Shown: positions 1 to 64,000 of the stretch, in pieces
How positions within the stretch are numbered: position 1 is the stretch's first letter
Layout: each line of letters begins with the position of its first letter
From: Rhizobium sp. C1
Lineage (GTDB): Bacteria > Pseudomonadota > Alphaproteobacteria > Rhizobiales > Rhizobiaceae
DNA: 64,000 nt
Direction: 5' to 3'
Assembly (NCBI RefSeq): GCF_021026335.1
Contig: NZ_JAJNCY010000001.1
Span: 930,001-994,000, forward strand
Position numbers and translations under genes: made by a program
The notes under the pieces: generated by a model
Seen by the model: the letters and a program-made list of their open reading frames with translations, nothing else
Told to the model about the DNA's origin: nothing
The model's database searches: none

Positions 1-641
1 GCCTTGCCACGGGAACGCTTGCGGCACTTGCGGGCGGTATCGACAAGCCCTACCCGCCGGAAAACCTCCCGCTTTACGAAGCGATCTGCGATGGCGGCGG
101 CCTTGTCGTCAGCGAAATGCCCTTCGGCTGGGAGGCCCGGGCGCGCGACTTCCCGCGACGCAACCGTCTGATTGCCGGAATATCGCTGGGTACAGTGGTC
201 ATTGAAGCGGCATCGCGCTCCGGCTCGCTGATTACTGCGGCACGCGCTGCGGATTTCGGGCGCCTGGTCTTTGCCGTGCCCGGTTCGCCGCTCGATCCAC
301 GCTGCCATGGGACCAACCAACTGCTGAAAGACGGCGCAACAATCGTCACCACGCCGGAGGATGTGATCGAAGCGCTACGACCTCTCGTGGAGACCGATCT
401 GTTTTCGGCTGCCGATGCACGCGAACCGGATGCGGAACGCCCATCAGACAGCTATGAGCCGCCGGATGACGACGACCGCTTCCGCATCGTCAGTGCGCTT
501 GGGCCGACGCCGGCGGAAATCGATGATATCGTGCGACACACCGGCCTTTCGCCCCAGGCTGTCTATCTCGTTCTGCTCGAGCTGGATCTTGCCGGACGTC
601 TTGTCCGCCACAAGGGCGGCCTCGTCAGCCTCGACTATTGA
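1..641 (+). CDS. dprA: DNA processing protein DprA, C-terminal part (5' end outside window)
   Basis: The frame is open from base 3 and reads LATGTLAALAGGID, then YPPEN and SEMPFGW. These are typical of the Rossmann-like core of DprA/Smf, which loads RecA onto incoming single-stranded DNA during natural transformation. The last 60 or so residues (from VSALGPTPAEIDDI to the stop at 639-641) form the winged-helix tail found in many DprA proteins. The N-terminal SAM-like region lies upstream of the window. The stop overlaps the last codons of the convergent small gene by 7 bases. The family call is secure. Whether this organism is transformable cannot be judged from this. Confidence 0.93.
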   Translation, partial: LATGTLAALAGGIDKPYPPENLPLYEAICDGGGLVVSEMPFGWEARARDFPRRNRLIAGISLGTVVIEAASRSGSLITAARAADFGRLVFAVPGSPLDPRCHGTNQLLKDGATIVTTPEDVIEALRPLVETDLFSAADAREPDAERPSDSYEPPDDDDRFRIVSALGPTPAEIDDIVRHTGLSPQAVYLVLLELDLAGRLVRHKGGLVSLDY

Positions 642-850
642 GCGCGCGTCGATGCGCGGGGCGTGAGTCGGCTGCGTCCGGACTGGATGTCGCCCGCTTC
701 CACATAGGCCATTTCGATCAGATAGCAGAGAAGGTCGGCACCTTCGCTCTTGGCGACAAGCCGCAACTCTCCCAGCATCTGCCGGAGATAGGCAATATTT
801 TCTTTGGTTTTCTCGGCGTCGGCTCCATTGTTTCGATGGATCGAATTCAT
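635..850 (-). CDS. Conserved small hypothetical protein (71 aa)
   Basis: A short frame starting at ATG 850 with purine-rich sequence upstream (GAGAG about 9 bases before the ATG). The protein is mostly helical in character, with a central segment LCYLIEMAYVEAGDI preceded by an amphipathic stretch (NIAYLRQMLGELRLVAKSEG). No signal peptide or membrane span is evident. I recall a similar unnamed small protein near dprA/topA in other rhizobia, but assign no function. It sits tail to tail with dprA and divergent from topA, and a plausible sigma-70 promoter lies about 60 bases upstream. It could be a spurious frame, but its composition and position favour a real gene. Confidence 0.6.
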   Translation of the reverse strand: MNSIHRNNGADAEKTKENIAYLRQMLGELRLVAKSEGADLLCYLIEMAYVEAGDIQSGRSRLTPRASTRAQ

Positions 851-912
851 GTCCTACGCTCTCTTTTCCCATTAAAATGCATTGGCTATCGCGCGAACGA
901 TAACTAAACCTG

Positions 913-940
913 AGCATAGTGAATTTATCTATAATTGCAA
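913..940 (-). promoter_or_regulatory. Candidate sigma-70 promoter for the 71-aa gene
   Basis: On the minus strand, TTGCAA (935-940) is separated by 16 bases from TATGCT (913-918). Transcription would start near 906 and give a leader of about 55 bases. The match is by eye only. Confidence 0.35.
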
Positions 941-967
941 CAACCGTTAAATCTATTTATGGTTGCA
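936..967. repeat. Inverted repeat TGCAAC...GTTGCA in the divergent promoter region
   Basis: TGCAAC at 936-941 is mirrored by GTTGCA at 962-967, with further partial symmetry (AACC/GGTT) inside. It lies between the divergent 71-aa gene and topA and overlaps the candidate -35 of the former, so it could be an operator. No regulator is identified. Confidence 0.35.
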
Positions 968-1116
968 TACGGTTTAGCAGGATCGAAAATTGCCCTCGCC
1001 CCCTTGACCGCGACGATTTCCCTGTCCATGTCGGGGTGTAAAATTGCGACCTCAAGTGCGTCCGCCCCTTCTTTGCGTGTTCCCGCACCAAAGCGGCCCG
1101 AGCGGATCTGGATAGT

Positions 1117-3798
1117 ATGATGAACGTAGTCGTGGTGGAATCGCCTGCGAAGGCCAAGACGATCAATAAATATCTGGGCTCCGGCTACAAGGTTCTCGCC
1201 TCGTTCGGGCACGTGCGCGATCTGCCGGCGAAGGACGGCTCGGTTCTTCCCGACCAGGACTTTGAAATGTCGTGGGAGGTTGACTCAGCCTCTGCCAAGC
1301 GCGTCAAGGATATCGCCGACGCACTGAAGGATGCCGACGGCCTCATTCTCGCAACCGACCCGGATCGCGAGGGAGAAGCGATTTCGTGGCATGTGCTCGA
1401 TCTTCTGAAGAAGAAGAAGGTGCTCGGCTCCAAGCCGGTCAAGCGCGTTGTCTTCAACGCCATTACCAAGAAGGCGGTTCTCGATGCGATGGCGCAGCCG
1501 CGCGACATCGATATCCCGCTGGTGGACGCCTATCTGGCGCGCCGCGCGCTCGACTATCTCGTGGGCTTCAACCTCTCTCCGGTCCTGTGGCGCAAGCTGC
1601 CCGGCGCGCGGTCTGCCGGCCGCGTGCAGTCGGTGGCACTGCGCCTCGTCTGCGACCGTGAGTCCGAGATCGAGCGCTTCGTTTCGGAAGAATACTGGAA
1701 CCTCTCGGCGCTTCTGAAGACGCCACGCGGCGATGAATTTGAAGCGCGTCTGGTTTCCGCCGATGGCAAGCGGCTCCAGACCAAGTCGATCGGCAATGGT
1801 GAACAGGCCAACGACCTGAAGGCGCTGCTCGAAGGCGCAGCCTTCGCGGTCGAGTCGGTCGAGGCAAAGCCCGTCAAGCGCAATCCCGGCCCGCCCTTCA
1901 CCACGTCGACCCTGCAGCAGGCCGCCTCCTCGCGCCTCGGCTTCTCGGCGTCGCGCACCATGCAGGTCGCGCAGAAGCTTTATGAAGGCATGGACATCGG
2001 CGGCGAGACGGTCGGTCTCATTACCTATATGCGTACGGACGGCGTGCAGATGGCTCCGGAGGCGATTGATGCCGCCCGTGCAGCGATCATCGATCAGTTC
2101 GGCGCCCGCTACTGCCCGGAAAAGCCGCGCTTCTATTCCACCAAGGCCAAGAACGCACAGGAAGCCCACGAAGCGATCCGTCCGACGGATTTCTCGCGTT
2201 CGCCGGACAAGGTGCGCCGCTTCCTCGACAGCGACCAGCTGCGTCTCTACGAGCTGATCTGGAAGCGCGGTATCGCGAGCCAGATGGCCGGCGCCGAAAT
2301 CGAGCGCACCACGGTTGAAATCCTGGCTGACAATGCGGGCCGCAAGGCGGGCCTGCGTGCCGTCGGCTCGGTCATCCGTTTCGATGGCTTCATTGCCGCC
2401 TATACCGATCAGCGCGAGGAAAACGAGCCTTCGGAAGATGGCGAGGACGATGGCCGCCTGCCGGAAATCAACGCCCGCGAAAAGCTCGACAAGCAGAAGG
2501 TCAATGCCTCCCAGCATTTCACCGAGCCGCCGCCGCGCTATTCGGAAGCCTCGCTCATCAAGAAGATGGAAGAGCTCGGCATCGGCCGCCCCTCCACCTA
2601 TGCCGCGACGATTGCCACGCTGCGCGACCGCGAATATGTGACCATCGACAAGCGCAAGCTCATCCCGGATGCCAAGGGCCGTCTCGTGACGGCGTTTCTC
2701 GAGAACTTCTTCGCGAAGTATGTGGAATACGACTTCACGGCCGATCTCGAAGAAAAGCTCGACAAAATCTCGGCCGGTGAGCTCGACTGGAAGAAGGTTC
2801 TCCGCGAATTCTGGAACGACTTCTTTGCCCAGATCGAGGACACGAAGGAGTTGCGCGTCACCAACGTGCTCGATGCGCTGAACGAGGCGCTGGCTCCGCT
2901 CGTCTTCCCGAAGCGCGAGGATGGATCAGATCCGCGCATCTGCCAGGTCTGCGGCACAGGCAATCTGTCTCTGAAGCTCGGCAAGTATGGCGCCTTTGTC
3001 GGCTGCTCGAACTATCCGGAGTGCAATTATACGCGCCAGCTGTCGGCCGATGCGAACGGCGATGACGCGGCAACCGCTGACGGCCCGACCGTGCTCGGCA
3101 CCGATCCCGACACGGGAGAGGAAGTATCGCTGCGTTCTGGCCGCTTTGGGCCTTACGTCCAGCGCGGCGATGGCAAGGACGCCAAGCGCGCGAGCCTCCC
3201 CAAGGGCTGGAAGCCGGACACGACGACGCTAGAACGCGCGATGTCGCTTCTCTCGCTGCCGCGCGAAGTGGGCATTCATCCCGAAACCGGCAAGCCGATT
3301 TCCGCCAGTATCGGTCGCTATGGTCCTTTCCTGCTGCATGATGGCGCTTACGCCAATCTCGAGTCGGTCGAGGATGTCTTCACGGTCGGCCTCAATCGTG
3401 CCGTGACACTGATCGCCGAGAAGCAGGCGCGAGGCGGCAAGCCCGCGCGGGCCGGGGCCACTGCCCTCAAGGAGCTCGGCGACCATCCGAGCGGCGGTGC
3501 GATCACGGTGCGCGAGGGCCGTTACGGACCTTACGTGAACTGGGGCAAGGTCAATGCGACCCTGCCGCGCGGCAAGGACCCGCAGTCGGTGACGGTCGAA
3601 GAGGCCCTGGCGCTCATTACGGAGAAGGCCGGCAAGGCACCCGCGCCGAAGTCGAAAAGTTCCAAGGCGAAGGCGACCAAGGCTGCAGCAGCCGACAAGC
3701 CGGCAGCGGCAAAGACGACCAAGGCAAAGGCGCCCGCCAAAACTGCGGCAAAGACGCCTGCGAAGGCAAAAGCGGCCCCAAAGGCCAAGAAGGGCTGA
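1117..3798 (+). CDS. topA: DNA topoisomerase I (omega protein)
   Basis: A type IA topoisomerase that relaxes negative supercoils through a transient 5'-phosphotyrosine link. The Toprim domain begins at VVVESPAKAKTI, and the acidic motif TDPDREGEAISWH follows around residues 79-92. The catalytic tyrosine is in ITYMRTDG (Tyr304, counted from the first ATG). A C4 zinc ribbon (CQVCG...CSNYPEC) starts near residue 609. Several glycine-rich repeats (GRYGPF/GRYGPY type) follow. The tail is a long Lys/Ala-rich low-complexity stretch typical of alphaproteobacterial TopA. Two ATGs in tandem (1117 and 1120) are possible starts. rnr follows after 3 bases, so the two are co-transcribed. Confidence 0.97.
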   Translation: MMNVVVVESPAKAKTINKYLGSGYKVLASFGHVRDLPAKDGSVLPDQDFEMSWEVDSASAKRVKDIADALKDADGLILATDPDREGEAISWHVLDLLKKKKVLGSKPVKRVVFNAITKKAVLDAMAQPRDIDIPLVDAYLARRALDYLVGFNLSPVLWRKLPGARSAGRVQSVALRLVCDRESEIERFVSEEYWNLSALLKTPRGDEFEARLVSADGKRLQTKSIGNGEQANDLKALLEGAAFAVESVEAKPVKRNPGPPFTTSTLQQAASSRLGFSASRTMQVAQKLYEGMDIGGETVGLITYMRTDGVQMAPEAIDAARAAIIDQFGARYCPEKPRFYSTKAKNAQEAHEAIRPTDFSRSPDKVRRFLDSDQLRLYELIWKRGIASQMAGAEIERTTVEILADNAGRKAGLRAVGSVIRFDGFIAAYTDQREENEPSEDGEDDGRLPEINAREKLDKQKVNASQHFTEPPPRYSEASLIKKMEELGIGRPSTYAATIATLRDREYVTIDKRKLIPDAKGRLVTAFLENFFAKYVEYDFTADLEEKLDKISAGELDWKKVLREFWNDFFAQIEDTKELRVTNVLDALNEALAPLVFPKREDGSDPRICQVCGTGNLSLKLGKYGAFVGCSNYPECNYTRQLSADANGDDAATADGPTVLGTDPDTGEEVSLRSGRFGPYVQRGDGKDAKRASLPKGWKPDTTTLERAMSLLSLPREVGIHPETGKPISASIGRYGPFLLHDGAYANLESVEDVFTVGLNRAVTLIAEKQARGGKPARAGATALKELGDHPSGGAITVREGRYGPYVNWGKVNATLPRGKDPQSVTVEEALALITEKAGKAPAPKSKSSKAKATKAAAADKPAAAKTTKAKAPAKTAAKTPAKAKAAPKAKKG

Positions 3799-3801
3799 CC
3801 C

Positions 3802-6177
3802 GTGACACGCAAGCGGCACGATGAAATCGATGGTGCCGGCGAGCACGGCGCATCCGAAAGCGGCAACGGAAACCGGACGCGCAAGCGTGGCGGCAAACCC
3901 GCTGCGCCCGCTGCGGATTTCGTCTACGGGCAATTGCCGTCGCGCGAAGTCGTGCTGCGTTTCATCGCCGATCATCCGCAAAAGGCGTCCAAGCGCGAGC
4001 TTTACAAGGCTTTCGGCATCAAGGGTGACGACCGGATTGCGCTCAAAGACATGCTGCGCGATCTCGAAGACGAAGGGATGGTCGAGAGAAACCGCAAGTC
4101 ACTTGTGCGTCCGGGTGCGCTGCCGCCGGTCACGGTTCTCGACATCACGGTTCGCGGCAAGGACGGCGAGCTGATCGCCCGTCCCGCCGAATGGCTGGAC
4201 GAGATGGGCGTGGCGCCAGCGGTGGCCATCCGCCAGTCCTCGAATGCCGGACGCTCGGGGCGCGACAAGGCCCCGGTTGCCGGTCTCGGCGACCGCGTGC
4301 TCGCGAAGATTTTCCCCGCCACCGATCGCGGCGGCCCGGCCTATACGGCGCGGATCATCAAGGTCCTCGACAAGCGCAAGAATGCCGGCATGGGCGTCTT
4401 CAAGGTGACGCCCGGCGGTGGCGGGCGCGTGCTGCCGATCGACCGGCGTGGCGAAGAGCTGGTGGTCGATCCGGATTACACGAATAATGCGCAGGACGGC
4501 GATCTGGTCGAGATCGAAACGCTGCGCATCGGCCGCTACGGGCTGGCGCGCGCCAAGGTTCTCTCGGTCATCGGTTCGGTGGCTTCGGAAAAAGCGATCT
4601 CTATGATCGCCATCCATGCCCACGGCATTCCTTATATTTTCCCCGACAAGGTCATGGCCGAGGCGGAAGCCGCCAAGCCCGCCTCCATGTCGAAGCGTGA
4701 GGACTGGCGGAAGCTCCCGCTCATCACCATCGACCCGGCAGACGCCAAGGACCATGACGATGCGGTCTATGCGGAAGATGACCCATCGCCGGACAATCCG
4801 GGCGGCGTGATCGTCACGGTCGCGATTGCGGACGTCTCGTGGTATGTCCGCCCGAATTCGCCACTGGACCGCGAGGCGCTGAAGCGTGGCAACTCGGTCT
4901 ATTTCCCGGACCGCGTCGTGCCGATGCTGCCTGAGCGGATTTCGAACGACCTCTGCTCGCTTCGCGAAGGCGAGGACCGGCCGGCGATCGCGGTTCGCAT
5001 GACCTTCTCCAAGGCGGGTCGCAAGGCGGGGCACACCTTCCACCGCATCATGATGAAGAGCGCGGCCAAGCTCTCCTACCAGCAGGCACAAGCGGCGATC
5101 GACGGCGCACCGGACGAGAAGACCGGGCCGCTGCTCGACACGATCCTCAAGCCGCTGTGGCATGCCTATCGCATCATGACGATCGGACGCGATCGCCGCG
5201 AACCGCTGGAACTCGATCTGCCGGAGCGGAAGATTCTTCTGAAGAGCGATGGCACCGTCGATCGCGTCTTCGTGCCGCCGCGTCTCGACGCGCATCGGCT
5301 GATCGAAGAGATGATGATCCAGGCGAACGTCGCGGCGGCTGAAACGCTGGAGAAGGCGCGTCAGCCCCTGCTCTACCGTGTTCACGACACGCCATCGCTC
5401 GCCAAACAGGAAGTGCTGCGCGAGTTCCTGGGCACGCTCGAAATGTCTCTGGCACGCGGCAACCTGCGCTCGAGCCATTTCAACCAGATCCTCGACAAGG
5501 CGCGTGGCACGCCGGTTGAGACCATGGTCTCCGAGATGGTGCTACGCTCGCAGAGCCAGGCGATCTACAGCCCGGAAAATCTCGGGCATTTCGGCCTCAA
5601 CTTGATGAAATATGCGCATTTCACCTCGCCGATCCGACGCTATTCGGACCTGATCGTGCATCGCGGTCTCGTCAAGGCGCTGAACCTTGGCGAAGGCGGG
5701 CTGACGATGGAGGAAGAGGAAGTCCTCGACGACATCGCCGCCGAAATCTCGACCTTCGAGCGCCGCGCCATGAAGGCTGAGCGCGACACTGTGGACCGCC
5801 TGATTGCGCATCATCTGGCAGGCCGCATCGGGGAAAGCTTCGATGGGCGCGTTTCCGGCGTCACCAAGTCTGGCCTGTTCATTTCGCTGCCGCAGTTCGG
5901 CGCGGACGGCTTCGTGCCGGTCTCGACACTGGGCATGGATTATTTCATATATGACGAAGCCCATCAGGCGCTGACAGGTGAGAAAACCGGACTTGGCTAT
6001 CGTCTGGGCGACAATGTCGAGGTGCGGCTGGCCGAGGCCATTCCTTTGGCCGGTTCCCTGCGGTTCGAAATTCTGAGCGAGGGTCGGCGGATGCCGACGG
6101 GAGCCCGCTCATTTCACAAGTCTGGCCGCAAGTCGGTCAAGCGGCCGGGGACACGGCCGCCGCGTGGCCGCCGCTAA
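3802..6177 (+). CDS. rnr: Ribonuclease R
   Basis: A processive 3'-5' exoribonuclease able to degrade structured RNA and involved in mRNA and stable-RNA turnover. The start is GTG 3802, three bases after the topA stop. An N-terminal helix-turn-helix-like region (ASKRELYKAFGIKG) precedes cold-shock domains. The RNB catalytic motif DPADAKDHDDAVYAE lies near residue 311, and TSPIRRYSDLIVHRGL marks the end of the RNB domain. A C-terminal S1 domain (GRVSGVTKSGLFISL) and a basic tail (RPPRGRR) complete the protein. At 791 residues it has the full usual length. The topA-rnr pairing followed by DUF983 and NUDIX genes is familiar in Rhizobiales. Confidence 0.96.
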   Translation: MTRKRHDEIDGAGEHGASESGNGNRTRKRGGKPAAPAADFVYGQLPSREVVLRFIADHPQKASKRELYKAFGIKGDDRIALKDMLRDLEDEGMVERNRKSLVRPGALPPVTVLDITVRGKDGELIARPAEWLDEMGVAPAVAIRQSSNAGRSGRDKAPVAGLGDRVLAKIFPATDRGGPAYTARIIKVLDKRKNAGMGVFKVTPGGGGRVLPIDRRGEELVVDPDYTNNAQDGDLVEIETLRIGRYGLARAKVLSVIGSVASEKAISMIAIHAHGIPYIFPDKVMAEAEAAKPASMSKREDWRKLPLITIDPADAKDHDDAVYAEDDPSPDNPGGVIVTVAIADVSWYVRPNSPLDREALKRGNSVYFPDRVVPMLPERISNDLCSLREGEDRPAIAVRMTFSKAGRKAGHTFHRIMMKSAAKLSYQQAQAAIDGAPDEKTGPLLDTILKPLWHAYRIMTIGRDRREPLELDLPERKILLKSDGTVDRVFVPPRLDAHRLIEEMMIQANVAAAETLEKARQPLLYRVHDTPSLAKQEVLREFLGTLEMSLARGNLRSSHFNQILDKARGTPVETMVSEMVLRSQSQAIYSPENLGHFGLNLMKYAHFTSPIRRYSDLIVHRGLVKALNLGEGGLTMEEEEVLDDIAAEISTFERRAMKAERDTVDRLIAHHLAGRIGESFDGRVSGVTKSGLFISLPQFGADGFVPVSTLGMDYFIYDEAHQALTGEKTGLGYRLGDNVEVRLAEAIPLAGSLRFEILSEGRRMPTGARSFHKSGRKSVKRPGTRPPRGRR

Positions 6178-6213
6178 CGTGGCCGGGTCTTCGGGCCGAT
6201 GGGAGGCAGTTTG

Positions 6214-6657
6214 ATGAGTTCGAGCAGCGACGTCAGCGAGATCGTGGTCGAGGATGCGCATCGTCCGGTCTGGCCGGCGATCAGGCGGGGACTGCTCAAC
6301 ACCTGCCCGGCCTGCGGCTCTGCACGGCTCTTCAAGGCCTTTCTGAAGCCGGTGGATGCCTGCGCGGCCTGCGGTACGGATTTCACGCCGCAGCGTGCCG
6401 ACGACCTCCCGCCCTATATCGTCATTGTCGTCGTCGGACACGTCCTGCTGACCGCCTATATGCTGACGGACGATTTCATGCCCAAGTCCCTGTGGGCTCA
6501 ATTCCTCATATGGGTTCCGCTGACGATCCTGTTTTCGGTGACCATCATCCAGCCCATCAAGGGCGGCGTCATCGGTCTGCAATGGGCGCTGCGTATGCAC
6601 GGTTTCGGGGGCATAGACCCCAACGACCCAACAGAGGAGCCGGAGGACCGGAGATGA
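6214..6657 (+). CDS. DUF983 family membrane protein
   Basis: The protein has two CxxC knuckles (CPACGSARLF and CAACG) followed by two hydrophobic helices, the pattern of DUF983, whose biochemical role is not known. I prefer ATG 6214 (147 aa) because GGGAGG at 6201-6206 sits at ideal distance. The in-frame ATG 6199 lies upstream of that ribosome site. The stop overlaps the start of the NUDIX gene (ATGA), so the two are translationally coupled. The likely location is the inner membrane with a cytoplasmic zinc ribbon. The chain ends in an acidic, proline-containing tail. Confidence 0.85.
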   Translation: MSSSSDVSEIVVEDAHRPVWPAIRRGLLNTCPACGSARLFKAFLKPVDACAACGTDFTPQRADDLPPYIVIVVVGHVLLTAYMLTDDFMPKSLWAQFLIWVPLTILFSVTIIQPIKGGVIGLQWALRMHGFGGIDPNDPTEEPEDRR

Positions 6658-7376
6658 CGGACGCACCGGGCGTAGCCTATCTTCCGGATGCCGCCATGCT
6701 TGCCGCGCAAGGCGGCCATCCGACCTTGCGGCCGCGCGACGCGGCAACCCTGCTTCTGCTGAGGCGCGATAAGGGCAAGACGCAGGTCTTGTCCGGGCGG
6801 CGCAGCGACAAGCACAAGTTCATGCCGGGCCTCTATGTGTTTCCCGGCGGGCGGCGTGATCCGGCCGATTCGCGCGTGGCCGTTTCGGGCGTGATTGCCG
6901 AGCATGTGGCCCGCAAGCTTGCCTACAAGTCCGGTGCACGCATGACCGATGCCCGCATGCGGGCGCTTGCGGTGGCCGCCATTCGCGAGACCTACGAAGA
7001 GGTGGGCCTGACCATCGGCACGCCGCATGGCAGGCTGAAGGCCACCCTGCCCTTTACGCCGAATATCGGCCCGTTGAGGCTGGTCGGGCGGGCGATCACG
7101 CCTCCCGGACGCTCACGGCGCTTCGACACGCGTTTCTTCGCCCTCTTTGCAGAGGAGCTGCGGCTGGATCTCAGCCTATTGCGGCCAAGCCCCGAACTTG
7201 AAACGTTGGAATGGGTGGATGTGGACGCGATCGGCGACCTCAAGATGCCCGGAATCACGCTGGCGATCCTCGCCGACATCAGCGCCATGCTGAAAATTTC
7301 GCCGGAATTGAATCTCGACCTGCCAGTTCCATTCTATTACATGCGCAGCGGCAAGTTCGTCCGCGAAGAGATCTGA
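6654..7376 (+). CDS. NUDIX hydrolase
   Basis: A 240-residue protein beginning at an ATG that overlaps the DUF983 stop by four bases, with GGAG just upstream. It carries the core of a Nudix box (RETYEEVGL, with the glycine and first glutamate of the box further upstream), plus the FMPGLYVFPGGRRDPAD segment that normally precedes it in this subgroup. Nudix enzymes hydrolyse nucleoside diphosphates linked to another moiety, and the substrate here cannot be predicted. The long insertion between FPGG and the RE..EE core resembles the alphaproteobacterial NUDT19-like or CoA-pyrophosphatase-like members. A longer in-frame opening back to 6492 only overlaps the DUF983 gene. Confidence 0.85.
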   Translation: MTDAPGVAYLPDAAMLAAQGGHPTLRPRDAATLLLLRRDKGKTQVLSGRRSDKHKFMPGLYVFPGGRRDPADSRVAVSGVIAEHVARKLAYKSGARMTDARMRALAVAAIRETYEEVGLTIGTPHGRLKATLPFTPNIGPLRLVGRAITPPGRSRRFDTRFFALFAEELRLDLSLLRPSPELETLEWVDVDAIGDLKMPGITLAILADISAMLKISPELNLDLPVPFYYMRSGKFVREEI

Positions 7377-7383
7377 ACATTTC

Positions 7384-8583
7384 ATGGAATTGCCAGTGCA
7401 GAAGAGTTCACAAGACCAGGACAATATCAGGTGGCCCTCCTTCATCGCCGCCACGGCTTCGGTGACGGCGGTCGGCGTGGCTATCGGTCTGGGTCTGCCA
7501 CTCCTTTCAATGATTCTGGAAAAGCGCGGCGTGCCGTCCACACTGATCGGGCTGAACTCCGCCATGGCCGGCATTGCCGCCATGATGGCGGCCCCGGTCA
7601 CGACCAGGCTTGCGCATCGCTTCAGCGTACCCTCGACAATGATCGTCGCGGTGCTGCTGGCAGCATTGAGTGCACCGGGCTTCTATTTCGCAACGAATTT
7701 CTGGCTCTGGTTCCCGCTGCGAATCGTCTTCCACGGCGCCACGACGACGCTCTTCATCCTGTCGGAGTTCTGGATCAACGCCTCAGCGCCACCCAAGAAG
7801 CGCGGCTTGGCGCTCGGGGTCTATGCCACCGTTCTATCTGTTGGCTTCGCGCTCGGGCCGCTGATCTTCGCGCGAATCGGCAGTGAGGGATTGCTGCCTT
7901 TCCTCCTTGGCGCAGTGGTTCTGCTGATCGCGGCCGTTCCCGTGTTCGTTGCCCGCGGCGAATGTCCGGTGATTGACGAGAAGCCCCAGCTGCATTTCAT
8001 GCGCTACATTCTGCTGGTGCCGACAGCCACGGCGGCGGTCTTCGTCTTCGGCGCGGTCGAAGCGGGCGGCCTCTCGCTGTTTCCCATCTACGCAACCCGC
8101 AGCGGCTTCTCCGAGGCGCAGGCGGCCCTTCTGCTGACGCTGATGGGAATCGGCAACATGCTCTTCCAGATCCCCCTCGGGCTGATCTCGGACCGGCTGA
8201 AGGATCGGCGCATTCTGTTGTTTATCATGGCCTTTTGCGGCCTCATCGGAGCGTTTATTCTACCGCTGCTGTCCGACAGCTGGGAGCTGCTGGCGGTCGT
8301 CCTGCTGTTCTGGGGTGGCTCCGTGGCCGGGCTTTACACGGTGGGCCTGAGCCATCTGGGTTCGAGACTGACCGGCGCGGATCTTGTGGCGGCCAATGCC
8401 GCCTTCATCTTCTGCTATGCTGTAGGGACGGTAGCAGGTCCGCAGGTGATCGGCGCAGCCATGGATGCGAGCGCGAAATATGGCTATGGCCAGCAAGGTT
8501 TCGCCTGGGCGATTGCCTTCTTCTTCGGCCTCTATTTCGTGCTTTCCGGGGTGCGAATGATTTTCCGGCCCAAAAAGGCTTGA
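7384..8583 (+). CDS. MFS transporter
   Basis: A 399-residue, highly hydrophobic protein with the alternating membrane segments and short basic loops of a 12-helix major facilitator. Loop motifs such as GLISDRLKDRR between helices resemble the family A-motif. The start at ATG 7384 has GAGAT upstream and lies 7 bases after the NUDIX stop, so it probably belongs to the same transcript. The substrate is unknown. It resembles the YfcJ/UMF-like sugar or drug efflux clade, but that is only an impression. No unusual feature is visible. Confidence 0.85.
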   Translation: MELPVQKSSQDQDNIRWPSFIAATASVTAVGVAIGLGLPLLSMILEKRGVPSTLIGLNSAMAGIAAMMAAPVTTRLAHRFSVPSTMIVAVLLAALSAPGFYFATNFWLWFPLRIVFHGATTTLFILSEFWINASAPPKKRGLALGVYATVLSVGFALGPLIFARIGSEGLLPFLLGAVVLLIAAVPVFVARGECPVIDEKPQLHFMRYILLVPTATAAVFVFGAVEAGGLSLFPIYATRSGFSEAQAALLLTLMGIGNMLFQIPLGLISDRLKDRRILLFIMAFCGLIGAFILPLLSDSWELLAVVLLFWGGSVAGLYTVGLSHLGSRLTGADLVAANAAFIFCYAVGTVAGPQVIGAAMDASAKYGYGQQGFAWAIAFFFGLYFVLSGVRMIFRPKKA

Positions 8584-8590
8584 CTTTTCG

Positions 8591-8613
8591 GGCGCGATTT
8601 GTAGTTTCGCGCC
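8591..8613 (+). terminator. Possible hairpin terminator after the MFS gene
   Basis: GGCGCGA (8591-8597) pairs with TCGCGCC (8607-8613). No convincing T-run follows, so it may only attenuate read-through into rpmG. Confidence 0.3.
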
Positions 8614-8671
8614 AGATTTCGCCAAGCCGGATACACCGCTTCGGCGACGCTTTTTATTGAGGCACTGAAAA

Positions 8672-8839
8672 ATGGCGAAAGCAACAACCATCAAGATCAA
8701 GCTTCTGTCGACTGCCGACACGGGCTTCTTCTACGTCACCACGAAGAACAGCCGTACCATGACGGACAAGATGACGAAGACGAAGTACGATCCGGTCGTC
8801 AAGAAGCACGTCGAGTTCAAGGAAACGAAGATCAAGTAA
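8672..8839 (+). CDS. rpmG: 50S ribosomal protein L33
   Basis: A 55-codon gene. The protein begins [18 protein letters not shown] and continues [16 protein letters not shown], then ends [18 protein letters not shown], which is the alphaproteobacterial L33. It is a component of the large ribosomal subunit near the E site. This version lacks the paired zinc-binding CxxC motifs (the C- form of L33). It is expressed from its own short upstream region and followed by a clear terminator. Confidence 0.97.
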
Positions 8840-8866
8840 TCTGCTTGATCCATTCTGTTTCAGATC

Positions 8867-8892
8867 GGGGCCGAAAGGCCCCGTTTCATTTT
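8867..8892 (+). terminator. Rho-independent terminator of rpmG
   Basis: A perfect hairpin, GGGGCC-GAAA-GGCCCC (8867-8882), followed by GTTTCATTTT, 27 bases after the rpmG stop. Confidence 0.85.
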
Positions 8893-9678
8893 GTGCGACC
8901 CCCTGGAGCGTTTCAGACGGACGGTGCGCTTCCGGCAAAAAGAAAGCGCCCATACGGCTCTCCCTTTGCCTTCCATGCGACCCCCGGCACCGAAACAGAT
9001 TCTCTGTTTTTGCGGGGCTGCTCAAGCCCCTGCACATCTTGAGCGTGGCGTCACTGCTGATGACGTGGGTGTTGCAGACTCGGCAACTGCGCCAACGCCA
9101 AGCACGATCCCAGCGCGATAGACGCATGAGCATCATCAGCATTTAAGCCTGACAGCACAGCAATTAAACCCGATTTCGAAGATTTTGAATGACGGCGGCT
9201 GACCAGCAGACGGCGGCGGCACGAGGAAACCGCTCTGACCGCGCGCTGGTCAGCCAACCCCACGACCCAGGAGATGCGGCGGACCTGACATCATGGGGCA
9301 ACTGAATGTCTTGTGACATCCGTCATTGAGGAAAAGATCGCCCGGTTTTTAAAAAAAATCAACGATTTCTTAACTAGGGCGGGACGGACAATAATTTGAA
9401 GGTTAATTTTAAGCGGATCTTCTCAAGGATTCCTCTCGGCAAACCATTCAAAAACGTCGATATTTCGTTATGGATTGCAATCTTTATATTTGGAGAGAGT
9501 AATTCACAAGGGAATGAACCGTATCTACTCCGGCTAAATTAACGCAATAAAACATATGCTTAAGCCGGCAGGCGGAGCGCGCATCGAAAAAGACGTCGAA
9601 CGTTCCGCGGTTTTCCAACATGGTAGCCTTACGTTACGGGAGCCTTAGATCCTCGTGACACGAAAGTTGTGGAAAGTC
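8893..9678. other. Gene-free gap between convergent rpmG and pleD
   Basis: About 790 bases with no frame I can support. The first half is GC-rich and contains a hairpin GGGGC...GCCCC (9014-9030). The second half (about 9300-9600) is markedly AT-rich, with A and T tracts, a 10-base palindrome GATTGCAATC (9473-9482), and no obvious gene. Both flanking genes end here, so promoters for them are not expected. It may hold an unrecognised small RNA or decayed sequence. Confidence 0.5.
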
Positions 9679-11052
9679 TTAGGCAGCGGCTGCGACAACA
9701 CGGTTACGACCGGCATTCTTGGCCTCGTAGAGCGCCTGATCCGCCGCCTTCAATAATTGGCCCGGATTCTGGATTGCTTCAGAAATAGACGCAATTCCCA
9801 GCGAGGCTGTGACGTTCAGTTCCAGCCCGGTGGCTGAGAGACGGAACGGCTTGCCTTCAATCGCGCTGCGCAGACGCTCGGCTATCGTCGCGGCCATGTC
9901 CAGCGAGGTGTCCGGCATGACAACCACAAATTCCTCACCGCCAAAGCGGCAGGCGAGATCCGCTCCGCGCACGGTAGAACGGATGCGGACGGCAAGTTCC
10001 TTGAGAACTTCGTCGCCAGCGTCGTGGCCGTAAGTGTCGTTGATCAACTTGAAGCGGTCTATATCCGTCAGGCAGACGGAAAGCGCCCTGCCGCGGACAC
10101 GAGCGCGGTCGAAAAGCAGCTTCAGATGATTGTCGAGATAGCGGCGATTGCTTAACCCGGTCAGGCCATCAGTCACGGCCAGTTCGATCGTATGCTCGAC
10201 GCTGGCGCGCAGCTGCTCATTGTAGCGCTTGCGTCTGATTTGCGTCAGGCTGCGCGCCACGAGTTCATTCGGATCGATCGGGCGTACGATGTAGTCGTTC
10301 ACGCCCAGTTCGAGCGCGCGGGCAACGAGGCCTTCCGTATCATGATCGGCAATCAGCAGGATGGGAATGAAGCGAGTCCGTTCCAGTGAGCGCAGCTGGG
10401 AACACAGGCGCAACGGATCGTAATCCTCCAGGTTTGAGTTTACGATCACCAATTCGGTAGGATTTTCAGCGGCGTAGAAGAGCGCCGCCTGGGCATCCGA
10501 GATGGCCGTCACGTCGGCGATCGGCCGCAATGACTTGGAGATGCGATCCTGCGAGGATGCGCGCGGGTCGACAAGCAGAACCTGACCCGGCTCGCTCGCG
10601 TCGCCTTCAGCCACCGTCTCCTCTCCCACCATGCCGAACTTGCGGGCCGTTTCCAGACGGACTCGGAGTTCGTCTGAAAGGGCCTTCAGGCGGAGCAGGC
10701 TCTTGACGCGGGACATGAGCTGCAGATCGTTGACCGGCTTGGTCAGAAAATCGTCGGCTCCGGCCTTCAGCCCTCGCACCCGGTCGGACGGCTGATCGAG
10801 CGCGGTGACCATGACAACCGGGATATGCGCCGTCTTGGCGTTTGCCTTCAGCCGTTCGCAAACGGTAAAGCCGTCAATGCCGGGCATCATGATGTCGAGA
10901 AGGATCAGATCCACCTGCGTCTTTTCACAGAGATCAAGTGCGGCAAAGCCATTCTCGGCCGTAATCACGTCGAAATACTCGGCCAACAAACGGGCCTCCA
11001 GCATTTTCACATTCGCCGGAATATCGTCAACGACAAGAATACGGGCCGTCAT
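9679..11052 (-). CDS. pleD: Response regulator and diguanylate cyclase PleD
   Basis: A 457-residue protein with the PleD order: receiver domain (ILVVDDIPANVKMLEARL, phospho-acceptor Asp in LILLDIMMPGIDG), a second degenerate receiver, and a C-terminal GGDEF domain with the active signature GGEEF around residue 370. An RGAD motif five residues before GGEEF is a product-inhibition I-site (RxxD). It therefore should make cyclic di-GMP, with feedback control, after phosphorylation. I start at ATG 11052 (MTARILVVDD), since an upstream extension has no family match. It lies 10 bases after divK, the arrangement known from Caulobacter and Brucella, where the pair controls polar development and division. 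Confidence 0.95.
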   Translation of the reverse strand: MTARILVVDDIPANVKMLEARLLAEYFDVITAENGFAALDLCEKTQVDLILLDIMMPGIDGFTVCERLKANAKTAHIPVVMVTALDQPSDRVRGLKAGADDFLTKPVNDLQLMSRVKSLLRLKALSDELRVRLETARKFGMVGEETVAEGDASEPGQVLLVDPRASSQDRISKSLRPIADVTAISDAQAALFYAAENPTELVIVNSNLEDYDPLRLCSQLRSLERTRFIPILLIADHDTEGLVARALELGVNDYIVRPIDPNELVARSLTQIRRKRYNEQLRASVEHTIELAVTDGLTGLSNRRYLDNHLKLLFDRARVRGRALSVCLTDIDRFKLINDTYGHDAGDEVLKELAVRIRSTVRGADLACRFGGEEFVVVMPDTSLDMAATIAERLRSAIEGKPFRLSATGLELNVTASLGIASISEAIQNPGQLLKAADQALYEAKNAGRNRVVAAAA

Positions 11053-11062
11053 GTCTACCCCT

Positions 11063-11434
11063 TCAGGCGTCGCCGAGATAAGTCTTGATGGTCTCGATGA
11101 ATTTCGGCACCGAGATGGGCTTGGAGACATAGGCCTCGCAGCCGCCCTGCCTGATCCGCTCCTCGTCGCCCTTCATGGCGAAGGCGGTGACGGCAATGAC
11201 CGGGATGGTGTGCAATTCCGGGTCTTCCTTCAGCCAGCGCGTGACATCAAGACCAGAGACTTCCGGAAGTTGAATATCCATCAGAATCAGGTCGGGCTTG
11301 TGCTGACGGGCAAGATCAAGCGCTTCCATGCCGTTGCGGGTCTGGATCGTCTGATATCCCGATGCCTCGATAAGATCGCGGAAGAGCTTCATGTTGAGCT
11401 CGTTATCCTCGACGATCATCACGCGTTTGACCAT
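11063..11434 (-). CDS. divK: Single-domain response regulator DivK
   Basis: A 123-residue stand-alone receiver. It has the acidic pair in [14 protein letters not shown], the phospho-acceptor in [13 protein letters not shown], and the conserved Thr and Lys in [11 protein letters not shown] and AYVSKPIS. DivK is phosphorylated by DivJ and dephosphorylated by PleC, and it switches off the CckA-CtrA pathway. The start at 11434 ([11 protein letters not shown]) gives exactly the usual family length. An in-frame extension of 41 codons upstream is probably untranslated leader. It is the first gene of the divK-pleD operon and divergent from the DUF3572 gene. Confidence 0.95.
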
Positions 11435-11659
11435 GCTTCTATCCGTCGCCTTCCATTCAAACTTCACACCAGCAGACGGCGGCGTCTGCCCCGGCCGATA
11501 AAGCACATCGCATTCCTTGCAGAAGGCGCGAGAAACTGTTTCCGCCGCCGCACGCATGCGGTAGAATCGTCTTGTCCATCGCGAACGCCACGATTCCTGA
11601 AGTTGTTCCTCGGAACATTACTCAGATTTGTTTGAATAATTCGTAACCCGGGGTCGCCC

Positions 11660-11968
11660 ATGCATCTCAAACCCGCCAAGAATGCCGGTCCGGCACATCA
11701 ACCGGAGGAGATTGCGGTCGCCATCCTCGCCTGGCTCGGCGAAGAACCCGACATGCTGACGCGTTTCCTGTCACTGAGCGGGCTGGAAGCCTCCTCGCTT
11801 CGCCAGTTCTCCCGTTCGCCCGGCTTTTCCGCCGCCCTCATGGAGTTTGTTATGGCGCATGAGCCGAGCCTGATGGCCTTCAGCGCCCATTCAGGCATTC
11901 CTCCGGCGTCCATCGCGGCCGCATGGCAAGCCTTGAGCGGGCCCTATTACGGCGGCACGGGGGCCTGA
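11660..11968 (+). CDS. DUF3572 family protein
   Basis: A 102-residue, helix-rich soluble protein containing the pattern EEIAVAILAWLGEEPDMLTRFLSLSG, then FSRSPGFSAALMEFVMAHEP. I recognise this as DUF3572, a family of unknown function found in Rhizobiales next to divK. It is divergent from divK and separated by one base from the downstream HAD-like gene, which implies one transcript. No signal peptide or membrane span is seen. Confidence 0.8.
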   Translation: MHLKPAKNAGPAHQPEEIAVAILAWLGEEPDMLTRFLSLSGLEASSLRQFSRSPGFSAALMEFVMAHEPSLMAFSAHSGIPPASIAAAWQALSGPYYGGTGA

Positions 11969-11969
11969 C

Positions 11970-12614
11970 ATGACGGACCTCAGCCATATCCGCCTTACCG
12001 GGCGGCCGCTGATCATCAGCGATGTCGACGATGTGATCCTCGAATTCATCGAGCCCTATGAGCGCTTCCTGCAGTCGCGCGGCCTCAAATTCGTTCCGCG
12101 CTCCTTCCGCCTCACAGGCAATATCGTGCGCCTCGAAGACGAGACGCCTGTCAGCGAGGAGGATGTCAGGCAGTCGCTGCACGACTTCTTCGAGGAGCAG
12201 CACATCTGGCAGAAGCCGTTCGAACACGTTCTGACCGCGCTTCCCTTGCTGGCGGAAGAGGCCGACATTGTTTTCCTGACGGCCATGCCTCCCAAGTTCA
12301 CCGCAGCGCGGCGGCTGCATCTTGATGCGCTGGGGCTCAATTTCCCGATGGTCGCAGTGGAAACAGCCAAGGGCCCGATCGCCTCCATGATCCGCGCGGA
12401 GCAGACCGCACCCGTCGTTTTCGTTGACGACATGTCGCATAACCTTGCCTCGGTCTCCGAGCATATCCCCGACTGTCTGCTCCTCAGCCTTGCGCCACCA
12501 TCCGCCGTTCATGCCATGGGGCCGAAACCGCCGGAAGCGGCACGTATCGTGCGTGACTGGGCCGAGGCGTCGCCCATCATCAGGACGCATTTCTCGGGCG
12601 GCTTTGGCGCTTGA
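11970..12614 (+). CDS. HAD-like hydrolase, conserved hypothetical
   Basis: A 214-residue protein with the HAD-type start IISDVDDVILEF (Asp-x-Asp, where the nucleophile is normally found), a Thr in the second motif position (VFLTAM), and a late acidic motif VVFVDDMSHN. This matches the HAD phosphatase layout with a short cap. The substrate is unknown. The start follows the DUF3572 stop by one base. It lies immediately upstream of dinB, although the dinB promoter appears separate. The HAD assignment rests on the three motifs and is moderately sure. Confidence 0.7.
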   Translation: MTDLSHIRLTGRPLIISDVDDVILEFIEPYERFLQSRGLKFVPRSFRLTGNIVRLEDETPVSEEDVRQSLHDFFEEQHIWQKPFEHVLTALPLLAEEADIVFLTAMPPKFTAARRLHLDALGLNFPMVAVETAKGPIASMIRAEQTAPVVFVDDMSHNLASVSEHIPDCLLLSLAPPSAVHAMGPKPPEAARIVRDWAEASPIIRTHFSGGFGA

Positions 12615-12645
12615 GCGCCGTCGCGATTTCGCCTAACGTCGCGAT

Positions 12646-12660
12646 GTTCAATTTTTGTTC
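12646..12660 (+). promoter_or_regulatory. LexA (SOS) box of dinB
   Basis: GTTC (12646-12649), seven bases AATTTTT, GTTC (12657-12660): a perfect match to the alphaproteobacterial LexA site GTTC-N7-GTTC. It ends nine bases before the preferred dinB ATG, so RNA polymerase and LexA would compete close to the start codon. Confidence 0.85.
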
Positions 12661-12669
12661 CAGAGACTC

Positions 12670-13965
12670 ATGACGGGCGACACCATCCTGCCAGGCTTTT
12701 GCCGTGACTGCTTCCAGCCGATCACAGGCCGGGCGGAGCGTTGCAAGGCCTGCGGGAGCCCGCGTCTGGTCAGGCACGGGGAACTGAACGATCTGCATCT
12801 CGCCCATATCGACTGCGATGCCTTCTATGCCAGCGTCGAGAAGCGCGACAACCCGGATCTCGCCGACAAGCCCGTCATCGTCGGCGGCGGCAAACGCGGC
12901 GTCGTTTCGACCTGCTGTTACATTGCACGCATACGCGGCGTGCGCTCGGCGATGCCGATGTTCAAAGCGTTGGAGGCCTGTCCGGACGCGGTCGTCATCA
13001 AGCCGGACATGGAGAAATATAGCCGCGTGGGCCGGCAAATCCGCCAGATGATGCAGGACCTGACCCCGCTAGTCGAACCGCTTTCCATCGACGAGGCGTT
13101 TCTCGATCTGAAGGGGACAGAGCTGATCCACCATCACGAGCCCCCTGCCCGGCTCCTGGCACGCTTCGCGCAACGCGTGGAGGACGAGGTTGGGGTGACG
13201 GTCTCTGTCGGGCTTTCCTATTGCAAATTCCTGGCCAAGGTTGCCTCCGACATGCGCAAGCCGCGGGGCTTCAGCGTCATCGGGCGGGAGGAGGCCCTGT
13301 CCTTCCTGGCGCCCAAGCCGGTGACGCTGATATGGGGCGTCGGCCGGGCCTTCGCGGAAAAGCTCGCTCAGGACGGAATTCGCGAGATCGGGCAATTGCA
13401 GCAGATGGACGAAGCCGCCTTGATGCGGCGGTATGGCACGATGGGTCAGCGGCTCTTCAAGCTGTCACAAGGGCTGGACGACCGGCAGGTGCATAGCGAC
13501 GGCGACGCCAAAAGCATTTCGGCGGAGACGACGTTTTCCGAGGATATCGCCGATCTTGAAACGTTGACTGGACATTTGCGAGCCCTGTCCGAAAAGGTCT
13601 CGCGGCGTCTGAAGCGGAGCGGTGTTGCCGGGCAGACGGTCGTTCTCAAACTGAAGACCCAGGACTTCAAGTCCCGAACCCGCAGTTTCAGCCTCGACAA
13701 CCCGACCCAGCTGGCGGACCGCATTTTCCGAACCGGCCTTTCCCTGCTCGAAAAGGAAGCGGGAAGCACGAAGTTCCGCCTGATCGGCATCGGCGTGACC
13801 TCGCTCGGCCAGGCCACGCTCGCAGACCCCATGGACCTCATAGACGAGCAAGCGGCACGGCGTGCCAAGGCCGAAGCGGCCATCGACGCGCTGCGGGACA
13901 AGTTTGGCAATCGCAGCGTCGAGACCGGCTATACATTTCGCCCGACAGATGAGCGCTCGCGCTGA
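12670..13965 (+). CDS. dinB: DNA polymerase IV (Y-family translesion polymerase)
   Basis: A lesion-bypass polymerase. The palm domain carries the two metal-binding acidic motifs, [16 protein letters not shown] and [11 protein letters not shown] helix-hairpin-helix thumb ([18 protein letters not shown]) and a little-finger domain follow. The N terminus has an extra zinc ribbon (CRDCFQP...CKACGSPR, roughly residues 10-38), seen in rhizobial DinB proteins but absent from E. coli Pol IV. I choose ATG 12670 (431 aa) because a TTG at 12655 lies inside the LexA box and could not be transcribed from a repressed promoter at that site. Control by LexA is indicated by the adjacent SOS box. Confidence 0.94.
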
Positions 13966-15309
13966 AAATCTCCGCGCCAAAGACAGCATTCATTAAGAAC
14001 TGAGGGATAAAATTTAGCTTCCCTCAAGATTTCGGACATCTGCCATGCTCAACGGCCGTACTCTCTCCATTGGTTTTGTCATGGCGATCCTGAGCGCCAC
14101 ACAGGCGGTGGCGGGTGATGGACAGGTCCTCCAGATTCTGGTTTCGCGGAACCTGCAGTCGCTGAAAGTCTATGACGGCGACAAAGTCGTCGCGACGTCG
14201 AAGGTTTCGACCGGCAAGCCTGGTCACGACACGCCGACCGGCATTTTTTCCGTCCTGGAAAAGCAGAAATTTCATCGCTCGAACAAATATTCCGACGCGC
14301 CGATGCCGTGGATGCAGCGCATTACGTGGTCGGGCGTGGCGCTGCACGAATCCAACAGTGTTCCGAATTACCCTGCCTCGCATGGCTGCGTGCGCATGCC
14401 TGCCGCCTTTGCGCAGGAACTCTACAAGATGACGGAGCGCGGGGCACATGTCATCATCACGGACGCGCCGGTCACGCCGGAGCGCGTTCGCAGCGCCATG
14501 CTGCCGCGCCCCGCTGTTTCCCCTGTTGGCCCGGCCTTCATGAGTGACGTGGCCATGACGCCGGTGTCGGCGCAGAACCTTGTTCCCGGCACCGAACTGG
14601 CCATGAATGATGCGGCCTCGCAATCGAAGATGACCATGCGACCTGACAAGCCGCGCGAGCCGATCTACGTGCTGATCACGCGCGCAGACCATCGCAGCGT
14701 CATGCCCGAGGTACAGGCGTTGCTCAACCAGTTCGGTTATGACGCCGGCGTCGTGGACGGTGCTGCGGGAACGCAGACCAATGCGGCCATCGCCAAATTC
14801 CGCAAGGATAACGGCCTGCCCGACGGCGTGATGGCGGATGACGCTCTGGTGGCGGCACTGTTTGCAAAAGCCGGCCGACCACTACCCCAAAACGGGATCC
14901 TCGTGGTCCGGCGGAACTTTGCTGAAATTTACCGCGCGCCGGTCACCATTGATAACGAACCGAAGGCGCTCGGGACGCATTTCATCGAAGCCCGCAACGT
15001 GGACCCCCGCACAGGCTTTGCCGAATGGTATGGCTTCACCCTCTCCAACCGAATTCCCGATGCCGCGAAGAAGCGTCTCGGTATCACCGAGGATGCGGAT
15101 GCAGGTGCCGAAGACTCGGTCGCCAATGCCCTAGACCGTGTCCATATGAGCGAAGAGGCCAGGCTAAAGCTTGGAGAACTGCTCGGCGAAGGCTCCTCGA
15201 TCACCGTGACCGATGTCGAGAGCCTGAGCGAGACCGGCCTCGGCACCAACTTCATTACGCTGACCGAGCCGACCGACAAGGTTCAAGCCGCGCCGGAAAT
15301 CGCCCGCCG

Positions 15310-18816
<3,507 letters not shown>

Positions 18817-18915
18817 CGCTCATTCTCCATGTCCTGAATCAAGAATGCATTGTGGGAAATCAGGAGGTGTCCTGTCCAGCCGTAATGCCGGACGGGGCGG
18901 CAGCGTCCCCGAAAA

Positions 18916-19002
18916 TCACATGGCCATGAGGATGAGAGACATGGTGGCGACGAACATGGTCATGGATGCGAATGCGGCGATATCACGAAGGATGTCAGTC
19001 AT
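18916..19002 (-). CDS. SOS-controlled 28-residue membrane peptide (SidA-like candidate)
   Basis: A 28-codon frame from ATG 19002 to TGA 18916-18918, preceded by a strong ribosome site (AAGGAG, 6-7 bases upstream). The peptide starts MTDILRDIAAFA and runs through a methionine-rich hydrophobic helix ending LILMAM. It is a single inner-membrane span with a short polar N terminus. The promoter just upstream carries three GTTC repeats at exact 11-base spacing, so LexA should repress it. In Caulobacter the LexA-controlled 29-residue membrane peptide SidA blocks division by acting on FtsW. This gene matches in size, topology and regulation, but I cannot align the two, so homology is inference. Confidence 0.7.
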   Translation of the reverse strand: MTDILRDIAAFASMTMFVATMSLILMAM

Positions 19003-19023
19003 AGCGGGCTCCTTTCCACTTAT

Positions 19024-19049
19024 GTTCATACTATGTTCTCATTATGTTC
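19024..19049 (-). promoter_or_regulatory. Triple LexA repeat (two overlapping SOS boxes)
   Basis: GTTC at 19024-19027, 19035-19038 and 19046-19049, each pair separated by exactly seven bases. This makes two overlapping GTTC-N7-GTTC LexA sites sharing the middle half-site. They cover the -10 region and spacer of the promoter for the 28-codon gene. Confidence 0.85.
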
Positions 19050-19059
19050 AAAGAGTCAA
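19030..19059 (-). promoter_or_regulatory. Sigma-70 promoter of the 28-codon SOS gene
   Basis: On the minus strand, TTGACT (19054-19059, preceded by C as in the alphaproteobacterial CTTGAC) is separated by 18 bases from CATAGT (19030-19035). Transcription would start near 19023, giving a leader of about 20 bases. The LexA repeats overlap the promoter completely. Confidence 0.6.
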
Positions 19060-19113
19060 GCGCCCCTGCCGAAGATTTTCGGAAGTGACTGAGATCACGG
19101 AAGAATCCGCCGC

Positions 19114-19128
19114 TTTTTTTTGGGGGGG
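19114..19128. repeat. T8-G7 homopolymer junction
   Basis: Eight T (19114-19121) directly followed by seven G (19122-19128), in the space between the lolD stop and the SOS promoter. Such runs are prone to slippage and to sequencing error. No gene spans it. Confidence 0.9.
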
Positions 19129-19181
19129 CCGTACGGCGGCCGGCGGATATAAGGTGGAAAATTGGAAAGTCGAGCCGAGGC

Positions 19182-19865
19182 TCAGAACTCCAGAACCCTG
19201 CCCTCATCAAGGGTGATGCGGCGATCCATCATGGAGGCGAGCTCGTGATTGTGGGTCGCGATCATGGCCGCAAGACCTGATTGACGGACGAGTGCCGTCA
19301 GCGCATCGAAAACATAACCGGCCGTGTCGGGGTCGAGATTGCCGGTCGGTTCGTCTGCAAGCAGAATCTGCGGTGCGTTGGCAACCGCACGAGCGATCGC
19401 AACGCGCTGCTGTTCGCCGCCGGAAAGCTCGGCAGGACGATGGGTGCCGCGATGGCCGATGCGCATATAGGCGAGCAGCTGTTCGGCGCGCTCGGCGGCA
19501 TCCTTGCGCGAGAGTCCCGCAATCAGCTGCGGCATCATGATGTTTTCCAGCGCGCTGAACTCGGGCAGGAGATGATGGAACTGGTAGACGAAGCCGATCT
19601 CGGCGCGCCGCACGGCGGTGCGCTCGTCGTCAGACATGTCTGCGCAGGAATGGCCGCCCACCATGACATCGCCCTCGCTGGGACGTTCAAGCAGGCCCGC
19701 AATGTGTAGAAGCGTCGACTTGCCGGTGCCGGAGGGCGCAACGAGCGCCACGGTCTCCCCGCTGCGAAGCGTGAAATTGGCCCCTTTCAGGATCGAAAGC
19801 TCCTGATCGCCCTGCCCGTAGCTGCGCCGAATATTCTTCAGTTCCAGGACTGCTTGCTGCTTCAT
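19182..19865 (-). CDS. lolD: Lipoprotein-releasing system ATPase LolD
   Basis: A 227-residue ABC ATPase. Walker A is in APSGTGKST, the Q-loop is near [17 protein letters not shown], the signature is [14 protein letters not shown], Walker B is [12 protein letters not shown], and the switch histidine is in IATHNHELA. The [15 protein letters not shown] region matches LolD. With the membrane partner encoded 16 bases upstream it should extract lipoproteins from the inner membrane and pass them to LolA. It is the last gene of the proS-lolC/E-lolD group. No clear T-run terminator follows. Confidence 0.95.
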
Positions 19866-19881
19866 CGGGTTTGGGACCTTC

Positions 19882-21186
19882 TTATTCGTATCTCAGCGCC
19901 TGGACGGGATCCAGCTTGGCGGCGCGCCAGGCCGGGAAAATCGTCGCCAGAAAGGACAGCGCCAATGCCATGGCGATGACCGACAATGTCTCTCCAAGAT
20001 TCATTTGGGCCGGCAGCTGGCTCAGGAAATAAAGTTCGGGATTGAAAAGCGTCGTGCCGGACAGCCAGGAGAAAAACTGCCGGATCCGCTCGATATTGAG
20101 ACACACGACAACGCCGAGAATGACGCCGGCAAATGTGCCCGCAGTGCCGATCGCTGCCCCCGTCATGAAGAAAATGCGCATGACAGAGCCGGAGGTTGCG
20201 CCCATCGTTCGCAGGATGGCGATATCGTGCCCCTTGTCCTTCACCAGCATGATCAGGCCGGAAATGATATTGAGAGCCGCCACCAGCACGATCAGCGTCA
20301 GGATCATGAACATCACGTTTCGCTCGACCTGCAGAGCAGAAAAGAAGGTCGAGTTCCGTTGTCTCCAGTCGGTGATAAAGATCTGACGCCCCGCCGCCTT
20401 TTCGACCGGCTCCCGCAATTCATCGATCTTATCGGGATTGTCGACGAAGAGTTCGATCGACTGAACGATACCTTCCGAGTTGAAATAGAGCTGCGCCTGC
20501 TCCAGCGGCATGAAGATGATGCTGGAGTCATATTCCGACATGCCGATCTCGAAAACCGCCGCCACCTTGTAGGATTTCACACGCGGGTTGACGCCCATCG
20601 GCGTCACGTCACCTTCCGGTGATATAAGGGTCACGGTATCGCCTGCACTCACTCCGAGCGTGGCGGCGAGCCTGGAGCCGATGGCGATTCCGTCGCCGGA
20701 CGCAAAGCCGACGAGGTCCCCTGCCTTGATGTTATTAGCGACATATTTCAGCTTGGTGATATCTTCGGCGCGGATGCCTCGCACCAGCGCACCGGACCCC
20801 GCGCCGTTCTTGCCGGAAGCCAGCGTCTCGCCCTCGACCAGCGGAATGGCCATCTTCACCCCGGGCACGGCAGAGAATTTCTTCGCCAGATCATTGTAGT
20901 TGCTGAGAGGCGTATCAACGGGCTGAATGATCATATGCCCGTTGACGCCCAGAATGCGGGAGATCAGTTCGGTGCGGAAGCCGTTCATCACCGCCATGAC
21001 GATGATGAGGGTGGCGACGCCCAGCATGATGCCGACGAAGGAAAAGCCGGCGATCACGGAAATGAACGCTTCCTTGCGCCGGGCGCGGAGATAGCGCCAG
21101 GCCACCATGCGTTCGAAGGCGGAAAACGGCCCCGTTTTGGTGATCCGGTTTGCCGTTGCGCTTGCGCCGCTATCGCCTTTCGCCAT
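19882..21186 (-). CDS. lolC: Lipoprotein-releasing system permease (LolC/LolE type)
   Basis: A 434-residue membrane protein with the LolC/E/MacB layout. One N-terminal helix ([20 protein letters not shown]) is followed by a large periplasmic domain (roughly residues 70-280). Three C-terminal helices follow, and the usual ending [13 protein letters not shown]. Only one such permease is present, as in many alphaproteobacteria where a single protein replaces the LolC-LolE pair, so the exact symbol (lolC, lolE or lolF) is a naming choice. It lies between proS (19-base gap) and lolD. Confidence 0.93.
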
Positions 21187-21205
21187 GTCGTCTCCGTATC
21201 GACTG

Positions 21206-22528
21206 TCAGCCGATGAGTTTGTTGATCGCCGCCTCGATCGTCAGTGTCTGACGCTCGCCGGTCTTGCGATCCTTCAATTCCACTTCGCCACTGGCGACCG
21301 AGCGAGGGCCAACAATGACCTGATCCGGAACGCCGATGAGATCAGCCGTTGCGAATTTCGAGCCCGCCCGTTCGTCCGTGTCATCCAGCAGTATGTCCTT
21401 CCCGGCATTCGCGAGGCTTTCGTAAATGCGCGAAGAGGCCTCGTCGCAGGCGGCGTCACCACTTTTCATGTTGATGATCATCGCATCGAAGGGGGCAATG
21501 GACCGCGGCCAGATGATTCCGTTGTCGTCATGGGAGGCTTCGATGATGGCGGGAACGAGGCGGGTGGGGCCGATCCCGTACGAGCCCATGTGGACAGCAT
21601 GTTCCTTGCCATCCGGACCAAGCACCTTTGCGCCCATCGGATCGGAATATTTTGTACCGAAATAGAATATGTGGCCGACTTCGATGCCACGGGCCGAAAG
21701 ACGATCGCCTTCAGCAATAGCGTCGAATTCCGCTGCGTCATGCATTTCGGACGTTGCGGCATAGGCCGAGGTCCATTGGTCGAAGATACCCTGCAGTGCC
21801 GCCACGTCGTCGAAATCGGTGTTTTCGGCGGGAATATCGAAATTGACGAAGTTCTTGTGGCAGAAGACTTCCGATTCGCCGGTTTCGGCCAGAATGATGA
21901 ACTCGTGGCTGTGGTTGCCGCCAATGGGACCGGTATCCGCACGCATCGGGATAGCACGCAGGCCCAGACGCGCGAAGGTGCGCAGATAGGCGGCGAACAT
22001 CTTGTTGTAGGAATGGATCGCGCCTTCCTTCGTCAGATCGAAGGAGTACGCGTCCTTCATCAGGAATTCGCGCGAGCGCATCGTGCCGAAGCGCGGACGG
22101 ATCTCGTCGCGGAACTTCAGCTGGATGTGATAGAGGTTCAGCGGCAGATGCTTGTACGACTTGATATACGAGCGGAAAATGTCGGTGATCATTTCCTCGT
22201 TCGTGGGGCCGTAGAGCATCGCACGGTCCTGACGATCCTTGATGCGTAGCATTTCCTTGCCGTAGTCATCATAACGACCACTTTCCTGCCAGAGCTCAGC
22301 TGACTGCAAAGTGGGCATCAGAAGCTCGATCGCGCCAGCGCGGTTCTGCTCTTCGCGAACAATCCTGCAGACCTTGTCCAGCACACGCTTGCCGAGCGGC
22401 AACCAGGAGTAGATGCCTGCGGACTGCTGACGGATCATCGCCGAGCGCAGCATCAGGCGATGGGAGACGATTTCGGCCTCCTTGGGATTTTCCTTGAGAA
22501 TGGGCAGAAAGAAACGGGAGAGACGCAT
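21206..22528 (-). CDS. proS: Prolyl-tRNA synthetase
   Basis: A class II aminoacyl-tRNA synthetase. Motif 2 is visible as [21 protein letters not shown], and motif 3 in [15 protein letters not shown]. At 440 residues it is the short alphaproteobacterial form, lacking the roughly 180-residue editing insertion of E. coli ProRS, so mischarged Ala-tRNA(Pro) must be cleared by separate proteins. The start is ATG 22528 ([15 protein letters not shown]). An upstream in-frame extension of 47 codons has no family resemblance. It heads the lolC/E-lolD operon. Confidence 0.95.
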
Positions 22529-22811
22529 GACGGTTTCCAGACGAAAAGTCATCTCCAAAAGCTGGAGAATCGGGCTTGCTGTTGTCGAATTCGAAGCGTT
22601 CTTAAACGCTTCCGGGCCGGATGAAAACCCGCCAGCCTCAGCTCCGCCCGATCGTACACAAGGGGACATCCGATTGCGGCATCTTACGTAACGGCAAGAC
22701 GCGCATGACGGGAATGTGAAATTTCGTTGTCAATAGCAAAAATCCTGACAACTGTGTCAAAAATGCAAAAAAACCTGATGACAAGGCGCAATCTATTCGC
22801 TAGTTTCAGCC

Positions 22812-22964
22812 TACAAAACAGGCAGAGATGAAGAAACTCTGCTAATTTCGCGGTCAAGTCTTGGGAGGATCAGATCGTAGGCGCGCTCTGTCGCTGCCGC
22901 CGGAAACGGCTAAGGGTCACGCGAAGAATTTGGAAACAAGGCTCAAAAGGCCTTGTTTTTTTTT
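22812..22964 (+). ncRNA. Probable trans-acting small RNA (possibly the Rhizobiales alpha-r9 family)
   Basis: A free-standing transcription unit in the gap between proS and DUF1467. A promoter-like ATGACA (22778-22783), 17 bases, TAGTTT (22801-22806), is followed about 130 bases later by a strong terminator at 22937-22964. No frame of useful length lies between. I recall that the Sinorhizobium small RNA Smr9C (alpha-r9) maps next to proS and is about 150 nt long, which would fit. That link is from memory and untested. The 5' end is an estimate. Confidence 0.55.
22937..22964 (+). terminator. Rho-independent terminator of the small RNA
   Basis: CAAGGC (22937-22942), a 7-base loop, GCCTTG (22950-22955), then nine T. 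No protein gene precedes it on this strand, which is the main reason for calling a small RNA. Confidence 0.85.
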
Positions 22965-23100
22965 GCTTTCATTCGCCCGCACAGACAAAGAGAAACTGCG
23001 TTGCCCCCAAGGCGCGCGCTTCGCAGCTTTCCGTCATTGTCCAGACATGTGACGTCGGACCCAAGCCTGCAGGACTTGCTATGGGGCAGCGATGAAGCGC

Positions 23101-23376
23101 TCAAAGCGATCGGTAATCCGGGTAAAACTGCGGAATGGAATCGAAGGTAAAGCCGAAATACATCGAGACCACGAACCAGCCGGCGAAGATGGCAGCCGCC
23201 ACGATCGTCGTCAGCAGGAAGGTTCGCCAAGCGCGATGATGGGCCGGCGCGCTTGCCACGGTCCCGAGCACACGCTGGCCTTCCTCTTGCTGGCTGCGGA
23301 AGCCGAAGGGCAGGATCAGGAACAGGGTCAGCCACCAGATGATGAAATAGACAGCAAAGCCAAAGAACCAGTTCAC
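23101..23376 (-). CDS. DUF1467 family membrane protein
   Basis: A 91-residue protein with two hydrophobic helices (FFGFAVYFIIWWLTLFLILPFG and LLTTIVAAAIFAGWFVVSMYFG, seen as runs near each end) joined by a polar loop. This is the DUF1467 pattern, of unknown function, commonly placed after the methylmalonyl-CoA epimerase gene in alphaproteobacteria. It is the last recognisable gene of the birA-rnj-mce series. The gap of 160 bases to mce contains no obvious terminator. Confidence 0.85.
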   Translation of the reverse strand: MNWFFGFAVYFIIWWLTLFLILPFGFRSQQEEGQRVLGTVASAPAHHRAWRTFLLTTIVAAAIFAGWFVVSMYFGFTFDSIPQFYPDYRSL

Positions 23377-23536
23377 GCTCTTTCCTCCCGAGCGCCCAGA
23401 GACGAGCGCGACCGAACTGATTTACTCCCAACGCGGCGTTCTGAAAAGCGCGTTCACGGACCCGCCGGTTTCAAAGCCTTTTTCAAGATCAAATACTTGA
23501 GAGGGACAGAGCGCAAAATTGCTCTGCGCCAAAGCG

Positions 23537-23941
23537 TCACACCTGTTCCAGTTCGACCAGTGTGCCTTGAAAATCCTTGGGATGCAGGAACAGAACCGGT
23601 TTGCCATGGGCGCCGATCTTCGGGGTTCCGTCTCCGAGAACACGCGCCCCGCCGGCTGCCAGTTGATCGCGCGCCGCGATGATGTCGGGCACTTCATAGC
23701 AGATGTGATGCATGCCGCCGGCCGCGTTCTTGGCGAGGAAGGCCGCAATAGGGGAATTCTCTCCGAGCGGCTCCAGGAGTTCCACCTTGGTGTTCGGGAG
23801 CTCCACAAAGACCACCGTCACGCCATGTTCCGGCAGAGCCTGTGCCTGCGATACGTGAGCGCCCAGCGTATCGCGGTATACGGCGGTCGCCGCGGCAAGG
23901 TCAGGCACGGCGATTGCGATGTGATTGACCCTTCCCAGCAT
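23537..23941 (-). CDS. mce: Methylmalonyl-CoA epimerase
   Basis: A 134-residue glyoxalase/VOC-fold enzyme that interconverts (2R)- and (2S)-methylmalonyl-CoA in propionyl-CoA catabolism. The start LGRVNHIAIAVPDL contains the first metal-binding His, GMHHICYEVPD the second, and TLVELEQV at the C terminus the catalytic Glu. Length and the end of the chain are typical. It lies 28 bases after rnj on the same strand. The mutase genes are not in the window. Confidence 0.93.
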   Translation of the reverse strand: MLGRVNHIAIAVPDLAAATAVYRDTLGAHVSQAQALPEHGVTVVFVELPNTKVELLEPLGENSPIAAFLAKNAAGGMHHICYEVPDIIAARDQLAAGGARVLGDGTPKIGAHGKPVLFLHPKDFQGTLVELEQV

Positions 23942-23969
23942 GTCTTCTCCTCCGTTGTTTCGCAGTCTG

Positions 23970-25640
23970 TCAGGTTACGCGGTTCAGGAACACGGTCACG
24001 ACCGGTTTTTTGCCCCAGCTCTGGTTGACGGTGGCCCTCACCGCCCGGCGGACCGACTCCTTGAGCCCTTCAAGATCCTTGCGGCGGGCGCGCGGAATGC
24101 TTTCCACGGCACCGAGCACCGCATCATAGATCGCGTCATCCATGGCATCGCCCTCGTCATCGAAGGCGGGAAGCCCGATACTCACCACGTCCGGATCACC
24201 CGCGAAGTCGTAGCGCGAATCCAGAAGCACGCTGACGGCTACATGGCCGACATAGGCAAGTTTCCGGCGTTCGCCAATTCCCACTTCGTCGTAGTCGCCG
24301 ATCAGCGCGCCATCCTTGTAAATGCGGCCATGATGAACCTGATCGATAATCACGGCCGGGCCAGGTGCCAGACGCAGCATGTCGCCGTTGCGAACCTGCT
24401 GCACCGTTTCGATGCCGGCGCTGGCGCCGAGCTCCGCCTGCGCGTTCAGATGCGCCGCTTCGCCGTGGACGGGGACGAGGATTTTGGGACGGATCCACTC
24501 ATACATCTGGCGCAATTCGGCGCGGCGCGGATGGCCCGACACATGCACCAGAGCGTCGCTGTCACCGATGATCTTGATCCCCTGGTCGATCAAGGCGTTG
24601 CAGATGTCGAGGATCGGTTTTTCATTGCCGGGGATCGTGCGCGACGAAAAGACAACGAGATCGCCGGGAGCCAATGCAACATTGCGCATCTCGTCGCGAG
24701 AGAGCTTGGCCAGCGCCGCCCTCGCCTCACCCTGACTACCTGTCAGGATCACGACCACCTTGTCACGCGGGATATAGCCAAACTGATCCTCGCCGATGAA
24801 GGGCTTCACGCCTTCCATCAGGCCGCAATCCCGGGCCACATCGGTCACCCGCTTCATCGAACTGCCGAGAAGCAGAACCTCGCGTCCTGCGCGCTCCGCT
24901 GCTTCCGCGATAGAGCGAATGCGGCCGACATTCGAGGAGAATGTGGTGATTGCAACGCGGCCCTCTGCCTCTTCGATGATCTTGGTCAAGCTTTCTGCAA
25001 CCTCTTTTTCGGAGGGAGAAATGCCTTCGCGCATCGCATTGGTGCTGTCGCACATCAAAGCGAGAACGCCTTCGTCGCCCAGCGCACGAAACCGCGTTTC
25101 ATCCGTCACCGGTCCCACGGAAGGATGCATGTCAATCTTCCAGTCGCCGGTATGGACGACATTGCCGAGCGGTGTGCGGATGAAAAGCGACATCGGCTCG
25201 GGGATCGAGTGGGTGACGGCCACGGCCTCGATCTCGAAGGGACCGACATTAATGCGGTCGCCAGCCTTGAAGATATTGATCGGCACTTCGCCGCGGCTTG
25301 CCTCGAACTCCCGCTTGGCCTCAAGCATGCCAGCCGTGAAGGGCGAGGCATAGACGGCGACATTCAACTCGCGCCAGAGATCGGAGAGCGCGCCATAATG
25401 GTCTTCATGGGCATGTGTGATGATGATCGCCTTCAGATCCTTGCGTCGCTCCTTGATGAAGGCGATGTCGGGCAGAACGAGGTCAACGCCAGGAAGGTCC
25501 GGCCCTGCAAAGGTCACGCCGCAGTCGACCATGATCCACTGCCGCTTCGCCGGCGGGCCAAAGCCGTAAAGCGCGAGGTTCATGCCGATTTCGCCAACGC
25601 CGCCCAGCGGAAGGAAGATCAGTTCGTCAGAATTCGCCAT
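23970..25640 (-). CDS. rnj: Ribonuclease J
   Basis: A metallo-beta-lactamase/beta-CASP nuclease with 5'-3' exoribonuclease activity. The zinc motif HAHEDHYGAL is near residue 80. The beta-CASP region includes GSQGEARAALAKLSR and VHVSGHPRRAEL. A C-terminal domain completes 556 residues. In rhizobia it matures 23S and 16S rRNA ends. I take ATG 25640 as start. A TTG two codons upstream is also in frame and overlaps the birA stop. It lies directly behind birA and ahead of mce. Confidence 0.95.
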   Translation of the reverse strand: MANSDELIFLPLGGVGEIGMNLALYGFGPPAKRQWIMVDCGVTFAGPDLPGVDLVLPDIAFIKERRKDLKAIIITHAHEDHYGALSDLWRELNVAVYASPFTAGMLEAKREFEASRGEVPINIFKAGDRINVGPFEIEAVAVTHSIPEPMSLFIRTPLGNVVHTGDWKIDMHPSVGPVTDETRFRALGDEGVLALMCDSTNAMREGISPSEKEVAESLTKIIEEAEGRVAITTFSSNVGRIRSIAEAAERAGREVLLLGSSMKRVTDVARDCGLMEGVKPFIGEDQFGYIPRDKVVVILTGSQGEARAALAKLSRDEMRNVALAPGDLVVFSSRTIPGNEKPILDICNALIDQGIKIIGDSDALVHVSGHPRRAELRQMYEWIRPKILVPVHGEAAHLNAQAELGASAGIETVQQVRNGDMLRLAPGPAVIIDQVHHGRIYKDGALIGDYDEVGIGERRKLAYVGHVAVSVLLDSRYDFAGDPDVVSIGLPAFDDEGDAMDDAIYDAVLGAVESIPRARRKDLEGLKESVRRAVRATVNQSWGKKPVVTVFLNRVT

Positions 25641-25642
25641 TC

Positions 25643-26419
25643 TCAATTTCTTTCTTGGCCCATGAAAAACACATCGCCTGCAGCAATTGCCTGCCGCGTT
25701 CCATCGGGCAGGTCGAGCAATAGCATACCCTGCGCATCAATCCCCGAAAAAATGCCCTGCAGTGATCGGTCGGGCAGGTTCACAGTGACGGGCTCTCCGA
25801 TGCCCTTGGCAACCGCACGCCACTGGCTGACGAGGGTAGACGTACCCTCGCCTCGATCCCAGATCTTCAGCAAACGCTCCATCGCCTCGTAAAGGCGGGC
25901 AAACAGGATTTCGGGGCTGCAGGTCGCGCCCCGTTCCGCAAGACACGTTACCGGGTAAAGCGCCTCGGCCGGCTTGTGTGCAATGTTAACACCACATCCG
26001 ATGACCAGAGCGTGATGACCGCCGGGGAGCGTTTCCCCCTCAAGAAGGATGCCGCTCACCTTGCAGCCCTCGACGAGAACATCGTTCGGCCACTTGATGC
26101 GGACATCCACATCGGCAGGAAGCTCGCGGCGGATCGCATCATAGACGGCCAGAGAGACGACCAGCGGCAGACTTGCCAGACGATCAAACGGCGCGGGATC
26201 GATGAGAAGCAGGGAGGCGTAGAGATTACCAGGCTCGGAGACCCAGGACCGCCCGCGGCGCGCCCGACCGCTGGTCTGCCTGCGCGCGGTGACCCAAAGC
26301 TGCCCTGGATCGCCGGAACGCGCACGTTCGAGACATTCGAGATTGGTCGAAGGTGTCTCGTTCAGTTCGATCTGCCGAAAGCCGTTTTCCGGCTTTCGGC
26401 CAATTCCAATCCCGTCCAT
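25643..26419 (-). CDS. birA: Biotin-[acetyl-CoA carboxylase] ligase
   Basis: It activates biotin to biotinyl-AMP and transfers it to the biotin carboxyl carrier protein. The 258 residues contain SGRARRGRSWVSEPGNLYAS (biotin/ATP loop), KWPNDVLVEGCKVSGIL and GCGVNI. The N-terminal DNA-binding domain of E. coli BirA is missing, so this is a ligase only, not a repressor. The start codon shares one base with the nuoN stop (TGATG), so it is translationally coupled to the complex I operon. Confidence 0.93.
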   Translation of the reverse strand: MDGIGIGRKPENGFRQIELNETPSTNLECLERARSGDPGQLWVTARRQTSGRARRGRSWVSEPGNLYASLLLIDPAPFDRLASLPLVVSLAVYDAIRRELPADVDVRIKWPNDVLVEGCKVSGILLEGETLPGGHHALVIGCGVNIAHKPAEALYPVTCLAERGATCSPEILFARLYEAMERLLKIWDRGEGTSTLVSQWRAVAKGIGEPVTVNLPDRSLQGIFSGIDAQGMLLLDLPDGTRQAIAAGDVFFMGQERN

Positions 26420-27861
26420 CAGTAGAAGGAACGGGCAGCAGCTTCAGCTGCAGCACCCAGCGGGCCGCCGATCAGCAGGTAGCCGATGACGAAGAGACCC
26501 GACAGGCCATAGATCAGCTTCAGTTCGCCGGCGGGGCGCGTGAACTCGCGTTTGACGTCGTCGAACCACATGACCTTGACGATGCGCAGGTAGTAGTAGC
26601 AACCGACAACCGAGGACAAGACGCCAAGGATGGCGAGCGTCAGCAGGTTTGCCTTGATGGCGGCCATGAACACGAAATACTTCGCGAAGAAGCCTGCAAG
26701 CGGGGGGATGCCAGCCAAAGAGAACATCAGAAGCGTCAGCACCAGCGCCATCACTGGGTTGGTCTTCGAAAGACCAGCCAGATCGTCGATACCCTCGACA
26801 GCACCGCCGTCCTTCACGCGCATCGCGAGAATGCAGGCGAAGGCGCCGAGCGACATGACCGAGTAGATCAGCAGATAGATCAGAACGCCCGAGATGCCTT
26901 CCTGATTACCCGCAGCGATGCCAACCAGGGCATAGCCCATGTGACCGATCGAGGAATAAGCCATCAGGCGCTTGATGTTCGTCTGACCGATTGCGGCGAA
27001 GGCACCGAGCGCCATGGATGCAATCGAGATGAACACGACGATCTGCTGCCAGTCATGCATGATCGGCTTGAAGGCGATCGCGACGAGATGGATGAGGATC
27101 GCCATGGCGGCAACCTTCGGGGCAGCAGAGAAGAAGGCCGTGACCGGGGTCGGTGCGCCTTCATACACGTCCGGCGTCCACATGTGGAATGGAACGGCCG
27201 AGATCTTGAACGCAATACCGGCAAGCACGAAGACGAGACCGAAGACGAGGCCCAGCGAACGATGTTCGGCGGTCAGCGCGCCGGCAATCTCCGAGAAGCC
27301 GGTCTGGCCGGTGAACCCATAGACGAGCGACATGCCGTAAAGCAGCATGCCCGAGGACAGTGCGCCCAGAACAAAATACTTCAGGCCGGCTTCGGTCGAC
27401 TTCAGGCTGTCACGGTTGATCGCGGCCACCACGTAAAGCGCCAGCGACTGCAGTTCAAGCGAGAGGTAGAGCGAGATGATGTCGTTGGCCGAAATCATCA
27501 GCATCATGCCGAGCGTCGCCAGCACCATCAGAACCGGATACTCGAAACGTTGGTCCGGCTCCGAACGGCTGTTGCCGAAAGCGAGGATCAACGCGACGAC
27601 AGCGCCGGCCAATGACAGGAGCTTCATGTAACGTGCGAAAGCGTCCGACCGATAGGCGCCGGCGAAGGCGGTCCCATCGGCGCTCTTGAACACGACGAGC
27701 GCGCCAACGGCGACCAGCAACAGGATCGAAAGCCCCGTCACCGTGCCTGCGGACTTGTCGCCGGAGAAGACGCCGATCATCAGAAGGATCAGCGCGCCGA
27801 CAGCGAGAACCAGCTCCGGAAGCGAAAGCTGCAGGCTGGCGATTAGCGTTTCTGCGGTCAT
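26419..27861 (-). CDS. nuoN: NADH-quinone oxidoreductase subunit N
   Basis: An antiporter-like proton-channel subunit of complex I, 480 residues, hydrophobic throughout. The conserved segments are [19 protein letters not shown] (the signature of the Mrp-like family) and [16 protein letters not shown], with the key helix lysine. It is the last nuo gene, 19 bases after nuoM. The stop overlaps the start of birA. It is located in the inner membrane. Confidence 0.96.
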
Positions 27862-27880
27862 GATCTCGTAAATCCCGTCG

Positions 27881-29392
27881 TCAGTTCATCGTGACCGCGA
27901 CAGAATGCGCGGCTTCGATTGCAGCAGTATAGTTCTTCAGCAGCATGTCCACGGAAGCAGCGGTCGCATTGAAGACCGGAGCCGGATAGACGCCGAAGAA
28001 GATGGTGAGGATCGCCAGCGGATAAAGGATCAGCTTTTCGCGTGCCGAGAGATCCAGCAGGCTCTTCAGAGTATCCTTTTCCAGCGCACCGAAAATGACG
28101 CGGCGATAGAGCCAGAGCGCATAGGCGGCCGAGAGGATGACACCTGTCGCAGCGAAGAGAGCCACGAAGGTGTTGGCGCGGAAGGCCCCCATCAGCGTCA
28201 GGAATTCGCCAACGAAGCCCGACGTTCCCGGAAGACCAACATTCGCCATGGTAAAGACCATGAAGGCAACCGCATATTTCGGCATGTTGTTGACCAGACC
28301 GCCATAGGCCGCGATTTCGCGGGTATGCAGGCGGTCGTAGACAACGCCGACGCAGAGGAAGAGCGCGCCGGAGACGATACCGTGCGAGAGCATCTGGTAG
28401 ATGGCGCCCTGCAGGCCCTGAACGTTGGCCGCGAAAATGCCCATGGTGACATAGCCCATGTGCGCGATCGAAGAATAGGCAATCAGCTTCTTGATATCGG
28501 TCTGCATGAGAGCGACGAGCGACGTGTAGATGATTGCCAGGACAGAGAGCGCGAAGACAAAGGGCGCAAAGTGCTCCGACGCAACCGGGAACATGGCGAG
28601 CGAGAAGCGGATGAAACCATAGCCGCCGAGCTTCAGCAGGATGCCGGCCAGGATGACGGAGCCGGCCGTCGGTGCCTGAACGTGTGCATCGGGAAGCCAG
28701 GTATGGACCGGCCACATCGGCATCTTCACCGCGAAGGAGGCAAAGAAGGCGAGCCAGAGCCAGGTCTGCATGCCTGCCGGGAACTTGTGACTCAGCAGTT
28801 CGGGAATGCTGGTCGTGCCGGCGTTCCAGTACATGGCCATGATGGCAAGCAGCATCAGGACCGAACCGAGCAGCGTGTAGAGGAAGAATTTATAAGATGC
28901 GTAGACGCGATCCTTGCCACCCCAGACGCCGATGATGATGAACATCGGGATCAGGCCTGCTTCGAAGAACACGTAGAAGAGCACGATGTCGAGCGACACG
29001 AAGACGCCGAGCATCAGGACTTCGAGGATCAGGAAGGCGATCATGTATTCCTTGATGCGCTTCTCGACGGCAAACCAGCTGGCAAGTACGCAAAAGGGCA
29101 TGAGGAAGGTCGTCAGGATGACGAAGAGCATCGAAATGCCGTCAACGCCGACGGCATAGGAAATGCCCGTATTGAGCCAGGCATGCTTCTCGACCATCTG
29201 GAATCCGGGATTGGCGTTGTCAAAGCCGATCCAGATGAAGAGCGATACGACGAAGGTCACCAGCGTGGTCAGCAGCGAAATGGTCAGAACATTCCGGCGG
29301 CCCGATGGGGAGTCGTCGCGGGTCAAAAGCAGCAGCAGCACGCCGACGAGCGGCAGAAAGGTGACGACGGTCAGAATTGGCCAATCGGTCAT
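27881..29392 (-). CDS. nuoM: NADH-quinone oxidoreductase subunit M
   Basis: The second antiporter-like subunit, 503 residues. It contains [19 protein letters not shown] and the region [20 protein letters not shown], which is conserved in NuoM/NuoL. Its start codon overlaps the nuoL stop by one base (TGATG). It is a membrane-embedded proton-pumping subunit. Confidence 0.96.
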
Positions 29393-31383
29393 CAGAGGGC
29401 ACTCCCGATCATCATCCAGGTGACAAGCGCGGCAATGCCGATCAGCATCGCGAACGCGTAATGGTAAAGGTAGCCGGACTGGAGCCGGATCACGCGGCCG
29501 GTCACATCAATGACGCGGGCAGCAACACCGTTCGGGCCGAGGCCGTCGATGACGCGGATGTCGCCCTGCTTCCAAAGGAAGTTACCGATCCACTTTGCGG
29601 TGCGGACGAACAGGACGTCATAGAGCTCGTCGAAGTACCACTTGTTCAGCAGGAACTCGTAGAGAACACGATGCTGCTGGGCCAGAACCTTCGGGATGCC
29701 CGGCGACACGATGTACATCCAGTAGGCAAGCACGAAGCCGAGCACCATGGCGATAAACGGGCTGAGCTTGACCCAGGTCGGAACTTCTTCCGCCAGCTTC
29801 AGAATCTCGTTGTGCGGTGAGGTGAAGAGCGCGCCCTTCCAGAATTCACTGTATTCCTCGCCGAAGAAGTAGCCATGGAACACCCAGCCCGCGAACAGCG
29901 CACCGATCGAAAGGACCAGCAGCGGGAAGAGCATCACGAACGGCGACTCGTGAACGTGGTGCATGACATCATGCGATGCACGAGGCTTGCCATGGAAGGT
30001 CATGTGGACCAGACGCCACGAGTAGAAGCTCGTGAAGAAGGCTGCGATGACCAGCATCCAGAAGGCGAAGTGGCCGACGGATGTTCCTGCAGCAAAGGTT
30101 GCCTCGATGATCGCATCCTTCGAGTAATAGCCGGCCGTGCCAAGCGGGGTAAAGGGAACACCTACACCCGTGAGTGCGAGCGTACCGATCATCATACCCC
30201 AATAGGTCTTCGGAATATGCTTTCTGAGACCACCCATGTGACGCATGTCCTGCTCGTCGGAGACGGCGTGGATGACCGAACCGGCGCCAAGGAACAGAAG
30301 GGCCTTGAAGAAGGCGTGCGTGAAGAGGTGGAAGACTGCCGCGCCATAAGCGCCGACGCCGAGCGCTGCGAACATGTAACCGAGCTGCGAGCAGGTCGAA
30401 TAGGCAATCACGCGCTTGATGTCGTTCTGAACGAGACCGACGGTCGCGGCGAAGAAGGCCGTGATGGCACCGATGATGGTGACGACAGTCAGTGCATCCG
30501 GCGACAGTTCGAAGAGCGGCGACATGCGGGCGACAAGGAAGACGCCGGCGGTGACCATGGTTGCCGCATGGATGAGCGCCGAAACCGGTGTCGGGCCCTC
30601 CATGGCGTCCGGAAGCCAGGTGTGCAGCAGGAACTGTGCCGACTTACCCATGGCGCCGAGGAAAAGCAGCAGGCAGGTCGCGGTGATCGCGTGCGCCTGG
30701 TCAAGCTGCATGCCGAACAGGTTGATAACGACCTTGCCCTGGCCTGCGGCCGGAATGTAATTCGGCGCGGCTGCGAAGATCGTATCGAAATTGATCGAGC
30801 CGAACAGAACGAAGACGGAGAAGATGCCGAGAACGAAGCCGAAGTCACCAACGCGGTTGACGATGAAGGCCTTCATGGCGGCAGCGCTGGCCGACGGCTT
30901 CTTGAACCAGAAGCCGATGAGCAGGTAGGACGCCAGACCCACACCTTCCCAGCCGAAGAACATCTGCAGCAGGTTGTCCGACGTGATGAGCATGAGCATC
31001 GCGAAGGTGAAGAGCGAGAGATAGGCGAAAAAGCGCGGCCGATGCGGATCGTGGTGCATGTAGCCGATCGAGTAGAGATGCACGAGGCACGAAACCGTGT
31101 TGACCACCACGAACATGACGGACGTCAGCGTATCGATGCGGAAGGCCCAGGACACGTCGAGACCGCCGGACTGGATCCAGTGCAGAACCTGAACCTTGAC
31201 GACTTCTTCGTGATGACCGAGCGCCACGTTGAAGAAAACGACCCACGACAGAACGGCGACGACGACCATGAGGCTCGTCGTGACGAATTCGGACGCTTTC
31301 GCCCCAATCGTGTTGCCACCGAGGCCTGCAATCAGGAAGCCGATCAGCGGAAGGAAGACGATGGCTTTGTAGAGCATGTCCAT
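29392..31383 (-). CDS. nuoL: NADH-quinone oxidoreductase subunit L
   Basis: The largest antiporter-like subunit, 663 residues. It carries [43 protein letters not shown] and a C-terminal extension corresponding to the long lateral helix that runs along the membrane arm. The start is ATG 31383, with GAAGGG upstream and 7 bases after the nuoK stop. A second ATG two codons later is possible. Confidence 0.96.
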
Positions 31384-31390
31384 GGTTCGA

Positions 31391-31699
31391 TCAGCCCTTC
31401 ATGACGTTGACGTCATCGACCGCGATAGAGCCGCGGTTGCGGTAGAAGACGACGAGAATTGCAAGACCGATGGCGGCTTCCGCAGCCGCGACGGTCAGAA
31501 TGAACAGAGCGAAGACCTGGCCTGCAATATCATGCAGGAAGGTCGAGAAGGCCACCATGTTGATGTTGACGGCGAGCAGGATGAGCTCGACCGACATCAG
31601 GATGACGATGATGTTCTTGCGGTTCAGGAAAATCCCGAAGATACCCAGCGTAAAGAGGATGGCGCTGACCGTGAGATAATGGGAAATACCGATTTCCAT
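31391..31699 (-). CDS. nuoK: NADH-quinone oxidoreductase subunit K
   Basis: A 102-residue, three-helix membrane subunit. [19 protein letters not shown] contains the conserved Glu in the membrane required for proton pumping, and [16 protein letters not shown] closes the third helix. Its length is exactly as in other bacteria. It lies between nuoJ (33-base gap) and nuoL. Confidence 0.96.
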
Positions 31700-31732
31700 G
31701 ATTGTCTTTCCTTAAATGTCCGGTCGCCTGCC

Positions 31733-32347
31733 TCAGATGCCCTGCCCCGGCTTCACCTTGACGATCGAAACCGCCGTCTCGGGTGTGCGGGCTACCTGGG
31801 CCGAAATGTTCTGCCGCTTGACGTTCGTCCGATGCTTCAGCGTCAGCACGATCGCGCCGATCATGGCCACAAGCAGAACAAGTCCGGCGATCTGGAAGAA
31901 GTAGACGTAGTGCGTGTAGAGCACGTCACCGAGCGCCTGCGTATTGCTGCGTTCCGTCAGAGCGGGGATCGGCATGGCAGCCGTCTTGGCGATCTGCGGC
32001 GAGATGGTCGAGCCGCCGATGACGAAGATCAGTTCCAGCGCGAGAATGATGCCGATCAGCGCGCCGATCGGCGCATATTCCAGCGCCTTGGTGCGAAGCG
32101 CTGCGAAATCCACATCCAGCATCATTACGACGAAGAGGAAGAGAACCGCAACCGCGCCGACATAGACGACGAGGAGGATCATCGCCAGGAATTCGGCGCC
32201 GGTGAGCAGGAAGAGCCCGGCCGCGTTGAAGAAGGTCAAGATCAGGAACAGGACGGAGTGAACCGGGTTCCGCGCCGAAATCACCATGAACGCCGATGCG
32301 ATGGCGATGAAGGCGAACAGATAAAAGAATAGAGCCTGAAGACCCAT
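31733..32347 (-). CDS. nuoJ: NADH-quinone oxidoreductase subunit J
   Basis: A 204-residue membrane subunit beginning MGLQALFFYLFAFIAI and containing ARNPVHSVLFLILTFFNAAG and EFLAMILLVVYVGAVAVLFL, the family hallmarks. I reject an upstream extension of 39 codons that runs through the hairpin-rich 136-base space behind nuoI. That space is unusually large for this otherwise compact operon. Confidence 0.95.
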   Translation of the reverse strand: MGLQALFFYLFAFIAIASAFMVISARNPVHSVLFLILTFFNAAGLFLLTGAEFLAMILLVVYVGAVAVLFLFVVMMLDVDFAALRTKALEYAPIGALIGIILALELIFVIGGSTISPQIAKTAAMPIPALTERSNTQALGDVLYTHYVYFFQIAGLVLLVAMIGAIVLTLKHRTNVKRQNISAQVARTPETAVSIVKVKPGQGI

Positions 32348-32438
32348 GTCGATGCCTTTTTCAGCTTTCCGGAGGGTGACGGCCGTCGCCGGCCCATCCG
32401 GTGAGACGCACCGATTGCCGGCGCGCCATGCCCCTTTT

Positions 32439-32462
32439 GCGCGGCCGCCCAAGCGGCGGCGC
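32439..32462 (-). promoter_or_regulatory. GC-rich hairpin in the nuoI-nuoJ space
   Basis: On the minus strand GCCGCC, a short loop, GGGCGGC within GCGCCGCCGCTTGGGCGGCC. No T-run follows. It may stabilise or process the operon mRNA. Confidence 0.3.
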
Positions 32463-32483
32463 ACGTTTCATGTCAGATGCGGA

Positions 32484-32975
32484 TCACCGGTACGGTGCGT
32501 CCATTGCGATATTGGCCGCGATTTCCCGCTCCCAGCGGTCGCCGTTGTCGAGAAGACGGGCCTTGTCGTAGTAGAGTTCTTCGCGCGTTTCGGTCGCGAA
32601 TTCGAAATTCGGGCCTTCGACGATGGCGTCGACCGGGCAGGCTTCCTGGCAGAAGCCGCAATAGATGCACTTCACCATGTCGATGTCGTAGCGAACCGTG
32701 CGGCGCGTGCCGTCATTGCGGCGCGGACCGGCCTCGATAGTGATGGCCTGAGCGGGACAGATCGCTTCGCAGAGCTTGCAGGCGATGCAGCGCTCTTCGC
32801 CGTTCGGATAACGGCGCAGGGCATGTTCGCCACGGAAGCGCGGGGAAACCGGGCCCTTTTCGAAGGGATAGTTCACGGTGGCCTTGGGCGCAAAGAAGTA
32901 GCGCATGGTCAGACCGATCGCGCTGATGAATTCGCGCAGGAAGAGCGACTTAACGAATTGGGTAGCAGAGGCCAT
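32484..32975 (-). CDS. nuoI: NADH-quinone oxidoreductase subunit I (8Fe-8S ferredoxin)
   Basis: A 163-residue peripheral subunit holding clusters N6a and N6b. The two ferredoxin motifs are [12 protein letters not shown] and [12 protein letters not shown], the latter followed by VDAIVEGP. The amphipathic start ([21 protein letters not shown]) contacts the membrane arm. I use ATG 32975, two bases after the nuoH stop. An earlier ATG at 32987 would overlap nuoH and give four extra residues. Confidence 0.95.
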
Positions 32976-32977
32976 GG

Positions 32978-34021
32978 TCACGCCCATCCCGTCAGCTTGA
33001 GTACGAATGCGGTCACGATCAGGAAGAAGAGCGACAGCGGAAGGAAGACCTTCCAGCCGAGACGCATCAGCTGGTCGTAACGGTAGCGGGGCACGAACGC
33101 CTTCACCAGGCCGAACATGAAGAAGACCATGGTAGCCTTGAGGATGAACCAGATGACACCCGGGACCCAGTTGAGGAACCAGACATCAACCGGAGGCAGC
33201 CAGCCGCCGAGGAAGAGGATCGTCGTCAGCGCGCACATCAGAACGATGGCCGAATATTCGCCCAGCATGAACATCATGTACGGCGTGGAGCCATATTCGA
33301 CCATGAATCCGGCGACCAGCTCCGATTCCGCTTCCGGAAGATCGAAGGGCGGACGGTTGGTTTCAGCGAGCGCCGAGATGAAGAAGATGATGAAGACCGG
33401 GAAGAGCGCGAGCCAGTTCCAGTCGAGCAGCGACGGCGGCAGGCCGAGCTTGGTTCCGAGGCCGGTGTTCTGCGCCATGACGATGTCGGACAGGTTCAGC
33501 GAACCGACGGTCAGCAGGACGGTGACGATCACGAAGCCGATCGAGACTTCATAGGACACCATCTGCGCAGCCGAACGCAGCGCGCCGAGGAAGGGATACT
33601 TCGAGTTCGAAGCCCAGCCACCCATGATGATGCCGTAGACTTCCAGCGACGAAATCGCGAAGACGTAGAGGATGCCGACATTGATATTGGCGATCACCCA
33701 ACCGGCATTCAGCGGAATGACGGCCCAGGTAGCAAGCGCCAGCGTCACGGCAACCAGCGGCGCGAGAAGGAAAACGCCCTTGTTGGCGCCGGCCGGAATG
33801 ATCGGCTCCTTCAGCACGAATTTCAAAAGGTCGGCGAAGGACTGGAAAAGTCCCCACGGACCCACCACGTTAGGTCCGCGACGCATCTGGACCGCAGCCC
33901 AGATCTTGCGGTCGGCGAGCAGGATATAGGCGATGAAGAGCAGCAGCGCGACGAGCATGAGGAGGGATTCCCCCACGATGATCAGCGCCGGCAAGACATA
34001 GGTGAAGAAAAACTGTTCCAT
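32978..34021 (-). CDS. nuoH: NADH-quinone oxidoreductase subunit H
   Basis: A 347-residue membrane subunit that helps form the quinone chamber. It contains [22 protein letters not shown]-type sequence, [15 protein letters not shown] and [21 protein letters not shown], all highly conserved in NuoH/ND1. The start ATG 34021 ([14 protein letters not shown]) gives the usual length and lies 11 bases after the nuoG stop. Confidence 0.96.
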
Positions 34022-34032
34022 GATCCCTGCCC

Positions 34033-36114
34033 TTACTCCGCGGCAACCTTGAAGTTGTTGGCCGCCAGCGCGGAGCATTCAGCCATGACGGCGGAAGCCC
34101 TCGCTATCGGGTTCGTCAAATAGAAGTCTTTGACCGCGCTTGCAAATGCGGATTTCTCCAGAGCACCGGTTTTTTTCGCCAGTGCAGCAATTTCAGCGGC
34201 CGTGCCCGGCTTGATCGCATCGAGTTCGGCGAAATGCGGGTGGCTCGCATAGAGCTTTGCACGCAGAGCGCCCAGCGAATCAAACGGCAGCTTCTTGCCG
34301 AGCACGTCGGAGAGCGCGCGAATGATCGCCCAGTCTTCGCGGGCATCACCCGGTGCGAAGCCGGCGCGTGTGCTCATCTGGACGCGGCCTTCAGTGTTGA
34401 CCCAGGTGCCGGACTTTTCCGTATAGGCCGCACCCGGCAGGATAACGTCAGCAGCAGATGCGCCAGCATCGCCATGGCTGCCGATATAGACCGTGAAGCC
34501 AGCCTTCTTCGCGGCGAAGTCAAGTTCGTCAGCGCCGAGCAGGAAGAGAACGTCCATGGAAGCCAGCTGCGTTGCGGCATCCGCACCGCCCTCGCCCGGC
34601 ACGAAGCCGAGGTCGAGTGCGCCGACGCGCGAGGCTGCCGTGTGGAGAACGGCGAAGCCATTCCACTCGTCGGTGACAGCGCCGCAATCCGCAGCGATCT
34701 TCGCCGCAGCAGCGAGCACGGCCGCACCGTTTGCACCCTTGAGCGCGCCCTGGCCGACGATGATCATCGGGTTCTTGGCGGCCTTCAGCTTTTCAGCAAA
34801 TGCATTCGAACCGTCTGCCACAGCGGCCAACGTATCCGTACCGGCACCGAGATATTCATGCTTGTAGCGGAATTCGCCGTCCTGACCGATCACGCCAACG
34901 GCGACGCCGCCCTGGCGCCAGCGCTTGCGGATGCGGGCGTTGAGAACGGCCGCTTCGAAGCGCGGGTTGGAGCCGACGAGCAGGAAGGCGTCAGCCTTCT
35001 CGATGCCGGCAACGGTCGGGTTGAAGATGTAAGACGCGCGGCCGAGCGACGGATCAGCAAATGCGCCATCCTGACGGGCATCGACGTTCTTGGAGCCAAG
35101 AGCGGCCATCAGTTCGCCGAGCGCATAGATTTCTTCGACCGAAGCGAGATCCCCGGCGATCGCGCCGATCTTCGAGCCATTGGTCTTGGAGACGGCGTCC
35201 TTGATGGCGGCAAATGCCTCACCCCAGGTTGCCGGAACCAGACGGCCGTCCTTGCGGACGTAAGGCTTGTCGAGGCGCTGCGTACGCAGGCCGTCCCAGA
35301 CGAAGCGCGACTTGTCGGAGATCCACTCCTCGTTCACGTCTTCGTTGACGCGCGGCATGATGCGCATGACTTCGCGGCCACGCGTGTCGACGCGGATGGC
35401 GGAGCCGAGCGCGTCCATGACATCGATCGTCTCGGTCTTGTTCAGTTCCCATGGGCGGGCCGTGAAGGCGAAGGGCTTGGAGGTCAGTGCGCCGACCGGG
35501 CAGAGGTCAACAACGTTGCCCTGCAGTTCGGAGGTCATGGCCTGCTCGAGATAGGTGGTGATTTCGGCGTCTTCGCCACGGCCGATGAGACCGAGCTCGG
35601 AAATGCCGGCGACTTCCGTCGTGAAGCGAACGCAGCGCGTGCAGTGAATGCAGCGGTTCATCACGGTCTTGACGAGCGGTCCGATATACTTGTCTTCGAC
35701 GGCGCGCTTGTTTTCATTATAGCGCGTACCGTCCATGCCGAAGGCCATGGCCTGGTCCTGCAGGTCGCATTCGCCACCCTGGTCGCAGATCGGGCAGTCC
35801 AGCGGATGGTTGATCAGCAGGAATTCCATCACGCCTTCGCGGGCCTTCTTGACCATCGGCGTGTTGGTGAAGATTTCCGGCAGTTCACCGTTCGGGCCGC
35901 CACGGACGTCGCGCACACCCATGGCGCAGGAGGCCGTAGGCTTCGGCGGGCCGCCCTTGACCTCGATCAGACACATGCGGCAGTTGCCGGCAACCGACAG
36001 CCGCTCATGAAAACAGAAGCGCGGCACCTCGGCCCCGGCTTCCTCGCACGCCTGCAACAGCGTGAAATGATCCGGAACTTCGATTTCCTTACCGTCGACT
36101 TTCAGCTTCGCCAT
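34033..36114 (-). CDS. nuoG: NADH-quinone oxidoreductase subunit G
   Basis: A 693-residue peripheral subunit. The N-terminal ferredoxin domain has [15 protein letters not shown] (2Fe-2S), a His-Cys3 cluster region [18 protein letters not shown], and a 4Fe-4S motif [10 protein letters not shown] followed by [11 protein letters not shown] molybdopterin oxidoreductase-like fold without cofactor follows. Electrons pass through it from NuoE/F towards NuoB/I. It starts at ATG 36114, downstream of a strong hairpin in the 120-base space behind the helix-hairpin-helix gene. Confidence 0.96.
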
Positions 36115-36166
36115 ATCCGCCTTCCCGCTTCCGCGCCCAGTCGCGCATCAAGCCAGAGTTTCTGTC

Positions 36167-36192
36167 GTGGTCCGGAAGGTCCTTCGGACCAC
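36167..36192 (-). promoter_or_regulatory. Strong hairpin upstream of nuoG
   Basis: GTGGTCC (36167-36173) pairs with GGACCAC (36186-36192), and the intervening GGAAGGTCCTTC is itself self-complementary. It has no T-run and lies inside the operon, so an RNA processing or stability element is more likely than a terminator. Confidence 0.4.
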
Positions 36193-36234
36193 CCTCGCCT
36201 ATTTCATTTCACGCCCTTGAACCTGCCTTGCGGC

Positions 36235-36951
36235 TCAGTGTCCGGTCGCCAGTATCTTCCGCGCCTGCCCCGCCCAGTCGTCCCGCAGAATCCGACCTTC
36301 AAGACCGAGTTCCGCGTCGAGCGCAGCAAGCGCTGCTTCATTCATTTCGGCCAGCTGCGCGAATGTCACCACTCCGTGACCCGTCAGCACATTGGCCAGC
36401 TTCGGGCCGATGCCCGAAATCCGCTTCAAGTCGTCGCCGGCCGAAACCGGCGCCTTCGCGACCGCAGCCTTCTCGGCCGACTTGCGAACCTTGGCGACCT
36501 TCGCCGCCTTGCGCGCCCGCTTCTCGATCACCTCGTCTACGGTTGGCGCTGCAGACAAAGGACCGCTCTGCTGCGCTTCCACGACGACCGGAGCGACCAC
36601 CTCCGGTTCAACTGCCTTCGCCTTAACCGGTTCCGTCACCGGCTGTGCTTCCGCAGCTTCCACTTCGGCAGCCTGCGCACTCGCGCGGTCTGCCTGATCC
36701 TGCATCGCATTGAGGAAGAGGCTCGCCCACTGCCCGGTCATCCGGATCCCGTAAGCTGTTGCCGCTGCCATCATGATGGCCGGATTGGCCATCAGCGGAT
36801 TGAGCGCAACGCCCTCTTGCCTGTCACCGTCCTTCGTCCAGTCAGTCTTCATGAATGCCTCCATCGCCTCGTTCGTCGCTCGAACAAGATTCGCTACCGC
36901 ATCATGCGGAGCGGACATGTCGTCACGATGATCGTTGCGCTGGGCGTTCAT
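36235..36951 (-). CDS. Helix-hairpin-helix protein encoded within the complex I operon
   Basis: A 238-residue protein placed between nuoF (6-base gap) and nuoG. An N-terminal helical part (residues 10-80, AVANLVRATNEAMEAF, then NPAIMMAAATAYGIRM) resembles a phasin-like helix. A long Ala/Pro/Lys/Glu-rich linker follows. The C-terminal 65 residues form a helix-hairpin-helix module, LKRISGIGPKLANVLTGHGV, ending GRILRDDWAGQARKIL. The same module ends NuoE in this window. I do not know its function. Position and shared module suggest a structural or assembly partner of complex I rather than a DNA-binding protein. Confidence 0.8.
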   Translation of the reverse strand: MNAQRNDHRDDMSAPHDAVANLVRATNEAMEAFMKTDWTKDGDRQEGVALNPLMANPAIMMAAATAYGIRMTGQWASLFLNAMQDQADRASAQAAEVEAAEAQPVTEPVKAKAVEPEVVAPVVVEAQQSGPLSAAPTVDEVIEKRARKAAKVAKVRKSAEKAAVAKAPVSAGDDLKRISGIGPKLANVLTGHGVVTFAQLAEMNEAALAALDAELGLEGRILRDDWAGQARKILATGH

Positions 36952-36957
36952 GGAAGC

Positions 36958-38262
36958 TTACTCGGCAGCCTCCAGAACCGCGCCGTGCGCCATGGCGTTG
37001 GCCGTATACTGGTCGATCCGCTTTTCGATTTCCGGACGGAAATTGCGGATCAGACCCTGGACCGGCCAGGCGGCAGCGTCGCCCAATGCACAGATCGTGT
37101 GACCTTCGATCTGCTTCGTGACTTCAAACAGCATGTCAATTTCGCGCTTCTGCGCGTTGCCCTTCACCATGCGCTCGAGAACGCGCATCATCCAGCCGGT
37201 GCCTTCACGGCACGGCGTGCACTGACCGCAGCTCTCGTGCTTGAAGAAGGCGGCGATACGCCAGATGGCCTTGATGATGTCGGTCGACTTGTCCATGACG
37301 ATCATGCCGCCGGTGCCGAACGAGGACTTGACCTCGCGCATGCCGTCGAAGTCCATGATCGCATCCTTCATGTCGTCGCCCTTGACGACGGGGCATGATG
37401 CGCCACCCGGAATGACGGCGAGCAGGTTGTCCCAGCCGCCGCGGATGCCGCCGCAATGCGTCTCAATGATCTCGCGGAAGGACAGGCCCATTGCTTCTTC
37501 GAAGGTGCAGGGCTTGTTGACGTGGCCGGAGACCATGAAAAGCTTGGTGCCGACATTGTTCGGACGGCCGATCGACGAGAACCAGGAGGCACCGCGACGC
37601 AGGATGGTCGGAGCAACGGCAATGGACTCTACGTTGTTGACCGTGGTCGGGCAGCCATAGAGGCCCATGTTGGCGGGGAACGGCGGCTTCAGGCGCGGCT
37701 GGCCCTTCTTGCCTTCCAGGCTTTCCAGCAGTGCCGTTTCTTCGCCGCAGATATAGGCGCCTGCACCGTGATGCAGATAGACGTCGAAGTCCCAGCCGTT
37801 CTTGTTGTTCTTGCCGAGGAGGCCGGCGTCATAGCACTCGTCGACGGCCGCCTGCAGGGCTTCGCGCTCGCGCATGTATTCGCCACGCAGGTAGATGTAG
37901 GCCGTATTGGCGCCCATGGCGAAACCGGCAATCACGCAGCCTTCGATCAGCGTATGCGGATCGTGGCGCATGATGTCGCGGTCCTTGCAGGTACCGGGCT
38001 CGGATTCGTCAGCATTGACGACGAGGTAATGCGGGCGGCCGTCGCTCTGCTTGGGCATGAACGACCACTTGAGACCCGTCGGGAAGCCTGCGCCACCGCG
38101 CCCACGAAGACCGGAAGCCTTCATTTCGTCGATGATCCAGTCACGGCCCTTTTCGATGATCTGCTTGGTGCCGTCCCAGTGGCCGCGCGACATCGCGCCC
38201 TTCAGGGACTTGTCCTTGAGACCGTAAAGGTTGGTGAAAATGCGATCTTCGTCCTTAAGCAT
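36958..38262 (-). CDS. nuoF: NADH-quinone oxidoreductase subunit F
   Basis: The NADH-oxidising flavoprotein, 434 residues. [19 protein letters not shown] is the NADH/FMN glycine loop, [16 protein letters not shown] lines the FMN site, and [12 protein letters not shown] with the later CALGD binds the 4Fe-4S cluster N3. The start ATG 38262 lies 10 bases after nuoE. Confidence 0.97.
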
Positions 38263-38272
38263 GTCTCACCTC

Positions 38273-39295
38273 TCAACGCGGCTTCTTGCCGAAAACGCGC
38301 ACATATTCTTCTTCGCCGCCGCGCGCCAGCGCATCGGCCTGCTTGATCCAGTCGTCGCGAAGGATACGACCGCGGAACGCCAGGTAGCCATCAACCCAGG
38401 CGATTTCCTTTTCGGTCCACTTGGCAATCTGAGCGAATGTATAGATGCCGAGATCATGAAGCTTGGTTTCCATGACCGGTCCGACGCCCGAGATCATCTT
38501 GAGGTCGTCCGGCGTCGCCGGCTTCTCGACCGCAGCCGGACGGTTCGGATCATCCAGCGATGGCTTGGCTTCCGCCTTCGCAGCCGGCGCTTCAGCAGCC
38601 TGTGCTGCCGGTGCGGCAGCAGCAACCGGTGCGGCTGCCGCAGAAGCCGGTGCCTCAGCACGATCAGCAAACTTCGGTGCCGGCGTGTCGGTCGTCAGCG
38701 TGACGGGGGCGCCGGCGGGTGCCGAGTAGACGCGGTCGATCTGAGGACCAGGGGTCACATCGCCGCCCTTGCCCGCCTCGAAACGGTCGATGATATATTC
38801 GAGCTGGATCGGCGTCAGGTCCTCATAGGTGTCCTTGAAGATGACGACCATCGGCGCGTTGACGCAGGCGCCCTGACATTCGACCTCTTCCCACGACAGC
38901 GTACCGCTCTCGTTGGTGTGAAGCGGCTCGGGATGAATCTTCTTCTTGCAGACTGCCATCAGCTCTTCCGAGCCGCGCAGCATGCAGGGCGTGGTGCCAC
39001 AGACCTGCACGTGAGCACGCGTACCGACCGGCTTGATCTGGAACTGCGTATAGAAGGTCGCGACTTCAAGTACCCGAATATAGGGCATTTCCAGCATGTC
39101 CGCGATCGTTTCGATCGCCGCACGCGTCACCCAGCCATCCTGCTCCTGGGCGCGCATCAGCAGCGGAATGACCGCCGACTGCTGGCGGCCAGCGGGGTAC
39201 TTGTTGATCGTCTCGGCCGCCCAGACCTTGTTGGCTTCGTTGAAGGCGAAGCTCTGCGGCTGGACATTGTCATCGGCTAGTCGTCGAACGGACAT
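38273..39295 (-). CDS. nuoE: NADH-quinone oxidoreductase subunit E with helix-hairpin-helix extension
   Basis: Residues 1-190 are standard NuoE: a thioredoxin-like 2Fe-2S protein with cluster ligands in CGTTPCMLRG and ECQGACVNAP. After that comes an Ala/Pro-rich linker of about 60 residues and a C-terminal module starting LKMISGVGPVMETKLHDLGI and ending GRILRDDWIKQADALARGG. The total of 340 residues is about twice that of E. coli NuoE. The module is clearly related to the end of the protein encoded between nuoF and nuoG. Such extended NuoE proteins are usual in Rhizobiales, and the role of the extension is unknown to me. Confidence 0.95.
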   Translation of the reverse strand: MSVRRLADDNVQPQSFAFNEANKVWAAETINKYPAGRQQSAVIPLLMRAQEQDGWVTRAAIETIADMLEMPYIRVLEVATFYTQFQIKPVGTRAHVQVCGTTPCMLRGSEELMAVCKKKIHPEPLHTNESGTLSWEEVECQGACVNAPMVVIFKDTYEDLTPIQLEYIIDRFEAGKGGDVTPGPQIDRVYSAPAGAPVTLTTDTPAPKFADRAEAPASAAAAPVAAAAPAAQAAEAPAAKAEAKPSLDDPNRPAAVEKPATPDDLKMISGVGPVMETKLHDLGIYTFAQIAKWTEKEIAWVDGYLAFRGRILRDDWIKQADALARGGEEEYVRVFGKKPR

Positions 39296-39311
39296 TCTCT
39301 TTCACGCCTTG

Positions 39312-39575
39312 TCAGTTGATGGCACCGCATTTGGTATTCGTGACGGACACGAATTCGCAAGCGTAGGCCGACTGGTCTTTCTGCATAAATATCACGAACT
39401 TGGCGCCGTTCGGCACGGCTGCCTTGATCTCGTAGCCCTGAGCGAGCAAGTCCTTCATCGTCGAAGGCGGCACGGGCGCGTTCTTGCCCGTATTGCCTCC
39501 CACCACCGTCTGGGCGGATGCCGCAGACGAGATGCCGATGATGAGAGCCGCCAGAACGATCCGAGACATGATCAT
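39312..39575 (-). CDS. Small secreted protein encoded between nuoD and nuoE
   Basis: An 87-residue protein with a clear signal peptide ([22 protein letters not shown], cleavage after ASA). The mature part is about 65 residues, with two cysteines near the end ([17 protein letters not shown]) that could form a disulfide. Its ATG overlaps the nuoD stop (ATGA), so it is translated together with complex I. nuoE starts 16 bases later. I do not recognise a family. The coupling suggests a periplasmic partner or assembly aid of complex I, but this is inference from position. Confidence 0.75.
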
Positions 39576-40771
39576 CTGTCAACCTCACCGAACACGATGT
39601 CGAGTGAGCCGAGGATTGCCGTCACGTCGGCCAGCATGTGGCCGCTGCTCAGGAAATCCATCGCCTGAAGGTGCACGAAGCCGGGAGCGCGGATCTTGCA
39701 ACGATACGGCTTGTTCGAGCCGTCCGAAACGAGATAGACGCCGAACTCACCCTTCGGGGCCTCGACGGCAGCGTAAACTTCGCCGGCGGGAACGTGGAAG
39801 CCTTCGGTGTAGAGCTTGAAGTGGTGGATCAGCGCTTCCATCGAACGCTTCATCTCGCCACGCTTCGGCGGAACGACCTTGCCGTCGAGCGACGAGACCG
39901 GACCGACCTTTTCGCTGCCGAGCAGGCGTGCACAGCACTGCTTCATGATCTTCACGGCTTCGCGCATTTCGATCATACGGATCAGGTAACGATCGTAGCA
40001 GTCACCGTTCTTGCCGATCGGAATGTCGAAATCGAGTTCCGAATAGCACTCGTAAGGCTGCGCGCGACGCAGATCCCAGGCAGCGCCCGAACCACGCACC
40101 ATGACGCCGGAGAAACCCCATTTCCAGGCATCTTCGAGCGAAACAACGCCGATATCGACGTTACGCTGCTTGAAGATGCGGTTGCCGGTCAGCAGGCCTT
40201 CGATATCGTCGAGAACCTTGAGGAAGGGATCGCACCACGCCGCAATGTCTTCAACGAGCTTATGGGGGATGTCCTGATGGACGCCGCCCGGACGGAAATA
40301 GGCTGCGTGCATGCGCGCGCCACAGGCACGCTCATAGAACACCATCAGCTTTTCACGCTCTTCGAAACCCCAGACCGGCGGCGTCATCGCGCCGACGTCC
40401 ATGGCCTGCGTCGTGACGTTCATGATGTGAGACAGGATGCGGCCTATTTCCGAGAAGAGAACGCGGATCAGCTGGCCGCGCTTCGGAACCTCGATACCGA
40501 GAAGCTTCTCGATCGCGAGGCAGTAGGCGTGCTCCTGGTTCATCGGCGCGACATAGTCGAGACGGTCAAAGTAAGGAACAGCCTGCAGATAGGTCTTGGC
40601 TTCGATCAGCTTTTCGGTGCCGCGATGCAGCAGACCGATATGCGGGTCGGCACGCTCGACAATTTCACCGTCAAGCTCGAGCACCAGACGCAGAACGCCG
40701 TGGGCCGACGGGTGCTCGGGGCCGAAGTTGATCGTGAAGTTGCGGACGGAATGTTCTTTCGTCATGGTCAT
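39572..40771 (-). CDS. nuoD: NADH-quinone oxidoreductase subunit D
   Basis: The 49-kDa quinone-site subunit, 399 residues, related to the large subunit of NiFe hydrogenases. It contains [32 protein letters not shown], and a C-terminal VFGEVDR ending typical of the family. NuoC and NuoD are separate here, unlike the E. coli fusion. ATG 40771 has GGAAG at close range. The second ATG two codons on is an alternative. The stop overlaps the start of the secreted 87-residue protein. Confidence 0.96.
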
Positions 40772-40783
40772 GTCTTCCGCCCC

Positions 40784-41386
40784 TTACTTCGCTGCCTTCT
40801 CATCGCCCGGCAGCACGTAATCCGTGCCTTCCCATGGCGAGAGGAAGTCGAAATTGCGGAACTCCTGGCGCAGTTGCACGGGTTCATAAACAACCCGCTT
40901 TGCCTCGTCGTCGTAGCGCACTTCGACATAGCCGGTCATCGGGAAGTCCTTGCGCAGCGGATAACCCTCGAAACCGTAGTCGGTGAGGATGCGGCGCAGA
41001 TCCGGATGGCCCGAGAACAGGATGCCGTACATATCGTAGGTTTCGCGCTCGAACCAGTTCGCACCCGGATAGATATCGCAGGCGGTCGGCACCGGCTTGT
41101 CTTCGGTGGTCGGCACCTTAATGCGGATACGCTGATTCTTCGACGGCGACAGCAGATGGTAGACCACCTCGAAACGCTCATCCCGGCCCGGATAATCGAC
41201 GCCGCAGATGTCCGTCACGTTGATGAAACGACAGGCGGAATCATCATGCAGGAAGCGCAGAACCTCGATGAGGTTCTCCGGCGCGACCGTAATGCTCAGC
41301 TCGCCATAGGCAACTTCCGACGCGAGAACCAGCGAACCCTTCTGTTCGCCGATCCGTGCCGCAAGCGTGTTCAGTGCTTCGCTCAT
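40784..41386 (-). CDS. nuoC: NADH-quinone oxidoreductase subunit C
   Basis: The 30-kDa subunit, 200 residues. It contains [61 protein letters not shown] (the family signature) and HPLRKDFPM-like [16 protein letters not shown]. It supports the NuoB/NuoD quinone module on the cytoplasmic side. It lies 17 bases after nuoB and 12 before nuoD. Confidence 0.96.
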
Positions 41387-41403
41387 TGCTTAACCCTTCA
41401 GCC

Positions 41404-41988
41404 TTAGCGCTCGATCGTTCCGGTGCGCCGGATCTTCTTCTGAAGAAGCAGCACGCCGTAGAGCAGAGCCTCGGCTGTGGGGGGACAGCCCGGAACATAA
41501 ACGTCGACCGGCACGACGCGATCACAACCGCGCACAACCGAATAGGAATAGTGATAGTAGCCACCGCCGTTGGCGCAGGAGCCCATCGAAATTACGTAAC
41601 GCGGCTCGGGCATCTGGTCATAGACCTTGCGGAGCGCGGGCGCCATCTTGTTGGTCAGCGTGCCGGCCACGATCATGACGTCCGACTGGCGCGGTGAAGC
41701 GCGCGGCGCAACGCCGAAGCGCTCCATGTCGTAGCGCGGGCCGGACGCCTGCATCAGGCCTTCAACGGCGCAACATGCGAGACCGAACTGCATCCACATC
41801 AGAGAACCCGTGCGGGCCCAGGTGATCAGCTCGTCGGTGGCGGTGACGAGGAAGCCCTTGTCGGCCAGCTCGTTGTTGATTTCGCCAAAAAACTTGTCGT
41901 TTGCGCCCACCGGCTTGCCGGTCGAGGGATCAATGATCCCCTTCGGCTGCGGTGCGACGAGCGTGGTGTTGCCGGATGTCACTCCCAT
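41404..41988 (-). CDS. nuoB: NADH-quinone oxidoreductase subunit B
   Basis: A 194-residue subunit that holds the terminal 4Fe-4S cluster N2, which donates electrons to quinone. The cluster ligands are the tandem cysteines in [10 protein letters not shown], the Cys in MGSCANGGG, and the Cys in [14 protein letters not shown]. The start ATG 41988 overlaps the end of nuoA by 10 bases, and GGGAG inside nuoA serves as its ribosome site, so the pair is translationally coupled. Confidence 0.96.
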
Positions 41989-42344
41989 TCGAGTGCTCCC
42001 TTCTTCCATTCATAAATGAAGCCGATCGTCAGGACGCCGAGGAAGACCATCATGGACCAGAAACCGACCCAGCCGATGCTGCTGAACGACACGGCCCACG
42101 GAAACAGGAACGCGACTTCCAGGTCGAAGATGATGAACAGGATCGAAACGAGATAAAAGCGGATGTCGAACTTCATGCGCGCGTCGTCGAAGGCGTTGAA
42201 GCCGCACTCAAACGAGGAAAGCTTTTCCGAATCAGGCGCCTTGAACGCAAGTGCGAAGGGCGCGATCAGCAGCGAGATGCCGATAATCAGCGATACGCCA
42301 ATAAAGATCGCGATCGGGAGATAGGAACTGAGGAGATCTGTCAT
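41979..42344 (-). CDS. nuoA: NADH-quinone oxidoreductase subunit A
   Basis: The first gene of the operon, encoding a 121-residue, three-helix membrane subunit. It contains [25 protein letters not shown] and [12 protein letters not shown], the hallmark loop bearing the conserved Cys near the quinone site. The start ATG 42344 ([10 protein letters not shown]) matches the family. An upstream extension of 30 codons lies in the leader. A promoter candidate lies about 95 bases upstream. Confidence 0.96.
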
Positions 42345-42436
42345 TCTGTCCGTCCTTAGCCTGTCCTCAGGTGCGGTCGCGTCGGGCGCGCCGGGCAATT
42401 GCCGACAGGGCGTAGGTCTTCGTTGCAACGTCATCG

Positions 42437-42465
42437 TGACTAGCGCAGCCCGTCTTGCGGTGCAA
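42437..42465 (-). promoter_or_regulatory. Candidate promoter of the nuo operon
   Basis: Minus strand TTGCAC (42460-42465), 17 bases, TAGTCA (42437-42442), giving a leader of about 85 bases before nuoA. The -10 is weak, so other promoters may exist. Confidence 0.35.
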
Positions 42466-42785
42466 GCGATTTGAACCGCAAAACAACGATTAACATGATC
42501 AACTTTACCAATTCACGACACAGATGCCGCAGCACGGTTTCGCAGCGCAATATGACGACGGTCAATTCGAGAGAAATGTTCGATCAGTGCCGCAGCAATG
42601 ATACATTACCACCATCTGGCCAACCACCTGGGCCGGGCGAAACACGCCACAATACGAAAAACAATGGCCTTGCTTTCAAGCTGAGTCGCCTGGCATCGCA
42701 TGAGCGCCAAAGGCCTTTCCTCATCGAAAGACCAGTTCACCCTCAAGGTGAACGCATTCTCGTAACTATCTGTATAGGAAAAGAA
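42466..42785. other. Gene-free stretch between nuoA and tRNA-Asp
   Basis: About 320 bases without a supportable frame. The only structure I see is the hairpin behind tRNA-Asp (42735-42753). The rest is presumably upstream sequence of the nuo operon. Confidence 0.5.
42735..42753 (-). terminator. Hairpin downstream of tRNA-Asp
   Basis: GTTCACC (42735-42741) pairs with GGTGAAC (42747-42753), 33 bases past the tRNA 3' end on the minus strand. Only a short CTTT follows, so termination is plausible but not certain. Confidence 0.45.
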
Positions 42786-42862
42786 TGGCGCGAGTGACGG
42801 GGCTCGAACCCGCGACCTCCGGCGTGACAGGCCGGCACTCTAACCGACTGAGCTACACCCGC
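42786..42862 (-). tRNA. tRNA-Asp (anticodon GTC)
   Basis: A full cloverleaf on the minus strand. The acceptor GCGGGTG pairs with CACTCGC, the anticodon loop CTGTCAC is closed by a GCCGG-type stem, and the T-loop is TTCGAGC. The discriminator is G73, and the CCA end is encoded. Total 77 bases. Confidence 0.97.
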
Positions 42863-42903
42863 GCATTTCCCGAACCGCGTCGCCGCTTCGTTCGGTGAGC
42901 GGG

Positions 42904-42932
42904 TGTCTAAGGGGTAGACGGGTGAGTGTCAA
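42904..42932 (-). promoter_or_regulatory. Promoter of tRNA-Asp
   Basis: Minus strand TTGACA (42927-42932), exactly 17 bases, TAGACA (42904-42909). The start would be about 35 bases before the mature tRNA. Confidence 0.7.
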
Positions 42933-43034
42933 GCAGAATTCAAAACAAAAAATCGCTCCGACGACAATTTTTTGACAGAGGCTTTGAATGGCGGGGCTTC
43001 GTCAAAAAAAATGCGAAAAATGGGTCTCGCCCTC

Positions 43035-43063
43035 TTGCGGATCACAGTCTTTGCGAATAGATC
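43035..43063 (+). promoter_or_regulatory. Promoter of tRNA-Val
   Basis: TTGCGG (43035-43040), 17 bases, TAGATC (43058-43063), ending 17 bases before the tRNA. Confidence 0.5.
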
Positions 43064-43080
43064 ACCCCCACCAACGCGGC

Positions 43081-43156
43081 GGGCGATTAGCTCAGTTGGT
43101 AGAGCGCCTCGTTTACACCGAGGATGTCGGGAGTTCGAGTCTCTCATCGCCCACCA
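43081..43156 (+). tRNA. tRNA-Val (anticodon TAC)
   Basis: The acceptor GGGCGAT pairs with ATCGCCC, the anticodon arm is CCTCG-TTTACAC-CGAGG with anticodon TAC, the T-loop is TTCGAGT, the discriminator is A, and the CCA is encoded. Total 76 bases. Confidence 0.97.
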
Positions 43157-43233
43157 TTCTTTCCAAACAACATGAACACTGCTTTGTAACGCGCTGGACG
43201 CGTTCGCATCTTTTGCATCTGCGTTGTTGGAAT

Positions 43234-43806
43234 TCAGCTCTTGAGAACCGTCACGATCAGCAAGACGGAAATGGCTGCAAGCCAGACCGACGCGATCCTT
43301 TCGACGAGCCGGGTCCTGTTTCCGGGCTTCCCACCGCTCAGCAGATTGCCGGCGCCTGCCCAGACAAGTGCAGCCGCCATGACCAGAGCGCAGAAAGCGG
43401 AAAGGCGCGGGAAAAAAGCGGGATCGCTGAACGGCGGCAGGAGAATGAAGCTGACGACCAGCGCTTTCGGGTTCAGCGCGGTGGTCATATAGACCCGCCC
43501 TGCGCTCACGCTTCCTATACCATCTGTCGCTTGCGCCCTGCCCCAGAGCTTGATAGCGAGAAACATGACCCACACGGCGGCGGCCGATTTCAGAATCAGG
43601 GCCGCGACGGGAAATTCCGCGAAGAATGGCGAACCGATGAGCGTGAGCGGCAGGATAGTGGTGAGATATCCGGCAAGTTCGGCCGGAATCAGCCGCGCGG
43701 CTCTAACAATCCCGCCCTGGCTTCCCGCGACGCCCATCAGGGTGTTCGTGGGGCCTGGGGCAAGCAGAAGCGCCAAAACCGCTGCAATGAATGCCAGAAG
43801 GGTCAT
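43234..43806 (-). CDS. LysE/RhtB-family exporter
   Basis: A 190-residue hydrophobic protein starting MTLLAFIAAVLALLLAPGPTNTL. APGPTN is the family signature near the end of the first helix. LNPKALVVSFILLPPF corresponds to the conserved middle segment. Members export amino acids or other small metabolites across the inner membrane, and the substrate here is unknown. The start at 43806 fits the family. An upstream in-frame extension of 19 codons does not. A perfect TTGAC-N4-ATCAA (FNR/FixK-type) site lies 73 bases upstream. Confidence 0.85.
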   Translation of the reverse strand: MTLLAFIAAVLALLLAPGPTNTLMGVAGSQGGIVRAARLIPAELAGYLTTILPLTLIGSPFFAEFPVAALILKSAAAVWVMFLAIKLWGRAQATDGIGSVSAGRVYMTTALNPKALVVSFILLPPFSDPAFFPRLSAFCALVMAAALVWAGAGNLLSGGKPGNRTRLVERIASVWLAAISVLLIVTVLKS

Positions 43807-43878
43807 GTCGGGCGATTCCCTGTTGTCTCCGCAATGCGTCACCACTGATGCAGATAAGCCCAAGCCGCTCGCGCGACT

Positions 43879-43892
43879 TTGACCTTCATCAA
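43879..43892. promoter_or_regulatory. Candidate FNR/FixK box upstream of the LysE-family gene
   Basis: TTGAC-CTTC-ATCAA, matching the anaerobox TTGAY-N4-RTCAA. Its centre is about 79 bases before the LysE-family start. No regulator gene is in the window. Confidence 0.4.
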
Positions 43893-43893
43893 C

Positions 43894-44193
43894 TCAGAGT
43901 TTCCCGGCGGGCATTTCCGGGGATGTCCGGCCTCGGCTGCGACGAATGATTTCGATGAGCGTGCCGAGCACGAAGCCGCAGAACGAGCCGCCCAGATCAT
44001 AGCCATTGCCGGCCAAGCCTACACCGGGACCTAAAAGGTGAATCACCGCGATCGCCAGGAAGGCGCCGATAAAGCCTGTGCGAAGAAAGACAAGTGCTGA
44101 AGTCATCCGCGAGATCATCAGAGATCGCGAATGCTCCCGCTCCGCCGTCTTGGCCTGGCTTGCGCCATAAAACTCTTCGGGCGGCATGGACAT
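43894..44193 (-). CDS. Small hypothetical membrane protein (99 aa)
   Basis: The start ATG 44193 has AAGGA six bases upstream. Residues 1-30 are polar. Two hydrophobic segments follow, ALVFLRTGFIGAFLAIAVIHLL and a Gly-rich LGGSFCGFVLGTLIEII, and the end is basic (RRSRGRTS). No family is recognised. It lies upstream of the LysE-family gene on the same strand, but the FNR-type box lies between them, so the two may be separately transcribed. Confidence 0.6.
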   Translation of the reverse strand: MSMPPEEFYGASQAKTAEREHSRSLMISRMTSALVFLRTGFIGAFLAIAVIHLLGPGVGLAGNGYDLGGSFCGFVLGTLIEIIRRSRGRTSPEMPAGKL

Positions 44194-44348
44194 CGGTTAT
44201 CCTTCAGCAATCAACGATCTTTAGGGTCAAAACGAACGACATTTTGCTGTATCACGCAACAGAAAGGCAAGCGTGCGACACTTCAAATGCACCAGGGCTT
44301 TGGCTAAGGTCGTATCACGTCAAAAGAATCAACACGGAGGAAGGCGAC

Positions 44349-44585
44349 ATGCGCTGCATTTTTACCCAGGTTCGCTGCCGGCCCGGCCAGACCTACGAAG
44401 TCGCCAACAAGATCTATGAGAAGGAAGTCGTCTCCGAGCTCTATTCAACGAGCGGCGACTACGATCTCATCGCGAAGATTTATGTGCCCGACGGGCAGGA
44501 TATCGGCCGTTACGTCAATGATATCTTCGTCGACATCCCGGATGTCGAGCGGACGCTGACGACGATCACGTTTCACGCGTTCTGA
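44349..44585 (+). CDS. Stand-alone Lrp/AsnC ligand-binding (RAM) domain protein
   Basis: A 78-residue protein, MRCIFTQVRCRPGQTYEVANK onward, ending in TTITFHAF. It consists of the C-terminal ligand-binding and oligomerisation fold of Lrp/AsnC regulators (a beta-alpha-beta-beta-alpha-beta pattern with SGDYDLIAKIYV), with no DNA-binding domain. Such proteins may bind amino acids or form mixed oligomers with full regulators. GGAGGAAG lies just upstream of ATG 44349. A strong terminator follows, so it is monocistronic. Confidence 0.85.
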   Translation: MRCIFTQVRCRPGQTYEVANKIYEKEVVSELYSTSGDYDLIAKIYVPDGQDIGRYVNDIFVDIPDVERTLTTITFHAF

Positions 44586-44606
44586 GAATCACTGATCGAC
44601 ATTTTT

Positions 44607-44628
44607 CGGGGGCTTCGGCCCCCGTTTT
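44607..44628 (+). terminator. Rho-independent terminator of the RAM-domain gene
   Basis: CGGGGGC-TTCG-GCCCCCG (44607-44624) followed by TTTT, 21 bases past the stop. Confidence 0.9.
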
Positions 44629-44636
44629 CGTTTCCA

Positions 44637-45542
44637 TCATTCCGCGGCAACGGCCCTCTCCCTGCGCGATTCGTAGGTCATGATGAAGAGCGAGGCGCCG
44701 AGGATCAGGATGGCACCGAGCCAGAGCGTTCCGGCAGGCGCGTAGCCGAAGACAACCCACCCTGCCAGCACGTTGAGCGGCAGTTTCAGATCGTCGAAAG
44801 GCTGGACATAGGCCGCGTCCGCCGTCGCATAGGCGAGCGTCAGCAGATACTGCGCGACAGCTGTCAGCAGACCGAGGGCGACGAAGATCGCCAGAGCAGA
44901 GCCCGTCGGAAGTTCAAAGCCGGAGGCGAGTGCGAAGGCGCCGTTCACCGGTGTTAACAGAAGCAGCAACCAGACTGTGATGGTTTCAGGTGATTCGTCG
45001 TGCGTCAGGCTCTTCGTGTAGAGCGAGGTGGCGCCCCACAGGAGTGCTGCGAGCACGGGGAGAAGCGCTGCCCAGGTGAAGGTGTCCGACCACGGCTGCA
45101 GGATGATCATGGCACCGGCAAAGCCGGTCGCGGTCGCAGCCCAGCGTGCCGGCCCGACCCGCTCGCCGAGGAAGATCCGGGCCCCCAGAATGATGAAGAA
45201 GGGCGATGTCATCACCAGCGCGATCGCCTGCCAGATCGGCACATGCGCCAGCCCCATCACCCAGGCCTGAACACCGAAGACCGAGAACGCAACGCGGATG
45301 ATATGGCTTGCCGGAAATCTCGTGCGCATCGCGCCGACGCCGACTCGCCACAAATAAGGCAGTGAAAAAAGGAGTGCGATGGCATATTGCCAGAAGGCGG
45401 TGGAAACAGAGCCAAAGCCCAGCTTCATTGTCACCCATTGCGTCAGCACGTTGATGGCGGCAAAGGCGACGCCTGCCAGCACCATGATCGCGGCGGCGGC
45501 AATGGCCGGATATCTGAGCCGAAGATTTTCAAGCTGATTCAT
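44637..45542 (-). CDS. ribN: Riboflavin importer RibN (EamA/DMT family)
   Basis: A 301-residue membrane protein with two EamA repeats and about ten helices (for example VLAGVAFAAINVLTQWVTMK in the first and LLPVLAALLWGATSLYTKSL in the second). By sequence alone it is a generic drug/metabolite transporter. The FMN riboswitch directly upstream identifies it as the riboflavin importer RibN known from rhizobia. The start is ATG 45542 (MNQLENLRLRYP). The frame open further upstream runs into the riboswitch and is not coding. Expression should fall when FMN is abundant. Confidence 0.88.
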   Translation of the reverse strand: MNQLENLRLRYPAIAAAAIMVLAGVAFAAINVLTQWVTMKLGFGSVSTAFWQYAIALLFSLPYLWRVGVGAMRTRFPASHIIRVAFSVFGVQAWVMGLAHVPIWQAIALVMTSPFFIILGARIFLGERVGPARWAATATGFAGAMIILQPWSDTFTWAALLPVLAALLWGATSLYTKSLTHDESPETITVWLLLLLTPVNGAFALASGFELPTGSALAIFVALGLLTAVAQYLLTLAYATADAAYVQPFDDLKLPLNVLAGWVVFGYAPAGTLWLGAILILGASLFIMTYESRRERAVAAE

Positions 45543-45639
45543 GTTCACTTTCCCAAGACCGGGCCAACACAAATCAGGGCATGAGATTCCATCGTCTTCG
45601 CCAACGGGAGCCAAGCGGCGTGGCGAATAAGGCGGGACC

Positions 45640-45780
45640 CATTCTCTTTCATCCGGACTGTGACCGTCGGCTCCGGCCTCGCACCGGATCTGCTGACCTG
45701 CCAACCTGAAGGCAGCGCTCGCGGGCTTCGGGTTACCCCGTTACCGCCGGTGGGGAGTTTCACCCCGCCCTGAGAACGAT
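45640..45780 (-). promoter_or_regulatory. FMN riboswitch (RFN element)
   Basis: Read on the minus strand it shows the conserved blocks in order: CTCAGGGCGGGGTGAAACTC, CCCACCGGCGGTAA, AAGCCCGCGAGCG, GCAGATCCGGTG, GGAGCCGACGGTCA and AGTCCGGATGAAAGAGA. These build the six-helix FMN aptamer. About 100 bases of expression platform separate it from ribN. An off-switch for transport is the known mode. Confidence 0.96.
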
Positions 45781-45862
45781 TGCCGGACATGCCGGCCTGG
45801 ACTTCATAAGGCGAAATCCCAATGGCGGCAAGAATTCCTGTCTGCTCGCCTTGGCGCAAATG

Positions 45863-45896
45863 CAAAAGACCCGGCGCTGTCAAAGCACCGGGTCTC
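45863..45896 (-). terminator. Rho-independent terminator of hupB
   Basis: Minus strand GACCCGG(T)GC, loop TTTGACA, GC(G)CCGGGTC, then TTTTGC. It lies about 60 bases past the hupB stop and upstream of the FMN riboswitch. Confidence 0.85.
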
Positions 45897-45953
45897 CGAA
45901 ACTTTGCTTGCCTGTTCCAGTCAAACTGGCGGGTGGCAGGCCGAAAGCTCGTC

Positions 45954-46226
45954 TTAGTTGACAGCGTCCTTCAGGCCCTTGCCGGCCGAGAACTTCGGCA
46001 CGTTGCGAGCCGGGATGGCAACTTCAGCACCCGTGGACGGGTTGCGACCGGTGGAAGCTTCGCGGCGGGAGACGGAGAAGTTGCCGAAGCCGACGAGACG
46101 GACGTCGCCGCCGTTCTTCAGTTCGCCCTGGATCGCGTCGAATACAGCGTCAACAGCCGATGCAGCGTCGGTCTTAGACAGGCCAGCCTTTTCCGCAACT
46201 GCGGATACGAGCTCGTTCTTGTTCAT
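45954..46226 (-). CDS. hupB: DNA-binding protein HU
   Basis: A 90-residue histone-like protein. It starts MNKNELVSAVAEKAGLSKTD, continues with the core VRLVGFGNFSVSRREAS, the DNA-arm GRNPSTGAEVAIPA, and ends VPKFSAGKGLKDAVN. All features are those of HU. It bends and compacts DNA. The gene follows lon in the same direction, as in many bacteria, but is separated from it by the lon terminator and so has its own promoter. Confidence 0.97.
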   Translation of the reverse strand: MNKNELVSAVAEKAGLSKTDAASAVDAVFDAIQGELKNGGDVRLVGFGNFSVSRREASTGRNPSTGAEVAIPARNVPKFSAGKGLKDAVN

Positions 46227-46357
46227 GTTTCCACCCCTTTCTTACTGGTATGAAACGATTCGATTGGTCATCGCGGGCAGAATACGCAGGAGCGCGTCAG
46301 CCGCAACCGAAAATGCGCCCAATCCCTTGTTTTGCAGGGCTTTGCGCGCGGTTTTCG

Positions 46358-46385
46358 TTAAAAAAGGCCGGCATCTCTGCCGGCC
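46358..46385 (-). terminator. Rho-independent terminator of lon
   Basis: Minus strand GGCCGGCA-GAGA-TGCCGGCC (46366-46385) followed by six to seven T, 47 bases past the lon stop. Confidence 0.93.
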
Positions 46386-46432
46386 TCGCGTTCTTATCAG
46401 CTTCATTCCGGCGCAATTGAGGCCGGATCGCG

Positions 46433-48850
46433 TCAATGGGCGACGCCTACACCGCTTTCTTCACCCGAATCGGCGGGAACGACTGCCGCATTGGCATCGG
46501 GCTCCCAAACGATGGGCTGGGGCTGGCGCACAAGCGCGTGCTGCAGAACTTCACCCATGCGCGATACGGGCACGATTTCCATCTCGTTCTTCACGTTGTC
46601 CGGAATGTCCGCCAGATCCTTGGCGTTTTCCTCCGGAATCAGCACCTTCTTGATGCCGCCGCGAAGAGCCGCAAGCAGCTTTTCCTTCAGACCGCCGATC
46701 GGAAGTACCCGGCCGCGAAGGGTGATTTCACCCGTCATGGCGACATCCTTTGACACGGGAATTCCGGTCATGATCGAAACGATGGCTGTTGCCATGGCAA
46801 CACCGGCGGACGGGCCGTCCTTCGGGGTCGCACCTTCCGGAACGTGGACATGGATGTCAGCCTTGTCGAAGCGTGGAGGCTCGATGCCGAAATCGATGGA
46901 CCGCGAGCGCACGTACGACGCGGCCGCCGAAATCGATTCCTTCATCACGTCCTTCAGGTTGCCGGTCACCGTCATCCGGCCCTTGCCGCCTGGCATCATC
47001 ACGCCTTCGATCGTCAGCAGTTCGCCGCCGACTTCCGTCCAGGCGAGACCCGTGACAACACCGACCTGATCTTCGCGTTCGGCCTCGCCGTGGCGGAAGC
47101 GCGGAACGCCGAGATAATCGGACACGTTCTCGGGCGCCACCTCGATCGACGTCGCCTTGCCCTTCAGGATATCCGTCACCGCCTTGCGGGCGAGCTTCAT
47201 CAGTTCGCGTTCCAGCGAGCGGACACCGGCTTCGCGCGTGTACTGACGGATGACCGCCATCAGCGCGTCGTCGGAGACCGAGAACTCGGCCGGCTGCAGG
47301 GCATGGTCGCGGATCGCCTTCGGCAGAAGGTGACGACGGGCAATTTCCCGCTTCTCATCTTCCGTGTAGCCGGCGATGCGGATGATTTCCATGCGGTCCA
47401 TTAGCGGTGCCGGGATGTTCAGCGTGTTCGCCGTGGTGATGAACATCACGTCCGAAAGGTCGTATTCGACCTCCAGATAGTGATCCATGAACGTAGCGTT
47501 CTGTTCCGGATCCAGCACCTCGAGCAGAGCGGAAGACGGGTCGCCACGGAAGTCCTGGCCCATCTTGTCGATTTCATCGAGCAGGAAGAGCGGGTTGGCC
47601 TTCTTCGCCTTCTTCAGCGACTGAATGACCTTGCCGGGCATCGAGCCGATATAGGTGCGGCGATGACCGCGGATCTCGGCCTCGTCGCGCACACCACCGA
47701 GCGCCATGCGAACATATTCGCGGCCGGTAGCCTTGGCGATCGAGCGTGCAAGCGACGTCTTGCCGACGCCGGGCGGGCCGACGAGGCAAAGGATCGGTCC
47801 CTTGATCTTCTTGGCGCGCGCCTGAACAGCAAGGTACTCAACGATGCGTTCCTTGACCTTGTCGAGACCGAAGTGATCGGCAGCGAGCACGTCCTCGGCA
47901 TAGTTGAGGTCGGTCTTGATCTTGGAGCGCTTGCCCCAGGGCAGACCGGTCAGCCAGTCGAGATAGTTGCGCACAACGGTAGCTTCGGCCGACATCGGGC
48001 TCATCTGGCGCAGCTTCTTCAGTTCGGCATCCGCCTTTTCGCGGCCCTCCTTGGAAAGCTTCGTCTTCTTGATGCGCTCTTCCAGTTCGGCCATCTCGTC
48101 ACGGCCGTCTTCGCCGTCGCCGAGTTCCTTCTGGATCGCCTTCATCTGCTCGTTCAGGTAATATTCGCGCTGCGTCTTTTCCATCTGGCGCTTGACGCGC
48201 GAGCGGATACGCTTTTCGACCTGGAGGACGGAGATTTCGCCTTCCATGAAGCCGAGCGCCTTTTCCATGCGGGTCTTGACGCTCACCGTTTCCAGCATTT
48301 CCTGCTTCTCGGTGATCTTAATGGAAAGATGCGAGGCAACGGTGTCAGCAAGCTTGGAATAGTCCTCGATCTGGCTGGCAGCGCCGACCACTTCCGGGGA
48401 AATCTTCTTGTTGAGCTTCACATAGTTCTCAAACTCGGAAACGACCGAGCGCGACAGGGCCTCGATCTCGACGGCATCTTCTGCCGGTTCGGCGAGAACA
48501 TGGGCCATCGCTTCGTAGAATTCGTCACGTTCGGTATAGCCGTCGATTTCAGCGCGCGCGCGGCCTTCGACGAGAACCTTGACGGTGCCGTCCGGCAGCT
48601 TCAGCAGCTGGAGAACATTGGCGACCGTACCGACGGTATAGATCGCGGAGGGCTTCGGGTCGTCGTCGCTCGCATTGATCTGGGTTACCAGCATGATCTG
48701 GCGATCCGAACCCATCACCTCTTCCAGAGCGCGGATGGATTTTTCACGGCCGACGAAGAGCGGCACGATCATGTGCGGAAAGACGACAATGTCACGCAGC
48801 GGCAATACCGGGTAGGCAATGCTGTCTGCAGGCAACGTCTTCTTGGTCAT
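46433..48850 (-). CDS. lon: ATP-dependent protease Lon
   Basis: An 805-residue LonA protease. The N-terminal substrate domain begins AYPVLPLRDIVVFPHMIVPL. Walker A is GPPGVGKTSLARSIA, Walker B FLLDEIDKM. The catalytic Ser is in KDGPSAGVAMATAI, and the partner Lys in LKEKLLAALRGGIKKVLIP. It degrades misfolded and short-lived regulators such as CcrM and DnaA in alphaproteobacteria. The start ATG 48850 has AAGGAA upstream. A heat-shock-like promoter is visible about 80 bases upstream. Confidence 0.97.
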   Translation of the reverse strand: MTKKTLPADSIAYPVLPLRDIVVFPHMIVPLFVGREKSIRALEEVMGSDRQIMLVTQINASDDDPKPSAIYTVGTVANVLQLLKLPDGTVKVLVEGRARAEIDGYTERDEFYEAMAHVLAEPAEDAVEIEALSRSVVSEFENYVKLNKKISPEVVGAASQIEDYSKLADTVASHLSIKITEKQEMLETVSVKTRMEKALGFMEGEISVLQVEKRIRSRVKRQMEKTQREYYLNEQMKAIQKELGDGEDGRDEMAELEERIKKTKLSKEGREKADAELKKLRQMSPMSAEATVVRNYLDWLTGLPWGKRSKIKTDLNYAEDVLAADHFGLDKVKERIVEYLAVQARAKKIKGPILCLVGPPGVGKTSLARSIAKATGREYVRMALGGVRDEAEIRGHRRTYIGSMPGKVIQSLKKAKKANPLFLLDEIDKMGQDFRGDPSSALLEVLDPEQNATFMDHYLEVEYDLSDVMFITTANTLNIPAPLMDRMEIIRIAGYTEDEKREIARRHLLPKAIRDHALQPAEFSVSDDALMAVIRQYTREAGVRSLERELMKLARKAVTDILKGKATSIEVAPENVSDYLGVPRFRHGEAEREDQVGVVTGLAWTEVGGELLTIEGVMMPGGKGRMTVTGNLKDVMKESISAAASYVRSRSIDFGIEPPRFDKADIHVHVPEGATPKDGPSAGVAMATAIVSIMTGIPVSKDVAMTGEITLRGRVLPIGGLKEKLLAALRGGIKKVLIPEENAKDLADIPDNVKNEMEIVPVSRMGEVLQHALVRQPQPIVWEPDANAAVVPADSGEESGVGVAH

Positions 48851-48933
48851 GTGAGTTCCTTTCCATCGGGTTCCCGTCTGGGCCACCCTCTGCACCGGGC
48901 GGGGAGCCCCGATGCTTTTCATTACCGCTCTCT

Positions 48934-48962
48934 AAGTGGAGTCTGACGGACGTCTTTTCAAG
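48934..48962 (-). promoter_or_regulatory. Candidate RpoH (heat-shock) promoter of lon
   Basis: Minus strand CTTGAA (48957-48962), 17 bases, CCACTT (48934-48939). CTTGAA with a CC-led -10 fits the rhizobial sigma-32 pattern better than sigma-70. The leader would be about 75 bases. Confidence 0.4.
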
Positions 48963-49164
48963 ACGATCAACGTTCGCTCAACCCTTTGTCCCGCCTCGAC
49001 ACCAAGCTTGCCCGCTTGTGCTGTCGCGAGGCTTGCCGGCTTTCAAAACAGTCCCGCGATACGCTGTATTCCCACGCGGATTCGAGCTCTACTATCGCCA
49101 CACTTAACGTAGTACGCAACTTAAAAAGCCCCGGATTACGACGATTTAACGACGTTAAACCCAT

Positions 49165-49196
49165 GAAAAAAGCCCGGAGCGCAGCCCCGAGCTTTT
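49165..49196 (-). terminator. Rho-independent terminator of clpX
   Basis: Minus strand AGCTCGGGGC-TGC-GCTCCGGGCT followed by TTTTTTC. It lies 26 bases past the clpX stop. Confidence 0.85.
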
Positions 49197-49222
49197 CGAT
49201 TGCATGCGATCTATTTCGGCAA

Positions 49223-50500
49223 TTACGCCGATACGTTGGCCTTTTCTTCGCTGCGCTCTGCATAGATGTAAAGCGGGCGCGCCTTGCCTTCGACAACGTC
49301 GTCGGAGATGACAACTTCGCGAACGCCATCCATGGCCGGCAGTTCGAACATCGTGTCGAGCAGGATCTTTTCCATGATCGAACGAAGGCCGCGGGCGCCG
49401 GTCTTGCGGACGATGGCCCGCTTGGCGATGGCGCGCAGAGCGTCCTCGTGGAAGGTCAATTCGACGTCTTCCATCTCAAACAGGCGCTGATACTGCTTGA
49501 TCAGGGCGTTCTTCGGCTCGGACAGGATCTGGATCAGGGCGTCTTCATCCAGGTCTTCGAGCGTTGCGAGGACTGGCAGACGACCGATGAATTCCGGGAT
49601 GAGGCCGAACTTGACCAGGTCTTCCGGCTCCAGTTCGCGCAGGACTTCGCCGACGCGGCGGTCTTCCGGCGACTTGACGCTTGCGGCAAAGCCGATCGAG
49701 GTCTTTTCGCCACGGGCAGAGATCAACTTGTCGAGGCCTGCAAAGGCGCCGCCGCAGATGAACAGGATGTTCGTCGTGTCGACCTGCAGGAATTCCTGCT
49801 GCGGATGCTTGCGGCCGCCCTGCGGGGGAACGGAAGCAACCGTGCCTTCCATGATCTTCAGAAGCGCCTGCTGAACGCCCTCGCCCGACACGTCGCGCGT
49901 GATGGACGGGTTGTCCGACTTGCGGGAAATCTTGTCAACTTCGTCGATATAGACGATGCCGCGCTGGGCGCGCTCGACATTGTAATCCGCAGCCTGAAGC
50001 AGCTTCAGGATGATGTTCTCGACGTCTTCACCGACATAGCCGGCTTCCGTCAGCGTCGTGGCGTCCGCCATGGTGAACGGAACGTCGATGATGCGGGCGA
50101 GCGTCTGGGCGAGATAGGTCTTGCCGCAGCCGGTCGGGCCGACGAGCAGGATGTTGGACTTTGCCAGTTCGACATCGCCATTCTTCGAGGCATGCGCCAG
50201 ACGCTTGTAGTGGTTATGCACCGCCACCGACAGGATGCGCTTGGCCTGCTGCTGGCCGATGACGTATTCATCCAGAACCTTGATGATTTCCTGCGGGGTC
50301 GGCACGCCATCGCGCGACTTGACCATCGAGGTCTTGTTCTCTTCACGGATGATGTCCATGCAGAGTTCGACGCATTCGTCGCAGATGAAGACCGTCGGTC
50401 CGGCGATCAGCTTGCGTACTTCATGCTGGCTCTTGCCGCAGAAAGAGCAGTAAAGGGTATTCTTCGAGTCGCCGCCGCTGCTACCGCTGACCTTGCTCAT
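49223..50500 (-). CDS. clpX: ATP-dependent Clp protease ATP-binding subunit ClpX
   Basis: A 425-residue AAA+ unfoldase. The N-terminal C4 zinc domain is [11 protein letters not shown]...CDECVELC (residues 17-46). Walker A is [15 protein letters not shown], Walker B is [10 protein letters not shown], the ClpP-binding loop contains IGF, and the sensor region [11 protein letters not shown] follows. It delivers CtrA and other cell-cycle regulators to ClpP. It lies 278 bases from clpP, so it may have its own promoter in addition to read-through. Confidence 0.97.
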
Positions 50501-50738
50501 GTCACTTTCCTTCCAAGCATACCGGCGTTACCCGCTCAGGGAATACACGGAACTTTTTTCACCCTTTGGATCTGCGCCTCGTGCCGCATCGGAAAGGGTT
50601 TTCGGGGGTACTCGCTAATCCGAACAAATCACTTTATCCGGCAGCTTGCAACGTTTCCCCCAGTCTCACTGGATGCTATGTCACAAAAATTCAACATAGC
50701 ATTAATTCCATATCCTGCACTTTAGGCTGACGCCGGCC

Positions 50739-50752
50739 TTGATCCTTGTCAA
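50739..50752. promoter_or_regulatory. Possible FNR/FixK-type palindrome between clpP and clpX
   Basis: TTGATCCTTGTCAA fits TTGAY-N4-RTCAA. It is more than 230 bases upstream of clpX and close to the clpP stop, and on RNA it forms the core of a hairpin, so a regulatory role as a DNA site is uncertain. Confidence 0.25.
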
Positions 50753-50778
50753 GAATGGCGCCGGCCCACAAGCGCCCT

Positions 50779-51411
50779 TCAGGCGCCGGCAGGGCCTTCG
50801 ATCTCTTCGCGCGAGGTGAAGACCTGGTCAACCAGACCCCAGTTCTTCGCTTCCTGCGCATCCATGAAGTTGTCGCGGTCAAGTGCCGTTTCGACTTCTT
50901 CGTAAGTGCGGCCGGTGTGCTTCACGTAGATTTCATTGAGGCGACGTTTCATCTTGATGATGTCACGAGCATGGCGTTCAATGTCGGAGGCCTGCCCCTG
51001 GAAACCACCCGACGGCTGGTGAACCATGATGCGGGCGTTCGGCATCGCGATGCGCATGTCCTTGTGGCCGGCAGCGAGAAGCAGCGAGCCCATGGAGGCG
51101 GCCTGACCGATGCAGAGCGTCGATACGGCCGGCTTGATGAACTGCATCGTGTCGTAGATCGCCATGCCGGCGGTAACGACGCCACCCGGCGAATTGATGT
51201 AGAGCGCGATTTCCTTCTTCGGGTTTTCAGCTTCGAGGAAGAGAAGCTGCGCCGAAACGAGCGTCGCCATGTGATCCTCGACCGGACCCGTCAGGAAGAT
51301 GATGCGTTCCTTCAGAAGCCGCGAATAGATGTCATAGGACCGCTCGCCGCGATTGGTCTGTTCGACGACCATCGGGATCAGGGCCATTGCGGTATCAACA
51401 GGATTGCTCAT
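50779..51411 (-). CDS. clpP: ATP-dependent Clp protease proteolytic subunit ClpP
   Basis: A 210-residue serine peptidase forming the tetradecameric chamber. The catalytic Ser is in [14 protein letters not shown], His in [11 protein letters not shown], and Asp in [29 protein letters not shown] is the oligomerisation strand. Full length. It starts at ATG 51411 and is first in the clpP-clpX order. The C-terminal tail (EGPAGA) is slightly longer than in E. coli. Confidence 0.97.
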
Positions 51412-51480
51412 CTTCTACCTTCAAACGTTGGGTCCGGATTTCGCAGCTGATCCGGGAATCATCGAAATTTCTCATTCCCT

Positions 51481-51510
51481 ACATAGAGTGTCAGAAGGGC
51501 GAACTTCAAG
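51481..51510 (-). promoter_or_regulatory. Candidate promoter of clpP
   Basis: Minus strand CTTGAA (51505-51510), 18 bases, CTATGT (51481-51486). CTTGAA is also the sigma-32 -35 element, so both housekeeping and heat-shock holoenzymes could use it. Confidence 0.45.
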
Positions 51511-51823
51511 ACACACATGCAGAATGACGAATTTCATGGACGCTTGCTCCTTAATACGGCGTTACGAAAGCAAACTGCCCACAGGCCAATTGAAACACGA
51601 TAAAAACTTCGTGAAGTCGATCGGTTCAGACGCAACCGACACCGGTAACTTGCCAACAGGAGATCGCCCTCCGGTTCTCGAAGCCGGAGCGGACCGCCAA
51701 ATCTCTCGGGAAGTTCAATGCGTTGTCGGATGAGCCGCATATAGGAACCGGCGCCGCCCACTTCCAGAGGGAGGTGGAGACGCCGGTTCGAATTCATAGA
51801 TGATGTCAATCAAAGATCTGCGT
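51511..51823. other. Gene-free stretch between the clpP promoter and ald
   Basis: I see no supportable gene. It holds two hairpins. CTCCGG...CCGGAG lies at 51669-51689. A larger one, GAACCGGCG (51745-51753) with CGCCGGTTC (51781-51789), encloses an inner CCAC/GTGG stem and is placed where an ald terminator would be. Neither has a T-run. Confidence 0.45.
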
Positions 51824-52942
51824 TTACGCGGCCTTCAGCGCATCGACGGGCAAGACAAGCTCGAGGCTAAGGCTTTCGGCAACCGCCTTGTTGGTGATCT
51901 TGCCCCTGTGGACATTGAGCCCGTTGCGCAGATGCGGGTCTTCCGCAATCGCCTTCAGGCCCTTGTCTGCCAGCGCCAGACCGTGGACTAGGGTCGCGTT
52001 GTTGAGCGCGTGAGTCGATGTGTAAGGCACCGCACCCGGCATGTTGGCAACGCAGTAGTGAACGACGCCATCGACCACATAGGTCGGATCGGAATGCGTC
52101 GTCGCATGCGACGTCTCGAAACAGCCACCCTGGTCGATAGCGACATCGACGATCACCGAGCCCGGCTTCATGGAGGAGAGCATCGCTTTGCTGACGAGCT
52201 TCGGCGCGGCAGCTCCGGGGATCAAGACCGCACCGATGACGAGATCGGCGGAGAAGACCTCGCGTTCCAGATTGTCGATCGAAGAGTAGAGCGTGTGGAT
52301 GGAGCCGTGGAAAATGTCGTCGAGTTGACGCAGGCGCGGCAGCGAACGATCGAGCACTGTGACATCCGCGCCAAGCCCGACAGCCATCTTGGCCGCATGC
52401 AAACCGACCACACCGCCGCCGATGACCACGACTTTACCTGGACGCACCCCGGGCACACCACCCAGAAGCACGCCGCGCCCGCCATGGGCCTTCTGCAGCG
52501 CGGTTGCTCCGGCCTGGATCGACAGACGGCCGGCGACTTCCGACATCGGAGCCAGAAGCGGCAGCGCGCCGGCGGCATCCGTGACGGTTTCATAGGCAAC
52601 GCCGGTCACGCCCGAGGCGAGCAGGCCCCTTGTCTGTTCCGGATCAGGCGCGAGGTGGAGATAGGTGTAAAGGATCTGACCTTCGCGGAGTTGCGCCCAT
52701 TCAACCGGCTGCGGCTCCTTGACCTTCACGACCATGTCAGCCTTGGCGAAAATCTCCGCGGCCGTTGCAACGATCTTCGCACCCACAGCCTCATAGGCCG
52801 CATCATCCGCGCCGATCCCTGCACCCGCACCGGTCTCGATCAACACCTGGTGACCATGGGCGACATATTCGCGCGCAGCACCCGGCGTCAGTCCGACACG
52901 GTACTCGTGATTTTTGATTTCCTTGGGGCAACCGACGATCAT
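51824..52942 (-). CDS. ald: Alanine dehydrogenase
   Basis: A 372-residue NAD-dependent enzyme converting L-alanine to pyruvate and ammonium, and the reverse. It contains [20 protein letters not shown] at the start (substrate Arg and Lys sites), [11 protein letters not shown], and the NAD loop [41 protein letters not shown] is a family signature. The gene is divergent from a Lrp-type regulator that is very probably AldR, which activates ald in rhizobia when alanine is present. Confidence 0.95.
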
Positions 52943-53058
52943 GCTTGTTCCTCTCGACTTGTTTCACGCCCGCTGAACGCGGGTCGATAATGCGCCGATT
53001 AAAAGCGAAAGTCTGTCGCAGGTCCTTGCGAAAGGTTTTTGCGTGAAACACATTTTTC

Positions 53059-53079
53059 GAATATTGTTGCGCAAATATC
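53059..53079. promoter_or_regulatory. Candidate operator for the Lrp-type regulator (ald/aldR intergenic)
   Basis: GAATATTG (53059-53066) and CAAATATC (53072-53079) form an imperfect AT-rich palindrome between the divergent genes, as expected for an Lrp/AsnC operator. It lies 22 bases before the regulator start. Confidence 0.4.
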
Positions 53080-53101
53080 TATTTCTTCGAAGGAACTTGC
53101 A

Positions 53102-53563
53102 TTGGCTGACCTGGATACGATCGATTCCGCCATTCTCCGCGAACTGCAGAAGGATGGGCGGATGTCCAACGCGGATCTCGCCCAGCGTGTCGGCCTCTCC
53201 GCCTCTGCATGCTCCCGGCGGCTTGATATTCTTGAGAAGACGGGCGTGATCTCCGGTTATCACGCCCGCCTTTCGAACAAGGCAATCGGGTACAAGATGA
53301 TGGTCATCGTCCACATCTCGCTATCTGGACAGTTTGCCAAGACGCTGACCGAGTTCGAGGCAGCCGTCCGCAGATGTCCCAATGTGGTCGTCTGCTATCT
53401 GATGTCCGGCGAATACGACTACATCCTGCGCGTCGCGGCCAAGGACCTTGAGGACTACGAACGTATCCACAGGGACTGGCTCTCCGCCCTGCCCCATGTC
53501 GTCAAGATCAACTCGTCCTTCGCGCTCCGGGAAATCATAGACCGGCCTAATGCAGGGCTGTAA
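53102..53563 (+). CDS. aldR: Lrp/AsnC-family regulator, probably AldR
   Basis: A 153-residue regulator. The N-terminal winged helix-turn-helix is DSAILRELQKDGRMSNADLAQRVGLSAS in outline. A RAM domain follows, with GEYDYILRVAAKDLEDYERI. I prefer the TTG at 53102 (ADLDTIDSAIL), with GAAGGAAC seven bases upstream. A longer frame from 53039 would run through the putative operator. It is divergent from ald with 159 bases between starts, and in rhizobia such a regulator activates alanine catabolism. The name is by context. Confidence 0.88.
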   Translation: MADLDTIDSAILRELQKDGRMSNADLAQRVGLSASACSRRLDILEKTGVISGYHARLSNKAIGYKMMVIVHISLSGQFAKTLTEFEAAVRRCPNVVVCYLMSGEYDYILRVAAKDLEDYERIHRDWLSALPHVVKINSSFALREIIDRPNAGL

Positions 53564-53743
53564 TTGGCAGCCGTTTTTTCCGGCCTACATCGATCCATGG
53601 TTAATGTTTTTCCATCTGGTCAAACTTTTGGAATGCTGACATCTTGCTGTCGTCAACTGTCGCCAAGATGCGGCGCGCTCTCGAGGGGCGCGCCTATCGG
53701 GTGCAGACTCATATCGCTCCCGCGCAATTACCGGAGACCTTCC

Positions 53744-55732
<1,989 letters not shown>

Positions 55733-55755
55733 TCGAGCCTAGGGTCGAGACTCAA

Positions 55756-56370
55756 TCATCTTGCCCACCATATGATGATTGCAGCGATAGCGACGGCGGA
55801 TGAGAAGTTGGCGGCGAGTTTGTCGTATCGTGTGGCGATGCGCCGCCAATCTTTGAGCCTGCAGAACATTCTCTCGATGATGTTTCTGGCTTTGTAGGCG
55901 AGCTTGTCAAAAGGGTGAAAGCGTCGGCGTGTGGGGTTGTTCGGAATGACCGGCAAGGTTCCGCGTTCGGTGAGAAACTGGCGCAATCCGTTGCTATCAT
56001 AGGCGGCATCTGCGGCCAGCTGCTTTGCTGGCGGCAAGGGTGCAATCAATGCCAGAGCAGCGCGCACATCACCCAACTGGCCAGGCGTGATCTCGAATGC
56101 CAGCGGTCGACCTTTTGCATCGACTACCGCGTGGATTTTAGTGGTGCGACCGCCGCGAGACCTGCCAATCGCCTGCGCGTCCGCCCCCCTTTTCCTCCGC
56201 CTGCGGAGCGATGAGCTTTGGCGGTGGTGCTGTCGATCGCATGGAATTCGCTTCCATCCATCGCGACAAGGGCCGCCAGAATGCGGTGCCAGACCCGCCG
56301 GCCCGACCATCGATGAAAGCGGTTGTAAATCGTCGTTGGGGGTCCGTACTGCGACGGACAATCCTGCCAT
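55756..56370 (-). CDS. IS5-family transposase, C-terminal frame (OrfB)
   Basis: The useful part begins at the shift site near 56190 and reads ADAQAIGRSRGGRTTKIHAV onward. It carries the second catalytic Asp (LAADAAYDSNGLRQFL) and the Glu region (RNIIERMFCRLKDWRRIATRYDK) of the DDE nuclease. The stop lies inside the terminal inverted repeat. The frame opens upstream at 56370 but that portion is antiphase to OrfA and probably not translated. It is likely produced as an OrfA-OrfB fusion. Confidence 0.88.
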   Translation of the reverse strand: MAGLSVAVRTPNDDLQPLSSMVGPAGLAPHSGGPCRDGWKRIPCDRQHHRQSSSLRRRRKRGADAQAIGRSRGGRTTKIHAVVDAKGRPLAFEITPGQLGDVRAALALIAPLPPAKQLAADAAYDSNGLRQFLTERGTLPVIPNNPTRRRFHPFDKLAYKARNIIERMFCRLKDWRRIATRYDKLAANFSSAVAIAAIIIWWAR

Positions 56371-56525
56371 CGGCAGCCAGACTGGAGCACATGGATGATG
56401 CCGCTAATCACACGGCGGTCGTCAACGCGACGCGCACCAGCGGCATTCCTTGGCAGCAAAGGCGCAATCACCGACCACTGCTCGTCATTCAGCCAAAACC
56501 CGCTCTTCATCATCAAAGCCTCCAT
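56124..56525 (-). CDS. IS5-family transposase, N-terminal frame (OrfA, DUF4096-like)
   Basis: This frame reads SGFWLNDEQWSVIAPLLP, then CRWQDCPSQYGPPTTIYNRF and the first DDE Asp in FHAIDSTTAKAHRSA. A run A4G6 on the minus strand (56184-56193) is a plausible slip site. Moving back one base there joins OrfB in frame. The frames are offset by exactly -1. Starts at 56525, 56513 and 56510 are possible. Confidence 0.88.
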   Translation of the reverse strand: MEALMMKSGFWLNDEQWSVIAPLLPRNAAGARRVDDRRVISGIIHVLQSGCRWQDCPSQYGPPTTIYNRFHRWSGRRVWHRILAALVAMDGSEFHAIDSTTAKAHRSAGGGKGGRTRRRLAGLAAVAPLKSTR

Positions 56526-56584
56526 TCAAGGCTTTTGAATCAGAAATATAACAATACTTCAATTGGCTGATTGAGTTTTGATCC

Positions 56585-56688
56585 TAGAGCGTTTCACCGT
56601 TTCATGGAAACATTGAAACGCTCTATCTTTTTGTTTTTACGCAATTTCGGACGTAAAACCGGTTTCCACTTTTGCTGAAATTGCTCTA
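56585..56688. repeat. RIME-type rhizobial intergenic repeat
   Basis: The sequence begins TAGAGCGTTTCA and ends GCTCTA. The first 40 bases form a hairpin (AGAGCGTTTCA with TGAAACGCTCT), and TTTTTGTTTTTACGCAATTTCGGACG follows in outline. This resembles the 108-base Rhizobium-specific intergenic mosaic element. Its left TA served as the target of the IS element. Confidence 0.75.
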
Positions 56689-56702
56689 GCACCACAAAAA
56701 GG

Positions 56703-56730
56703 GAAACGGCGCCTTCGGGCGCCGTTTTTC
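56703..56730. terminator. Bidirectional terminator
   Basis: ACGGCGCC-TTCG-GGCGCCGT (56706-56725) flanked by A-rich and T-rich sides. It probably ended cpdB before the IS insertion, and also serves the HlyU-like gene on the minus strand. Confidence 0.8.
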
Positions 56731-56776
56731 GTTCCAAGTTCAATTTTATAATCTGTCACCTTGCGGTGACGCCGAT

Positions 56777-57100
56777 TCAAGCGCGGCCAGTGGGCGCACC
56801 ATCCGCAAAGAGCGCCTTGCCGTTTTGACTGATAATCTGCTCCGCTTTGCGGAACGTCACCTCGACTACGTCGTCTTCCGTTGAGAACAAGTCCGCTCGG
56901 ACGAATTCACGCGTCAGTGTTACGCCGTCCTGATCCTTCTCAATGCGGCCCGCCAGACGGAATTGCGCGCCCTCGCGCATCGGCGTCGCGAAGACCCTGA
57001 GCCCGGCGATCTCTCGCATATGCTCCTTGGCAGCGCCCTTGGTCTCGCCGGAGGGCTGGCCGCCGCTGAAGATCGAGGCGATTTTGGAGAAGAAGCTCAT
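56777..57100 (-). CDS. HlyU-family protein
   Basis: A 107-residue protein beginning MSFFSKIASIFSGG and continuing with GLRVFATPMREGAQFRLAGRIEK and TREFVRADLFSTEDD, typical of the alphaproteobacterial HlyU-like family (named after a Vibrio transcriptional regulator, function here unproven). I choose ATG 57100, eight bases after AAAGGG. ATG 57106 is two codons upstream. It lies just downstream of the RatA-like gene on the same strand and is followed by a bidirectional terminator. Confidence 0.75.
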   Translation of the reverse strand: MSFFSKIASIFSGGQPSGETKGAAKEHMREIAGLRVFATPMREGAQFRLAGRIEKDQDGVTLTREFVRADLFSTEDDVVEVTFRKAEQIISQNGKALFADGAPTGRA

Positions 57101-57127
57101 CTGCATTCCCTTTCGTTCACGCGGCCG

Positions 57128-57583
57128 TCAGGCGGGCGTGGCGTAAATCTTCCTGGCCCGTTCCTCGAAGGCTTCGGCAAACATGCGGAAGGCGCGGTCG
57201 AACATGGAGCCCATGACGGCGCCGAGGATACGGCTTTTGAATTCGTAGTCGATGAAGAAATGCACCTCGGAACCGCCATCTGGCAGTTCGTTGAAGCGCC
57301 AGCGGTTGTCGAGATATTTGAACGGCCCGTCGAGATATTTCACATCGATAGCGCGCCCGGCCGGATTGAGCAGGACCTGCGTCGTAAACGTCTCGCGGAT
57401 CGCTTTGTACCCCACGGTCATATCGGCCACCAGCAAGGCCTTGCCATCCCGCTCCTTGCGGCTGCGCACGGCGAGCCCGTCGCAGAGCGGCAGGAATTCT
57501 GGGTATTTCTCGACATCCGCCACCAGAGCGAACATCTGGTCGGGCGATTGCGGAACGGGGCGGCGGGTTTCGAATTGGGGCAT
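57128..57583 (-). CDS. RatA/COQ10-like START-domain protein
   Basis: A 151-residue START-fold protein. It contains QMFALVADVEKYPEFLPLCD, VGYKAIRETFTTQVLLNP and VHFFIDYEFKSRILGAVMGSMFDRAF, matching the family that includes mitochondrial COQ10 (a ubiquinone chaperone) and E. coli RatA (described as a ribosome association toxin). In this group the quinone-binding role is more likely. The presence of a complex I operon does not decide it. It lies directly upstream of lipA in many Rhizobiales. Here higBA separates the two. Confidence 0.85.
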   Translation of the reverse strand: MPQFETRRPVPQSPDQMFALVADVEKYPEFLPLCDGLAVRSRKERDGKALLVADMTVGYKAIRETFTTQVLLNPAGRAIDVKYLDGPFKYLDNRWRFNELPDGGSEVHFFIDYEFKSRILGAVMGSMFDRAFRMFAEAFEERARKIYATPA

Positions 57584-57642
57584 GATCGGGAAATACGGTT
57601 GCGGGCCGGTAAAATCAACTAACGCGCGGTAAGATTTCGACG

Positions 57643-57939
57643 TTAGGCGGCCTCGATAGGCCTGATATCCTCGAGCCCGTTCGACTGCTTCAGCGCAATC
57701 GCCAAATCATAGGCTCTCTGGAGGTTCAGCCAATATTCCGGAGAGTTCGAGAAGTAGCGCGAGAGCCGCAGCGCCAGCTCTGCGTCGAGCGGACTATGCC
57801 CATTTAACAATTCCGCCAACCGACCCGAGTTAATCCCCAGATCGTTGGCCAAACCAGCTACTGTCAGGCCGTAGTCTGCCATGAATTCTTCCCGAAGAAT
57901 TTCTGCAGGGTGAATGGGTTCAACGGGGACGAACAACAT
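57643..57939 (-). CDS. higA: HigA-type antitoxin
   Basis: A 98-residue Xre-family helix-turn-helix protein: IHPAEILREEFMADYGLTVAGLA, then INSGRLAELLNGHSPLDAELAL and FSNSPEYWLNLQRAYDL, the classic HigA/VapI pattern. GAGG seven bases upstream supports ATG 57939. The start lies 8 bases after the higB stop. An alternative ATG at 57963 would overlap higB. It should bind HigB and repress the pair. Confidence 0.9.
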   Translation of the reverse strand: MLFVPVEPIHPAEILREEFMADYGLTVAGLANDLGINSGRLAELLNGHSPLDAELALRLSRYFSNSPEYWLNLQRAYDLAIALKQSNGLEDIRPIEAA

Positions 57940-57947
57940 TGGCGGCC

Positions 57948-58229
57948 TCAATGATAATGACAAATTTCAACGTCGAACGCATCGCTGTCCTCGAAACGAA
58001 AGCAGATGCGCCATTGATCATTTATCCTGATCGAGTATTGCCCTTCCCGATCGCCCTTCAAGCGCTCCAGCCGGTTGCTAGGCGGGACTCTCAAATCGTC
58101 TAGCATATGAGCTGCGTGGAGAGACATCAGCTTGCGCCGCGCCCGCTCCTCGATGTCCGCCGGAATTCGGCGCGAACTACTGCTCTCAAAGAGTTTTTCG
58201 GTCTGCTTATCCTTGAAGGATCGTATCAT
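57948..58229 (-). CDS. higB: HigB/RelE-type toxin
   Basis: A 93-residue protein, MIRSFKDKQTEKLFE onward, with LERLKGDREGQYSIRINDQWRICFRF and the ending VEICHYH, typical of HigB ribosome-dependent mRNA endonucleases. The toxin gene comes first, as usual for higBA. The pair lies between lipA and the RatA-like gene and probably inserted between genes that are otherwise neighbours. Confidence 0.9.
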   Translation of the reverse strand: MIRSFKDKQTEKLFESSSSRRIPADIEERARRKLMSLHAAHMLDDLRVPPSNRLERLKGDREGQYSIRINDQWRICFRFEDSDAFDVEICHYH

Positions 58230-58255
58230 GAAACAGACCCGAAAATCAAAGCGCC

Positions 58256-59224
58256 CTATTCCGCCGCCTGAAGCTTCCGTTCCCGCGCGGCCTTCAGCCG
58301 TGCAAAGTCGTCCCCCGCATGATGCGACGAACGCGTCAGCGGCGACGAGGCGACCATCAGAAAGCCCTTGGAATAGGCGACGGTCTCGTAGGACTTGAAC
58401 TCTTCCGGCGTCACGAAAGCTTCCACCTTGTGGTGCTTGCGGGTCGGCTGGAGATATTGGCCGATGGTCATGAAATCGACGTCGGCGGTGCGCAGGTCGT
58501 CCATCAGTTGGAGAACTTCATTGCGCTCTTCCCCGAGGCCCACCATGATACCGGACTTGGTGAACATGGTCGGGTCGAGTTCCTTCACCCTCTGCAAGAG
58601 GCGGATGGAATGAAAATAGCGTGCGCCCGGCCGCACCGTCAGATAGTTGCCTGGCACGGTTTCGAGATTGTGGTTGAAGACATCGGGCTTGGCGGCCACG
58701 ACCCGCTCCAGCGCGCCCGGCTTCTTCAAAAAGTCCGGCGTCAGGATTTCGATCGTCGTTTGGGGCGAGGCTTCGCGAATGGCCCAGATGACCTTTTCGA
58801 AATGCTCGGCGCCACCGTCTTCCAGATCGTCGCGGTCCACTGAGGTGATGACGACGTGGCTGAGGCCCATCTGCTTGACGGCCTTGGCGACGTTGGCAGG
58901 CTCTTCCATGTCCAGCGGCAGCGGACGACCCGTGGCCACGTTGCAGAAGGCGCAGGCGCGGGTGCAGATCTCACCCATGATCATGAAGGTCGCGTGCTTC
59001 TTGTCCCAGCATTCGCCGATGTTGGGACAACCGGCTTCCTCACACACGGTCACCAGCTTGTGGGAACGCACGAGCTCGCGCGTTTCCTGATAGCCCTTCG
59101 ACACGGGCGCCTTCACACGGATCCAGTCCGGCTTGCGCAGGATTTCGGTATCCGGCTTGTGCGCCTTTTCCGGGTGGCGGACGCGCTTTGCGTCGCCAGC
59201 AACGTTGTCGAGAATGGTGACCAT
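58256..59224 (-). CDS. lipA: Lipoyl synthase
   Basis: A 322-residue radical-SAM enzyme inserting sulfur into octanoyl domains. The auxiliary cluster Cys are in [13 protein letters not shown], the radical-SAM Cys in [15 protein letters not shown], and the C-terminal Ser signature is in [15 protein letters not shown]. It supplies the lipoyl groups of the PdhC protein encoded 3 kb away. The start ATG 59224 ([11 protein letters not shown]) fits the family. Confidence 0.97.
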
Positions 59225-59264
59225 GTGAATTTCAGTCCTTTCCGGAATTCAACCCCGGCAGTTG

Positions 59265-59522
59265 TCAACCTCGAATGAGTTTGACCACGAAGAGCAGGAT
59301 GCAGGCCCCGATGAAGCCGGCGATCAGGTAGGCGAGCCAGCCGCCGAAGATGACGATGCCGAAAACGCCGAGGACGGCATTGGCGACGACAGCGCCGACA
59401 ACGCCGAGAATGATGTTCATGATGATGCCGTGCGGCATGTTCATGAAGTTGCCGGCGAGCCAGCCTGCTAAACCGCCGATGATGATTGCCATCAACCAGC
59501 CGACTTGAAATGCATCATGCAT
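59265..59522 (-). CDS. GlsB/YeaQ/YmgE family membrane protein
   Basis: An 85-residue protein with three hydrophobic, glycine-rich segments (AIIIGGLAGWLAGNFM, IIMNIILGVVGAVVANAVLG, and LAYLIAGFIGACILLFVVK), the pattern of this transglycosylase-associated family of unknown function. ATG 59522 has GGAGAG upstream. It lies between lpdA and lipA on the same strand. Confidence 0.85.
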   Translation of the reverse strand: MHDAFQVGWLMAIIIGGLAGWLAGNFMNMPHGIIMNIILGVVGAVVANAVLGVFGIVIFGGWLAYLIAGFIGACILLFVVKLIRG

Positions 59523-59665
59523 TGTCTCTCTCCGAGTTTGTTCCAACCTGACATATAGGCTGACAGCGCTCTTTCAAGAACCCACGGCCAGCACAGCCAT
59601 TTATTGTTGTTAAACCGGGCCTTGCCAAGCCCCTCGCCGATGTCACCGACGAGAGACCTGCAATA

Positions 59666-61111
59666 TCAGGCGTTCAGAACCTTGCCATAGGCGTCGAGCA
59701 CGCTTTCCTTCATCGTTTCCGAGATGGTCGGGTGCGGGAAGATGGTGTGCATCAGGTCTTCTTCCGTCGTCTCGAGGTTCATGGCCACGACGAAGCCCTG
59801 GATCAGTTCGGTCACTTCCGCGCCGACCATGTGTGCGCCGATCAGCTCCCCGGTCTTCTTGTCGAATATCGTCTTGACCATGCCCTGATCTTCACCCAGC
59901 GCCACGGCCTTGCCGTTGGCGGCGAAGTTGAAACGGCCGACGCGGATGTCGCGGCCTTCGGCCTTGGCCTTGGCTTCCGTCAGGCCGACAGAGGCGACCT
60001 GCGGGTTGCAGTAGGTGCAGCCAGGGACCTTGTTCTTGTCCATCGGATGAACGTTCGGCACGCCGGCGATCTTTTCGACGCAGATGACAGCTTCGTGCTC
60101 GGCCTTGTGGGCGAGCATTGGGGGACCTGCAACGTCACCGATCGCGTAGATGCCCGGCACATTCGTCTTGCCGTAGCCGTCGATAACGATGAAGCCGCGA
60201 TCGGTCTTCACACCGACGGCTTCGAGGCCGATGCCTTCGACATTGGCCTGCACGCCGACGGCGGAGATCATGCGGTCGGCCGTGATCTTCTCGACCGAGC
60301 CGTCCTTCTTCTCGACGGTGGCGGTGATGGAATTTGCACCCTTCTCGACCTTCGCAACCTTGGCTTCGAGCATGATCTTCATGCCCTGCTTTTCAAGCTG
60401 CTTCTTGGCGAAGGCGGAGATTTCCTCATCCTCGACCGGCATGACCTGCTTCATGATTTCGACCACGGTCACGTCGACGCCCATGGTGCGGTAGAAGCTG
60501 GCGAATTCGATGCCGATGGCGCCCGAGCCCATCACGAGCAGGGACTTCGGCATTTCTTCCGGCTTCATCGCCTCGAAATAGGTCCAGATCAGCTTGCCAT
60601 CGGGCTCGATGCCAGGCAGCGCGCGTGGGCGTGCGCCGGTCGCGATGATGATATGCTTGGCGGTATAGGTGCCCTCGCCCAGCGTGTTCTTCGGCACAGG
60701 GCCCTGCGGCTGAACGACCGGCTTGGTGCTCTTTCCGACGACGATTTCGCCGGGCTTGGTGATCTTGGCTTCGCCCCAGATAATGTCGACCTTGTTCTTC
60801 TTGAACAGGAAGCCCACGCCGTTGTTCATGCGGGCTGCGATGCCGCGCGAGCGGGCAACGATAGCCTTGATGTCCGGCTTCATCGCGCCTTCCAGCACAA
60901 GGCCGTAATCCTTGGCATGCGTCGCCGTATGCATGACGTCCGCCGTGCGCAGCAGTGCCTTGGTCGGGATGCAGCCCCAGTTGGAGCATATGCCGGCCAG
61001 ATGCTCGCGCTCGACCACGGCCACCTTCATCCCCAGCTGGGAAGCCCGGATGGCGGCGATATAGCCGCCGGGGCCGGAACCGATCACGATCAGGTCATAT
61101 GCATTCGACAT
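59666..61111 (-). CDS. lpdA: Dihydrolipoyl dehydrogenase (E3)
   Basis: A 481-residue flavoenzyme that reoxidises dihydrolipoamide. The FAD loop is LIVIGSGPGGYIAAIRASQLG. The redox disulfide is CSNWGC (in ICSNWGCIPTKALL), with five fewer typical residues around it than in E. coli. The NAD loop is LLVMGSGAIGIEFASFYRTMG, and the catalytic His is in FPHPTISETMKE. The start is ATG 61111 (MSNAYDLIVIG). It lies in the pdh cluster, so it most likely serves pyruvate dehydrogenase. Confidence 0.96.
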   Translation of the reverse strand: MSNAYDLIVIGSGPGGYIAAIRASQLGMKVAVVEREHLAGICSNWGCIPTKALLRTADVMHTATHAKDYGLVLEGAMKPDIKAIVARSRGIAARMNNGVGFLFKKNKVDIIWGEAKITKPGEIVVGKSTKPVVQPQGPVPKNTLGEGTYTAKHIIIATGARPRALPGIEPDGKLIWTYFEAMKPEEMPKSLLVMGSGAIGIEFASFYRTMGVDVTVVEIMKQVMPVEDEEISAFAKKQLEKQGMKIMLEAKVAKVEKGANSITATVEKKDGSVEKITADRMISAVGVQANVEGIGLEAVGVKTDRGFIVIDGYGKTNVPGIYAIGDVAGPPMLAHKAEHEAVICVEKIAGVPNVHPMDKNKVPGCTYCNPQVASVGLTEAKAKAEGRDIRVGRFNFAANGKAVALGEDQGMVKTIFDKKTGELIGAHMVGAEVTELIQGFVVAMNLETTEEDLMHTIFPHPTISETMKESVLDAYGKVLNA

Positions 61112-61158
61112 GGGGTCTCCACTCCTCTTTTGTCGAGGCAGCGGAGATCCCGCCCGCC

Positions 61159-61419
61159 TCATACGATGGGTTCGACCTGTTCGTGGCCGACCAGCATCGC
61201 GTAGATTTCATCTTTCAACTGCATGCGCTTCTTGCGCATCTCAGCCACATGGAAGTCATCAGCAGGCTCGATATCGGTTTCGGCGCGATGAATGGCCCGG
61301 TTCACGTCGTGATACTCGTTCGAGATCCGATAGAAGTGGCCGTCAACCTCGCGCAAATGGCGGATCTTGGCGGCATATTCCGGAAATTCATCATGCAGTT
61401 CGTGCGGCGTGTTCGACAT
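61159..61419 (-). CDS. DUF465 (YdcH-like) protein
   Basis: An 86-residue charged, helical protein: HELHDEFPEYAAKIRHLREVDGHF, then FHVAEMRKKRMQLKDEIYAML. It matches the YdcH/DUF465 family of short helical hairpins of unknown role. It starts at ATG 61419 and lies directly upstream of lpdA (47 bases). An anaerobox-like palindrome is about 63 bases upstream. Confidence 0.85.
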   Translation of the reverse strand: MSNTPHELHDEFPEYAAKIRHLREVDGHFYRISNEYHDVNRAIHRAETDIEPADDFHVAEMRKKRMQLKDEIYAMLVGHEQVEPIV

Positions 61420-61481
61420 GTCCGGCCCCCTTCAGGAAAACTTTGACACTGTCAGGCTAACCGCAACGCTGCCCCTCACCC

Positions 61482-61495
61482 TTGACCCTGATCAA
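61482..61495. promoter_or_regulatory. Candidate FNR/FixK box upstream of the DUF465-lpdA pair
   Basis: TTGAC-CCTG-ATCAA, a full match to TTGAY-N4-RTCAA, centred about 70 bases before the DUF465 start. The similar spacing to the site before the LysE-family gene is noteworthy. Confidence 0.4.
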
Positions 61496-61505
61496 CTCCC
61501 TTTAA

Positions 61506-62144
61506 TCACATTCCGAGCTGCATGCGGACGATGGGCTCCAGCGCCCGTCCGATGGCTCGTGTATTTTCTGCATCCAGATGGACACCGTCGATCGGTGTCG
61601 CCACAGAAACTGCGGCGGCATCGAAAAAGCCGCAGCCCATTTCGTCCGCCATGTCGCTATAGAAGGTCGCGAGCATCTTCGACTGTTCGATCGCGCCGGC
61701 AAAAGCGGCTGCATAATCGCTGTTCGCCGTCTCGCGCACCAGCGGCGGCGAGACGATCAGGATTTCCGGCGTCTCATATTCAAACGGCCAGGCGTGATGA
61801 CGAATGAGCTGCACCAGACGGCCCATGCCCTTCGCCGCGCCGTGCGCTGTGCCGACGACCGAGGGCTTCAGGTCGTTCGTGCCGAGCATCAGGATCACCA
61901 GATCAATCGGCGAATGCGTATGAAGTAGCGTTGGCAGGATGCGCGCGCCATTGCGGTCGCAATCTGCCAACTGATCTTCATAGGCCGTGGTGCGCCCGCC
62001 CAGCCCTTCCGGGATCACGCGAACGCCATGACCGAGCGCCTTCTGAAGAACCGATGGCCAGCGGTCTTCATGGGCGTGCCGACCCAAGTGTTCCGCATCG
62101 TGGCCCCAGGTCAGGCTGTCTCCGTAGGCGAGGATGGTTTTCAT
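61506..62144 (-). CDS. SGNH/GDSL hydrolase
   Basis: A 212-residue esterase-like enzyme. Block I is ILAYGDSLTWGHD (nucleophile Ser), block II has the Gly in GLGGRTTAYED, block III is LGTNDLK, and block V is DGVHLDAENTRAIG with the catalytic Asp and His. There is no signal peptide, so it is cytoplasmic. The substrate is unknown. It resembles aryl esterases and acetyl-xylan-type deacetylases. It lies between the coiled-coil gene and DUF465 in the pdh-lpdA cluster, as is common in rhizobia. Confidence 0.88.
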   Translation of the reverse strand: MKTILAYGDSLTWGHDAEHLGRHAHEDRWPSVLQKALGHGVRVIPEGLGGRTTAYEDQLADCDRNGARILPTLLHTHSPIDLVILMLGTNDLKPSVVGTAHGAAKGMGRLVQLIRHHAWPFEYETPEILIVSPPLVRETANSDYAAAFAGAIEQSKMLATFYSDMADEMGCGFFDAAAVSVATPIDGVHLDAENTRAIGRALEPIVRMQLGM

Positions 62145-62151
62145 GTCCTGG

Positions 62152-62406
62152 TCATTTCGCCTTCATGATATCGTCGAACTTGCGCTCAAGAGCAGCTAGC
62201 CGCTCCTCGAAATCGCCGATGACAAACTTGGATATCAGACTATCCGCGGAAAGCGCGTTGCGAAAATTCTTCTGCCCCTCGTCAAGCTTGTCGAGACGCT
62301 TACCGACATCCTTGAACTCGCTGCGAACGTCTTCGAATCCCTCCTGCGTCTCCTTGCGCATTTCGCGCAGCATCGGCAGGATCATGTCACCCGGTTCTTT
62401 CGTCAT
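62152..62406 (-). CDS. Small coiled-coil hypothetical protein (84 aa)
   Basis: An 84-residue charged protein with heptad-like spacing (MLREMRKETQEGFEDVRSEF, then GKRLDKLDEG and FEERLAALERKFDDIM). It probably forms a coiled coil. No signal peptide, membrane span or family is recognised. It lies 7 bases before the SGNH hydrolase gene, implying co-transcription, and just behind the pdhC terminator. Confidence 0.65.
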   Translation of the reverse strand: MTKEPGDMILPMLREMRKETQEGFEDVRSEFKDVGKRLDKLDEGQKNFRNALSADSLISKFVIGDFEERLAALERKFDDIMKAK

Positions 62407-62424
62407 CGCTTTACCCTCGCTGTC

Positions 62425-62457
62425 AAAAGATTGGCCCCTCTATAAATGGGGCCAATC
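62425..62457 (-). terminator. Rho-independent terminator of the pdh operon
   Basis: Minus strand GATTGGCCCC, a nine-base loop, GGGGCCAATC, then TTTT. It lies 43 bases past the pdhC stop. Confidence 0.88.
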
Positions 62458-62499
62458 CGACGCAAAGTCACGTCCGCCTCATCGGCGGACATGCCGAGA

Positions 62500-63855
62500 T
62501 CAAACCAGCATCGACATCGGGTTTTCGATATAGCCCTTGAAGGCGGCCAGCAGTTCGGCGCCCAGCGCACCATCGACGCAGCGATGGTCGGTGGAGAGCG
62601 TGACGGTCATGACCTGCGCGATGACCATCTCGCCGTTCTTCACGACGACGCGCTGTTCACCAGCGCCGACTGCGAGGATGGTCGCATGCGGCGGGTTGAC
62701 GACAGCGGCGAAGTGCTTGACGCCCATCATGCCCATGTTGGACACGGCAGTCGTGCCGCCCTGATATTCCTCGGGCTTCAGCTTCCGTTCCTTGGCGCGC
62801 TTGCCGTAGTCCTTCATCTCGTTGGAGATGGTGGACAGGCTCTTCTCTTCGGCGCGTCGGATGATCGGCGTGATCAGGCCACCGGGGATCGAGACGGCAA
62901 CGCCGACATCGGCATGCTTGTGCTTGACCATGTTCGTATCGGTCCAGGACACGTTGGCGTCCGGAACGTCACGCAGTGCCAGAGCCAGCGCCTTGATGAT
63001 CATGTCGTTGACCGAGAGCTTGTAGGCGGCGCGGTCGTCCTTGCGGGGTGCCGAATGGTTCAGCTGGCCGCGCAGTTCCAGAAGCGCGTCGAGCTCGCAA
63101 TCCACCGTGACGTAGAAGTGCGGGATCGTCTGCTTGGACTCAACGAGGCGCTTGGCAATCGTCTTGCGCATGCCGTCATGCGGCACGAGTTCGTAGGAAC
63201 CCGGCTCGAACAGCTTGAGAACGGCTTCTTCCGAAGCCTGCTTGGCAAGCGGTGCAGCCGAGGCGGCAGCAGCAGGCGCGGCGGCCGGAGCAGCGGCGGC
63301 AGCGGGCGCTGCCTTGCCGGTTCCGGAGCTGACAGCCTTCTCGACGTCGGACTTGACGACGCGGCCGTGCGGGCCGGTGCCGGAAATCGCCGAGATGTCG
63401 AGACCTGCTTCCTTCGCCAGACGGCGGGCCAGCGGCGAGGAGAACGGACGATTGCCCGAAGGAGCAGCCGAGGACACGGCAGCAGCGGGTGCTGCGGCCG
63501 GAGCAGCAGCAGGCGCCTGGGCGGCTGCGGGTGCAGCAGCGGCCGGAGCCGGTTCAGCTTTCGGCGCGGGGGCAGCGGATGCGCCACCGGCAGCCGCAGC
63601 CTTCACATCTTCGCCTTCGGCGGCGAGGATGGCGATCAGGCTGTTGACCTTGACGCCTTCGGTGCCGGCGGGAACGACGATCTTGGCGATCGTGCCTTCA
63701 TCGACGGCTTCGACTTCCATCGTCGCCTTGTCGGTTTCGATTTCGGCGATGACATCGCCGGACTTGATCGTGTCGCCTTCCTTGACCAGCCACTTGGCGA
63801 GGTTGCCCTCTTCCATGGTCGGCGAAAGGGCCGGCATCGTGATATTGATCGGCAT
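62500..63855 (-). CDS. pdhC: Pyruvate dehydrogenase E2, dihydrolipoamide acetyltransferase
   Basis: A 451-residue protein. The single lipoyl domain carries the lipoylated Lys in [16 protein letters not shown] long Ala/Pro linker follows, then the E1/E3-binding domain ([19 protein letters not shown]), another Ala-rich linker, and the catalytic domain ending with [17 protein letters not shown] (active His and Asp). GGAGGGCGAGG precedes ATG 63855. It follows pdhB by 14 bases. The lipoate comes from LipA and reoxidation from LpdA, both encoded nearby. Confidence 0.96.
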
Positions 63856-63869
63856 GTCCTCGCCCTCCC

Positions 63870-64000
63870 TTATTTGTAGCAAACGGCCTTCACGGCATCG
63901 ACGACTTCGCCGACATTCGGCAGAGCCAGCTTCTCAAGGTTGGCCGCATACGGCATCGGCACGTCCTTGCCGGCGATCGTGATGACCGGGGCGTCCAGAT
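63870..64000 (-). CDS. pdhB: Pyruvate dehydrogenase E1 beta subunit, C-terminal end (rest outside window)
   Basis: The last 43 codons read [20 protein letters not shown], then [22 protein letters not shown], the usual end of the E1 beta chain of alphaproteobacterial pyruvate dehydrogenase. The TAA stop is at 63870-63872. The gene continues past the end of the window. Confidence 0.9.

Follow-up and report, generated by a model that had tools for sequence, protein, structure and literature searches.

We propose that the window, which is the whole 64,000-nucleotide stretch of Rhizobium sp. C1 DNA analysed here, contains a sidA gene. An ORF just upstream of dnaE (Table 1), unannotated at its locus, encodes a 28-residue peptide that is a probable SidA ortholog by sequence and locus. 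We consider it likely that this ORF is the local sidA, that is, the gene of a LexA-repressed, single-helix inner-membrane micropeptide that would be induced in the SOS response and inhibit the late divisome. In Caulobacter, SidA, an inner-membrane protein of 29 residues, is the main inhibitor of division in the SOS response and interacts with both FtsW and FtsN (PMC4211646). Mitomycin C strongly induces a sidA promoter reporter (PMC5189948), and filamentation is absent from a lexA sidA double mutant (PMC13384398). SidA itself is thus already known, and the window peptide is a new SidA-type member. In the open literature, with subscription papers mostly outside the scope, we found no description of an SOS division inhibitor in rhizobia or agrobacteria. 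The same literature, which did not include the founding SidA paper, yielded no article that reports SidA from bacteria other than Caulobacter or treats it as conserved next to dnaE.

Table 1. Position of the proposed sidA ortholog, its expression signals and its neighbours in the window.
Feature	Position	Strand	Basis or remark
dnaE, DNA polymerase III alpha subunit	15310..18816	-	99 nt downstream of the peptide stop
28-codon ORF (with stop), MTDILRDIAAFASMTMFVATMSLILMAM, proposed sidA ortholog	18916..19002	-	sequence, relatives, purifying selection
Ribosome-binding site AAAGGAG	19009..19015	-	sequence; 6 nt 5' of the ATG
Candidate LexA operator GTTC-N7-GTTC-N7-GTTC, three half-sites	19024..19049		sequence; pattern also at lexA, uvrA and a DinB-type gene
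Sigma-70-type promoter TTGACT-18-CATAGT, 9 of 12 match	19030..19059	-	promoter scan
lolD-type ABC ATPase, upstream neighbour	19182..19865	-	LolD model is the best match, under its curated cut-off
lolC/E permease	19882..21186	-	model match

The first-pass annotation had pointed to a 28-codon frame without naming its strand. The frame is real and is read from the minus strand, from an ATG at 19002 to a stop ending at 18916, while plus-strand translation of the same bases gives a polar product. The good ribosome site and the single hydrophobic segment that the annotation had described were also confirmed, the latter by a hydropathy filter (>1.5 over 17 residues) that the peptide passes and that predicts one such segment. 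Its layout is a short charged N-terminus followed by this segment, with no charged residue after D7. A 37-codon version starting at the ATG at 19029 was rejected, as that ATG lies within the LexA repeats and has no ribosome site; most relatives, moreover, have the 28-codon frame starting from an ATG behind a ribosome site. A plasmid search with the region gave no match.

Transcription of the ORF is predicted to be under LexA control. We read GTTC-N7-GTTC as the LexA operator type of this genome because copies of it are found at lexA (starting 66 nt before the gene, which was located separately), at a uvrA frame (143 nt before it) and at a DinB-type gene of the window. The latter, an impB/mucB/samB-type polymerase gene (12655-13965, plus strand), has an AT-rich LexA box, GTTCAATTTTTGTTC, right at its start (12646-12660). 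Within the window, GAACN7GAAC is enriched, with 10 copies against a shuffle mean of 2.2, and none of 100 shuffles reached 10. At the peptide locus, the promoter had been described as fully covered by LexA repeats. This was slightly too strong: the GTTC repeats overlap the -10 element and most of the spacer, as claimed, but leave the -35 element uncovered. In the family, TTGA[CA] occurs at most 18 nt 5' of a half-site in the upstream regions of 55 of 62 coding sequences.

Relatives of the 28-residue query were found in 99 of 199 genomes of the window's family, its own genome included (E up to 1). In all of the 30 best loci dnaE lies downstream of the peptide, and lolD falls within the flank in 20 of them; in this family the gene mostly sits between lolD and dnaE. 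These loci were selected by peptide similarity, and the independent part of the evidence is the LexA box, which is present in exact form in 28 of the 30, against a shuffle mean of 0.6. In the two others (L007 and L008) AAAC replaces one GAAC. We also fetched 39 weaker matches, namely the next 34 rows and five picked from the weaker end of the 99; the peptide was recovered in 38 and the exact box in 34. The fetched stretches of these weaker loci end before dnaE, and the adjacency counts cover the 30 best loci. Peptide length is well kept, being 28 residues in 28 of 29 best-locus relatives and in at least 32 of 38 weaker-locus ones, the rest having 27 to 33. Joint conservation of the residues and of the GTTC repeats upstream of dnaE, which had been named as the check for the proposal, is therefore found in genomes of the family.

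A blind locus test was carried out on family genomes without a peptide match in the first search: 80 of 100 such genomes were taken, 77 had a dnaE match and 71 regions were fetched. Most regions were scanned over 650 nt upstream of the dnaE match, with L113, L188 and L225 shortened by contig ends. An exact box together with a short hydrophobic ORF was present in 20 of the 71 (a 20-residue version in L202 is counted here and left out of the family profile), whereas shuffles gave 0.05 and the reverse strand 2. Five further regions have the peptide by profile, with half-degraded boxes; in the other 46, neither the box-plus-ORF scan nor the profile scan detected it. In these blind regions, an upstream lolD goes with the peptide: where lolD lies upstream, 16 regions have the peptide and 5 do not, while the figures are 9 and 41 where lolD was not seen. 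Among L150-L179, family genomes without a peptide match, 27 of 30 loci show no peptide and no close LolD (66-71% identical), and the three loci with LolD all have the peptide. Where the lolD-dnaE locus is broken up, the peptide thus seems to be lost as well.

The peptide is under purifying selection. Three same-genus relatives differ from the window by no amino-acid change, five changed third-position sites and one stop-codon swap. Over 62 family coding sequences, median pN is 0.30 and median pS 0.67 (the latter near saturation), and pN is below pS in 1887 of 1891 pairs, which are non-independent. D7, A9, A10, F11, S13 and S22 do not vary among 24 aligned family sequences. A frame of only 28 codons that matches no Pfam or NCBIfam model might be suspected to be a chance ORF; given the relatives, the adjacency to dnaE, the LexA boxes and the purifying selection, we have discarded that reading, whose probability we regard as negligible.

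The main rival explanation follows from the position of the ORF. On the minus strand the order is lolC/E, lolD, peptide ORF and dnaE, and dnaE starts so close downstream, with no intrinsic terminator found in a scan of the interval, that the ORF could be a leader whose translation tunes dnaE while the peptide itself does little. An upstream ORF of this kind was suggested in Sinorhizobium meliloti for sORF25, in the 5'-UTR of dnaE1 (PMC10117765). Yet selection acts here on the protein, with synonymous change tolerated and six residues invariant, and a leader could do without a conserved hydrophobic segment and without a LexA operator. Rfam models gave no match in 18700-19300, and a second promoter-like site past the ORF (TGGACA-18-CACAAT, 18878-18849) could serve dnaE alone. 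We therefore regard a mere leader role as quite unlikely. sORF25 resembles the window ORF as a small ORF at the same position, novel in a ribosome-profiling and proteogenomics study; it differs in being proposed there as an upstream ORF, and we infer from its position alone that it belongs to the same family (PMC10117765). If sORF25 is this gene, that study is the best sign that an ORF of the window type is translated (PMC10117765), and our results suggest a new reading for it.

In Caulobacter, SidA has the locus tag CCNA_02004 (PMC11034885). In a table of the older numbering, dnaE is CC1926 and lexA CC1902 (PMC1839093), and lexA is also CCNA_01979 (PMC11535069). With the resulting offset of 77, dnaE should be CCNA_02003 and therefore adjacent to sidA; no paper in the open literature that we found names CCNA_02003. 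Four named Caulobacter genomes were reached through the S-layer gene RsaA, dnaE was located and the sequence upstream was read. PopZ had been considered as a marker of Caulobacteraceae and was dropped, as it led to an order with four genomes in which box and ORF were absent. All four Caulobacter genomes, which are closely related and amount to about one independent case, show GAACATCTTGTGAAC and, after it and just upstream of dnaE, a 29-residue hydrophobic ORF whose ATG is preceded by a GGAG site; the ORF has one sequence or near variants of it. This ORF is presumably SidA, to judge by its length, LexA box, hydrophobicity, position and the locus-tag arithmetic, rather than by the NA1000 sequence.

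The window peptide and the ORF of the Caulobacter species share 29% identity over 28 residues in an ungapped alignment (M1, I4, R6, A10, S13, F17, V18 and M21, with D/E at 7). A family profile was built from the 63 distinct 28-mers among 79 peptides, restricted to those of 28 residues, with the Caulobacter ORFs held out. Against it these ORFs obtained E values of 0.0018-0.0031, above all 10,000 shuffles. With a position-specific matrix scored on the family's own composition as background, the score of the Caulobacter ORF was reached by 8 of 200,000 full shuffles and by 1 of 13,906 hydrophobic 28-mers from long open frames. When polar and hydrophobic positions were kept, 467 of 200,000 shuffles reached it (p ~0.002), and this class-preserving value is the fairest single number for homology. 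Since the operator and the side of dnaE also agree, common descent of the two is the best reading. The first-pass annotation had proposed the peptide as a candidate SidA-like division inhibitor from size, topology and regulation, and the case is strengthened by the Caulobacter ORF, whose place relative to dnaE is the same and whose sequence is detectably similar.

The likeness to SidA of C. crescentus (CCNA_02004) thus covers length (28 and 29 residues), a single hydrophobic segment after a short charged N-terminus, a LexA direct-repeat operator and a place just upstream of dnaE, as read for the ORF of the Caulobacter species. The differences are the low identity, the MTD..RD..AAF motif and triple GTTC repeat, which belong to the window peptide and its locus, and lolD, which is upstream in the window and in one of the four Caulobacter loci. 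Function, moreover, is established for Caulobacter SidA only. It could be argued that a conserved SOS membrane peptide of SidA ancestry has another target here, for example polar growth or another envelope enzyme, as the N-terminal motif is typical of the best-matching family members and targets are unreadable from sequence. Against it speaks that the Caulobacter ORF lies on this side of dnaE too, is alike in regulation and size, and can be aligned with the peptide in its core; we hold a different target to be unlikely.

As regards the mechanism, damage induction, membrane insertion, binding to FtsW and FtsN and division block are all proposed for the window peptide by analogy with Caulobacter SidA. 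DNA damage would cause RecA-stimulated cleavage of LexA, by which the triple GTTC repeat would be vacated. The TTGACT/CATAGT promoter could fire once LexA is gone, and the peptide would be made and insert in the inner membrane. There it might bind FtsW (and FtsN), and septal wall synthesis by the FtsW/FtsI/FtsN complex would stay off until the DNA has been repaired.

E. coli TisB, too, is under LexA control and has about the same length as the window peptide. Overproduced short hydrophobic peptides can be toxic, and the window peptide might accordingly be imagined as an SOS-induced, membrane-depolarising toxin of a type I toxin-antitoxin pair, leading to dormancy and not to a specific division block. 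A promoter scan of the plus strand in 18750-19250, where an antisense antitoxin might start, gave no match, nor did Rfam, although both are weak tests. The lack of charge after D7 also argues against such a toxin, and locus and sequence tie the peptide to a Caulobacter ORF with the properties of SidA; this makes a toxin of the TisB kind very unlikely. Known division inhibitors offer further comparisons. DidA of Caulobacter, which is small and induced by damage, inhibits division through the FtsW/I/N complex, but it is SOS-independent, controlled by DriD, and binds FtsN (PMC4211646). AlphaFold 3 models of low confidence put SidA on TM7 of FtsW (PMC13396833). YneA, SosA and ChiZ of Gram-positive bacteria are likewise small damage-induced membrane division inhibitors that bind FtsW or are predicted to do so, but the low-confidence models put SidA on the opposite side of this helix (PMC13396833), and we claim no sequence relation.

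Beyond the family, a search of 385 genomes of the class with a first profile (A1) was set aside: it gave 16 matches, the window's own genome included, and in three inspected ones (L033, L034 and L039) the locus contains no exact LexA box. As 28 positions are too short at such a distance, dnaE was located instead and the sequence upstream of it was read. This provided 112 regions from other families (109 of the 129 dnaE loci of the class and three more). An exact box with a short hydrophobic ORF occurs in 15 of them, whereas shuffles gave 0.0 and the reverse strand 1. One more region, L230, was recognised by profile, so that 16 of 112 have a comparable peptide; in the other 96, the box-plus-ORF and profile scans found none. 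In these families lolD does not go with the peptide: 54 of 63 regions with lolD upstream are without it, and the gap between lolD and dnaE is often empty.

The 15 class ORFs, chosen without any motif, and SidA as a set beat their own full shuffles against the family profile with a Fisher p of 9e-14, which overstates residue-level homology, since full shuffles also break up the arrangement of a charged beginning and a hydrophobic end. Taken singly, L056, L061, L108 and L132 are unremarkable (reached by 66 to 134 of 500 shuffles) and L060, L098 and L142 borderline (22 to 37 of 500). A [KRQ][DE] motif, defined after looking and illustrative only, is present in 11 of 16 peptides and came up in none of 20,000 shuffle rounds. 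Two extra box-linked ORFs with poor ribosome sites, in L097 and L133, were excluded from the profile scan and from the motif and Fisher tests. The 29-residue ORF of L230 (genome G261, upstream of dnaE), MARWVREMLSLASCGGFVWMAWQAALLAY, stands behind several GAAC half-sites and has FVWM in common with the Caulobacter ORF. By their sequences, this ORF and that of L133, MTNFLKDFLALSSVVGVLWAVTVWSAIVGSALT, look like possible bridges between the Caulobacter and the family forms.

It is tempting to propose, and on balance we favour with reservation, that SidA is the ancestral SOS division checkpoint of the class. It would have long been kept beside dnaE, frequently with a core of [KR][DE] followed by hydrophobic residues, while many lines lost it or let it diverge, and it would have been overlooked at its ~27 to 47 codons. 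A shared transcript may also tie the supply of polymerase to the division block. That the peptide descended vertically is suggested by locus and operator rather than by a tree. A SidA family defined by sequence and locus would open the DNA-damage checkpoint to tests in symbionts and elsewhere in the class, and its dozens of natural variants could help to map by what means a 28-residue helix might block FtsW/FtsI/FtsN. Moreover, a micropeptide known from Caulobacter can be traced across families by locus and operator where sequence search fails.

Some further observations concern the LexA pattern in the genome of the window. The DinB-type gene with its box is a second probable SOS gene of the window, 6.3 kb from the peptide ORF. 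Genome-wide, each strand has 62 copies of GTTC-N7-GTTC, the reversed pattern occurring 39 and 33 times, and many of these sites are background with no evident SOS role. Ten pattern sites were chosen by eye as controls for their AT-rich spacers, and 10 neighbouring frames from seven of them were scanned with Pfam. One is uvrA, the sole recognisable SOS gene, and the others code for a phage tail protein, a PEP mutase and a Suv3-type helicase or gave no match. Site L288 is in the neighbourhood of a second DnaE-type gene, beside a frame without Pfam match. A GC-rich triple GAAC-N7 repeat at 63197-63222 of the window, within a 477-codon frame without Pfam match, is probably a coincidence. Finally, site L292 (G000:C11:212000-216000) adjoins a phage tail tube gene and possibly belongs to a LexA-controlled prophage or tailocin.
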